NCBI GenBank assembly: GCA_028713555.1
Contig: JAQTOA010000002.1
Coordinates: 207,482-271,481, forward strand
Source of the DNA: Sterolibacterium sp.
GTDB taxonomy: Bacteria; Pseudomonadota; Gammaproteobacteria; Burkholderiales; Rhodocyclaceae
Direction: 5' to 3'
Length of the DNA: 64,000 bases
Part shown: piece by piece, positions 1-64,000 of the stretch
Numbering within the stretch: the first letter of the stretch is position 1
Layout: every line of letters begins with the position of its first letter
The notes under the pieces: model-generated
Databases searched by the model: none
Seen by the model: only the letters and a program-made list of their open reading frames with translations
What the model was told of the DNA's origin: nothing
Program-made: the position numbers and the translations under genes

Positions 1-179
1 AACGGCGGGCTTTCACCGGGACTTGGCGATAACTGAACTTCCAGAGGAAATGCTGAGCTGTCTGGCATGGTTGGCTGCCACCAATCAAGATGAGTCAGGT
101 CTCCGATCAGGGCAAGATGGATCAACAGGGATGCCAGCAACGCCCAAGTAAAACGAGCCGAATAGCAATGCTTGGTCAT
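1..179 (-). CDS. partial CDS (N-terminus only), membrane-anchored protein, possibly DUF3108-like
   Basis: Reverse-strand reading from ATG at 179: MTKHCYSARFTWALLASLLIHLALIGDLTHLDWWQP...PLEVQLSPSPGESPP, one hydrophobic helix then a Pro-rich stretch; runs off the window edge. Confidence 0.4.
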   Translation of the reverse strand, partial: MTKHCYSARFTWALLASLLIHLALIGDLTHLDWWQPTMPDSSAFPLEVQLSPSPGESPP

Positions 180-205
180 CATGGGCGGGAAGCCGCGTCC
201 TGCTG

Positions 206-1429
206 TCAGGCTGCCAGCGATTGCACCCAGGCAATCTGTCTGGGCAGGCAGACGCTCTGCAAGTCATATTGCTTGCGGGCAAATTCGCGCGCATTGGCTC
301 CTAGCCGGATGCGTTCTGCGGGGGAATCAAGCAACTCGCAGACCTGGTCCACCAATGCTTGCGGCGCAAAGAAATCTACCAGCCGTCCGGTCTCGTTGTG
401 GTTGATTGCCTCGTGCAGCGGCTGGGTGCTGCTGGCGACGATGGCACAGCCGACACTCATGGCTTCGAGCAGGCTCCAGCTCAGCACGAACGGATAGGTT
501 AGATAGACATGCACGGCCGACAATTGCAACAACAGGATGAAGTGCTGATAAGGGATATGCCCCAGGAAATGCACGCGCGAAAGGTCCAGCCGGTCTTTGA
601 CTTCATCCAGGAAAATATCCTTCCACTTGCTTCCTGCTGGCGGCTGTGCGCCATAGCTGACGCCGTCGGCGCCGACGATCAGCACCCGGGCATTGGGACG
701 ACGCTTGAGAAGCTCCGGCAGCGCGCGCATGAAAATGTGATAACCACGATACGGTTCGAGGTTGCGGTTAACGAAGGTGATGATCTCATCTGCTCGGGTC
801 AGCGTCAGCGCCTTGTTCAGTGTCAGATTGGCTGCGGGGTTGGGCGCCACTGCAACGGTATCGATGCCATCGTGCACCACGGTGATTTTCGAGCGGAACG
901 GTTCCGGGAAAGTTGACGCCTGCCAGTGGGTGGGCGAAATTCCGGCATCGGCAATCTCGAAATGGAGCAGATTGTTGACGTTTTTCAGCCGCAGGCGGCA
1001 GATATCGCCAGCGTCCTCCGGCTTGAACTCCGGGTCAAAGTCGACATCGGCTCCGGTCGAGTGATAAAAGAATTCGCAGTAGATGCCCAGCCGCGCTTGC
1101 GGCCAGACGTCCTTGAGAAACAGGCTCTCGCCCCAGCCGGGGTGGGCAACGATCACATCGGGAATAAAACCCTGCTGCTTGAGTCGCAAGGCGGCGCGGA
1201 ACGCCAACTCTCCACGGATCACCTTGGTTTCGATGTCCGACACCCAAGGATGCACGGTCGGACTGGTGCCGCGCGTTGGCTGGTAGGCGACCAGCCGAAC
1301 ACCTTGCCACTCTGCAGGCGCCTGCTTTTGCATGGTGAACGCCACCGCCTCGTGACCCAGCTTAACCAGCGCCGGCACCAGGAACTTGAATTGACCCGGG
1401 AAGTTCTGATGAACGAAAAGTATCCGCAT
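206..1429 (-). CDS. glycosyltransferase (GT4-like)
   Basis: MRILFVHQNFPGQFKFLVPALVKLGHEAVAFT N-terminus; C-terminal SWSLLEAMSVGCAIVASSTQPLHEAI...G donor-site pattern. Confidence 0.85.
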   Translation of the reverse strand: MRILFVHQNFPGQFKFLVPALVKLGHEAVAFTMQKQAPAEWQGVRLVAYQPTRGTSPTVHPWVSDIETKVIRGELAFRAALRLKQQGFIPDVIVAHPGWGESLFLKDVWPQARLGIYCEFFYHSTGADVDFDPEFKPEDAGDICRLRLKNVNNLLHFEIADAGISPTHWQASTFPEPFRSKITVVHDGIDTVAVAPNPAANLTLNKALTLTRADEIITFVNRNLEPYRGYHIFMRALPELLKRRPNARVLIVGADGVSYGAQPPAGSKWKDIFLDEVKDRLDLSRVHFLGHIPYQHFILLLQLSAVHVYLTYPFVLSWSLLEAMSVGCAIVASSTQPLHEAINHNETGRLVDFFAPQALVDQVCELLDSPAERIRLGANAREFARKQYDLQSVCLPRQIAWVQSLAA

Positions 1430-1598
1430 TGTTGAAGTTATTGGATCCTGCCCGTGGGCAATCCTCAGCTAGAATCGATCCATTGATTTGAGTTTAGATA
1501 ATGACTGCAATTATCGTCTTGCTGTTTCCTACTGTCGAGTTGATCACCTTGGTCTCCAGTCTTTCTGGTGCGATCCGGTCCATGCGAGGTGTGTCGCC

Positions 1599-2663
1599 TT
1601 GAAGCGTTCCGACAAGCTATTCGCGCACCGGCTGATCGCTTGGCACAAGCAGCATGGCCGCCACGATCTACCTTGGCAGCAAACCACCGATCCTTACCGC
1701 ATCTGGTTGTCGGAAATCATGCTGCAGCAGACCCAGGTTGCCAGCGTCATTTCCTATTATCGACGTTTTCTGGCGCGCTACCCGAGCTTGCAGGAGTTGG
1801 CCGCCGCACCGCTGGAAGACGTCATGAGCTTGTGGAGTGGCCTCGGCTACTATGCACGGGCACGTAATCTGCACTGCTGCGCGCGAATTCTCATCTCCCG
1901 GCATGGCGGCAAGTTTCCGGCTGAGCCAGACCTTATCGCACAGCTACCGGGCATTGGCCGCTCCACAGCCCATGCGATAGCCGTATTCAGCAACGGCGCT
2001 CGCGCCGCCATCCTCGACGGCAACGTCAAGCGCGTGTTATGTCGCGCATTCGGCATCGAGGGGTTTCCGGGAACGGCGGTAGTGGAAAAAAACTTGTGGA
2101 CTTTGGCGGAATCACTGCTCCCGCGATCCGAAGTGGCAACTTACATCCAGGCACAGATGGATTTAGGCGCCACCGTCTGCACACGCAGGCAGCCGCGTTG
2201 CCTGATTTCCGCAGACAGCTGTCCGTTAACGGATATCTGTGTTGCGCGCAACTCGGGGCGCATCGCGGAACTACCGGCAAGGCGTCCGCGCAAGCTACTG
2301 CCTCAGCGTCGTATACGCCTGCTGCTGGTTGTCGACGCGGGTCGAGTCCTACTTGAACGGCGCCCGCCAAGCGGCATCTGGGGCGGCTTGCTGAGCCTGC
2401 CGGAACTTGCCGAAGGTGACGATCCGCTGGCCTATGCAGCGTATGCGCTAAGCTGCGAGGTGACGCCTGTCATTGCCCTGCAACCGCTGAAACATAATTT
2501 CACGCATTTTCGACTGACCATGCTGCCCCTGTCGGCTGAAGTCAAACGGTTCACGCATCTGACCGATGCTGCGAGATATTGCTGGCTGGGACGCGAAGAA
2601 ATTGACGCGGCGGCACTGCCGACACCCATCCGCAAAATTCTTGAAGCTTTTTTCAGTCAATAA
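1599..2663 (+). CDS. mutY: A/G-specific adenine glycosylase MutY
   Basis: PWQQTTDPYRIWLSEIMLQQTQV, HhH LPGIGRSTAHAIAVF, C-x6-C-x2-C-x5-C-like cluster region, Nudix-like C-terminus; TTG start inferred (longer ORF from 1488). Confidence 0.88.
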   Translation: MKRSDKLFAHRLIAWHKQHGRHDLPWQQTTDPYRIWLSEIMLQQTQVASVISYYRRFLARYPSLQELAAAPLEDVMSLWSGLGYYARARNLHCCARILISRHGGKFPAEPDLIAQLPGIGRSTAHAIAVFSNGARAAILDGNVKRVLCRAFGIEGFPGTAVVEKNLWTLAESLLPRSEVATYIQAQMDLGATVCTRRQPRCLISADSCPLTDICVARNSGRIAELPARRPRKLLPQRRIRLLLVVDAGRVLLERRPPSGIWGGLLSLPELAEGDDPLAYAAYALSCEVTPVIALQPLKHNFTHFRLTMLPLSAEVKRFTHLTDAARYCWLGREEIDAAALPTPIRKILEAFFSQ

Positions 2664-2706
2664 CCAAACCAGGCATGTTTGATTTGCTGGTATGAATGCA
2701 GCGCCT

Positions 2707-3573
2707 TCATGCGGTCAGCAGCGCCCGATGGCGCACCAGCACTTGCGCCAGCGCCGGTTCGAGTTCTCTGAAGTGCCGCGCCAGGCGTTCGGCGAGATAT
2801 ACCGAACGATGCTGGCCGCCAGTGCAGCCCAAGGCGACACTAAGGTAGGAACGCGAATCGCGAATATAGGCGGGCAGCCAGTCTGCGATAAAACGGCGGA
2901 TATCTTCGAGCATGCGCGCAACTTCGGGCTGTGCTTCGAGAAATTCGACCACTGGCGCATCACGGCCGGTTAACGAGCGCAGCAGCGGGTCATAGTGCGG
3001 ATTGGGCAGGCAGCGGATATCGAAAACCAGGTCGGCGTCGAGCGGTAAGCCGTGCTTGTAACCGAATGACTCGAACAACAGGACAAGCGTAGCGCTTGTC
3101 GACTGGGCGTTAAGCGCGACGAAATCCCTGACGAAGGCGCGTAATGCGTTGGGGTGCAGATTGCTGGTGTCGATATGATGGCCAAGCCCGGCGATGTTCT
3201 CCAATCCCTCACGTTCGCGAACGAGCGACTCAGCCAGGGTTTGGGTTTGGTCGGTCAGCGGATGCCGCCGGCGGGTTTCCGAGAAGCGCTGGATTAATAC
3301 ATCGTCGCGGGCATCAAGGAAAATGAAGCGTGACTCAATGCCGCGTTTGTGCAGGTCGCGCAATTGTGCCGGCAAACCCGCGATGCTGGCACCGCCGCGC
3401 ATATCCACCGCCACCGCCACGCAAGCATATCCCTCGCCGCGCAACTGCTCCACCAACTGCGGCAACAGTGGCGCCGGCAGATTATCGACACAGTAATAGC
3501 CAGCATCCTCCAGCACGTTGAGGGCGATGCTCTTGCCGGAACCGGACAAACCGCTGATCAGAATCAATTGCAT
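2707..3573 (-). CDS. rapZ: RNase adapter protein RapZ (P-loop nucleotide-binding)
   Basis: MQLILISGLSGSGKSIALNVLEDAGYYCVDNLP ... ALGCTGGQHRSVYLAERL. Confidence 0.93.
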   Translation of the reverse strand: MQLILISGLSGSGKSIALNVLEDAGYYCVDNLPAPLLPQLVEQLRGEGYACVAVAVDMRGGASIAGLPAQLRDLHKRGIESRFIFLDARDDVLIQRFSETRRRHPLTDQTQTLAESLVREREGLENIAGLGHHIDTSNLHPNALRAFVRDFVALNAQSTSATLVLLFESFGYKHGLPLDADLVFDIRCLPNPHYDPLLRSLTGRDAPVVEFLEAQPEVARMLEDIRRFIADWLPAYIRDSRSYLSVALGCTGGQHRSVYLAERLARHFRELEPALAQVLVRHRALLTA

Positions 3574-3667
3574 GGATGCAAGCATAGCCAATCCCGGCCC
3601 AACTGTCATTCTTGGTGCAGTTACCATGGACGGCCGGGGGTAAAACGTGCTATGCTTCGCACCCTAC

Positions 3668-3744
3668 GCGCCCGTAGCTCAGATGGATAGAGTGCCACCC
3701 TCCGAAGGTGGAAGTCGCACGTTCGAATCGTGTCGGGCGCGCCA
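3668..3744 (+). tRNA. tRNA-Arg (CCG)
   Basis: GCGCCCG...CGGGCGC acceptor pairing, CCACC-CTCCGAA-GGTGG anticodon arm, GTTCGAATC T-loop, encoded CCA. Confidence 0.95.
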
Positions 3745-3904
3745 AATGCTTGGCCGTCTCTCCCCTTAATTGTTTCGTCTTCTGTGTTGGGGGTCGTATG
3801 ATGCCTGCCCTCAGGCACGGGCGTATCAGGATGCAACGGAAAGTTGGGCAAGTCGATGCAAATGCGCTTCATCATCCAAGATGAAGTTATTGGAGAATTA
3901 ACGG

Positions 3905-4117
3905 ATGTTCATCATAGTGAAGTACTTGTCGGCCCTTTTAGGCGCAATTTTTTGGTTTATTTTGATGCCAAGCTACACCTCGGGAACCATATTATTGCTT
4001 TGCCTGATCATCACCGTAGTAATTATTGTGGACGAGCGACGCAGCAACGCTCGAGCTGCTCAAAAGCGGCCAGTTAATAGCGCCAATAAGGAGCAAAACC
4101 CGACGAATAGGGGATAG
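3905..4117 (+). CDS. small membrane protein, hypothetical
   Basis: 70-aa ORF with two hydrophobic segments, GGAG about 10 nt upstream of ATG. Confidence 0.35.
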   Translation: MFIIVKYLSALLGAIFWFILMPSYTSGTILLLCLIITVVIIVDERRSNARAAQKRPVNSANKEQNPTNRG

Positions 4118-4261
4118 CAACAGTGAAGTCGGTTTGCCTGAGAATCATTCAAAAGTAATCGGCTAACTGCGGTTTTCGGAATCAAAGCGGTCATCCTAAT
4201 CGCTCCTAGCGGGCGAATATGGCGGGTGTCAAATTCAGTTTTTCAAGAAGCTCTCATAAGA

Positions 4262-5146
4262 ATGACTTTCCGTCTCCCATACTTGGTTTTTCTCGTTACC
4301 CTGTTGCTGGGCGCCTGTGCGACTCCGCCCACGCCGTTACCGGTTGCCACGCCGCAAACGCGGCCGGCACCCAAGATTGCCTTGGTGCTGGGCGGCGGCG
4401 CGATGCGTGGGTTTGCCCACGTCGGCGTAATCAAGGCGCTGGAAGTCCAAGGAATTGTGCCCGACATCGTGGTTGGCACCAGCGCCGGCGCGGTAGTTGG
4501 TGCGCTGTATGCCGCCGGCCACGGCGGTTTCGAACTGCAGAGGCTGGTGTTGCAGATGGAGGAAGGACAATTTTCCGATTGGTCTCTGCCCGACCGCGGG
4601 GTGATCAAAGGCGAGGCGCTGCAGAACTTCGTCAACAATGCAGTCGGCCAGCGCCCTCTGGAAAAGCTTGGCAAACTCTTGGCGGTGGTCGCCACGGATT
4701 TGCAAAGCGGCGAGCCGGTGGTGTTCCGCAGCGGCAATACCGGCATGGCGGTACGCGCCTCAAGCAGCGTGCCGGGATTGTTCCAACCGGTCGCCATCAA
4801 TGGTCGCGAGTATGTCGATGGCGGCCTGGTCAGTCCGGTGCCGGTGCATATCGCCCGCATGCTGGGCGCGGATTTTGTCATCGCCGTCGACATTTCAGCC
4901 AAGCCGCAATATGGCAAGACGCAAAGCACCATCGACGTACTGATGCAGACTTTCTCGATCATGGGTCAGACGATCAGCCGGCATGAACTGCCCGAAGCCG
5001 ACATTGTGATTCGTCCCCATACGCCGGAGATCAATCCGACGGATTTTCAGGGCAGGCATCTGGCAGTGCTGGAGGGGGAAAAGGCAGTCGCCGTGACACT
5101 GCCAGAATTGAAAGCCAGGTTGGCCAAGCTACGCGAAGCGCGTTAA
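4262..5146 (+). CDS. patatin-like phospholipase, putative lipoprotein (RssA-like)
   Basis: Lipobox LLLGACATP; GGGAMRGFAHVGVIKALE, GTSAGAVVGALYAAG, DGGLVSPVPV. Confidence 0.88.
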   Translation: MTFRLPYLVFLVTLLLGACATPPTPLPVATPQTRPAPKIALVLGGGAMRGFAHVGVIKALEVQGIVPDIVVGTSAGAVVGALYAAGHGGFELQRLVLQMEEGQFSDWSLPDRGVIKGEALQNFVNNAVGQRPLEKLGKLLAVVATDLQSGEPVVFRSGNTGMAVRASSSVPGLFQPVAINGREYVDGGLVSPVPVHIARMLGADFVIAVDISAKPQYGKTQSTIDVLMQTFSIMGQTISRHELPEADIVIRPHTPEINPTDFQGRHLAVLEGEKAVAVTLPELKARLAKLREAR

Positions 5147-5148
5147 GC

Positions 5149-5718
5149 CTATTCGGCAGCTATCCGCCGGGCGCCATTGAAGCGCTTGCCCCAATAGCTT
5201 CCGCGCATGTCCTCGACACGGACTTCACCACCGCTGGCCGGGGCATGCACGAAGAGGTGGTCGCCGAGATAAATACCCACATGAGAGAAAGTGCGGCGCA
5301 TGGTGTTGAAGAACACTAGATCGCCCGGTTGGAGTTCATCCTTTTTCACTGCTTCACCGGTCTTGCTCATTGCCCGCGCATTGTGCGGCAGGATCAGCCC
5401 AAGTCCCTCGCGAAAGACGTGGCTGACAAAGCCGCTGCAATCGAAACCGGTTTCCGGTGATGTGCCGCCGCGTCGATAGCGGATGCCGACCAACTCAAGT
5501 GCCCCGCTAACGGCCTCATTGGCGTTGATGCTGGCACGTTCCAACAGCGAAGTGGCTTCCTTGAGCTGAATGTCCAGCGTCTGCGCGACGTGAGCGGAAG
5601 GCTCATCCGCGCAGGCTGGACCGGAGATCTGGCAGAGCAAGCTGGCAAGCAACAGCGCGCCAGCGCGGCTTAGAGGGGATTGGGAAAACATGGGTAGCGC
5701 ACTATAACCGCCACCCAA
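5149..5718 (-). CDS. NlpC/P60 family (C40) peptidase
   Basis: GIRYRRGGTSPETGFDCSGFVSHVF ... FSHVGIYLGDHLFVHAP. Confidence 0.9.
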   Translation of the reverse strand: MGGGYSALPMFSQSPLSRAGALLLASLLCQISGPACADEPSAHVAQTLDIQLKEATSLLERASINANEAVSGALELVGIRYRRGGTSPETGFDCSGFVSHVFREGLGLILPHNARAMSKTGEAVKKDELQPGDLVFFNTMRRTFSHVGIYLGDHLFVHAPASGGEVRVEDMRGSYWGKRFNGARRIAAE

Positions 5719-5825
5719 CTTGGTGTAAACCCCTCTTCGTTCAGCTTTTTGTCAGTTTTGCCTGCGTATAATCAGTCGGCATTTGTTCACCAGAACAGTG
5801 TTGATTCGTCATAAAGGGGTGCTGC

Positions 5826-6830
5826 GTGAACTTCAAGGCTTACCTGATCAACCAGGAAGATGGCAGGGTGGTTAGCCGTTTTGCTGACATGAACGAGGAT
5901 CAACTCGATCCGGGCGAGGTAACGATCCGGGTTGTCTATTCCAGCGTTAACTACAAGGACGCCTTGGCTGTGACCGGCGCCGGCAAGATCATCCGGCGTT
6001 TTCCCTGCATCGGTGGCATCGATCTCGCCGGCACAGTGACCGGCAGTCGCGATCCGCGCTTTGGCAAGGGTGACGCAGTGCTCGCCACCAGCTACGACAT
6101 CGGCGTCGCCCATCATGGCGGCTATGCCGAAACCGCGCGGTTGCCGGCGGACTGGGTGGTGAAGCTGCCGGCTGGCATGAGCCTGAAGGAAGCGATGGCG
6201 CACGGCACTGCCGGCTTTACCGCGGGCCTGGCTGTGATACGCATGGAAACCAACGGACTCAGGCCCGGCAACGGGCCGGTGATTGTCAGTGGTGCAACCG
6301 GTGGCGTCGGCAGTATCGCCATCCAGATTTTGACCAAGCTAAACTATAAAGTGACCGCATTGACGGGCAAAGCCGAGCAAAGCAACTATCTCAAGGAGAT
6401 CGGCGCCAGCGAAGTGATGCTGCGTTCCTCGCTCGACCTGACCAAGATCAAATCCTTAGACCGCACCACTTGGGCCGGCGCGATAGACAATCTGGGCGGC
6501 GAAGTGCTGGCCTGGATGGCCAGCACCATGCAGATCAGCGGCACCTTAGCGAGCATTGGACTAGCCGCCAGCCATACGCTGAATACCACGGTGATGCCAT
6601 TCATCCTACGCGGTGTAAGCCTCTTGGGCGTCGATTCTGTGAACTGCCCAATGCCGCAACGTGCCGAGGTCTGGCGGCGCCTTGCCAGCGACATGCGCCC
6701 GCAGCATCTGGAGCAGATGACGCGCACAATTGCCTTTGACCAGTTGCCAGACGTATTCGATGATTTCATCAAGGGCCGTGCCAAAGGCCGCGTCGTTGTC
6801 GCCATCGGGGAGCTTGAATCACAAAGATAA
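5826..6830 (+). CDS. acuI: acrylyl-CoA reductase-like MDR oxidoreductase (YhdH/AcuI)
   Basis: YSSVNYKDALAVTGAGKIIRRFPCIGGIDLAGTV, VSGATGGVGSIAIQIL. Confidence 0.85.
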   Translation: MNFKAYLINQEDGRVVSRFADMNEDQLDPGEVTIRVVYSSVNYKDALAVTGAGKIIRRFPCIGGIDLAGTVTGSRDPRFGKGDAVLATSYDIGVAHHGGYAETARLPADWVVKLPAGMSLKEAMAHGTAGFTAGLAVIRMETNGLRPGNGPVIVSGATGGVGSIAIQILTKLNYKVTALTGKAEQSNYLKEIGASEVMLRSSLDLTKIKSLDRTTWAGAIDNLGGEVLAWMASTMQISGTLASIGLAASHTLNTTVMPFILRGVSLLGVDSVNCPMPQRAEVWRRLASDMRPQHLEQMTRTIAFDQLPDVFDDFIKGRAKGRVVVAIGELESQR

Positions 6831-6840
6831 TGGAGGAGAC

Positions 6841-8736
6841 ATGAGCACTTATCAGGATTTCTACCAGCGTTCAATCAAGCAGCCGGACATTTTTTGGGCG
6901 GAGGAAGCCAAACTTATTGATTGGCACAAGCCGCCGCAACAGATCCTTGACTTCTCACGCCCCCCCTTCGCCAAGTGGTTTGTCGGTGGCGAGACCAATC
7001 TTTGCTACAATGCCGTCGATCGCCACGCCACGACGCGCCCCGATGCGCGCGCCTTGATCTATCTATCCAGCGAGACCAACGAAGAGAAGATCTACAGCTA
7101 TGCCGAGTTGAAGCGCGAAGTGATGCGCATGGCGGCGGTCATGCAGAATCTCGGCGTCAAGCGCGGCGACCGCGTGTTGATCTATATGCCAATGATCGCC
7201 GAGGCGGCTTTCGCCATGCTGGCCTGTGCGCGCATCGGCGCCGTGCATTCGGTGGTCTTCGGCGGCTTTGCCGCAGCCTCGCTGGCGACGCGCATCGACG
7301 ACGCCAAGCCGGTACTGATGGTCACCGCCGATGCCGGCATGCGCGGCGCCAAGGCGGTTCCTTACAAGCACCTGGTGGATGAATCCTGCAAGCTGGCCAA
7401 GTTTCCGCCAGCCAAGGTGCTGATCGTCGATCGCGGCATCGACCGGGGCTTTCCCAAAGTCGTCGGGCGCGATGTCGATTACGCCGCCCTGCGCGCCCAG
7501 CACATGAATGCCGAGGTGCCGGTGGTCTGGCTGGAGAGCAACGAGCCCTCCTACATCCTGTACACCTCCGGCACCACCGGCAAACCCAAGGGCGTGCAGC
7601 GCGATGTCGGCGGCTACGCAGTGGCGCTGGCTTCGAGCATGAAGCACATCTATTGCGGCAAGGTTGGCGAGACGATGTTCACCACTTCCGACATTGGCTG
7701 GGTAGTCGGCCATTCCTACATCGTCTATGGGCCGTTGATCGCCGGCATGAGCAGCGTCATGTACGAAGGCACGCCGATCCGTCCCGACGCCGGCATCTGG
7801 TGGAAAATTGTTCAGGACTACCAGGCGACCGTGATGTTCTCGGCGCCGACGGCGATCCGCGTCCTGAAAAAACAGGACCCGGCCTTCCTGAAAAAATACG
7901 ACATCTCCAGCCTGCGCCACCTCTTCCTTGCTGGCGAGCCTCTCGACGAAACGACACATCAGTGGATCAGCAACGCGCTCGGTTTGCCGGTGATCGACCA
8001 TTACTGGCAAACGGAGAGCGGCTGGCCCATGCTCTCTTCCGCACCGGGGGTAGAAGAGACGCCGATCAAGTTCGGCTCGCCCTCCTTCGCCATGTACGGC
8101 TACGACCTGCGTCTGTTCCGTGAGGACGGCTCCGAGGCTGGCGCCGACGAGAAAGCCGTGGTTGCCGTCGTGCCGCCGTTGCCGCCGGGCTGCTTGTCCA
8201 CGGTATGGGGAGACGACGCACGATTCGTGTCCACCTATTTCACCCTGTTCAAGACGCCGCAAGTGTATTCCTCCTTCGACTGGGGCATTCGCGACAAAGA
8301 CGGCTATTACTTCATTCTCGGCCGCACCGACGACGTCATCAACGTCGCCGGCCATCGCCTTGGCACTCGCGAAATAGAAGAGGCGGTACAGGCGCATTCG
8401 GCCATCGCCGAGGTGGCAGTAGTTGGTGTTGCCGACCAGATCAAGGGACAGATGCCGATGGCCTTCGCGGTGGTCAAGGACGCGGCGCTGACGGCGACGC
8501 CTGAACTGCGCGCGGCATTGGAGAAAGAAGTGATGGCCAAGGTAGATGGCCTGCTCGGTGCCATCGCGCGGCCTGGGCGTGTCCATTTCCTCACCGGACT
8601 GCCCAAGACACGCTCGGGCAAGATGCTGCGCCGCTCAATCCAGGCGCTCGCCGAAGGCCGCGATCCAGGCGATCTCACCACCATCGACGACGCAAGTACG
8701 CTGGAGCAGATACGCCAGGCAGTGGCAGCAAAGTAA
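6841..8736 (+). CDS. prpE: propionate--CoA ligase
   Basis: YILYTSGTTGKPKGVQRDVGGYAVAL; HYWQTESGWPM; C-terminal GLPKTRSGKMLRRSIQ; GGAGGAG RBS before ATG 6841. Confidence 0.9.
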   Translation: MSTYQDFYQRSIKQPDIFWAEEAKLIDWHKPPQQILDFSRPPFAKWFVGGETNLCYNAVDRHATTRPDARALIYLSSETNEEKIYSYAELKREVMRMAAVMQNLGVKRGDRVLIYMPMIAEAAFAMLACARIGAVHSVVFGGFAAASLATRIDDAKPVLMVTADAGMRGAKAVPYKHLVDESCKLAKFPPAKVLIVDRGIDRGFPKVVGRDVDYAALRAQHMNAEVPVVWLESNEPSYILYTSGTTGKPKGVQRDVGGYAVALASSMKHIYCGKVGETMFTTSDIGWVVGHSYIVYGPLIAGMSSVMYEGTPIRPDAGIWWKIVQDYQATVMFSAPTAIRVLKKQDPAFLKKYDISSLRHLFLAGEPLDETTHQWISNALGLPVIDHYWQTESGWPMLSSAPGVEETPIKFGSPSFAMYGYDLRLFREDGSEAGADEKAVVAVVPPLPPGCLSTVWGDDARFVSTYFTLFKTPQVYSSFDWGIRDKDGYYFILGRTDDVINVAGHRLGTREIEEAVQAHSAIAEVAVVGVADQIKGQMPMAFAVVKDAALTATPELRAALEKEVMAKVDGLLGAIARPGRVHFLTGLPKTRSGKMLRRSIQALAEGRDPGDLTTIDDASTLEQIRQAVAAK

Positions 8737-8784
8737 CTATCACCATGCGCATGCCACTGTTTTCGGTTACAATTCGCGTCCTTC

Positions 8785-8861
8785 AGGCGCGTAGCTCAGC
8801 TGGTTAGAGCACTACCTTGACATGGTAGGGGTCGTTGGTTCGAGTCCAATCGCGCCTACCA
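8785..8861 (+). tRNA. tRNA-Val (GAC)
   Basis: AGGCGCG/CGCGCCT acceptor stem, CTACC-TTGACAT-GGTAG anticodon arm, GGTTCGAGTCC T-arm, encoded CCA. Confidence 0.95.
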
Positions 8862-8884
8862 AATTTCCTGAGGAAATTTGGTAG
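8856..8884. repeat. 29-bp perfect palindrome overlapping the 3' end of tRNA-Val
   Basis: CTACCAAATTTCCT-G-AGGAAATTTGGTAG. Confidence 0.97.
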
Positions 8885-8896
8885 CTCATGTCATAA

Positions 8897-8920
8897 AAAA
8901 GCCACCGCGAGGTGGCTTTT
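8897..8920. terminator. Rho-independent terminator (A-tract/T-tract flanked)
   Basis: AAAAGCCACC-GCGA-GGTGGCTTTT followed by TCGTTTTT. Confidence 0.85.
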
Positions 8921-8961
8921 TCGTTTTTCTAATTGTTGTTTAAGGACCCGGCTCACCCCAT

Positions 8962-10308
8962 CTATTCGGCAAGCGCAGCCAGCAACTTCTCATGGACGCC
9001 GCCGAAACCACCATTGCTCATCACCAGCACTTGATCATCCACCGCAGCGTTAGCGACAACAGCAGTCACTAACGCATCAAGATCATCAAACGTTCGTGCC
9101 TTTTCGCCGAGTGCCGCCAACACTGTAGCGGCATCCCACCCAAGATTATGCGCATAACAGAACACTGCCTCGGCATCAGCCAGGCTAGCCGATAGCTGCG
9201 CTTTCATGCTGCCTAGTTTCATGGTGTTGGAACGCGGCTCCAGCACTGCAATAATCCGTTTCCCGCCCACCCGCCCGCGCAAGCCCGCGATGGTCACTGC
9301 AATCGCCGTCGGGTGATGGGCAAAATCGTCATATATCGTCACCCCACGCACAGTGCCACGCAGTTCAAGGCGTCGTTTGACTCCTTGGAAACGCGCCAAG
9401 GCCTGAAGCGCCAAACTTGCCGGCACGCCGGCATGTTGTGCCGCCGCAATGGCGGCGATGGCATTGGCGCGGTTATGGGCTCCAGGCAAAGACAAGGTCG
9501 TACGACCTATCTGCCGCCCTGCTTGGCTGACTGTAAAGCTGCCATCGGTTTCAGCTTCACCTGCTTGCCAACCATCAGCGCCATTGAACCATGTCAGTGG
9601 CGTCCAGCAACCACGTGCAAAGACACGCTTCAGGGAAACCTCGGCAGCATTCGCGACGATCAGTCCGTTACTTGGCAAGGTTCGCACCAGATGGTGAAAT
9701 TGCGTCTCGATCGCTGCAAGATCAGGAAAAATGTCGGCATGATCAAACTCCAGATTGTTTAGGATAAGAGTCCGCGGCCGATAGTGAATAAATTTCGAGC
9801 GCTTGTCGCAAAAAGCTGTGTCATATTCGTCCGCTTCAATCACGAAGAAAGGCGAATCTGTCAGCCGGGCTGAAACCCCAAAATCTTGGGGCACACCACC
9901 CACCAAGAAGCTGGGGGTCAAACCGGCTTCTTCCATGATCCAAGCTAGCAGGGAGGTCGTTGTCGTCTTGCCGTGGGTACCGGCCACTCCCAATACCCAT
10001 TTACCCTGCAGGATATGCTCGGCAAGCCATTGCGGACCGGAGGTGTAAGGCCGGTTCCTGGCCAGAATTTCTTCCAGTAGCGGGTTGCCGCGCGAGATGG
10101 CATTGCCCACAATAAACAAGTCGGGCTGCAAATCAATCTGGTCAGCGTCGTATCCTTCAGACAGCGAGATACCCTGTTCCTTTAGTTGCGTGCTCATGGG
10201 TGGATAGACATTGGCATCGCAACCGCTGACACGGTGGCCGGCGCTCTGTGCAAGGAGCGCGATACCGCCCATGAACGTACCGCAAATGCCGAGGATATGA
10301 ATGTGCAT
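8962..10308 (-). CDS. mpl: UDP-N-acetylmuramate:L-alanyl-gamma-D-glutamyl-meso-diaminopimelate ligase
   Basis: MHIHILGICGTFMGGIALLAQSAGHRVSGCDANVYPPMS; GVAGTHGKTTTTSLLAWIMEEAG. Confidence 0.92.
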   Translation of the reverse strand: MHIHILGICGTFMGGIALLAQSAGHRVSGCDANVYPPMSTQLKEQGISLSEGYDADQIDLQPDLFIVGNAISRGNPLLEEILARNRPYTSGPQWLAEHILQGKWVLGVAGTHGKTTTTSLLAWIMEEAGLTPSFLVGGVPQDFGVSARLTDSPFFVIEADEYDTAFCDKRSKFIHYRPRTLILNNLEFDHADIFPDLAAIETQFHHLVRTLPSNGLIVANAAEVSLKRVFARGCWTPLTWFNGADGWQAGEAETDGSFTVSQAGRQIGRTTLSLPGAHNRANAIAAIAAAQHAGVPASLALQALARFQGVKRRLELRGTVRGVTIYDDFAHHPTAIAVTIAGLRGRVGGKRIIAVLEPRSNTMKLGSMKAQLSASLADAEAVFCYAHNLGWDAATVLAALGEKARTFDDLDALVTAVVANAAVDDQVLVMSNGGFGGVHEKLLAALAE

Positions 10309-10381
10309 GGAGTGGAAGAACAAGTGTGTAAAATGATCTACAAATTATAGTCGATCCCTCATACCACCTCGGCCATCCGCC

Positions 10382-11005
10382 ATGCCGCGCAAGCGACCCA
10401 GCCATCCTGGTTACTCTGAAGCCGTACGGCGCGACATTAGTAACGTGGCCGCCCGCCTGATGGCTGAGGACGGCATCTCCAGCTACGGGCTGGCCAAGCG
10501 TAAGGCGGCCAAGCAGCTCGGCATACCAGACAGCGAGGCGTTGCCCGCCAACCAGGAAATCGAGGAGGCTTTGCGCGTTTACCTGAGTCTCTATCAGGAA
10601 GAGGAGTTGCCAGAACGGTTAAAGCTGCTGCGCCAAGAAGCCTTGGTAATGATGCGCCTGCTCGAAAAATTCAGCCCTTACCTGGTTGGCCCTGCGCTTG
10701 ACGGCACTGCAGTTCGCTACGCTGAAGCAGAGATCGAACTGTTCGCCGACAGCGCTAAAGATGTTGAGATCTTCCTGTTAGATCAGGGTATAAGCTTCGA
10801 ACATGCAGACATTCGGCGAAACATCCTGCCTCATGTTTCTGATCAGATGGAGGCCAGGTTCCGCGTCGATGGCAATGATACGATACTTCTATTATCGATC
10901 TATCCGCATACCCTGGAGCGCATGCGCCGGCGTAATCCGCATACTGGCCATGTTGCTGGGCGTGCAAACATTGATACTGTTGCCGCTTTGCTGGAACAAA
11001 CTTGA
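10382..11005 (+). CDS. conserved hypothetical protein
   Basis: 207-aa ORF MPRKRPSHPGYSEAVRRDISNVAARLMAEDGISSYGLAKRKAAKQLG; overlaps the next gene start by 4 nt. Confidence 0.75.
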   Translation: MPRKRPSHPGYSEAVRRDISNVAARLMAEDGISSYGLAKRKAAKQLGIPDSEALPANQEIEEALRVYLSLYQEEELPERLKLLRQEALVMMRLLEKFSPYLVGPALDGTAVRYAEAEIELFADSAKDVEIFLLDQGISFEHADIRRNILPHVSDQMEARFRVDGNDTILLLSIYPHTLERMRRRNPHTGHVAGRANIDTVAALLEQT

Positions 11006-11580
11006 ATCCCAAAGCACGCTATGCGCTGCTCGCCGCCGCTGTGGCCATGCTCGCCGCTGTTGGGGGGATTCTTCTGGCCGATTTCGCCAAGCAATTCGAT
11101 ATATCCGCCACCGTTGAGCCAACAACGAGCACAGCACGATCCGTTGCTCAACTGTCAGCGCTGGCGCTGCCAGATACTAACGCAGTGACCCAACCATTGA
11201 ACCAATGGCGGGGGAAGTTGCTAATAATTAACTTCTGGGCAACCTGGTGTGCGCCTTGCCGCGAAGAAATGCCCGGCTTCTCGCGACTACAGAAGAAATA
11301 TGCGGCAAAGGGAATTCAATTTGTCGGAATCGCTATTGATTCCGTTAATAAGGTTAAGGAATTCTCACTCCCAACGCCGCTGACCTATCCCCTATTGATC
11401 GCCAGTCCGCCAGTAATGCAGATCCTCGCCGGTTTAGGTAATGCAGCCGGTGGATTGCCTTTTACCGTAGTGCTCGGACGCGACGGCTCTCTACGCCAAT
11501 CACGGCTGGGAATTTGGAATGAAACCGCATTGGAGGCAACTATCCTCACCTATTTGGAAGGTCAGTCCGCTCACCCTTAG
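11002..11580 (+). CDS. TlpA-family thiol:disulfide oxidoreductase
   Basis: LLIINFWATWCAPCREEMPGF with CxxC motif; N-terminal membrane anchor; TTG start. Confidence 0.9.
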   Translation: MNPKARYALLAAAVAMLAAVGGILLADFAKQFDISATVEPTTSTARSVAQLSALALPDTNAVTQPLNQWRGKLLIINFWATWCAPCREEMPGFSRLQKKYAAKGIQFVGIAIDSVNKVKEFSLPTPLTYPLLIASPPVMQILAGLGNAAGGLPFTVVLGRDGSLRQSRLGIWNETALEATILTYLEGQSAHP

Positions 11581-11617
11581 CTTATCCGACCGTTCTAAAA
11601 CTGAAGCCACAGCAACA

Positions 11618-11643
11618 AACAAGGCAGCCGAAGCTGCCTTGTT
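11618..11643. terminator. bidirectional stem-loop terminator between tlpA-like gene and atpC
   Basis: AACAAGGCAGC-CGAA-GCTGCCTTGTT between convergent genes. Confidence 0.75.
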
Positions 11644-11659
11644 GGATGTTGGACATACC

Positions 11660-12085
11660 TCAATGGGAACGTCTGCGCAATTTCTGGATCGCCGATAGTT
11701 GGGCAATGGCTTCCGCCAATTCGGCTTGGGCACGAACATAATCCATCTCAGAACTTCGGCTGGCCATGGCTTCCTCTGCTCTTTTCTTCGCGTCAAGCGC
11801 TTTGGCTTCATCCAGGTCCTTGCCGCGGATTGCCGTGTCGGCGAGCACCGTCACCCGGTTAGGCTGCACTTCCAGCATCCCTCCGGCAACGAAGAACAGT
11901 TCTTCGGCATCCTGGTTGGGCAGCTTGAGGCGCACAGTGCCAGCTTTGATGCGCGTCATCAGCGGCATATGCCCCGGCAGGATCCCCAATTCACCGGCTT
12001 CGCCAGGCAGCACGACGAACTCAGCCAAGCCGGAGTAGATCGACTCCTCTGCGCTGACAACATCAACGTGGATGGTCATTGCCAT
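11660..12085 (-). CDS. atpC: ATP synthase epsilon subunit
   Basis: [17 protein letters not shown]...[22 protein letters not shown]. Confidence 0.97.
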
Positions 12086-12097
12086 TTGCTGGATTCC

Positions 12098-13504
<1,407 letters not shown>

Positions 13505-13556
13505 TTAGAAAACCAATGTTAAAAATTCGTTTAACTGCTGTCCTGGATGCAACGCC

Positions 13557-14426
13557 TTAAACAGCCGCCGCACCGCCGACAATCTCGGCGATTTCCTTGG
13601 TGATCGCCGCCTGGCGGGTCTTGTTGTAGATCAACTGTAAATCTTTGATGACAGTGCCCGCATTATCCGAGGCTGCCTTCATTGCCACCATGCGCGCCGA
13701 TTGCTCCGACGCCATGTTCTCTGCTACTGACTGATATACCAGCGCCTCGACGTAGCGCACCAGCAGTTCATCGACCACCGCCTTCGAGTCGGGCTCGTAA
13801 AGATAATCCCAACTGTGCGCTTGCTCGTCCTGCAATTGTTCTCCGGATAATGGCAGCAGTTGCTCCAAGACCGGCTCCTGCTTCATGGTATTCACAAAGC
13901 GGGTGTAAGCAATAAACACCACATCCAGTTCGCCGGCCGAGAAAGCATCGAGCAACACTTTGACCGGGCCGATCAGCTTTTCGAGATGCGGGGTGTCGCC
14001 CAAGCCGGTCACCTTGGACACCACGTTGGCGCCAAGCCGCTGCATGAACCCCAACCCCTTGTTGCCGACGCAGCCCACGCTGACATTCTTTACGCCAGCA
14101 GCATCCCAATCCTTGATACGGCCCAGCGCCAGCCTCAACACGTTGGTATTGAGGCCACCGCACAGACCCTTGTCGGTAGTGATGACAATCAGCCCGGCGT
14201 TGGCCACCTTGTCATTCTTTACCAGAAAGGGGTGCTTGTATTCGGAATTGGCGCGCGACAGGTTCGCGGCAATGCGACGAATCTTGTCGCCATACGGGCG
14301 CGCAGCTTTCATGCGCTCCTGTGCCTTGCGCATTTTCGAGGCCGCAACCATTTCCATAGCCTTGGTGATCTTGCGCGTGTTTTGCACGCTCAGGATCTTG
14401 GTGCGTATTTCCTTACCGCTCGCCAT
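13557..14426 (-). CDS. atpG: ATP synthase gamma subunit
   Basis: [36 protein letters not shown]. Confidence 0.97.
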
Positions 14427-14448
14427 ATTCTGCTCCGTTCGCCAGGTT

Positions 14449-15987
14449 TCAGGCCCAGGTCTTCTTGAAGGCTTCGATTGCTGCTACCAAAGCTTTCTCG
14501 CTGTCTGCATCCAGGTCCTTGGAGGTTTCGATCTTGTCCAGCAAAGCGGCATAGGATTGCTTGAGGTAACCCATCAGGCCAGCTTCAAAAGACAAAGCGC
14601 GGTTGACCTCGATGTCGTCGTAATAGCCCTTGTTAACCGTGAGCAGGGTCACGGCCATTTCCGACACTTTCATTGGCGAATACTGTGCCTGCTTCATCAA
14701 CTCCGTCACCAGGCGACCGCGCTCAAGTTGCTTGCGCGTTGTTTCATCCAGGTCGGAAGCAAACTGGGCAAAAGCGGCCAGTTCACGGTACTGAGCAAGC
14801 GCCATACGCACACCGCCGCCAAGCTTCTTGATGACCTTGCATTGGGCCGCACCGCCAACGCGCGACACCGAGATACCGGCGTTGATGGCCGGTCGGATGC
14901 CCGCATTGAACAAGTCGGTTTCAAGAAAGATCTGGCCGTCGGTAATCGAAATCACATTGGTCGGAACGAAGGCTGTCACGTCGCCGGCCTGCGTCTCGAT
15001 AATCGGCAAGGCCGTGAGCGAACCCGTCTTGCCCTTGACTTCGCCATTGGTGAACTTTTCCACCCAGGCCTCGGACACGCGCGCGGCGCGCTCAAGTAAG
15101 CGACTGTGCAGATAGAATACATCGCCCGGATAAGCCTCGCGTCCGGGTGGACGGCGCAGCAGCAGCGATACCTGGCGGTAGGCCCAGGCTTGCTTGGTCA
15201 AGTCGTCATAAATGATCAGGGCATCCATGCCGCGATCGCGGAAGTACTCGCCCATGGAACAGCCGGAATAGGGGGCAAGATATTGCATAGCGGCCGACTC
15301 CGAAGCGGTTGCGGCAACGATGATGGTGTATTCCATCGCGCCGGCTTCGGTCAGCTTGCGCACCACGTTGGCGACAGTCGAGGCTTTTTGCCCGATCGCC
15401 ACGTAGATGCAGAACATGTTCTCGCCTTTTTGGTTGATGATTGCGTCAACCGCAACTGCCGTCTTGCCGGTCTGGCGGTCGCCAATGATCAACTCCCGCT
15501 GGCCGCGGCCGATCGGCACCATGGCGTCGATGGACTTCAGGCCGGTCTGCAAGGGTTGCGACACCGACTTGCGCCAAATCACGCCCGGCGCCACTTTTTC
15601 AATATTGTCGCTAAGCTTGGCGCCAATCGGGCCCTTGCCGTCGATCGGCTCGCCCAGCGCATTGACCACTCGGCCCAGCAGTTCTTTGCCGATCGGAACT
15701 TCAAGAATGCGCCCGGTGCATTTGACCATGTCGCCTTCGGTGATATGTTCGTATTCCCCCATGATGACGGCGCCCACCGAGTCGCGCTCGAGGTTCAGGG
15801 CCAGGCCAAAGGTATTGCCGGGAAACTCCAGCATCTCGCCCTGCATCACGTCAGCCAGACCATGCACCCGACAAATACCATCGGAAACCGATACTACGGT
15901 GCCCTCGGTACGGGATGTCGCGGCAAGATCCAGTTTCTGGATCCGGCTCTTGATCAGGTCGCTGATTTCGGAAGGATTGAGGTTCAT
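14449..15987 (-). CDS. atpA: ATP synthase alpha subunit
   Basis: [47 protein letters not shown]. Confidence 0.98.
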
Positions 15988-16006
15988 TTAAAAACTCCTA
16001 ATTCTG

Positions 16007-16543
16007 CTAATTCTGTAGAGCTACGCTCATTGCGGCGAGCTTGCCGCGGATCGAGGCATCGATCACCTGATCGCCAACCGCGATGCGGACGCCACCGATA
16101 AGTTCTGGATCGATGCTGACAGACGCCTGAATCTTGCACTTGAAGCGTTGCTCCAGGTCGGACACGAGTTGCGCAAGACTTGCGCCTTCAAGGACAAAGG
16201 CGGAAGTGATCTGTGCATCCTTGACCCCTTCGTGAACATGCTTCAGTTCCAGAAACAGGTCACGTATCTCGGACATGACCCCCAGGCGTTCGTTATCGAC
16301 CAGCAATCGGGCAAAGTTCTTCTGGTCGTTGGTAAGACTCCCGCCTACGGCATCGAGAAACATCTGCGTCAGGTCATTCGACGGCAGGCGTGGATTATCT
16401 ATGCACGCGCGCATCTCGGGATGAGCGGAAACCTGCTCCATGCGCTCCAGGACTCCGGCCCATTCCTCCAGCGCATTGCCTGCCACGGCCAGTTGATAGG
16501 TGGCCTCGGCATACGGACGAGCGAGGGTGACATTTTCCGCCAT
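16007..16543 (-). CDS. atpH: ATP synthase delta subunit
   Basis: MAENVTLARPYAEATYQLA; DPELIGGVRIAVGDQVIDASIRGKLAAM. Confidence 0.97.
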   Translation of the reverse strand: MAENVTLARPYAEATYQLAVAGNALEEWAGVLERMEQVSAHPEMRACIDNPRLPSNDLTQMFLDAVGGSLTNDQKNFARLLVDNERLGVMSEIRDLFLELKHVHEGVKDAQITSAFVLEGASLAQLVSDLEQRFKCKIQASVSIDPELIGGVRIAVGDQVIDASIRGKLAAMSVALQN

Positions 16544-16549
16544 GGCGTT

Positions 16550-17020
16550 TCAGAGCTCCGACTTCAAACTTGCCAGCAACTCGGCATGAACTTGGGCATT
16601 GACTTCGCGCCGCAAGATTTTCTCGGCGCCGGCCACGGCAAGTAGTGCCACCTGGTCGCGCAGATTTTCCTTGGCGCGCTGGGCTGCAACCGCCGCTTCG
16701 CCTTCGGCCGCTACGCGGGCCTGATTGATGATCTGAGCCGCCTCGGCGCGTGCCTCTTCAAGCAGATGCGCCGCCTGGCGCTCAGAACCGCCGATCATTT
16801 CGGTGGCTTTCTCACGCGCTTCACGCAGCGTATCCGTTGAACGGGTCTGGGCCAACTCGAGATCTTTCTTGCTGCGCTCTGCGGCTGCAAGACCTTCCTC
16901 GATTTTCTTCTGGCGCTCGGTTATGGCCGTCAACAACGGCGGCCAAATAAAGCTCGCGGTGAACCAGATAAAAATGGCGAACGCGATCCCCTGAGAGATC
17001 ATGGTCAAATTGATGTTCAT
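16550..17020 (-). CDS. atpF: ATP synthase b subunit
   Basis: [29 protein letters not shown] then long coiled-coil. Confidence 0.97.
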
Positions 17021-17056
17021 GGCTATCCCCTAGCCTGATCTGGCGCTTGACGCCAA

Positions 17057-17356
<300 letters not shown>

Positions 17357-17407
17357 TTAATTAACGAATGAAAAAGAGCTTGTTCAATCCAGATACGAGT
17401 TCCATGT

Positions 17408-18617
<1,210 letters not shown>

Positions 18618-18772
18618 ATCTTGTTGTTAACCCCCTCCAAAGAAGAGGGCACTAGCCAGTGGCGTACACAAAACCATGAGATTTTAACCTTATGGCTTAA
18701 TCCGAGTCAATGATAAATTTTAGCGTAAGAGTAAATAAACAGGATGCATGAGTCCCCACTAGGAATACATTT

Positions 18773-19621
18773 TCACCGCAGTCTTTCAAGGATACCCTCA
18801 AGCTGTTCGAGGCTACTGAAGCGGATCGTCAGACTACCAATCCCTTTCTTGTTGGCAAGCAGCCTAATCGGCGCGCCAATCTTGTCGGCCAGTTCCTCTT
18901 CAAGGCGCAAAAGATCCCGATCGGTCTTGTGCGCAGAAACCTTTTCCGTTGGTGGATTAAGTTCCCGAAACACCAGTTTTTCAGTATCGCGTACCGACAA
19001 ACCCTTATGCACAACTTGCACGGCCAGCCGCGCTTGGTCGACCTTGGGCAAGGGCAAGAGGGCACGGGCATGTCCCATATCGATCTCTCCAGAGAGCAGA
19101 CATTCTTGCACTGGTTTTGCCAAATGAAGCAAGCGCAATAAATTGGAGGCCGCTGGGCGCGAACGACCGACGGCGTCCGCCGCTTGCTGATGGGTCATGG
19201 CAAATTCGTCGATTAGCCGCTGGATGCCGGCAGCTTCCTCTAGCGGGTTAAGATTTTCTCGCTGAATATTTTCGATCAGCGACATGGCCAGTGCGGCTTC
19301 GTCCGGGATATTTCTTACCAGTGCCGGTACCTCGCTCATGCCAGCCATCTGCGCTGCACGCCAGCGTCGCTCGCCGGCGATAATTTCATACTTGCCCTCG
19401 CTCACGGGGCGCACCAGGATTGGCTGCATGACGCCCTGAAGCTTGATTGAAGCGGCTAACTCGCTGAGAGAATCCTGATCCATGCGGGTTCGTGGCTGAT
19501 ACTTACCGGGACGTAACGCGCTGATTTGCAATGTGTCCTGGCGCGTCGATTCGGGTCCGGTGTTGACATCGAGCAATGCGCCAAGTCCGCGGCCGAGGCC
19601 TTTCTGTTTGGGTGGATTCAT
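18773..19621 (-). CDS. parB: chromosome partitioning protein ParB
   Basis: KQKGLGRGLGALL; GERRWRAAQMAG; LIENIQRENLNPLEEA. Confidence 0.97.
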   Translation of the reverse strand: MNPPKQKGLGRGLGALLDVNTGPESTRQDTLQISALRPGKYQPRTRMDQDSLSELAASIKLQGVMQPILVRPVSEGKYEIIAGERRWRAAQMAGMSEVPALVRNIPDEAALAMSLIENIQRENLNPLEEAAGIQRLIDEFAMTHQQAADAVGRSRPAASNLLRLLHLAKPVQECLLSGEIDMGHARALLPLPKVDQARLAVQVVHKGLSVRDTEKLVFRELNPPTEKVSAHKTDRDLLRLEEELADKIGAPIRLLANKKGIGSLTIRFSSLEQLEGILERLR

Positions 19622-19634
19622 CGTGTAACTTCCT

Positions 19635-20402
19635 TTACATCGTTTTGACGCGTTCAATCATCTCGCTGGCGAAAGCTTGATAAGCCAGTGCTCCCTTTGC
19701 AGACTTGTCGAATAACACACCAGGAATGCCATAACTTGGCGCTTCGGCAAGTCGAATATTGCGCGGCACGATGGTTTTAAACACCTTGTCGCCAAAATGC
19801 TGTTCTAGTTCAGCCGAAACTTGGTGACCAAGCGTGGCACGGGTATCAAACATCACTCTCAGCAGACCAATGATCTTCAAATCTCGATTCAGGTTGCTGT
19901 GCACCTTCTTGATGGTGTTAACTAAATCGGACAGACCTTCCAACGCGTAATACTCGCATTGCATTGGAATCACTACGCCGTGCGCTGCACAGAGTCCGTT
20001 CAGGGTCAACAAGGAAAGTGACGGCGGACAATCGATCAGGACAAAATCGTATTCCTCCTGATGCTGAGCAAGTGCTTCTTTCAGCCGCATCTCGCGTCGC
20101 TCCAAATCGACCATCTCGACTTCTGCTCCGGCCAAGTCACGATTTGCCGGCAACAAATCAAACTTGCCCGAGGGCGAGGAAATTCGCGCTTGAAACAAAC
20201 TGGCAAGGCCAAGTAGCACCTGATAGACAGATTTTTCCAATCCGCGCTTGTCCACCCCGCTACCCATGGTGGCATTGCCTTGCGGATCGAGATCCACCAG
20301 CAACGTCCGCTGACCACTGGCAGCAAGGGCGGCAGCAAGGTTGACCGCAGTGGTGGTTTTGCCGACCCCACCTTTCTGGTTGGCAATGGCAAAAATATGC
20401 AT
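19635..20402 (-). CDS. parA: chromosome partitioning ATPase ParA
   Basis: MHIFAIANQKGGVGKTTTAVNLAAALA. Confidence 0.97.
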   Translation of the reverse strand: MHIFAIANQKGGVGKTTTAVNLAAALAASGQRTLLVDLDPQGNATMGSGVDKRGLEKSVYQVLLGLASLFQARISSPSGKFDLLPANRDLAGAEVEMVDLERREMRLKEALAQHQEEYDFVLIDCPPSLSLLTLNGLCAAHGVVIPMQCEYYALEGLSDLVNTIKKVHSNLNRDLKIIGLLRVMFDTRATLGHQVSAELEQHFGDKVFKTIVPRNIRLAEAPSYGIPGVLFDKSAKGALAYQAFASEMIERVKTM

Positions 20403-20410
20403 AATGTCCC

Positions 20411-21058
20411 TTATTCTGTCTTTTCAATAATGACTAAATTTCGTTGCGCCCCCAACTCTGGAACATGCAGTGGAATACACCGGGTGATCCTCCAATCGGC
20501 TTGGACTTGCGCAATCTCCTCGTTAGGAGGAACACCCTTCATTGCCAGCAGGCGACCACCCGGAGCAAGCAAGTGAGCACCCAGACGTACCAACTCAGCG
20601 AGGCTTGAAAAGGCGCGAGAAATGACTACTTCAAAAAGCTTTGGCGGCTTAAAGTCTTCAACTTTGACGCAGTGAATACTCACATTGTTGAGTTTCAGTT
20701 CGATCTTCGCCTGTTGTAGAAAGCTAGCTTTTTTGTGGCTGGATTCGATTAGCGCCACCGCAAGTTGTGGCCGGGCAATAGCCAGCGGTATGCCTGGCAA
20801 ACCACCACCGCTACCCACATCGGCGAGCGAACTGACATCAACCAAGCGCGTGTTCAGATGGGGTAAAACCGCCAAAGAATCGAGAAGATGCTGGCTGACC
20901 ATTAAGGTCTCATCGCGCACCGCAGTCAGATTGTAGCTGCGATTCCATTTGGCCAACAAAGCAAGGTAGGCATGGAGTTTCTCCTCCGCTGCAGTTGGCA
21001 GCACAACCCCGAGTTGCGCAATGCCTTTTCGAAGTAGCTCGGTGCTGTTCTGGTTCAT
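20411..21058 (-). CDS. rsmG: 16S rRNA (guanine527-N7) methyltransferase
   Basis: [40 protein letters not shown]; gene context. Confidence 0.95.
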
Positions 21059-22959
21059 GCTTGCCGTTTCTTATGCGACGAATGTCGCTTCAAGTGCACC
21101 AGAAGAAGTGATATCGCTGCCGGAGTAACTCCTTGAATACGCGAAGCCTGCCCTAGGGTTTCGGGTTGAAACTGGCTGAGCTTCTGCCGTACTTCAATGG
21201 ACAAACCATGCACCGCGTTATAGTCGAAGTTTGTCGGCAAGGGCAATATTTCATAGGTTTGACTTTTCGTCACTTCTTCCATCTGTCGATCAATGTAACC
21301 TTGGTATTTGGCCTGAATTTCTACTTGCTCAATGACTTGCGTGTCGCTCTTGGATTCCCCGGTGGCGTCTTGGGTGGCAATTAGGGTTTGTAAATCCGCA
21401 TAACCAACCTGCGGTCGCCGCAGCAAGTCGAACAGCCGATATTCGCGTTCCAATGGCTGGCCGAGCACACGCATGGCATCGGCTTCGGCGACAATCTTCG
21501 GATTAACCCAAGTGGTCTTTAATCGCTCAGTCTCGGCAGCGATAGCATCGCGTTTGCGATTGAAAGCACCCCAACGAAGGTCTTCGACCACCCCCAACTC
21601 TCGGCCTATGTCGGTCAAACGCAGGTCTGCATTGTCCTCGCGCAGGCTCAAGCGGTACTCAGCACGGCTGGTGAACATTCGATACGGTTCGGAAACTCCG
21701 CGCGTAATCAGATCATCCACCAACACGCCAAGATAGGCTTGATCGCGGCGCGGGCACCATGCTGCCCTACCCTGTACTTGCAATGCCGCATTGATACCAA
21801 CCAGCAAACCCTGTGCAGCAGCTTCCTCGTACCCAGTGGTGCCATTAATTTGACCAGCGAAGAACAAGCCCGAGATAGATTTAGTCTCAAACGAAGATTT
21901 CAGGTTGCGTGGATCAAAATAATCATATTCGATTGCATACCCGGGCCGCAGAATGTGAGCGTTTTCAAGTCCCCGTATGCTTCGCACCAACGCCAGTTGT
22001 ACGTCGAAGGGCAAGCTGGTGGATATGCCCTGAGGGTAGACTTCGCGAGTACTCAAGCCCTCCGGTTCTAGAAATATCTGGTGACTGTCCTTGCCAGCAA
22101 AACGATGGATTTTGTCTTCTATCGAGGGACAATAGCGCGGACCAACACCCTCAATCACCCCGGTAAACATTGGCGAACGGTCGAGCCCATTACGAATGAT
22201 TTCGTGGGTACGCACATTGGTGTGTGTGATCCAGCACGGAACCTGGCGAGGATGCTGGTCGCGCCTGCCGAGAAAGGAAAATACCGGAGGGGGATCATCG
22301 CCGGGCTGAATCTGCAACGTTGAATAATCGATACTGCTACCGTCCAGACGTGGCGGCGTACCCGTCTTGAGGCGTCCGACCAGCAACTTCAATTCTCGCA
22401 AGCGTTGCGACAGCGTAATTGCCGGCGGGTCACCCGCACGGCCGGCATGGTAGTTTGCCAAGCCGACATGGACCAAGCCGCCAAGAAAGGTTCCCGCAGT
22501 AAGCACCACCGTTGCCGCTTCAAAGCGAATGCCCAACTGTGTGACTACACCGGCAATTCTGTCGCCTGCCACAATCAGATCATCAACTGCCTGCTGGAAC
22601 AAGGTCAAGTTGGCCTGGTTTTCCAAACGTCGGCGGATGGCCGCTTTATAGAGAATGCGATCAGTTTGGGCCCGGGTTGCCCGCACGGCGGGGCCTTTGC
22701 TGGAATTAAGTATGCGGAACTGGATGCCGGCTTCATCAGTGGCGGCTGCCATGGCTCCGCCTAGCGCATCGATTTCTTTGACCAGATGACCTTTACCGAT
22801 GCCACCGATGGATGGATTGCAAGACATCTGGCCCAAGGTTTCGATGTTGTGCGTAATTAACAGCGTCTTTACCCCGGCCCTCGCAGCAGCCAGCGCTGCC
22901 TCGGTGCCGGCATGACCGCCGCCAATTACGATGACATCGAAACGCGCGGGAGAAAGCAT
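21055..22959 (-). CDS. mnmG: tRNA uridine-5-carboxymethylaminomethyl modification enzyme MnmG
   Basis: [49 protein letters not shown]. Confidence 0.97.
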
Positions 22960-23022
22960 CGATACAAGTCGCAAAAAAGAGGCGCAATCATACGCCTCTG
23001 AGCAGAAATTCTGAATTGTAAT

Positions 23023-23038
23023 TGTTTCACGTGGAACA
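23023..23038. promoter_or_regulatory. putative parS site
   Basis: TGTTTCACGTGGAACA, one mismatch to TGTTTCACGTGAAACA. Confidence 0.8.
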
Positions 23039-23070
23039 CTGTTCCCCCCAAGAGAGAAGCTAGTCAGTCT

Positions 23071-23086
23071 TGTTTCACGTGAAACC
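23071..23086. promoter_or_regulatory. putative parS site
   Basis: TGTTTCACGTGAAACC, contains full GTTTCACGTGAAAC palindrome. Confidence 0.88.
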
Positions 23087-23850
23087 TAAAGACAGACATC
23101 ACCCCCAAGACCAAGATAACTTTCAATCACCCGGGGGTCATCGGCCAACTCCGCCGCCGATCCTTCCATAGCAACCTCGCCGGTCTCCAGAACATAGGCA
23201 TAATCGGCCACTTGAAGCGCAGCACAGGCATTTTGCTCAACCAGCAACATGGATACTCCGCTCTTTTTCAAGTCAGCGATGATGTGGAAAATCTCCCGCA
23301 CAATCAGCGGCGCCAGACCAAGGCTAGGCTCATCCAACAACAACAGCCTAGGTTTGGCCATCAGGGCTCGCCCAACTGCCAACATTTGCCGCTCGCCACC
23401 AGATAAGGTTGCCGCCTTTTGTTTTTGCCGCTCTTTAAGACGCGGGAAAATTCGGTAGATGTGCGTCATGGTTTCACGCTCGTCGCGATAGCCTAAGCGA
23501 TGACGCATAAAAGCTCCGAGCAACAGGTTATCCTCGACGCTCATCTCTCCGAACAGTTCGCGATTTTCCGGCACTAGGCTCATGCCCAACGCCACCATGC
23601 GTTCAACCTCGATTTTCACCGGCGTCTCGCCAAAGAACATGATTTCGCCGGTTTGATGCGGTAACAAACCGATGATTGAAGCCAACATGGTGGTCTTTCC
23701 GGCACCATTCGGACCAATCACGGTGACAATCTGGCCCACCGTGACATCGATATTGACATGATGCAAGGCCTCAACTTTACCGTAAGAAACACTCAGGTCC
23801 CTGACTTTGAGTATTCCGTCGGTAGCAGTTGGCATTGGCTTGGGGCTCAT
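23086..23850 (-). CDS. livF: branched-chain amino-acid-type ABC transporter ATPase
   Basis: VIGPNGAGKTTMLASIIGLL; LSGGERQMLAVGRALMAKPRLLLLDEPSLGLAP. Confidence 0.92.
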   Translation of the reverse strand: MSPKPMPTATDGILKVRDLSVSYGKVEALHHVNIDVTVGQIVTVIGPNGAGKTTMLASIIGLLPHQTGEIMFFGETPVKIEVERMVALGMSLVPENRELFGEMSVEDNLLLGAFMRHRLGYRDERETMTHIYRIFPRLKERQKQKAATLSGGERQMLAVGRALMAKPRLLLLDEPSLGLAPLIVREIFHIIADLKKSGVSMLLVEQNACAALQVADYAYVLETGEVAMEGSAAELADDPRVIESYLGLGGDVCL

Positions 23851-25646
23851 TCGACTCCCCCGAGATAAGCTTCCAGGACTGCCGGGTCCTGCCTCACCTG
23901 TTCCGGCAACCCTTCGGCAATTTTTTCGCCAAACTCCATCACCACCACCCGGTCGGCCAACCCCATAACAAAATCCACGTCGTGTTCAACCAGCAGGATT
24001 CCCATGCCTTCGGCTCTTAAACGCCGCAACAAGTCGGCCAGTGCCTGCTTCTCCAGATAGCGCAATCCGGCGGCGGGCTCATCAAGCAATAGCAGGACAG
24101 GATCAGCGGCCAGCGCCCGGGCGATCTCCAGGATGCGTTGCTTGCCCAGAGGCAAGCTGCCCGCTTGGTCGAACATGTGTTCCTTGAGGCCAACCCGTTC
24201 GATCTGCCGCGCAGCTTCGGCCTTCAAGCGTTGCTCCTCGGCGCGCTCAAGATGCAGCAGGGCGGACAGGACTCCGCGACTGCCGCGCAGGTGAGCACCG
24301 ATGGCGACATTCTCCAATACGCTCATGGTCGGCAACAGCCGCACGTGCTGGAAAGTACGGCTCATGCCAAGTCGGGCAATTTCGCGGGAATTTAATTTTT
24401 CAACTGGTTCTCCGCGAAAAAATATCTTTCCCGAAGTTGCCGGATCGACACCTGAAATGCAATTGAACATGGTGCTTTTGCCCGCTCCATTAGGCCCGAT
24501 CAAGGCCAGCACTTCTCCGCTACGTACAGAAAAACTCATATTGTTGCTGGCCACCAAGCCGCCAAATTCTTTCACGACATCCTTGGCTTCAAGCAACTGT
24601 TCGCTCGCCTGCAGGAGAGGCTTTTTGGGCAAGGGGTCGGCATGCGGAACCGAGCTACGCTCCCGATCCCCGGCAGAATCAGGAATCAGCTTCGCCAGTA
24701 TCGGCCAAAGGCCGTCCCGCGCTCGTTGCAGCATCAGCACCATCATCACACCAAACACGATGACTTCGAAATTGCCGCTGCTGCCGAAAATTTTCGGCAG
24801 CAAATCTTGCAACCATTGTTTCAAAATGGTGATTACGCCGGCGCCGAGCAACGCACCCCAAACATGGGCGGCGCCACCCAGCACCGCCATAAACAAGTAT
24901 TCAATACCGATATGCAAACCAAACGGAGTGGGATTCACAAAACGCTGTAAGTGTGCATAAAGCCAGCCCGAAAGACAGGCATACAATGCAGCGATCAGAA
25001 AAATCACGGTTTTCGAGCGCGCTGTATCCACGCCCATGGCTTCGGCCATCAGGGTACCGCCCTTGAGCGCGCGGATGGCGCGACCCTCACGCGAATCAAG
25101 CAGATTCTGGGTCAGCCAGACTGCGACCAGCAACATGGCCCAAATCAAGTAGTAAAACTCCCTGCCGTATCTGACTTCCAGCCCAAGGACCGACAAAGAT
25201 GGAATTCCGGTGATTCCAGTATGCCCGCCGAGAAACTCCAGGTTGCCAAACAGGAAATAAATACTGATGCCCCAGGCGATCGTCCCGAGCGGCAAGTAGT
25301 GGCCGGAAAGACGTAAGGTCAACGCCCCTAACAACAGGGCTACCATGGCAGTAAGCGCTAACCCTACCAGCAAGGCCAGCCAAGGGGATGCGCCAAATGG
25401 TGCCATCCAGACCGGCAGTTCGCTCGCAGTAGTCAGATAAGCCGTTGAATAAGCGCCTAAACCAACGAAAGCCGCTTGACCGAATGAAGTAAGACCGCCG
25501 ACGCCGGTAAGCAAAACCAAACCCAGGGCAACAATGGCATACAAGCCAATATAGTTGAGGAGGGTCACATAAAATTCAGGCAAGATCAAAGGGCCAAGCG
25601 CAATCAGGACCAGAAACCCGACAAGTATCAAATACCGACGCTTCAT
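23847..25646 (-). CDS. branched-chain amino-acid-type ABC transporter, permease (LivM) fused to ATPase (LivG)
   Basis: N-terminal LivM-type permease (GLTSFGQAAFVGLGAYSTAYL), C-terminal ABC ATPase (LIGPNGAGKSTMFNCISG, LLLLDEPAAGL) in one uninterrupted ORF. Confidence 0.92.
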   Translation of the reverse strand: MKRRYLILVGFLVLIALGPLILPEFYVTLLNYIGLYAIVALGLVLLTGVGGLTSFGQAAFVGLGAYSTAYLTTASELPVWMAPFGASPWLALLVGLALTAMVALLLGALTLRLSGHYLPLGTIAWGISIYFLFGNLEFLGGHTGITGIPSLSVLGLEVRYGREFYYLIWAMLLVAVWLTQNLLDSREGRAIRALKGGTLMAEAMGVDTARSKTVIFLIAALYACLSGWLYAHLQRFVNPTPFGLHIGIEYLFMAVLGGAAHVWGALLGAGVITILKQWLQDLLPKIFGSSGNFEVIVFGVMMVLMLQRARDGLWPILAKLIPDSAGDRERSSVPHADPLPKKPLLQASEQLLEAKDVVKEFGGLVASNNMSFSVRSGEVLALIGPNGAGKSTMFNCISGVDPATSGKIFFRGEPVEKLNSREIARLGMSRTFQHVRLLPTMSVLENVAIGAHLRGSRGVLSALLHLERAEEQRLKAEAARQIERVGLKEHMFDQAGSLPLGKQRILEIARALAADPVLLLLDEPAAGLRYLEKQALADLLRRLRAEGMGILLVEHDVDFVMGLADRVVVMEFGEKIAEGLPEQVRQDPAVLEAYLGGVE

Positions 25647-26683
25647 TACTCGTCTTGCTCCACATGATGCGTGGTCAAAGAACGCCACATCAACACCGGA
25701 ATGATCAAAGTGAATACTAACACCTCCTTAAAAGCGCTTGCCCAGAAGGAAGAATAGGCTTCGAGCAAACCAACTAGCAATGCCCCGGCAGCGGCTACCG
25801 GATAACTGGCCAGTCCACCGACAATGGCCCCGACAAACCCCTTGAGGCCGATCAGAAATCCAGTGTCGTAATAAATTGTCGCGATCGGCGCTATCAGGAT
25901 CCCCGATAAAGCGCCGATCATGGCGGCCAGCAAAAACGATAACCTGCCTGCCATAACCGTCGAAATTCCCATCAGTCGAGCGCCGGTGCGGTTTATCGCC
26001 GTGGCTCGCAAGGCCTTGCCATACAGGGTGCGCTCGAAAAACCAGAATAGCGCCGCGATTAACAGTGCGCTCGATGCCAACACCAAGACAGTTTGTCCAG
26101 ACATCAGGATGCTGCCAAACTTAAAGGTGGCATCGCTGAATGCCAGCGTGCGCGAACCTTCGGCGCCAAAAAACAACAGGCCTAGTCCAACCAGGGTCAG
26201 ATGGACCGCAACCGACACGATCAACAACACCAGCACGGATGCCTCAGCCACCGGCTGGAAGGCCAGGCGGTAGATCATCGGCCCAAGCGGCATGATCAGC
26301 ATCAGCGACAACACCACTTGCGCCAACATCGGCAATTCTGCAGGATTGACCAGAAACAGCAGCAATGCTGTTCCGCATGGATAGGCAACACTCCAAAGCA
26401 GAATTCTTGGAATGCGGCGAATCGTGCCAGTGCGCAAGGATATCGTGCAATCGATGACGGCAATGGCAGCGCCTGCACCAAGCAGCAACCAGATCGTTCC
26501 CGGCGTCTTGCCGGCCTGAAGATTGGCCAGTGTCAGCGCACCTAAAGTGACAAATTCGCCCTGCGGAATGAAAATAACGCGGGTGACAGCGAAAACCAAT
26601 ACCAGCGCCAGCGCTAACAACGCATATATCGCGCCGTTAGTGATCCCGTCCTGTCCGAGCAGGAGCGCAATTTGCATATCCAT
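25646..26683 (-). CDS. livH: branched-chain amino-acid-type ABC transporter permease
   Basis: LLGQDGITNGAIYALLALALVLVFAVTRVIFIPQGEFVTLGAL. Confidence 0.92.
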   Translation of the reverse strand: MDMQIALLLGQDGITNGAIYALLALALVLVFAVTRVIFIPQGEFVTLGALTLANLQAGKTPGTIWLLLGAGAAIAVIDCTISLRTGTIRRIPRILLWSVAYPCGTALLLFLVNPAELPMLAQVVLSLMLIMPLGPMIYRLAFQPVAEASVLVLLIVSVAVHLTLVGLGLLFFGAEGSRTLAFSDATFKFGSILMSGQTVLVLASSALLIAALFWFFERTLYGKALRATAINRTGARLMGISTVMAGRLSFLLAAMIGALSGILIAPIATIYYDTGFLIGLKGFVGAIVGGLASYPVAAAGALLVGLLEAYSSFWASAFKEVLVFTLIIPVLMWRSLTTHHVEQDE

Positions 26684-26784
26684 GCGACAATTTCCACGAA
26701 AAATCAGGGCGCCATGGTTATACCCTAGGCGCCCTTGGCAAAAGCTCAGCGGTTACGATCAAAGGCAACAACCAGCGTCAAACT

Positions 26785-27930
26785 TTACTGTTGCAGCTTC
26801 CATTTGCCATCCTTGATCTGCACCATGACATAGGCCCGCTGATCGAAACCAAGATGGTCACTGGGCGACATATTGAACATCCCGTGCGCACCGGCAAGCT
26901 CTTTGGTTGTTTCCAGCGCGTCACGCAGCGCAACGCGGAATTCCTTGGTTCCGGGTTTGCCCTTCTTCAAAGCGGCTGGAACAGCATGAGCCAGCAACAG
27001 GCCAGCGTCCCAAGCATGGGCACCGAAGGTGGAAACACTGCCGGCACCATGGGCCGCTTCGTACTTCTTGACATATTCCAACGCTGCTTTCTTCAGCGGA
27101 TTGGCGTCCGGCAGCTGGCCAGCAACCAGGACCGGCCCTGCAGGCAACCACGTGCCTTCAACGTCCTTGCCGCCAACGCGCAGAAAATCGTTGTTGGCAA
27201 CGCCATGGGTCTGATAGATCGCGCCCTTATAGCCCCGCTCTTTAAGGGACTTCTGCGGCAACGCGGCGGGTGTGCCTGAACCGGCAATCAGCACCGCATC
27301 AGGATTGGCCGAAATCAGCTTGAGCACCTGGCCGGTCACGGAAGTGTCGGCACGGTTGTAGCGCTCGTTAGCGACAATTTTGATCTTGCGCGCCTCGGCC
27401 ATTTTGGAAAACTCGTTCCACCACCCCTCGCCATAAGCATCGGAAAAACCAATGAAGGCAACCGACTTCACCCCGGCCTTGCTCATGTGCTGCGTGATCG
27501 CGATGGCCATCTGGGCATCGTTTTGCGGAGTTTTGAACACCCAGCGACGTTTGGCATCCATCGGCTCGATAATTCGCGCTGAAGCCGCCATTGCAATCAT
27601 CGGCGTTTCCGCCTCGGCCACGACATCTATCATGGCCAGGGAGTTGGGTGTGATGGTCGAGCCGATAATCGCATCAACCTTATCCTCACTGATAAGCTTC
27701 TTGGTATTGGTGACCGCCTTGGTGGTATCCGAGGCGTCATCGAGAATGATGTAGTTGATTTTCTGGCCGGCAATTGTCGTCGGCATCAGGGCAAAAGTAT
27801 TCTTCTCTGGAATACCCAGGGAAGCCGCTGGGCCTGTCGCCGATAAACTTACGCCAACGTTGATATCAGCATAAGCCTGTGATGCCATCGTGACAATGCT
27901 TAATGCAGCCAAAAGCAATTTAACTCTCAT
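26785..27930 (-). CDS. ABC transporter substrate-binding protein (LivK-like)
   Basis: Signal peptide MRVKLLLAALSIVTMASQAYA; INVGVSLSATGPAASLGIPEKNTFAL. Confidence 0.92.
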   Translation of the reverse strand: MRVKLLLAALSIVTMASQAYADINVGVSLSATGPAASLGIPEKNTFALMPTTIAGQKINYIILDDASDTTKAVTNTKKLISEDKVDAIIGSTITPNSLAMIDVVAEAETPMIAMAASARIIEPMDAKRRWVFKTPQNDAQMAIAITQHMSKAGVKSVAFIGFSDAYGEGWWNEFSKMAEARKIKIVANERYNRADTSVTGQVLKLISANPDAVLIAGSGTPAALPQKSLKERGYKGAIYQTHGVANNDFLRVGGKDVEGTWLPAGPVLVAGQLPDANPLKKAALEYVKKYEAAHGAGSVSTFGAHAWDAGLLLAHAVPAALKKGKPGTKEFRVALRDALETTKELAGAHGMFNMSPSDHLGFDQRAYVMVQIKDGKWKLQQ

Positions 27931-28036
27931 GGTTACCCTCCCCAATAGTTCAGCTTTTGTATGTTAACTCAAGGTGACAACTAGCGATGCTTATTATCAT
28001 TAGTATCCAAGCTGGTTACTGCGTGGCAAATACGCC

Positions 28037-29416
28037 TTATTTTCCGATACAAAATCTCGAGAAGATCTCACCAAGTAGGTCATCAGAAGTAAATTCACCC
28101 GTGATTGTACCCAGTGCATCCTGCGTCAGGCGAAGTTCTTCGGCGCAAAGTTCAGTCCGATTCAATTCAGTGATCGCCCGATCAAGATGAAACTTGGCCG
28201 CAGTCAAGGCTTGCAGATGACGCTCCCGGGCGAGGATGCAATTCTCTCCTTGCCCTTGCCACCCGGCTATCCGCAACAACTCATCGTGGAGTAGCTCGAT
28301 GCCTGCCCCCGTCAGCGCAGACAGCAGCAAATGCGATTGGCCATCTTCTTCATAACAGCCAGCTGCAAGGCCGGCAAGATCGCACTTGCTATGCACTATA
28401 ACCCGCGGCACAGCAAGGCCGGATGGAAACCCTGCGGCTATTTTCGCATCCGCAGGAGTCCAGGTTGTGCGGGCGTCCACCAGCTGAACTATGACATCAG
28501 CCTTTTCAATCTCACGCCAGGTGCGCTCGATTCCCAAGCTTTCGACAAGGTCACCCGCTTCCCGCAGTCCGGCGGTATCGACAATGTGCAGCGGGATGCC
28601 CTCAATCTGTATCGTTTCGCGAATGGCATCACGGGTAGTACCGGGAATTTCAGTAACGATGGCCCGCTCCTCACCCGCCAGACGGTTGAGCAGCGAGGAT
28701 TTGCCGACGTTCGGTGGGCCGACAAGCACCACTGCCAAACCATTTCGTAGCAGACTGCCTTGCTTGGCTCTGGCCTGGATCGCCGCTAGATCAGCGCCCA
28801 ACTGCGCCAGACGGTGCGCCACATTGCTGACCCACAATACATCATCCGCATCAATTTCTTCATCCGAAAAATCAAGCGTTGCCTCGACCAACATGCGCAG
28901 TTCAATCAGACGGTCAACCAGCCGATGCACGGCTTGTGAAAACTCTCCCGAAAGCGAGCGCAAGGCTGAACGTGCCGCTTCGGCAGTGGAAGCGTCGATC
29001 AAATCGGCGACCGCCTCGGCTTGAGCCAGATCCAGCTTATCATTGAGAAAGGCACGAAGCGTAAATTCTCCTGGCTCAGCCAATCGGGCACCGAGTTCCA
29101 GGCAACGTTGCAATAGCATTTGCAGCACTATCGGCCCGCCGTGGCCCTGGAGTTCCAGGACGTCCTCACCGGTAAAGGAGTGGGGGGCAGGAAAGTAGAT
29201 CATGATTCCCTGATCTACCGGATTTCCTTCGGCATCACAGAAAGTAACCAAGGTTGCCAGGCGCGGCTGAATCGACTCAACTCGCTTGGCACTGAGTTTC
29301 AAGGCAAAATCCCGCAGCGATACCCCGGAAATCCGGACTACACCAATGCTGCCTCGCCCCGGGGCGGAGGCGATCGCAGCAATGGTGTCGCAGAAATCAC
29401 GAACCCTTTTTGCCAC
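28037..29416 (-). CDS. mnmE: tRNA modification GTPase MnmE (exact start uncertain, likely a few codons downstream)
   Basis: [55 protein letters not shown]-terminal IFSRFCIGK. Confidence 0.97.
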
Positions 29417-31064
29417 CCTCGATCAAGCGTGTGATCTGCCACTGCTGGGCGATCGACAGCAGATTGTTAACTGTCCAGTAAAGCACTAGGCCCGCGGGCA
29501 TAAACAGAAACATACCGGTGAATACGATCGGCATGAACATCATCACCTTGGCCTGAATCGGATCAGGCGGAGTGGGATTGAGCTTGGTTTGCACCAGCAT
29601 GGTCGCACCCATCAATAGCGGCAAAATATAGTATGGATCTTGGGCAGAAAGATCATTTATCCATCCCAGCCAGGGAGCATAGCGCATCTCTGCGGTGCCC
29701 AGTAACACCCAATACAAAGCAATGAACACCGGAATCTGGACCACGATAGGCAAGCATCCGCCAAGCGGGTTGATCTTCTCCCGCTTGTACAACGCCATCA
29801 TCTCCTGGTTGAGGCGGGCACGATCATCACCATAGGTTTCCTTGAGCTTGGCTAGCTTGGGTGTCACCAGTTTCATTTTCGCCATGGATTTATAACTGGC
29901 GGCGGAAAGCGGGAAAAAAATCAGCTTTAACAATACTGTCAACCCGATGATCGCCCAACCCCAATTGCCGACCAGTCTGTGTAGCATCTCCAGAACCCAG
30001 AACAAGGGCGCGGCAACCACTGTCAACCAGCCGTAGTCGACGACAAGGTTAAGACCGGGTGCAATCTTAGCTAAATTGTCCTGTTCCTGCGGCCCGGCAT
30101 AAAGTTGCACCGCCACCTCTCCGCTGGCACCCGGAGGAATTGCCGCTACCGGCAGGATCACACCGGCTCCGTAAAGATCATCACCCAGCTTACGGGTAAA
30201 AAACTCCCGCTCGACATTGCCCTGAGGTAGCCAGGCAGTGACGAAATAATGTTGCACTAGCGCTACCCAGCCATTGTCAGCCTTATGCGTAAATTTGGCT
30301 TTGCCCTTGGCGATGTCCTCAAAACTGATTTTCTGGTACTTATCCTGTTCGGTATAAACAGCTGGGCCGGTAAAAGTGCTCACACCCATCGCGCCACCGG
30401 TGCTGCCTTCCGGTGGTTTGCTATCGCGCACGCTCTGAAAATAAACGTGGGCACTCACTGACGCCGTACCTTGGTTGATAATTTCATGACCGACATCGAT
30501 CAGATAGCTGCCACGATGAAAAGTGTAGGTTTTAGCCACCTTAAGACCGGAGTTCGTTGCGGTTTCAAGGCGCACCTCAAGCGTATTCTGGCCTTCCTTG
30601 AGTTCCAGGCTGCCGGCAACGAACTGATAAACGCTCTTGTGGTTGGGCAGGTTTTCGCCTATCAAGCCGCTCTGGGCTTGATAGAAGTGTCTCTCGCCGT
30701 TGTCGAACAAGATGAAATTCCGGGTCTTATCCTCGGTGGCATGATGCCGAATCAATTCAAGCCGGGTCAGATCCCCACCCTGTGCAGAAATTTCGGCGGT
30801 GAACAAATCGGTTTTTACTACCTCCTTGCCAACTTTTGCCGGGAGCGCTTCCGGGTTAACGGTAGCAGGGAGTACTCCCGTATTGCTGGCAGGAATCGCC
30901 GCTGGAGTAGGAACTGGGACAGCGCCAGTACCTGGAGCCGCTATGCCTTGAGTTGCGTTAGCAGGCGGCATTGGCTTGGGTTGCCCCTGCTTCTGCCATG
31001 CATCCCAAAGCATAATCAGGGAAAAGGAAAACACCAGAACGAGAATCAGACGTTGGTTGTCCAT
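29397..31064 (-). CDS. yidC: membrane protein insertase YidC
   Basis: [56 protein letters not shown]. Confidence 0.97.
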
Positions 31065-31133
31065 CGACAGTCTTTCGGTTCAGCACGCCAGAATCGGCAG
31101 GCGATTATAAAGAGTTCCTGTTCTTCCAAAACT

Positions 31134-31343
31134 CTAGGGAATCGGGTCGAAGCCGCCCGGATGCCATGGATGGCAATGTAAAACACGCCGCAACGCAAGC
31201 CATAAGCCATGCAATACACCGTACCGCTGCAAGGCTTCCAGCGCATATTCGGAACAATTCGGATAAAAACGGCAACTCCGCCCCAGCAATGGGCTGATGA
31301 AATACTGATAACAACGAATCAACCCAACCAACAACGTCTTCAT
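31134..31343 (-). CDS. yidD: membrane protein insertion efficiency factor YidD
   Basis: [39 protein letters not shown]. Confidence 0.95.
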
Positions 31344-31765
31344 CGTGGCAACCGGATCAACAATTGATCGACATCAGCGCGTAACAAACTGCGCACTTCC
31401 CTATCCAATCTGTCACCAGGCGATTTGGACAGGCGCAGGATCAAATCGTAAGATGGCAAGCCATGGCGGGCGTGACGGAATACTTCCCGGGCCAAGCGTT
31501 TCAGCAAATTACGTTGCACCGCATGGTGTACGAGTTTTTTAGCTATCACCAAACCAAGCCGAGCACCGGCCGGGAGATTGACAAAAACCGCATCCCTGGA
31601 ACGGTAGTGCAGATCAAAATGTTTGCCCCGCAACACATGCCGAGCGGCAAACACTAAAGAAAACTCAGCGACTGCATGTAGTCTGTGCTGACTACGAAAG
31701 CAAAAATCATTGTCTTTGATGTCAGCAACGCCCACATCCTGATCGGTCACGAACAGTGCGGTCAA
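31340..31765 (-). CDS. rnpA: ribonuclease P protein component
   Basis: [13 protein letters not shown]-type RNR motif; position between rpmH and yidD; true start uncertain. Confidence 0.9.
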
Positions 31766-31896
31766 ACACCCAAGCGACTACGACCCTTGGCGCGACGTGC
31801 ACGAATTACTGCACGACCACCGCTGGTACGCATGCGCACAAGGAAGCCGTGGGTACGTTTACGTCGCACAACCGAAGGCTGATAAGTGCGTTTCAT
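31762..31896 (-). CDS. rpmH: 50S ribosomal protein L34 (not in supplied ORF track, 44 aa)
   Basis: [44 protein letters not shown] read on the minus strand. Confidence 0.95.
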
Positions 31897-32112
31897 GGCA
31901 ATTTTCCTCAAAAAAACAACCTGCAATTACAGCTTTTTAGGCCCATATTGTCAAGTAGTATTTTTCATTTTCCCTGTGGGTAACTTTACACAAAACCGCT
32001 AGAATGCCGTGACTGAATGAAGCGATAACGATCTTTCAACGCCCCTAATACAAATATAACACACATAATATCAATTGATTACCTGTTATTTTAGACAGGT
32101 TACCGTATCACG
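31897..32112. other. AT-rich rpmH-dnaA intergenic region, candidate origin/regulatory region
   Basis: TGTGGGTAA (31975-31983, one mismatch to a DnaA box on the minus strand), AT-rich runs, rpmH/dnaA divergent. Confidence 0.5.
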
Positions 32113-33516
32113 ATGAGCGAATTTTGGTCTGCCTGTCTGAATCAGTTCGAAAAAGAACTGCCAACGCAGCAATACAACACCTGGATCAAGACCCTGCGTC
32201 TTGAAAGTGACGGGGACTGTCTCGGATCGTCTGGCAGTTTAGCACCGACCAGGCTACGCCTGATTGCCCCCAATCGCTTTGTTCTGCAATGGGTGAGGGA
32301 GCGTTACCTAGAAAAAATCCAGACACTAAGTCAACAGTTTTTTCCCGAACCAGTGTGTATCAGCCTTGCTTTGGGAGAAAATAATCCGCTAGGCAACACC
32401 CCCTCATTGCCAACAAATATTCAACAGACATCTGCCAAAGCAACACCAGCCAGTGCCAATGTTTCAAAATCGCATCCAGATCAGAGTGCTTACGAGAAAA
32501 CCCGGCTTAATTCCTCCTTCTCTTTTGATACCCTGGTCACTGGTCGTGCCAACGATCTAGCCCGCGCCGCAGCTCAACAAGTAGCGCTTAATCCCGGTAC
32601 TTCTTACAATCCATTATTCGTTTATGGTGGCGTTGGATTGGGCAAGACTCATTTAATCCATGCGCTAGGCAATGAAGTTTGGAACCATAATCCAGATATG
32701 GTGATCCGTTATGTTCATGCCGAGGATTATTTTGCCGACGTAGTCCGCGCCTACCAACAAAAGTCTTTCGATGTTTTCAAACGCTATTACCGTTCACTTG
32801 ATCTCTTGCTCATCGATGATATTCAGTTCTTCAATAACAAAAACCGAACCCAAGAAGAATTTTTTTACGCTTTCAATGCGCTGGTCGAAGCCAAGAAACA
32901 GATTGTCATCACTTCCGATACCTACCCAAAGGATGTCACTGGCTTGGAAGAACGCCTAGTTTCGCGTTTTGACTGGGGTCTGACAGTACAGATCGAACCT
33001 CCAGAACCCGAGATGCGCGTAGCCATTCTGAAAAAAAAGGCGGAAACAGCCAAGATTGCGCTTGGTGACGATGTGGCCTTCCTGATTGCAAAAAATCTAC
33101 GCTCCAACGTACGTGAATTGGAAGGGGCGCTCAACAAAGTGCTTGCCTATGCCCGCTTTCATGGCCGCGAAGTCAGCATAGATGTCGCCAAGGAAGCACT
33201 GAAGGATATTTTTGGCGCCACCAACCGGCAACTTACATTGGAATTGATTCAAAAAACCGTCGCTGATTATTACAAACTCAAGGTCTCAGAGATGTATTCA
33301 AAAAAGCGTACGCGCGCCATCGCCCGTCCGCGACAAATTGCCATGTGGCTAGCACGCGACCTGACTCATCACAGTTTGCCAGAGATCGGCGAAGCCTTTG
33401 GCGGACGTGACCATACCACCGTCCTGCACGCCTGCCGTACAGTCACCGATCTACGCGTTAAGGACGCCATCCTTGGCAACGATTTACATGTTTTAATGCA
33501 GACATTAAAAGGCTAA
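32113..33516 (+). CDS. dnaA: chromosomal replication initiator DnaA
   Basis: NPLFVYGGVGLGKTHLIHALGN; GRDHTTVLHACRTV. Confidence 0.98.
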   Translation: MSEFWSACLNQFEKELPTQQYNTWIKTLRLESDGDCLGSSGSLAPTRLRLIAPNRFVLQWVRERYLEKIQTLSQQFFPEPVCISLALGENNPLGNTPSLPTNIQQTSAKATPASANVSKSHPDQSAYEKTRLNSSFSFDTLVTGRANDLARAAAQQVALNPGTSYNPLFVYGGVGLGKTHLIHALGNEVWNHNPDMVIRYVHAEDYFADVVRAYQQKSFDVFKRYYRSLDLLLIDDIQFFNNKNRTQEEFFYAFNALVEAKKQIVITSDTYPKDVTGLEERLVSRFDWGLTVQIEPPEPEMRVAILKKKAETAKIALGDDVAFLIAKNLRSNVRELEGALNKVLAYARFHGREVSIDVAKEALKDIFGATNRQLTLELIQKTVADYYKLKVSEMYSKKRTRAIARPRQIAMWLARDLTHHSLPEIGEAFGGRDHTTVLHACRTVTDLRVKDAILGNDLHVLMQTLKG

Positions 33517-33727
33517 TGACATTGCATGACAACTTCTGTAAAAGCTTGGGATAGATTGTGAATAAATACATCTATTCGATCAACTCAAAAAAATACGCAC
33601 AATTCAACACAAGTAATCAGAAGAGTTTTCCCTAACTTTATACATCTAAAAAGAAGTTGAAAAAAATAAGGTTTATTGGTTTATCCACAGTTTCTCTGTC
33701 TATATATTCTTTATTAGGGATTTAAAT
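33517..33727. other. dnaA-dnaN intergenic region, candidate oriC
   Basis: Perfect DnaA box TTATCCACA (33681-33689, +) and TTATTCACA (33557-33565, -), strongly AT-rich. Confidence 0.6.
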
Positions 33728-34831
33728 ATGCTCTTATTCAAAGGCCCTCGTAATCAGATTCTTGAGCCACTGCAATCGGTTTGCGGAATAGTTGAAAAGC
33801 GACACACCCTTCCCATTCTCTCCAATGTCCTGATGGAAAAAGAGGGGGAAAATCTAACATTGCTGGCAACTGACATTGAAATCCAGATAAAAACCAGGGC
33901 CACGACAGTAAGCGGTGAGAAGGTTTCCCTGACCGTCGCTGCACGCAAGCTGCAGGACATTCTGCGAGCACTGCCGGAAGATGCCGAAGTCAACCTGACG
34001 CTCGACGAGAAAAGGTTGCAGATCAAGGCAGGGCGCAGTCGTTTCAACCTGCAAACGCTGCCGGCCGAGGACTTTCCCCGCATGGCCCTCAGCGAAGGAA
34101 ACCAGACGCGCCTGACCTTGACGCAAAAGCAATTTAAGCGCTTGTTGGCGCTGGTGCAGTACGCCATGGCACAGCAAGACATTCGCTACTATCTCAACGG
34201 GTTGTTGCTGGTGGTTAAGGGACATGAAATCTGCGTCGTTGCCACCGATGGTCATCGCCTTGCCTATGCCAGTGAAACCTTGGGCGAACAACTGCCGGCG
34301 ATAGATGTGATATTACCGCGCAAGACGGTGCTCGAACTCTCTCGCCAGCTTTCCGACAATGACGATCCCTTGGAAATTGCACTAACGCCAACCCAGGCAA
34401 TGTTTCGCTTTGGAGCGATAGAATTTGTCTCAAAATTGATTGACGGTAAATTTCCGGATTATGAACGTGTCATTCCAAAGGGGCATGCTGTTCTGGTCAA
34501 GATGTCGCGCCAAGGTTTATTCCAATCGCTGCAACGCGCAAAGATTTTAACCAACGAAAAAACTCCCGGCGTGCGTCTGGTGTTTTCTCCAGGAAGCCTG
34601 AAAATAATTGGCAACAATACCGAACGCGAAGAAGCCCAGGAAGAATTAGAGATAGATTTTTCTGGCGACAGTATCGATATTGGCTTCAATGTGAATTATC
34701 TGCTGGATGTACTCAACAACATCACGAATGAAGAAATAGAATGCCATCTAGGTGATTCCAACAGCAGCGCACTTTTTCAACTGGCGGACAATCAGAGTTT
34801 CAAGTACGTTGTGATGCCAATGCGTATTTGA
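33728..34831 (+). CDS. dnaN: DNA polymerase III beta subunit
   Basis: QSVCGIVEKRHTLPILSNVLM; C-terminal YVVMPMRI. Confidence 0.98.
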   Translation: MLLFKGPRNQILEPLQSVCGIVEKRHTLPILSNVLMEKEGENLTLLATDIEIQIKTRATTVSGEKVSLTVAARKLQDILRALPEDAEVNLTLDEKRLQIKAGRSRFNLQTLPAEDFPRMALSEGNQTRLTLTQKQFKRLLALVQYAMAQQDIRYYLNGLLLVVKGHEICVVATDGHRLAYASETLGEQLPAIDVILPRKTVLELSRQLSDNDDPLEIALTPTQAMFRFGAIEFVSKLIDGKFPDYERVIPKGHAVLVKMSRQGLFQSLQRAKILTNEKTPGVRLVFSPGSLKIIGNNTEREEAQEELEIDFSGDSIDIGFNVNYLLDVLNNITNEEIECHLGDSNSSALFQLADNQSFKYVVMPMRI

Positions 34832-34873
34832 CAGCCACAGCAAGCAAGTTAAACACAATACAGATGGTAATGA

Positions 34874-41325
<6,452 letters not shown>

Positions 41326-41410
41326 GGGCAATGGCTCTAAGCTTGAATGTGAGCTATTTTAGGTGATCGCCGCAACACGTGCTGGAAGGAAGGCATTAAA
41401 CTCCGTCGTC

Positions 41411-44400
41411 ATGTCCGTTCCCTCCGCTGACGCGGCCACAGAAACCTTCATCGCCCGCTGGCAGCATGCCGACGGCAGCGAGCTCGCCAACGCGCAGACC
41501 TTCGTGCGCGAACTGTGCGAGTTGCTCGGCGTGCCGGTGCCCGATCCGGCGCGCGCCGACACCGCCGACAACGCCTATGTCTTCGAGCGCCGCATCGTTT
41601 TCCGTCACGGCGACGGCGGCAGTTCGGAAGGCCGCATTGACTGCTACCGGCGCCGCGCTTTCGTGCTGGAGGCGAAGAAGCTCAGGAGCGGCGGCGCGCG
41701 CAGCTTCGACGACGCCCTGATGCGCGCCCGCGCCCAGGCCGAGGGCTATGCCCGCGCCCTTCCCGCCGACGAGGGCCGGCCGCCTTTCCTGGTGGTCGTC
41801 GATGTCGGCAACGTCATCGAGTTGTACGCCGAGTTCACGCGCAGCGGCGCCACTTACACGCCCTACCCCGATCCGCGCAGCCACCGCATCGCCTTGGCCG
41901 ACCTGGCCCGCCAGGAGATCCGCGAACGCCTGCGCCTGCTCTGGCTGGAGCCCTTGGCGCTCGACCCGGCCAGAAAAACCGCACGCGTCACCCGCGAGAT
42001 CGCCGCCCATCTGGCCGAGGTGGCGAAGTCGCTGGAAGTTGCCGGCCACGCGCCTGAAGCCGTCGCCGGTTTCCTCACGCGCTGTTTGTTCTCGATGTTC
42101 GCCGAGGACGTGGCGCTGATTCCCAAGGGCTCGTTCACCGAGTTGCTGCTGAGCCTCAAGGACGACCCCGGCCAGTTCGTGCCCCTGATCGGAGCGCTGT
42201 GGCAGGAGATGGATCGCGGCGGTTTCTCGGTGGTGCTGCGTCGCGTGTTGCCGCGGTTCAACGGCAAGCTGTTCAAGAATCCCGCTGTCATTCCTTTGAC
42301 GCGCGAGCAGATCGCCCTGCTGATCGAAGCCGCCAAGGCCGACTGGACCCTGGTCGAGCCGGCCATCTTCGGCACCCTGCTGGAGCGCGCCCTCGACCCT
42401 GCCGAGCGTCATGCGCTGGGCGCCCACTACACGCCGCGCGCCTATGTCGAGCGTCTGGTCCTGCCGACCGTCATGGAGCCGCTGCGCCAGAGCTGGGAGT
42501 TCGTCCAGGCCGCCGCCCTGCTGCTGGTCAATGAAGGCAAGCACAAGGAGGCCATCGCCGAAATCCGCGCCTTCCACCGCCGTCTGTGCGAGCTGCGCGT
42601 GCTCGACCCGGCCTGCGGCAGCGGCAACTTCTTGTATGTCACGCTGGAACACATGAAGCGCCTCGAAGGCGAAGTGCTGAACCAGCTCCACGAATTCGGC
42701 CATGGCCAGGCGCAACTGGAAACCGAGGGCTTCGCCGTCGACCCGCACCAGTTCCTCGGCCTGGAGATCAACCCGCGCGCCGCCGCGATTGCCGAACTGG
42801 TGTTGTGGATCGGCTACCTGCAATGGCACTTTCGCACGCGCGGCGCCGGCCTGCCGCCGCAGCCGGTGCTGCGCGACTTCAGGAACATCGAATGCCGCGA
42901 CGCGGTGCTGGCCTACGACAAGGTGGAGTTCGTCACCGACGCCAAAGGCATCCCGGTCTCGCGCTGGAACGGCAAGACCATGAAAGTGCATCCCGTCACC
43001 GGCGAACAGGTGCCCGACGAAACGGCGCAAGTGCCGTTGGAACGCTACGTCAATCCGCGCTGCGCCGAATGGCCGGCGGCGGATGTGGTGGTGGGGAATC
43101 CGCCTTTCATCGGCGCTTCCACCATGCGTGCGGCTTTGGGCGACGGCTATGTCGATGCGCTGCGCGGCGTTTGGCGGGAGGTGCCTGATTCGGTGGATTT
43201 CGTCATGTTCTGGTGGCATCATGCCGCGCAACTTGTTGCTACGGGTCGGTTGTCGCGCTTTGGCTTCATCACAACGAATTCGCTACGGCAGACTTTCAAC
43301 CGGAGGGTGCTGACCGCTGCTCTGGAGCGCGGGGCGGCGGGGGACTCGCTGCTCCCTTCACGCGCGTCCGCTAAGGCGGTCGCATCGACTCCCCCGCCGC
43401 CCCGTTTGCATTTGGCATTTGCGATTGCCGATCACCCCTGGGTCGATAGCGCGGATGGGGCGGCGGTTCGGATTGCGATGACCGTTGCTACGCTGGGTGT
43501 GGGTGAGGGCCGGTCGCTGACGGTGACGGCGGAGCGCGAGGGCAAGGGCGAAGGGCTGGATGTGGAACTGACCGAGCGCACTGGAACGATACACGCTGAT
43601 CTGACTATCGGCGCCAATGTCGCAGCAGTGTTGCCGTTGCGGGCGAACGGCGAACTTACGTCTCGTGGACTCATGTTGTTCGGCGCTGGCTTTATCGTAA
43701 CGCCAGAAGAAGCGGCACGCCTAGACGCAGATGCACCGATCAGACCCTACCGCAACGGTCGTGACCTTACCGACCGACCACGCGGTGTCAAACTGATCGA
43801 TCTATTCGGTCTCAGCGCAGAGGAACTACGCGCTCGTTATCCGGCCACTTTCCAATGGGTACTGGAGCGCGTGAAGCCGGAACGTGACCACAATCGCGAC
43901 AAATCAATCAGCGAGAACTGGTGGCTTCACGGCCGCCCGCGCCCTGAGCTGCGCAAGTATCTCGCCGGCCTGCCGCGCTACATCGCCACCGTGGAAACCG
44001 CCAAGCACCGCGTCTTCCAGTTCCTCGACGCCAGCATCGCGCCGGACAACATGTTGATTGCCATCGCCCTGCATGACGGCTACACATTGGGCGTTCTCTC
44101 CAGCCGCGTGCATGTGACTTGGGCGCTGGCAACCGGCGGTCGTCTTGGTGTGGGCAACGATCCGCGCTACAACAAGTCGCGCTGCTTCGAAACCTTCCCC
44201 TTCCCAGTTGCCACGCCTGCGCAACAAACCCGTATCGGCGACCTCGCCGAACAGCTCGATGCCCACCGCAAGCGCGTGCTGGCGGAATATGCCGAACTCA
44301 CGCTGACCGGCCTCTACAACGTGCTGGAGAAGCTGCGTCACGGTGAATCGCTGATGGCCAAGGACAAGCTCATCCACGAGCACGGCCTGGTGGCGGTGAT

Positions 44401-44896
44401 GCACTCGCTGCACGACGAACTCGATGCCGCCGTACTCGACGCCTACGGCTGGAACGACCTCATTGGCCACCGCGCCGACGACGCGACCCTCCTCGAACGC
44501 CTCGTCGCCCTCAACGCCGAACGCGCCGCCGAGGAAGCGCAAGGCACGATCCGTTGGCTGCGCCCCGAATTCCAGAATCCCCAGCCGGCACAGCAGATCA
44601 TGGCGGGGATGGAGGTTTCCCGGCCGACGATTTGTGATAGCCATGAGGAGGCCGGGAAACCTCCATCCCCGCCCGCTCCGTCTCCACAGTCACAGCAATG
44701 GCCGCAAACCTTGCCAGAACAAGTCGCCGCCGTCGCCCGCATGCTATCCATCGCAGCAACGCCGCAAACGCTCGAAGACTTAGCCGCCAACTTCAAGGGC
44801 AAAGGCCCATGGAAGAAACGCCTGCCGCAACTCCTCGACACGCTGGTCGTCCTCGGCAAGGCCAGAGTGCTGGAAGACGGCCGCTGGATGGGGTAA
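41411..44896 (+). CDS. single-polypeptide restriction-modification enzyme (MmeI / Type IIL-like): N-terminal PD-(D/E)xK-like plus N6-adenine MTase
   Basis: N-terminal [16 protein letters not shown] (D..ExK pattern); MTase motif [23 protein letters not shown]; motif [15 protein letters not shown]-terminal TRD-like region. Confidence 0.8.
43331..43403. repeat. 18-bp inverted repeat (17/18) inside the MmeI-like ORF
   Basis: GGGGCGGCGGGGGACTCG / CGACTCCCCCGCCGCCCC. Confidence 0.97.
44602..44673. repeat. 24-bp perfect inverted repeat (24-nt loop) inside the MmeI-like ORF
   Basis: GGCGGGGATGGAGGTTTCCCGGCC / GGCCGGGAAACCTCCATCCCCGCC. Confidence 0.98.
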
Positions 44897-44925
44897 TGTA
44901 TCGAACTGATTCAGGAGGTAGCGTC

Positions 44926-45150
44926 ATGAAGACCAACGAACTGATCGATGAGGCCGCCTCGCTGCCGCTGGAAGAGCGGGCGAAGGTGGTCGATTCGCTG
45001 TTGCAGACATTCAATCGCCCCGACGAAACCCAAGCTGCGGCATGGCTTGACCTTGCGCAGCGGCGGCTTGCAGAGTTGCGCTCGGGCCAGGTCAAGGCTG
45101 TTCCCGGCGAGGAAGTGTTCGCGCGCATTCGCCATCGTTACGGCGCATGA
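44926..45150 (+). CDS. addiction-module antidote (PF09720-like antitoxin)
   Basis: MKTNELIDEAASLPLEERAKVVDSLLQTFN...; overlaps the toxin ORF by 4 nt; GGAGG RBS. Confidence 0.85.
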   Translation: MKTNELIDEAASLPLEERAKVVDSLLQTFNRPDETQAAAWLDLAQRRLAELRSGQVKAVPGEEVFARIRHRYGA

Positions 45151-45439
45151 GTTTTTCGTTCCACCCCGAGGCGGCAGAGGAGTTCGATGCCGCCGTCGAC
45201 TGGTACGAGGAACGCAGTGCTGGTTTGGGTTTGGACTTTGCGGCCGAAATTCGCCAAGCCATTTTGCGCGCGGAATCGCTGCCTCTCGCCTGGACCCGAC
45301 TTGAGGGCGATATCCGTCGCGTTCTGGTCCACCGTTTCCCCTACGGCATCCTTTACGCTCGCCGACGGCGATCATCTGTATATCGTTGCCGTCATGCACC
45401 TGAGTCGGGAGCCGGGTTACTGGTGGCACCGGGCGTAGT
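45147..45439 (+). pseudogene. ParE/RelE-family toxin, C-terminus frameshifted
   Basis: MSFSFHPEAAEEFDAAVDWYEERSAGLGLDF...HRFPYGILY continues as expected family C-terminus (ADGDHLYIVAVMHLSREPGYWWHRA) only in the +1 frame (ORF 45187-45438). Confidence 0.75.
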
Positions 45440-45501
45440 TTAAGTAGAGATGGGCCAGGCACAGCTTACGCTCAAGCTCTGTCACTACCGCTTCTTGTAA
45501 T

Positions 45502-46848
45502 ATGTCGAATCGACGTTCCCTGCTTCGCAATCTTTTCCATCTCGCCTGGCCGGTGCTGATCGCCCAGTTGGCGGTGACGGCCAACGGTGTCATCGACACC
45601 GTCATGGCCGGGCGGCTTTCGCCGGTCGACCTGGCTGCCGTCGGCATCGGCGCTTCGATCTATGTGACGGTCTTCATCACCGCCATGGGCGTGTTGCTGG
45701 CGCTCACGCCTTGTGTCGCCCACCTTTATGGCGGTCGCCAGTATGCCGACATTGGCGAAGAGGTGCGCCAGTCGGTGTGGCTGTCGCTGCTGCTGAGCGT
45801 TTTCGTGATCGTCCTGTTGCGCAATCCCGATCCTTTCCTGGCGCTGTCGCGCCTGACGCCGGAGGTGGAACTCAAGGTGCGCGCCTATCTCGACGCCATT
45901 TCGTGGAGCGCCGTGCCATCCCAGTTGTTCCGCGTTTTCTACGGGTTTTCCAACGGCATCAGCAAGCCGCGCCCGATCATGATCTTCAACCTGATCGGCG
46001 TTACGCTCAAGGTGCCTTTGAATCTGCTGTTCATCTACGGATACTTTGGCGTGCCGGCGCTGGGCGGGCCGGGCTGCGCGGTGTCCACCGCCATCATCGG
46101 CTGGCTGACCTGCCTGATGGCCTGGGTCTGGTGCGCACGTGCCGAGGAGTACCGGCCGTACCGCATCTTCGCCGATTTCAGCGGTCCGAAGTGGGCAAAA
46201 CTGGTGGAGTTGCTTAAACTCGGCCTGCCGATCGGCGCCACCTTCCTCGTCGATGTCACCGGCTTTACCTTCATGGCCTTGTTCATCGCCCGACTTGGTC
46301 CGGCTACCTCGGGCGCCCACCAGGTCGCTTCCAATCTGGCGGCGCTGGCTTTCATGCTGCCGGTATCGCTGGGCAATGCCGCCAGCGTCCTGGTCGGTCA
46401 GGCGTTGGGCGCCGGCGATGGGCGGGGTGCGCGGCGTGCCGGCCTGGCGGGCATTGGTATCGGTCTGGGGTCCGGTGCTCTGGTCAGTCTTTCCTTATGG
46501 TTCGGTGCCGCCGCCATCGCCGGCTTCTACACCAACCATGCCGAGGTGCGGGAGGCGGCAACGCTGTTGATCGGCTATGTCGCCGTGTATCACCTGTTCG
46601 ATTCCTTGCAGGGCGTGGGGTTGAGCATCTTGCGCGGCTACAAGAAAACCACCGTGCCGATGGCGATATATGCTGTGGCGCTATGGGGCGTCGGCCTCGG
46701 CGGCGGTTATCTGCTCGGCCTGACCGACACCTTCGGCCCGCCCCGCGGCGCGGCGGGCTTCTGGTTTGCCGCGATCCTCAGCCTGGCGCTGGCGGGCGGG
46801 CTGGTGACGGCGTATTTCCTCAAAGTGTCGTGGGTGCGCACGCGATGA
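45502..46848 (+). CDS. MATE family efflux transporter (NorM-like)
   Basis: 12-TM ORF; LFHLAWPVLIAQLAVTANGVIDTVMAGRLSPVDLAAVGIGASIY. Confidence 0.92.
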   Translation: MSNRRSLLRNLFHLAWPVLIAQLAVTANGVIDTVMAGRLSPVDLAAVGIGASIYVTVFITAMGVLLALTPCVAHLYGGRQYADIGEEVRQSVWLSLLLSVFVIVLLRNPDPFLALSRLTPEVELKVRAYLDAISWSAVPSQLFRVFYGFSNGISKPRPIMIFNLIGVTLKVPLNLLFIYGYFGVPALGGPGCAVSTAIIGWLTCLMAWVWCARAEEYRPYRIFADFSGPKWAKLVELLKLGLPIGATFLVDVTGFTFMALFIARLGPATSGAHQVASNLAALAFMLPVSLGNAASVLVGQALGAGDGRGARRAGLAGIGIGLGSGALVSLSLWFGAAAIAGFYTNHAEVREAATLLIGYVAVYHLFDSLQGVGLSILRGYKKTTVPMAIYAVALWGVGLGGGYLLGLTDTFGPPRGAAGFWFAAILSLALAGGLVTAYFLKVSWVRTR

Positions 46849-46900
46849 CGACCCCAAACTCGCCTGTCCGTACTATGATTAAGCCAATTGAAGGACAGCC

Positions 46901-47029
46901 ATGCAGGATGCTGCGGCTATCGATTGCGCAGCTCTCGTGAAGTGCAACGCCTTGCTTCTGGTGCCCGCAGTTGTTTCTGGGGTACCTGCCTTGGCGGGAT
47001 TCGGTGTAGTGGTGACCAAAAGGTTCTGA
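46901..47029 (+). CDS. putative 42-aa hydrophobic microprotein (not in supplied track)
   Basis: MQDAAAIDCAALVKCNALLLVPAVVSGVPALAGFGVVVTKRF; AAGGACAG upstream; stop is 1 nt before the DUF4145-like start. Confidence 0.4.
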   Translation: MQDAAAIDCAALVKCNALLLVPAVVSGVPALAGFGVVVTKRF

Positions 47030-47030
47030 A

Positions 47031-47627
47031 ATGATTGCGCTAGACTCACAGTTGCATTTGCCACGGTGCCCGCATTGCAACGACGAGCCCCCAAACCTGA
47101 CCGAAGTGGCGCGCCTGGAGACCAAGGATCACTCCGGCCAGATTCATCGCAAGTGGAAAATCTACAAATGCGCAAACTGCGGGGGTCTGGTCACTGCCTG
47201 GGCGCCGGACTGGGATCAGCAAGCGGTTCAGATATTTCCTGACGCAGAATCCCCGGATGATTCGATTCCCGCGCGTCCTCGCGCCTATCTGTTTCAAGCC
47301 GCCGAATCTCTGCATTCGCCGGCCGGTTCGGTGATGCTGGCGGCAAGCGCCGTCGACGCCATGCTGCGACTCAAGGGGTACAAGGAGGGCAGCCTGTACA
47401 GCCGCATCGAGCAAGCCAAGAAGGACCATTTGATTACCGCGGAAATGGAGCAGTGGGCGCACGAGGTCAGGCTGGATGTCAATGATCAACGCCATGCCGA
47501 TGGCAATTTTCCATTGCCCAGCGTCGAGGATGCGAAGCGCTGCATCAACCTCGCGGAGGTCTATGCGAAAATCATGTTTTGTCTGCCGGCAAAAGTCCAG
47601 AGCGGCATCAAGGAGGCGGGTGGCTGA
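47031..47627 (+). CDS. DUF4145-like protein with N-terminal zinc-ribbon-like Cys pairs
   Basis: CPHCND...CANCGG; SPAGSVMLAASAVDAMLRLKGY...LITAEMEQWAHEVRLDVNDQRHADG. Confidence 0.7.
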   Translation: MIALDSQLHLPRCPHCNDEPPNLTEVARLETKDHSGQIHRKWKIYKCANCGGLVTAWAPDWDQQAVQIFPDAESPDDSIPARPRAYLFQAAESLHSPAGSVMLAASAVDAMLRLKGYKEGSLYSRIEQAKKDHLITAEMEQWAHEVRLDVNDQRHADGNFPLPSVEDAKRCINLAEVYAKIMFCLPAKVQSGIKEAGG

Positions 47628-47689
47628 TCCCCATGCTGGATTTTGTGCCCAGCGAATGATGCGGGCGATTTGGTCTGAATGGCTTGTTC

Positions 47690-48880
47690 TTAGGTGAATG
47701 CCGCCGCCCGCACCGGTTCGCGTTTGCCTTTGGCCGCAACATCGCGAAACTGCATGGGTGTGAGGCCGGCAGCGCCGCAAGCGGCGATGGAAACCAGCAA
47801 TTCGCCGGGAGCCGCGGCGTCGCACAGGCGTTGTGCGGTGTTCACCGTGTCGCCGATGAAGTCGTAGGCCTTGGCGCCCTCTCCGCCGAGGATGCCTTCG
47901 ACGACCTGGCCGCAATGCACGCCTGCTCCGGCGTCCAGATTCGATGCGGCCAGCAGCGGGCGCGTCCCGGCCAGCATGCGCCGGCCGGCCTGCACGGCTT
48001 GCGGCGCATCGGCAAACACCGCCATGACTTCATCCGCCGTGTATTTGAGCTTGATCGGATGAGTTTCCCCCAGCGCCTCTTCCGCTGTCCGGTAGTATTC
48101 ATTGAGCATGCCGACGACCGCCTCGGGCGTTTGCTGTTCGCTCCAGGCCGTGAAGCCGCGAATGTCGATGAACAGCACGGCGCGTTCCACGCGCTGCAGC
48201 AGCAGTGTCCGCTCGTCGGCAATGGCCCGGTCAAGAATTCCCCGTCCCAGCGACCACTCCGAATATTGGCGCAGGCGCAGCGTCAACGAGCGTACCGTAG
48301 CCAGCGAGCGACGCAGATTGATGTCGGCGAAACCCAGCAGCACGCCGAGCAGCAACAATACGATGCAGAGAAAAACGTGGGCGCGGTCGTTGAGGAAGAC
48401 ATCGAGAGAAAACATGGCGTTCTTCGAGCGCGCCTCGAACAGCGCATACATCACCAGGGGGATCGCCGAACGCAGCACGTTCTCGGCCAGCACCAGCGGC
48501 GCCGTCACCCGGCTGCGCTGTCCCTGCGCCCACTGCAACAAGGCGAAGCCGAGCGCGAAACCCCAATAGGCCTGATGATGCCACTGGCGAAAGAAATCCA
48601 GGCCTTCCAGCCCCGCCTCGACCAGCGAATACAGCAGCGGTCCGGCGAGATTAGCAAGGAAGGGGCGAAACCGGCGGCGCGCTGCGGGCAATTCCATCAT
48701 CACGGCCTGGAACACGCCGGCCGCGAGCAGCAGGTAGGGGTCCGGCTCGGCGAAGTAACCGGGTTTTGCCAACAAGGCTTCAAGGATCAGCATCACCAGC
48801 GGCACATGGCCGCTGTGGGTAAAAAAGTTGCGTGCGGCACGGGTGGCCAGAGATTCGGCAGGGAGGGTTGCAGAATTCAT
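47690..48880 (-). CDS. class III adenylate/guanylate cyclase with N-terminal membrane region
   Basis: RAVLFIDIRGFTAWSEQQTPEAVVGMLNEYYRTAEEAL; KYTADEVMAVF; FIGDTVNTAQRLCDAA. Confidence 0.88.
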   Translation of the reverse strand: MNSATLPAESLATRAARNFFTHSGHVPLVMLILEALLAKPGYFAEPDPYLLLAAGVFQAVMMELPAARRRFRPFLANLAGPLLYSLVEAGLEGLDFFRQWHHQAYWGFALGFALLQWAQGQRSRVTAPLVLAENVLRSAIPLVMYALFEARSKNAMFSLDVFLNDRAHVFLCIVLLLLGVLLGFADINLRRSLATVRSLTLRLRQYSEWSLGRGILDRAIADERTLLLQRVERAVLFIDIRGFTAWSEQQTPEAVVGMLNEYYRTAEEALGETHPIKLKYTADEVMAVFADAPQAVQAGRRMLAGTRPLLAASNLDAGAGVHCGQVVEGILGGEGAKAYDFIGDTVNTAQRLCDAAAPGELLVSIAACGAAGLTPMQFRDVAAKGKREPVRAAAFT

Positions 48881-49020
48881 TCGATTAGTATGGCGGAATT
48901 CGACGCGGAGCGGAAATTTGCCCAAAAGATGTCAGAGTCAAAACGCATGTCCTTGAAAGAAGGTAAAATCCGCCCCCTTGTTGGCCGATCACCGGCCACG
49001 TCTCACTACGGAATCCCTAC

Positions 49021-50640
<1,620 letters not shown>

Positions 50641-50802
50641 GTACGAATAATACTTGCATGGACAGTTAAGTGTGATATTATGGCTGTGTGGACATACCAT
50701 CCAAAAGGTGGTGGTGTCGAGTAGCCCAGTCAATATCATTGACGAGTAGCGGTGGCGCGCCGCGCCGCCCCCCACACGTCAGGTCAATGCAGGAGCGTAG
50801 GG

Positions 50803-51099
50803 TTGGCGAAGGTCAGTTCAAAGGAGTTGGAGCGACTTCAAGGCATGGATGCCAAGGCGGTCTTACTGCGGCTGACCGGCTACGCAAAGCCAGACCCTAG
50901 TTTCAGGCCAATCCGTAGTAAGCACACGACCCGCTGGCACGTCCGGGTCAATTCATCGGAATTCGAGCTTCTGGTATGCGGCCCCAAATTCTACGACACC
51001 CGCCAGAAGCGTGGCGGCGGTGGCGCGATCGATCTTGTGATGCATCTTTACCGGATCGAATTTCAGAAGGCCGTAGAGATACTGAGAGGGGTGCTATGA
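50803..51099 (+). CDS. small protein resembling the CHC2/primase N-terminal fold
   Basis: FYDTRQKRGGGGAIDLVMHLYRIEFQKAVEILRG resembles the G-GG-AIDLVMHL...F.EAVE.L segment of DnaG-type/CHC2 domains; TTG start with GGAG upstream. Confidence 0.45.
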   Translation: MAKVSSKELERLQGMDAKAVLLRLTGYAKPDPSFRPIRSKHTTRWHVRVNSSEFELLVCGPKFYDTRQKRGGGGAIDLVMHLYRIEFQKAVEILRGVL

Positions 51100-51163
51100 A
51101 CTCGTGCGCCAAACGGTCGATTGTTGGACAGATGGCCGCAACATCACTTTACAGGATCGCAAT

Positions 51164-51442
51164 ATGAAGCGTGCAAAAAAGAGGTTGCCGCCAATGTTGC
51201 CACAACCGGTGAGACGCAAGCCCAAATATAAGCTGGCTGACCTGTTGGCGCAGTGTGATCCAAACGCGCCTATGCCTGAAGATTTGGTGGCATGGGACAG
51301 GATGCCGTCCCTTGGCACAGAGTGGCCACTTGATACAGCGGCGCTAGAGGATTGCCAGCACGACTGGCAACGGGATGGCCAGACAATGATGGCAGTGCGA
51401 TGGACTTGCTCTAAGTGTGGGGAAAGTTATCTTGCTGGTTGA
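51164..51442 (+). CDS. small protein: MazE/ChpS-antitoxin-like segment plus C-terminal zinc-ribbon-like motif
   Basis: RRKPKYKLADLLAQCDPNAPMPEDLVAWDRMPSLGTEW; CQHDWQRDGQTMMAVRWTCSKCGESYL (CxH...CxxC). Confidence 0.45.
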   Translation: MKRAKKRLPPMLPQPVRRKPKYKLADLLAQCDPNAPMPEDLVAWDRMPSLGTEWPLDTAALEDCQHDWQRDGQTMMAVRWTCSKCGESYLAG

Positions 51443-51620
51443 TGCGATTCAAGAGGTTAGAGATTTAAGGTCACAATATGTGATCTTAATGGCCGGGCGG
51501 GCGCCGCATCAGTGCAGGTGGCGGCATGGGGGCGTAGCGCTTGCGCACAAAGCACTCAGAAAGGGTGATTCTTTCTTTGTCAAGGTCGCAAGAGAACCCC
51601 AAGGCGAGGCGGCGAACTGA
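51417..51620 (+). CDS. small hypothetical ORF, coupled to the following recombinase (TGATG)
   Basis: 67-aa ORF (GTG start) whose stop overlaps the ATG of the recombinase. Confidence 0.3.
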   Translation: MGKVILLVDAIQEVRDLRSQYVILMAGRAPHQCRWRHGGVALAHKALRKGDSFFVKVAREPQGEAAN

Positions 51621-52882
51621 TGGCCCACCTCGAATACATCCGCTACGAGCCGCATCGGGCGATGATCGAGTATCGATCCGTCCAGTGGGTGCGTGAAGTG
51701 TCCGTGCGCTCCATCGAGCGCTTGCCCCAAATCTTCTGGAATGACGGGCAGCCTTGGAGCGAGGCCAATCTATGGGCGCTGGAGATGGGTCGCAACCGCG
51801 ACGTGAAGATTAAGACCACCACCAGCCTCATGGAGCATCTGCACAAGTACGCCAACTGGCTTGAACGCGAGCCGATCGATTGGCGTCACTTCCCCAAGAA
51901 TAAAGCCGATCGTGTCCTGGTGCGCTACCGGGGCGAACTGGTGGATAGCCGCGACCGTGGAGAACTCTGCCCATCGACCACGACGGCACGGATGCGTGCC
52001 GTGATCCGCTTTTATCGCTACTGCGCCGGGCACAACTTCATCAGCCGCGATGCCCCCAAATGGCAGGACAAGGTAGCGGTGCTGCGCTATTTCGACACCG
52101 TTGGTTTCGAACGCACCCTGCTGCGGATCACGACGGACATCTCCATCCCGAATCGCGCCCGGCCCGGCGTACGACTTGAGGATGGACTGCTGCCGCTAAC
52201 CTCCGAACACATGATGGAGTTGCTGAGTTTCAGCAGAGCGGAGGCCAGCCAGGAACTTCATCTGATGCTGACCACCGGCTCCTTCACCGGGGCACGGCTC
52301 GGCACCATCACGACCGTGCGTGTTTCTGCGCTTGAACAGGCCATGCGCGACCCAAAGGTTCCGGGCATGTGGATCGTACCGATAGGGCCGGGAACTGGAA
52401 TTGCAACCAAGTTCGACGTGTCCGGCGACCTCATACTGCCCGATCCGCTGATGAAGCAACTGAGGGATTACGCCAGCTCGCGACGGCATATCGACAGGAT
52501 GATCAAGGCCAGCAAGGAAGACAAGTCGCTGCTGTTCCTGACCCGGCACGGCAAGCCGTACAAGCCAACTGCCGTGGACCGGGAAATGGTTGAACTACGC
52601 CGGCATGGGAGGGCCGCCGGATTGAAGTTCCTGCAGAAGTTCAAGTTTCATCAGACGCGAGCCACCTACGGCACATGGCTCATGTCGATCTGCCTGAAGG
52701 TCTCCTCCGTTAAGGCATCAATTGAATTCGTGAAGCGTTCAATGCACCACAAGAACGAAGCAACGACGTTCGGCTACATCACATTCATCGAGCACACCCA
52801 GGCCAAGATCGATGTCGCGAACGCGTTTACAGAAGCGTTCCTCGGCATCAAGAACCGCTTGACAGAGGCAGCCAATGCGTGA
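51620..52882 (+). CDS. tyrosine recombinase/integrase 1 of a multi-recombinase operon
   Basis: ARLGTI (Arg I), HQTRATYGTWL (HxxR), HHKNEATTFGYI (H..Y). Confidence 0.88.
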   Translation: MAHLEYIRYEPHRAMIEYRSVQWVREVSVRSIERLPQIFWNDGQPWSEANLWALEMGRNRDVKIKTTTSLMEHLHKYANWLEREPIDWRHFPKNKADRVLVRYRGELVDSRDRGELCPSTTTARMRAVIRFYRYCAGHNFISRDAPKWQDKVAVLRYFDTVGFERTLLRITTDISIPNRARPGVRLEDGLLPLTSEHMMELLSFSRAEASQELHLMLTTGSFTGARLGTITTVRVSALEQAMRDPKVPGMWIVPIGPGTGIATKFDVSGDLILPDPLMKQLRDYASSRRHIDRMIKASKEDKSLLFLTRHGKPYKPTAVDREMVELRRHGRAAGLKFLQKFKFHQTRATYGTWLMSICLKVSSVKASIEFVKRSMHHKNEATTFGYITFIEHTQAKIDVANAFTEAFLGIKNRLTEAANA

Positions 52883-54605
52883 CCTGAACATCCCCGATCT
52901 AACCTTCCCGATAGTGACCTATGGAAGGATGGAGACGCCTTGGGATCTTCGCACACTGCTTTACATGGGGGGCGCGAAGACATCTCCGAGGACCGTCTTC
53001 AACCAGATCGCAGCGGGCGAACTCGGCCGGCCCATCGTCGAGCGCATCGATTTGGCATTGCGGTTGCACGAAGCCATAAATGCCAACCTGGTGGGTGGAG
53101 GCTCAAAGAGGACGGCTTCCTCGATTCTTAAGCCTCTGAGGTGCTTCTTTGGATGGGCCGACGCGGGCGGACATCCCTTGTCGCTCGAAACGGTCGAGGC
53201 AAAATATCGCTACTGGTGCGACTTCCTGCTGCACCGGGTGAGGCTGCGCGAGATCAAGGAAAATACCGCTTACAGCATGGCCGTTGCGGTATCGAGCGTT
53301 CTTGGCGACGCACTGGATCGCGCGCAGTCCCTGATCTTGACGACCCGCCTCCGTAGTCCAAAGCCGGGATCGCGCGCAGTTGGCATTGCCGCTGACAAGC
53401 AGAATCTTGCCGACACATTCGCGTTCGGTCATCTCTGCCTTGACGTCATCGAGAGCACGCCAGTCGAGGCCATTTGGGGGCGTTTGCCGCTACGGATCCG
53501 GATCCGGTCCGGTAGGGTATTGGAGCAGTGGTCATACCTGATTCCCCCCGAAAATTTGGCCGCGCTCAAACCGGGATACAAGAACAAATCGCATTTCGAA
53601 AGAGCATTACGAAAACGCGCCGCATGGGAGGCCGACCGGACCCTGCGTACGCGCTTTCCGCTAGTCAACCTGCGACTCGAAGCCGAGTTGCTGGTGTTCA
53701 TGGCCCAGACCGGGAAGAATCTGGCACAGGCGCATCAATTGAGAAAAACCCAGTTCAGTTACAAGAGCACCATCGATGGCTATGAGGTGCGCGACTACAA
53801 GCAGCGCAGGCAAGGCGAGGTCCTGTTCGAAATTTTTGCTGAATACAGGACCCATTTCGACCGCTACCTCGCATGGCGCGATCAGGTGTTCGCCGGCGAG
53901 CCGACCGACCGCGTGTTCCCGTTTGTACGGCAGAAGGGGGCCGCCGAATCAACGGCTCCAGATTTCGATCAACTCAGGCGCAGAATCTGCACATCCTCCG
54001 GCATTCCCTTCGTTGGCCCGCAAAAACTCCGCAAGACCCGTGTGAACTGGCTGTTGCGCCAGTCCTGCGACCCCGATCAGACGGCCGAGATGGACCAGCA
54101 CACTAAGCAAACGCTGCTGCGCATCTATGACCAGCCGAGCCTGCAACGTGCCCAAGTGGAAATTATCCAATTCTGGAGAAAATGTGATCCGAGGCTTGGG
54201 GGTGATCCGCTGCCTTGCCCAGCTCCGGGGGTCTGCGACGGCGTACCCAAGGCGATTCCCGATCTCCCAGTGGAGGCTTCAAAGCCGGATTGCACCCACC
54301 CTGCGGGGTGCCTCTTCTGCGACCACCACAGAGATATCGACAGCGAGGACTATGTGTGGTCGGCTGCCAGCATGCGGCACCTCAATACCCTCATCCTGGC
54401 AGGCTTCCGACCCGTAAAGAAGGGGAAGGCCGACGCGGCACGCCACGTCGAACTCGCCATCGAGGTGCTGACGGCGAAGCTAAAGTGGTTCCGGGAGTCG
54501 AACCACAAGCGCAAGCATTGGGTCGAGGAAGCGATGGAACGGATCGAGGAAAGCGCCTTTCATCCCCATTGGCGCCACCTGATTGAGAGCGCGGAAGGAG
54601 TCTGA
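52875..54605 (+). CDS. tyrosine-recombinase-like protein 2
   Basis: TGKNLAQAHQLR at the Arg I position, KLRKTRVNWLLRQ, QHTKQTLLRIYDQPS; C-terminal CTHPAGCLFCDHHRDIDSEDYVWS Cys cluster. Confidence 0.75.
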   Translation: MRDLNIPDLTFPIVTYGRMETPWDLRTLLYMGGAKTSPRTVFNQIAAGELGRPIVERIDLALRLHEAINANLVGGGSKRTASSILKPLRCFFGWADAGGHPLSLETVEAKYRYWCDFLLHRVRLREIKENTAYSMAVAVSSVLGDALDRAQSLILTTRLRSPKPGSRAVGIAADKQNLADTFAFGHLCLDVIESTPVEAIWGRLPLRIRIRSGRVLEQWSYLIPPENLAALKPGYKNKSHFERALRKRAAWEADRTLRTRFPLVNLRLEAELLVFMAQTGKNLAQAHQLRKTQFSYKSTIDGYEVRDYKQRRQGEVLFEIFAEYRTHFDRYLAWRDQVFAGEPTDRVFPFVRQKGAAESTAPDFDQLRRRICTSSGIPFVGPQKLRKTRVNWLLRQSCDPDQTAEMDQHTKQTLLRIYDQPSLQRAQVEIIQFWRKCDPRLGGDPLPCPAPGVCDGVPKAIPDLPVEASKPDCTHPAGCLFCDHHRDIDSEDYVWSAASMRHLNTLILAGFRPVKKGKADAARHVELAIEVLTAKLKWFRESNHKRKHWVEEAMERIEESAFHPHWRHLIESAEGV

Positions 54606-54606
54606 C

Positions 54607-56658
54607 ATGCACGTTAGCCTGGATCAGTTTGGATTGGCGATTGAAACGCCGCTGGCGGTACCGACGTCGCGCTGCTACCGTCCTCCCAGCTGGCCTCCTC
54701 CTCGGGGTTGGGTTTGCATAGAGGATCAATATGGCAATGAAGTTGCAAAGTGGGAAGATCACATTTGGCCCTTTTATCCTTGGACCGGAAATAATGACTC
54801 GTCGATCAATTTCGGCGACGGCCCGCAACTCAACTCCAGATCACACCAAATCGATCCGGCCAATGCCGACATTCTCCGGGAACTGGTGGGGTGGCGACTC
54901 TGGGGGCCACGCGGAGCGAAAAATATTTCCTCGCTCCTGACTGGCTTCGTTGAGCCCATCAGGAAAGTCATCGCCCTGTGTAGCCAACACAAAATCCTCG
55001 TCTCCAACCTGTCCCGTTATCCGGCACTGATTGAAGAGGTCGCCCGATCAATGGCTCCGAGCTCTTTTGCAAAGGTGGTTGCGGAACTGGATCGGCTAAG
55101 GGATGCGCGTGAGTTTCTCGGGTTCGAACTCCTCGATCAAGCGGGTATCCAGCGTCTGAAGGCCGCCCAGCCCGATCATAACCCCGGGCAAACCGAATAC
55201 ATCCCGTCGAGGATCTGGACCTGTTTCGTCATGCGTCTGAAGGAGTGCCTGGACGACTACCTGGCGCACCAGCAGCAGATCGAAGCGTGCTTCGCTTTCT
55301 GTGTGGACGCGTATGAAAAGAACGGCGTCAAGGAAGACCGGATGGGCAAGAAGCAAAGCAAGCGTATCCCCTTTCAAAACCCAACAGGACGTTTGACCGG
55401 CAAGCGCTCCGGTATCGCCTATCTTGGTCCATTCGGGGATACGGCGCAGCGGTTCGGGATCAGGGACGCTCTGGAGCGGTGGGTTGGTAGACTGGAGGGT
55501 GGTCGCGGCATTGCAGCGTTTAGCAAATATTTGTCCCTGATCCAATACGCGGGCTTGGCCGATGTGTTGAGCTTCACCTTGATGCGGGTCGCGGAAGGCG
55601 TCAGTATTCGCAAGAATTGCCTCGTTTGGCATGACGACGCGGTGTACGGCCTAATCCCCCTGATTCAGGCTGAGACGACCAAGACCGACCCGGACGAGAA
55701 CGCCCTGTGGATCACCAGCCCGAGTGTCGAGCCGGCGATCCGCGCTTTGAACTCCGTGGCGAGAATGAGGCTTTCTTGCGTGGGGGAATGGACGGATGCC
55801 GGCAATCATTATCTAATCAACGATCCCGTTGAGCCCTGGTCCAGGCCGAAGAAAGCCGAAATGGGACTACGTCCAAGGGCTAGAGACTTAAACGAGGTCG
55901 TCTCCAAGTTGTTTCCGGGACCGTTCGACCTCCAACAATTAACCATCACAGAAGAAGATCTCAAGATTGCCCGCGCCGTTAGCCCGACGCTGAATCGGGA
56001 TCTGTTTCAGGTCGGCACGCCTTGGCGCTTGGCTTGGCACCAGCTCCGCCGCACAGGGGCAGTCAACATGTTTGCCTCCGGTGACATCAGCGATTCCTCG
56101 ATGCAGCTTCAGATGAAGCACCTGACCCGCTGGATGCCGCTCTACTATGGGCGCGGCAATACGAGTCTCCATCTCAACGAAGCGACCCGCGTCCTCCTTG
56201 TGAACGCACAGTACGAGGCCATGGGGCGGCAACTCGCGGCAGTTCAAACGGATCGTTTCGTAAGCCCTTACGGAGATGACCACAAGGAGAAACTCCTCTC
56301 CTCAGCGAGCGACGAAACCCCGGTGAACCTCATCAGCGAGGACGATGCAGCGAGTTACGAGAAGGCCGCACGACAGTACCATATCAGCTTCCGCCGGACG
56401 GTACTCGGCGGCTGCATGAAGAATGGCGCATGCGACGGGGACTGCGTTTCGTCGGTTGGCGATTGCGCGGGTGGCGACGGCAAGGAGCCCTGTAGCAATG
56501 TGCTGTTTGATCGTAACCGCGCCGAGTCCAATCAGATTCGTCTGGATGGCGTGGTCAAGCAGCTTGAGATAACACCGCCCGACACGCCGAGGTATCGGCA
56601 TCTTGAACAGGAACGGCGCGGATTGGAGAACTACTTTGTTTACATCAACCGACCCTAG
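54607..56658 (+). CDS. tyrosine-recombinase-like protein 3
   Basis: LMRVAEGVSIR, WHQLRRTGAVNMF (HxLR), MKHLTRWMPLYYGRG (H..Y); Cys-rich C-terminus GGCMKNGACDGDCVSSVGDC. Confidence 0.75.
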   Translation: MHVSLDQFGLAIETPLAVPTSRCYRPPSWPPPRGWVCIEDQYGNEVAKWEDHIWPFYPWTGNNDSSINFGDGPQLNSRSHQIDPANADILRELVGWRLWGPRGAKNISSLLTGFVEPIRKVIALCSQHKILVSNLSRYPALIEEVARSMAPSSFAKVVAELDRLRDAREFLGFELLDQAGIQRLKAAQPDHNPGQTEYIPSRIWTCFVMRLKECLDDYLAHQQQIEACFAFCVDAYEKNGVKEDRMGKKQSKRIPFQNPTGRLTGKRSGIAYLGPFGDTAQRFGIRDALERWVGRLEGGRGIAAFSKYLSLIQYAGLADVLSFTLMRVAEGVSIRKNCLVWHDDAVYGLIPLIQAETTKTDPDENALWITSPSVEPAIRALNSVARMRLSCVGEWTDAGNHYLINDPVEPWSRPKKAEMGLRPRARDLNEVVSKLFPGPFDLQQLTITEEDLKIARAVSPTLNRDLFQVGTPWRLAWHQLRRTGAVNMFASGDISDSSMQLQMKHLTRWMPLYYGRGNTSLHLNEATRVLLVNAQYEAMGRQLAAVQTDRFVSPYGDDHKEKLLSSASDETPVNLISEDDAASYEKAARQYHISFRRTVLGGCMKNGACDGDCVSSVGDCAGGDGKEPCSNVLFDRNRAESNQIRLDGVVKQLEITPPDTPRYRHLEQERRGLENYFVYINRP

Positions 56659-57091
56659 CCAAGCGTCCGGAGCGGAGAAGCGCTTTCGCGATGCATTCGA
56701 GCGGCTAAAGCTCGGAGTCCCCCAGGTGTTGCCCAAGGGAACGCCGGTCAGCCAAAACAACGTTGCCAAGGAAGCTGCTTGCGATCCAAGCGCGTTGCGT
56801 AAGGCCCGCTTCCCCTTGCTGGTGTTTGAGATTCAGGAATGGATCGAGGCCCACAAAGGTGAGCAACCGGGTTCTGAGCGTCAGAAACTGCTCAAACAGC
56901 GCCGAAAGAACCGGAATACCCGTGACACCATTGCCGACCTCAAGCAGCAACGAGACGTAGCTGCCGGCCTACTCGCTGATGCTAACCTGCGAATCGTTGA
57001 ACTGTCGGAACAACTCGCGGAGGTGCAGGCCCGGTTGGACGAATATCAGCCGTCTGCTCGGGTTCTGGACCTGCCAAAGAAGGGCGAATGA
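56603..57091 (+). CDS. small helical/coiled-coil accessory protein of the recombinase operon (true start possibly TTG about 56636)
   Basis: Overlaps recombinase 3; helical C-terminus NTRDTIADLKQQRDVAAGLLADANLRIVELSEQLAEVQARLDEY; N-terminus VSQNNVAKEAACDPSALRKARFPLL HTH-like. Confidence 0.7.
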   Translation: MNRNGADWRTTLFTSTDPSQASGAEKRFRDAFERLKLGVPQVLPKGTPVSQNNVAKEAACDPSALRKARFPLLVFEIQEWIEAHKGEQPGSERQKLLKQRRKNRNTRDTIADLKQQRDVAAGLLADANLRIVELSEQLAEVQARLDEYQPSARVLDLPKKGE

Positions 57092-57548
57092 GTAGGCTCT
57101 CCGGATCCTGTGATGGATAATTCGTTGTGCTGCGCACAGTGTCGTCAGGTTGCAGCTTTGGTTAGACCGGAGGTTTCAGTTCCATTTCCAGACGTTCGAG
57201 GACGCCATTCTATACGCATAATTGGCGTTAGTTCCAGCCAGTTTGAACGGCTGCTTTGCGGCAACGAATCTGAAAATGCCGCTGACTCTTGCCGCCATCA
57301 AGCCGTCATAGACTTTGAGGTTTTGTGGGACCGCTTCACATCCAGCTGCGGTCATCGGAGACCATGCGCGGCGGCAAGTCACTGATTCCGATTTGAACGG
57401 CTGCTCCTTGATAATCTCGATGTCTCAGCCCGAACGAGGCTGTGTGAAATCCGACGAAAAGGGTGGTTCACATAAGCAAGCAGTACAGTTACCACGAGGC
57501 AGGTGACGACGATGTCGAACATGAGTAACTGATCTATATGAATTCCGG

Positions 57549-57938
57549 TTAAACGTCCGGCTTGCCTCCCTCACTGTCCTGGCCCGCGATGATCTGTTTG
57601 AGGCCAACGTAGGAAGTCATCTCAGTTGTCTCGGACTCTGCGGAAATAACCTGCGGATGAAGGATTTGGGTTCTGGCCTTCATTTCGTCGCAGATTTGTT
57701 CCAATTCCGTTATACGTTTCCGCTGACGGTTAAGCGTCCATTGTTTGCGTAGCGTAGATGGCGTTGAGACCAACGCGATGATGAAACCACCGGCAGCGAT
57801 GGCCAACAAGATTACCAGCGCCAATGAGCTCTCGAAGTTCCAGAACAGAAAAGTGACTGTCACGGAAACATTGTTCTGCAGCGCAAAAATGACGCCGCAT
57901 GCAGCGATGAGCATCCCGGTAATAATGAGTAGTTGCAT
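57549..57938 (-). CDS. LapA-domain (DUF1049) membrane protein
   Basis: FALQNNVSVTVTFLFWNFESSLALVILLAIAAGGFI. Confidence 0.85.
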   Translation of the reverse strand: MQLLIITGMLIAACGVIFALQNNVSVTVTFLFWNFESSLALVILLAIAAGGFIIALVSTPSTLRKQWTLNRQRKRITELEQICDEMKARTQILHPQVISAESETTEMTSYVGLKQIIAGQDSEGGKPDV

Positions 57939-57953
57939 GGTGATTTAATACCT

Positions 57954-58223
57954 CTAACTTTTGGACTGGCTCGTCGCAGTGAAGGGTTTAAAGCGGATAC
58001 TGCTTTTACCTCTTTCCTTTACTTCATACATCAATTCATCGGCTGCTTTCAGCATGTCAGGGAATAAACGATCAGATTCCCTGAACCATGCTACACCGAT
58101 GCTTCCACTTACCAGTGGGAATTCTTCAAGCGCAGTGTTAACTGCAATGGAAATCTTCCGACCTGCTTCGACAGCCGCGTCGGATGCATGAATAAAGGGC
58201 GACAAGACGAAAGACCGGTTCAT
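57954..58223 (-). pseudogene. N-terminally truncated GGDEF-domain fragment
   Basis: VSGSIGVAWFRESDRLFPDMLKAADELMYEVKERGKSSIRF matches the C-terminal part of diguanylate cyclase domains; no GGDEF signature upstream. Confidence 0.7.
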
Positions 58224-58329
58224 TCGGGGATTACCTCCTGCGGATATTGTGGTTTCGATGGATATCCATCTCGGATCGCACTGACTGGAAGAGTTCCACT
58301 TGTCTGATTATGTCTTGGGAAAAGTAATG

Positions 58330-58959
58330 TCATCGCCACAGGCTCAAGGGAGGAGCGGTAACCACGGCGCGAAGAATGTCACTGCGCGAGACGAAACCTG
58401 CCAGATGCCCCGCATCATTGACGATGGGCACTCCAGCTACTCCATACTCCAACATGACGGCGGCGATGCGGCGAATGTCGGTCACGGACGCGGCAGCGAC
58501 TACTGGCGTGGTCATAACGTCACTCACTTGGCGTTGCAGGGTTTCGATGATCCGATCGCCATCGATATTGATGGCCGTCAGCAAATCACGTTCGCTGACA
58601 ATGCCAACCAGCCGACCTGTCGCATCGACCACGGGCGCCTGATAGATGTGCTTCTCACGCAGTACGCGCCAAGCCTGAGCTACGGCATCGCTCGATTTCA
58701 GTGTGATCACTGAACCAGTCATTATCTGCGCAGCATGGTAAAGCGGTCCGCGGTCGAGGTCGCCGTACAGCATCTGACGGTAGGTGCGTATCGCTTCGTC
58801 CCGTGGGCCTGGCCTTGTTGTCGCTTCGATTGAGAGATCCTCACCATCCAGGGCAATGGGGCGCACACGGCTCACGCTCTGCGCTTGGCGCACGCGAGGC
58901 ATCGATTCCAACGTACCGCTGAAGACTGGACCGCTGATGCCATAGATTGAGAACATCAA
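58330..58959 (-). CDS. CBS-domain protein
   Basis: Two CBS repeats: VVDATGRLVGIVSERDLL and IVNDAGHLAGFVSRSDIL. Confidence 0.9.
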   Translation of the reverse strand: MMFSIYGISGPVFSGTLESMPRVRQAQSVSRVRPIALDGEDLSIEATTRPGPRDEAIRTYRQMLYGDLDRGPLYHAAQIMTGSVITLKSSDAVAQAWRVLREKHIYQAPVVDATGRLVGIVSERDLLTAINIDGDRIIETLQRQVSDVMTTPVVAAASVTDIRRIAAVMLEYGVAGVPIVNDAGHLAGFVSRSDILRAVVTAPPLSLWR

Positions 58960-59294
58960 TTGGACTCCTGTCGTATCTGCATCGTCGTATGGTATCGATG
59001 CACTACTCGCAACACCAGTTTGCGTACCTCGTCCAAGAATAGGGTAATCGATGCGACTAGCGTGCCCATGTCGATTCGATAGTCATCAGGTCGAACGTGT
59101 TGAAAATGGCCTGAACTGGTCGAGAAACATGGGCAATGCAGGGTGCGGCGGCTTTTCGGCGAGGCAGTTCTGGCTATAACTTGCTATGCGTACGGATGCT
59201 TCGCCCGCATCCTGGCCACATGCGCAGTCACAGCCAAGGATGGCAGCGGATAGAGCGTGCCAGGGTTGGGCCGCAAGAGTAAGCATCACGTCTC

Positions 59295-60260
59295 TCATAG
59301 AGGCAGCGGACGTTGGTTGCTGGCGGCGAGAGTGGCCAACACGAACCCGCCGTAGAGACCAAGCAGCAGAATTCCCCGACCGAGAGAGATCATGCCGGCT
59401 CGATTGGGAAGCAGCAGCAGCAATCCGGCGACGCCGCAGACCAGGGTCACAACGATTTCGTTTAGTGGCGCTGCGATGGGATGAATGCTTGCAGCAATAC
59501 CGACGATCGCCAGACCATTGAAGAGATTGCTGCCGATCAGGGTGCCGACGCCAACGTCGTCGTGACCGCGCAGGCGTGCCAGTAGCATGGTGACCAGTTC
59601 CGGCAAGGAAGTGCCGATGGCGACCACGAGCACGCCGATTACATAGCTATTGACCTGGAAGGTCGCCGCGATGCCGGTGGCACCGAGGACAAACAGTCGA
59701 CCTGCGATGATCAGGGCACCCAGACCGAGCACCCCAAGCACCAGCGTCAGCCACGGAGCAAGTCCGGTATTTGCGGGTGGCTCACCGGACTTGCTTGCTC
59801 GGTGGCGCAAGGCTGCGCGCAGAGTGAATCCCAGCCAGATTGCAAACACGAGCAGCAGTATCGCGCCTTCGCCGCGCGCGATGCGCCCGTCCAGCGCGAA
59901 AACCAGCGTCAGGAAAGGCACTGCCAGGGCAAGCGCAAAATCGTGGTGGAATTCCTTGCGCGGGAATCGTATCGCTCCGAACAGCAAGGCCAGGCCGAAG
60001 ATCAGGGCGATGTTGAAGACGTTGCTGCCCAGCGCATCGCCCAGACCGATCTCGGGAGTACCCGAGACCGCCGCAATGGTGGAAACAGTCAGTTCCGGGC
60101 TGGAAGTGGCAAACGCCGCCAGCGTAGTCGCGGCCACCGCCCTGGGCACCCGCAGGTGCGCGGCGGCGCCGAGGATGGACTTAAGAAAAGCCTCGCCGCC
60201 GACCGCGGCCAGCACTACGGCACCGATCAGGGCGGCGAGATCGCTGGCGGCAATGGGCAT
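59295..60260 (-). CDS. CaCA-family sodium/calcium exchanger (YrbG-like)
   Basis: FATSSPELTVSTIAAVSGTPEIGLGDALGSNVFNIALI; AIGTSLPELVTMLLARLRGHDDVGVGTLIGSNLFN. Confidence 0.92.
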   Translation of the reverse strand: MPIAASDLAALIGAVVLAAVGGEAFLKSILGAAAHLRVPRAVAATTLAAFATSSPELTVSTIAAVSGTPEIGLGDALGSNVFNIALIFGLALLFGAIRFPRKEFHHDFALALAVPFLTLVFALDGRIARGEGAILLLVFAIWLGFTLRAALRHRASKSGEPPANTGLAPWLTLVLGVLGLGALIIAGRLFVLGATGIAATFQVNSYVIGVLVVAIGTSLPELVTMLLARLRGHDDVGVGTLIGSNLFNGLAIVGIAASIHPIAAPLNEIVVTLVCGVAGLLLLLPNRAGMISLGRGILLLGLYGGFVLATLAASNQRPLPL

Positions 60261-60274
60261 GATAGGCTCCAGGC

Positions 60275-60955
60275 TCAGTCACTGCTGTTCATAAAACCGA
60301 GCAGATGCAACAGGCTGGTGAAAAGGTTGAAGATCGAGACGAACAGGGTCACGGTGGCCATCACGTAGTTGGTCTCGCCGCCGTGAATGATATTGCTAGT
60401 TTCGTAGAGGATCAGGCCCGACATCAGCAGCACGAAGGCGGCGGATACGGTCAGCGACAGCGCCGGAATCTCGAAGAAGATTGCGGCAAGGCCGGCGAGG
60501 AAGGCGAGCAGGATGCCCACCATCAGGAACCCGCCCATGAAGCTGAAATCCTTGCGCGTGGTCAGCGCGTAGCCGGACAGGCCAAGGAAGATTGCAGCGG
60601 TGCCGGCCATGGCCATCATTACCGTCTGGCCGCCGTTGGGCAGTGCGAGGTAATGGCTGACGATGGGACCGAGCGTATAGCCCATGAAGCCGGTCAGCGC
60701 GAACACCGATACCAGGCCCCAGCCACTATTGCGTAGCTTGGTGGTGGCGAACAGCAAACCGAAGTAACCAACCAGGGTAATAATTAGCCCGGGATGCGGC
60801 AGTTTGAGTGCCACGGAAACGGCAGCGGTGATAGCAGCGAATAGCAGCGTCATCGACAGCAGCATGTAGGTGTTGCGGATCACCTTGTTGGTGGCCAGGG
60901 CGGATTCGGTCCCGCCGCGAGGCAGGGCAATCGCTTGAATTTTCGAGGTGGTCAT
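60275..60955 (-). CDS. Bax inhibitor-1/YccA family protein
   Basis: 7-TM ORF; FVLLMSGLILYETSNIIHGGETNYVMATVTLFVSIFNLFTSLLHLLG. Confidence 0.93.
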   Translation of the reverse strand: MTTSKIQAIALPRGGTESALATNKVIRNTYMLLSMTLLFAAITAAVSVALKLPHPGLIITLVGYFGLLFATTKLRNSGWGLVSVFALTGFMGYTLGPIVSHYLALPNGGQTVMMAMAGTAAIFLGLSGYALTTRKDFSFMGGFLMVGILLAFLAGLAAIFFEIPALSLTVSAAFVLLMSGLILYETSNIIHGGETNYVMATVTLFVSIFNLFTSLLHLLGFMNSSD

Positions 60956-60984
60956 GTGAGTCTCCTATAGATAATTCTGATGGA

Positions 60985-61341
60985 TCAGGCTTCGGCCAAC
61001 AACAGCGTACTCTGTCGCATTCCGTTCCGGTCGATTTTCACAATCCGGGACAATTGACGTGAGACACTTTGGTGCAGCCGATCGGTTGCGCGATCGATCG
61101 CTTGCGTGATGTTAGTTCCCAAGTCCTCGATAACGATCACTGAGTCATTCTTCAGCGTGACCATGACGCGACAAAGTTTATCCACGCCGCCACGGTCGGG
61201 ACCGTTGGTGTCGGTAAGGCGCATAGTCGTTTCCTGGATGGCGTGCGCAAAGCGCGAGAGCGCAACATCCAGCTTGTGCTTTGCATAACGGCGCAACGCC
61301 GAAGATATTGGCAGGTTCTTCACTTGAATTTGAACTTGCAT
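60985..61341 (-). CDS. HPF/RaiA-family ribosome-associated protein
   Basis: MQVQIQVKNLPISSALRRYAKHKLDVALSRFAHAI...AIDRATDRLHQSVSRQL. Confidence 0.8.
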   Translation of the reverse strand: MQVQIQVKNLPISSALRRYAKHKLDVALSRFAHAIQETTMRLTDTNGPDRGGVDKLCRVMVTLKNDSVIVIEDLGTNITQAIDRATDRLHQSVSRQLSRIVKIDRNGMRQSTLLLAEA

Positions 61342-61461
61342 GTTTTATCTCCTGAATGCCGCAGCACGTGCTGCGTAGTGGCAATGTAGCGGAGATCGTA
61401 TATCCGGAATAGTCGTATTATTGGTAACTACTATACGATAATCTCGTAGTATTATTGGCTA

Positions 61462-62385
61462 ATGAATCTCAAGCATCTTTACTACTTCTGGAAAGTCGCC
61501 AAGCATGGCGGCGTGATCCGTGCCAGCGAGGCGATTCATATCTCTCCGCAAACGCTCAGCGGCCAGATCAAGCTGCTTGAGGAGCGGCTTGGAACGGCAC
61601 TTTTCAGGCGACAAGGCCGCTTGCTGGAACTCACGGATGCAGGCAGGCTGGCGCTCGAATACGCCGATGAAATGTTTGCTCTTAGCGCCGAACTCGATCA
61701 GGTGATACGCCATTATCCGAAAGGGCGTCCAACCGAGTTCCGCGTCGGCGTATCCGACGCCTTGCCGAAGTCTCTGGCCTATCGATTGCTGCGCCCCGCG
61801 GTCAGCCTGCCTGAGCCAGTGCGCATCGTCTGTCGTGAATGGCGCCTCGACCGGTTGCTGGCGGAACTCGCGCTGCATCGCCTCGACCTGGTGATCTCGG
61901 ATTCCCCCGTGCCGCCCAATATAGACGTGCGCGCCTACAGCCACAAACTCGGGGAATCTGGATTGTCCTTTCTTGCCCATCCTGATATTGTCCAACAGGT
62001 CACCGAATCCTTCCCGCTTTGCTTGAATCAGGTTCCGATCCTGATGCCGGGGGAAGATTCCGCGGTGCGACGGAAACTGACGGAGTGGCTGAACAAGAAG
62101 CACCTTAGGGTCACGATCGCCGGGGAGTTTGACGATGCGGCGCTGATGGCCGCTTTCGGGCGCGAACGAGTCGGTGCTTTTCCTATGCCCAGTGTATTGG
62201 TCGACGAGTACACGGCGTCCGGCGAGTTACAGTTGCTGGGCGATGTCGATCAGGTCCGTATCGAATATTTCGCCTTGTCGGTGCAGCGTCGCCTGACGCA
62301 TCCCTGCGTGCTGGCGATCACATCCGGAGCGGATACCAGTCTGCAAACGCGCCATGTTAGGCCGAAGCACAAGTATTCCCGGTAG
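61462..62385 (+). CDS. nhaR: LysR-family transcriptional regulator NhaR
   Basis: MNLKHLYYFWKVAKHGGVIRASEAIHISPQTLSGQIKLLEERLGTALFRRQGR. Confidence 0.9.
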   Translation: MNLKHLYYFWKVAKHGGVIRASEAIHISPQTLSGQIKLLEERLGTALFRRQGRLLELTDAGRLALEYADEMFALSAELDQVIRHYPKGRPTEFRVGVSDALPKSLAYRLLRPAVSLPEPVRIVCREWRLDRLLAELALHRLDLVISDSPVPPNIDVRAYSHKLGESGLSFLAHPDIVQQVTESFPLCLNQVPILMPGEDSAVRRKLTEWLNKKHLRVTIAGEFDDAALMAAFGRERVGAFPMPSVLVDEYTASGELQLLGDVDQVRIEYFALSVQRRLTHPCVLAITSGADTSLQTRHVRPKHKYSR

Positions 62386-62420
62386 ATATCTGATCGATTA
62401 TCGTGAAGTGGCTTCAGAAC
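62360..62420. repeat. inverted-repeat arm (degenerate copy of gspN 3' end)
   Basis: 62369-62410 is the perfect reverse complement of 63101-63142. Confidence 0.97.
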
Positions 62421-62445
62421 CGGCTCAATGCTTCGTCGAAATAGA

Positions 62446-63000
62446 TCAAGACAAGCCCCCCTTCTTTACCAAGTAGATTTCCACCCAAGGCCGGTGCAAA
62501 TCGTGCTCCCCGTCATATTCTTGTCCAAAGCTTGCCTGTACGATTCGTCGTATGGGTATTCCAAGTTCAAGCAACCGATTCCTAACAAGCTGAAGCGCCT
62601 TGTTTGCAACGCCAATACTCAATGCCGGACTGCCACTATTGGGCACGTATGATTCAAGTCTAAGAATGATGCGATCATCATTCTTAACCTCTTCTGCCAC
62701 TTTCAACAATTTGGACTCCATTTCGCTGGTCAGCCTTCCGATCTTCGGGTCGAACTTGATTACGGCGTACGGCGCTGCGGAGGTTTCATCTGGTTCGGCA
62801 GGTTGTAACTGCGGATATGACAATACACCACTGGAACTCGCAGAATCCGCCTGACGCTCGCGGTTTTGGACCTGCCGAATCGAATCATATGCAGCCGATG
62901 GGCTTGTCTCCGTCCCTGTATTAGAAGGACTCCGCGCTGGTGTGGCACACCCACTTACCCCGACCAGTATGATTACTGAAGTCATTACCAGAGGTTTCAT
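62446..63000 (-). CDS. OmpA-domain lipoprotein
   Basis: Lipobox ILVGVSGCATPAR; C-terminal LSIGVANKALQLVRNRLLELGIPIRRIVQASFGQ. Confidence 0.75.
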   Translation of the reverse strand: MKPLVMTSVIILVGVSGCATPARSPSNTGTETSPSAAYDSIRQVQNRERQADSASSSGVLSYPQLQPAEPDETSAAPYAVIKFDPKIGRLTSEMESKLLKVAEEVKNDDRIILRLESYVPNSGSPALSIGVANKALQLVRNRLLELGIPIRRIVQASFGQEYDGEHDLHRPWVEIYLVKKGGLS

Positions 63001-63085
63001 TTCTTTCCTTTGAGCATGGATTTGTTGGCGCCTTCACTTCAACACCTGTTGCCCCGCAATCGCCAAGGAGGAGATATTCGGATAA

Positions 63086-63856
63086 CTACTGTCCTGTAGT
63101 CACTTCACGATAATCGATCAGATATCTACCGGGAATACTTGTACGTCGGCCAAGCGTGCTCAGCATCGCATTGAGAGATGCTGGATTGGATCCCGTTGCA
63201 GTAGCCTCACCCTTGAAGCGTAGACCGCCAGCGGAAATTTCGCCGCTGCCGTTGATTAGCAGCCGACCACGCAGGGTTGCGAGGTCGATGCGAAATACCT
63301 GGCTCTCCCCGACCAGACGAAAGCGATAATCGCCGAGTTGATTTCCAGGAATTTCGGCGACTTCAGCCCCATTCCATTGCAGTCCGATTTCACCAACGCA
63401 GGCATAACGGCGCCAACTGCAGCGGAAAGTGTTGCTGCTTAGGTGCATGCTGCCTCCCCAACCATAGCGGCTCAGCGCGCCGGGAAGCAGTACCAGAAGC
63501 ATCGGCGTTGGAAGTGTGGCATCAAGCCGCTCGATAGATAAGCCATCCAGGGTAACGGCGATCAGCGAACTGCCCTGCTCGAATATCGCATCGACGCCCA
63601 AGCGGCCACGCCAGAGTTCGCTCCAACGTACCTGCCAGCAGATATTTTGGGCAATATGCCAGGGAGTGCTGTTGCCGGATTGCACCAGGATCATGCCATT
63701 GCCATTCCAGATGCTACCCTCAGCGCTAGCGAGGCGCCAATGGCCGTTGCTGGCACGTTCCACCCAAGGGGCCAAGGCTGGTGCAGGCCAGAGAAGAACT
63801 ACCGATAGCAGAAACGACAATACTAGAAAAGCAAGCTCGATTAGCCGAAAGCGCAT
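63086..63856 (-). CDS. gspN: type II secretion system protein N
   Basis: APWVERASNGHWRLASAEGSIWNGNG...; SIPGRYLIDYREV C-terminus. Confidence 0.8.
   Translation of the reverse strand: MRFRLIELAFLVLSFLLSVVLLWPAPALAPWVERASNGHWRLASAEGSIWNGNGMILVQSGNSTPWHIAQNICWQVRWSELWRGRLGVDAIFEQGSSLIAVTLDGLSIERLDATLPTPMLLVLLPGALSRYGWGGSMHLSSNTFRCSWRRYACVGEIGLQWNGAEVAEIPGNQLGDYRFRLVGESQVFRIDLATLRGRLLINGSGEISAGGLRFKGEATATGSNPASLNAMLSTLGRRTSIPGRYLIDYREVTTGQ
63101..63142. repeat. inverted-repeat arm within gspN 3' end
   Basis: 42-nt perfect reverse complement of 62369-62410. Confidence 0.97.
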
Positions 63857-63892
63857 ATTTGTCTGTGATGATTAACCAGTAGTGTCCCAACG

Positions 63893-64000
63893 TTAATCGA
63901 ACAGTTTCAGCTGGTTGGGATCGTCCAGCAGAACCGGAGCTAGTGGAATACGGCCAAGCAGTTGATCCAAAGGAGTTCTCTCAAACATAGTGAGGCTCAG
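63893..64000 (-). CDS. partial CDS (C-terminus), unknown
   Basis: ...LSLTMFERTPLDQLLGRIPLAPVLLDDPNQLKLFD* read from the right edge. Confidence 0.45.
   Translation of the reverse strand: MSLTMFERTPLDQLLGRIPLAPVLLDDPNQLKLFD

Follow-up and report, generated by a model that had tools for sequence, protein, structure and literature searches.

A probable betaproteobacterial strand-biased circularizing integrative element: core genes, target site and terminal signature

The four genes at positions 51620-57091 of the window, i.e., the whole 64,000-nucleotide stretch of Sterolibacterium sp. DNA that was analysed in this study, constitute, with a probability of about 92% as judged from sequence comparison, the recombination module of a strand-biased circularizing integrative element (SE). 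The window element is an SE with intact core genes and an intact left end, and it is a betaproteobacterial addition to an already described class. Its assignment to the SE family is firm, while its activity, its copy-out mode and the part played by the 9-mers at the element ends are inferred. A preliminary description of this DNA had recognised the logic of the locus, i.e., several recombinases with a small helical accessory protein, which agrees with the SE orthologues and with the predicted helical structure of Srap, but it had not named the correct family.

The four-gene operon and its products

The genes intA (51620-52882), tfp (52875-54605), intB (54607-56658) and srap (56603-57091) all lie on the forward strand in the ORF listing of the window and their ends abut or overlap, as had been described beforehand. 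The order intA-tfp-intB-srap on one strand is that of the SEs, and because it recurs in dozens of genomes, the arrangement lies far beyond chance. In profile searches, IntA scored above the gathering threshold of the Pfam model Phage_integrase (E 9.3e-8), while the products of ORFs 2-4 had no significant match to any curated family, which explains the cryptic appearance of the locus. A tblastn search of ORF2 against plasmids retrieved 49% identical proteins that were annotated as "site-specific integrases" in plasmids carrying tmexCD-toprJ, and in the two such records that were inspected the match lay inside the same four-gene array. Over their full length, the proteins were identical to their counterparts in SE-PaeBT2436 at 44% (IntA), 49% (Tfp, WP_034039553.1), 42% (IntB) and 50% (Srap, WP_023443007.1).

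IntA (420 aa) and the unusually long IntB (683 aa) are both tyrosine recombinases with the RHRY motif that is expected of SEs. R226, H344xxR347, H377 and Y386 of IntA were invariant in alignments of 36-41 homologues, and the same was true of R327, H478xxR481, H505 and Y513/Y514 of IntB (36/36 homologues); these are the two ORFs in which Arg, HxxR/HxLR and H..Y patterns had been noted earlier. In Tfp (576 aa), N282 within "TGKNLAQ" occupies the position of the first catalytic Arg. Since this Asn was found in all 40 sequences that were aligned, the loss of the Arg is a family trait and not a local decay, and the earlier suggestion of a divergent, non-canonical partner was well founded. Moreover, R386 replaces the box-II His and R389 was kept in 39 of 40 sequences, while H409 and Y418 were conserved; an incomplete catalytic set is characteristic of the SE Tfp, and Y418 is conserved nevertheless. 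The Cys-rich C-termini that had been noticed in ORFs 2 and 3 proved to be real, with C454, C473, C479 and C482 of Tfp invariant in 30 sequences and a Cys-rich tail in IntB. Tfp was modelled with AlphaFold (mean pLDDT 78, pTM 0.59), the model was compared with solved structures using Foldseek and its top 12 matches, among them XerA, XerH, Cre, an integron integrase and the HP1 integrase, were all tyrosine recombinases, so that Tfp is predicted to have this fold. For Srap, the AlphaFold model predicted several short helices and, after them, a single long one (residues 92-148), and the fold search gave no confident relative, only TetR-like HTHs with an E of about 1.

Target site, terminal signature and proposed mechanism

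The integration target is an ABC-F ATPase gene (49021-50640, forward strand), whose C-terminus has been rewritten by the element. In same-genus and same-family relatives, this gene ends with EEYLASQGIE* or a similar sequence, and their DNA can be aligned with that of the window up to approximately nt 1589 of the 1620 nt of the gene (window position 50609 for relatives with an empty site); only Uliginosibacterium aquaticum goes further. The altered tail and a common left end were found in four genomes, namely that of the window, U. aquaticum, Undibacterium pigrum DSM 19792 (U. pigrum) and Rhodocyclales GT-UBC. These alignments indicate that the element entered the 3' end of the ABC-F gene, a site that it shares with the elements of three relatives, and the mobile-element reading of the preliminary description, which had called for empty-site alleles, was thus correct. 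When compared with the empty sites and the three other filled sites, the attL crossover hexamer is TCGCTA (50606-50611, forward strand, plus or minus 2 bp); it is followed by the left terminus, a motif C-like core site CGTACGTGTTACCGCGTGAT (50612-50631, forward strand) that also occurs at the left ends in U. aquaticum, U. pigrum and GT-UBC. In Undibacterium congeners that are 90-93% identical over the ABC-F gene, the site is empty, and their hexamer TGAGCA is the same as that at the attL of U. pigrum. This observation is in line with the SE model, in which the hexamer beside motif C corresponds to the centre of attB; the window hexamer TCGCTA differs by one base from TCGCCA in genome G001. Both attB halves are kept at the ends of the elements in GT-UBC and U. 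aquaticum, where the right half returns after the core genes and delimits elements of about 23.4 kb and 21.8 kb, respectively, while the window has attL only. The idea that the six bases on the ABC-F side are a foreign footprint was dropped after the alignment of SE-PaeBT2436 with intact umuC, by which the borders of that element were set. The ABC-F site is a preference of only a part of the clade because two more elements of this small clade occupy other sites, one beside or inside an EamA gene (L030) and the other adjoining unrelated genes (L125).

Comparison among the SE ends revealed a 9-mer, YRTGGACAT, at the element ends. In the window, copy 1 (CATGGACAG, 50657-50665, forward strand) has one mismatch and lies 45 bp from the border, and copy 2 (TGTGGACAT, 50687-50695, forward strand) follows 30 bp after it. 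Such a left pair, with a spacing of 28-31 bp, was present in 19-20 loci, of which the window locus is one. The 9-mer was far denser upstream of intA, with 25 copies in 34.6 kb compared with 38 in 605 kb elsewhere, some of the latter being right-end copies. In the three elements with compared borders, the right end carries a trio, i.e., two direct 9-mers 41-44 bp apart and then, after 50-54 bp, an inverted copy, which is separated from the hexamer by 20-21 bp. These arrays are asymmetric, with two direct copies on the left and two direct copies plus an inverted one on the right. With up to two mismatches, the trio was found in the forward orientation in 10 of 34 loci and in the reverse orientation in none, and it was absent from all 340 shuffled loci. 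Since SE-PaeBT2436, GT-UBC and U. aquaticum are the elements from which the trio was first recognised, the fair tests are the strand contrast and the remaining loci. The reading of a shared 12-mer, TGTGGACATACC, as a simple repeat at the termini was given up for that of a 9-mer array. In the betaproteobacterial clade, the two ends form only a weak imperfect inverted repeat; in GT-UBC (GTGCGTGTTG / GTGCGAGATG) about 8 of 10 bp agree as judged by eye. The words "subterminal", "GGACA" and "binding site" are absent from the main text of both SE papers (PMC10214605, PMC9345347).

In the window copy, no more than two small ORFs, both on the forward strand, separate the left end from intA. The first (50752-51099, 115 aa) has a 46% identical homologue at the corresponding position of the U. 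pigrum element and a weak DnaG-like resemblance, and the second (51104-51442, 112 aa) is an antitoxin-like fragment with a weak ChpS match below the cut-off. The expectation that islands of this kind carry defence genes held for the relatives, i.e., hsdR, hsdS and two hsdM genes for type I restriction in GT-UBC and an MmeI-like restriction-modification enzyme with two HEPN-domain proteins in U. aquaticum, but not for the window copy, in which no recognisable defence cargo was found. In both relatives, the cargo precedes intA and the core genes lie toward the srap-side end, whereas in the published SEs intA is at the left end, and this placement counts against a plain match to the SEs.

As judged by homology to characterised SEs, IntA and IntB, helped by Tfp and Srap, would act on both ends of the element, and one strand would be exchanged between attL and attR. 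The copied-out circle would carry six bases of the left flank, leave no empty site behind and then integrate at a preferred attB, which in this case is the last codons of the ABC-F ATPase gene; the reading frame of the gene is preserved, as its final codons are now provided by the element. We propose that one of the four proteins docks at the 9-mers inside the ends. Tentatively, and with somewhat less than an even chance of being right as a whole, we suggest that SE ends are asymmetric 9-mer arrays that may be bound by Tfp, Srap or an integrase and may give the two ends the distinct identities from which the strand bias would arise, and that the SEs include a lineage resident in Betaproteobacteria, some members of which target the 3' end of the ABC-F gene and can carry restriction-type cargo. 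The arrays provide a sequence rule for finding SE ends, and their asymmetry opens a route to how the four proteins choose one strand, a question that was left open by the SE papers.

The right side of the window copy

In the place where attR would be expected (57092-57530), the window has no right-end signature. No 9-mer trio was found within 6 mismatches on either strand of the window, searches of the window for the attB right half (up to 4 mismatches), for a 35-bp right-end consensus and for inverted repeats gave nothing convincing, and the 25-bp right-end pattern was absent from the 3.07 Mb assembly within 3 mismatches. Because the left 9-mer pair is present and the trio is absent, the right end is either missing or misassembled. 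The alignments suggest that the window copy is probably a stranded element with intact genes, which would be unable to circularise since its right end is missing.

It is quite possible, although somewhat doubtful, that the SE is complete in the cell and that its right end was lost only in assembly, through a misjoin of the contig in the repeat region 57182-57530. At 57182-57418 there are pieces (110-136 bp, 72-88% identity) of an intergenic repeat that is found in several places in the congeners G002 and G003 and that was absent elsewhere in the window genome at the threshold used. From 57530 to 62347, the window is 92-95% identical to G002, whereas elsewhere in the 44-64 kb stretch, where congeners could be matched, the identity is mostly 69-87%; moreover, the genes that precede this flank in G002 (glyA-nrdR-ribD) are on another contig of the window genome, which is 80% complete and in 35 contigs. 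A misjoin would agree less well with the lack of the right-end pattern anywhere in the assembly, and a genuine deletion or rearrangement would look no different, so that both explanations fit. The flank itself (57530-62347) contains genes for LapA, a GGDEF fragment, CBS, a Ca/Na exchanger, a Bax-inhibitor-like protein, HPF and LysR and may reflect either a recent exchange or a chimeric contig. The window ends at a contig end and this flank looks recently exchanged between species, which would also suit an element that runs on to the right, with 57530-62347 or more as its cargo and the right end beyond the contig. We consider this improbable, as the genes look ordinary chromosomal and in G002, a genome without an SE, they adjoin ribD.

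Related systems and host range

Among the closest known systems is SE-PaeBT2436, the SE that carries tmexCD-toprJ (PMC10214605). Its four orthologous core genes have the same order as in the window, and it has subterminal 9-mers at both ends, a common border signature and, as in GT-UBC and U. aquaticum, an inverted 9-mer that lies 20-21 bp from the crossover hexamer. It differs from the window element in its target (umuC and not the ABC-F gene), its efflux pump cargo and its intact right end. SE-6945 and SE-6283 of Vibrio alfacsensis (PMC9345347), which were compared by their published descriptions, likewise have four core genes, the 6-bp hexamer rule and a site preference, but represent a different subgroup.

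Several other systems share this logic. The three-integrase genomic island GInt (ginABCD; PMC5385486) likewise combines three recombinase-like proteins with a helical accessory protein, its GinC also lacks the first Arg and its occurrence in Betaproteobacteria is on record (PMC5385486; PMC10214605). It is nevertheless very unlikely that the window locus is a GInt, since its gene order and sequence family are different: the Arg-less protein is third in ginA-ginB-ginC-ginD and second here, as in the SEs. In addition, the window Tfp is 49% identical to the SE Tfp, whereas most GinC and Tfp proteins have no BLASTP match to each other (PMC10214605); the GInts were compared by their published descriptions. 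A gamma-mobile-trio (GMT) island, which had been proposed for this locus, which shares the recombinase-trio logic and which can carry defence genes as do relatives of the window element, can practically be dismissed, as the NCBIfam models of GmtY (NF040693) and GmtZ (NF047926) matched no protein of the window and its proteins have clear SE orthologues. Tn554 (TnpA/B/C) resembles the locus in having one ordinary and one large recombinase, a small accessory protein and a 6-bp footprint, but it has no counterpart of Tfp (PMC10214605) and Gram-positive hosts, so the Tn554-like alternative was abandoned as well. RIT elements lack a fourth gene, and each of their three recombinases is about 315-410 aa long and has the catalytic Tyr, in contrast to the 420, 576 and 683 aa plus srap of the window.

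The betaproteobacterial host that had been suspected was confirmed by the placement of the window genome in the GTDB family of U. aquaticum. It thus falls outside the host range of the SEs, Gammaproteobacteria, which is a range as reported and not a mechanistic criterion. A published survey of complete genomes (2020) found no Tfp or Srap in Betaproteobacteria, and the literature that we searched held no later report of betaproteobacterial SEs, although papers beyond this search may exist. A scan of genome contigs for SE genes revealed 38 loci, in nearly all of which the four genes were together; the exceptions (L034, L048, L061 and L065) had incomplete genes or lay where the stored stretch ends. 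The four-gene loci included those of Undibacterium, Dechloromonas, Azonexus, Uliginosibacterium, Massilia, Noviherbaspirillum, Rhodoferax and Caldimonas. In a Tfp tree, whose sample was shaped by the query and did not include the Vibrio SEs, most of the betaproteobacterial sequences clustered, with three beta/gamma label changes compared with a mean of 10.9 after shuffling. These sequences delineate a betaproteobacterial SE clade with four-gene synteny. This removes the stated limit of a young class whose best-known member spreads the tmexCD-toprJ pump. Betaproteobacterial SEs are rare, however, since an even draw of Burkholderiales gave matches in only 3 of 398 other genomes (less than 1% of the species), one of them weak. 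Plasmid matches in Paraburkholderia, Cupriavidus and Burkholderia at 22-26% identity were too low and were not counted as SEs.

The Herbaspirillum Tfp (L045) was placed within the gammaproteobacterial clade and that of Pseudomonas putida (L041) within the betaproteobacterial clade; judging from the tree, both are probably cross-class transfers, which would imply an exchange in both directions. A "Streptomyces" contig with a Pseudomonas-type SE (L054) is probably a contamination. A divergent three-recombinase array (486, 636 and 668 aa; L127, 5468-10997, reverse strand) with a faint Srap-like match adjoins AAA/helicase-type genes and could represent either a GInt or a distantly related SE. A second multi-recombinase cluster, with only weak GmtY/GmtZ matches, was found in Klebsiella michiganensis pMX581-77k (L124, 5586-14013), a plasmid on which the tmexCD-toprJ SE is present as well; CBASS-like genes (nucleotidyltransferase, ThiF, JAB and SAVED) follow this cluster directly.
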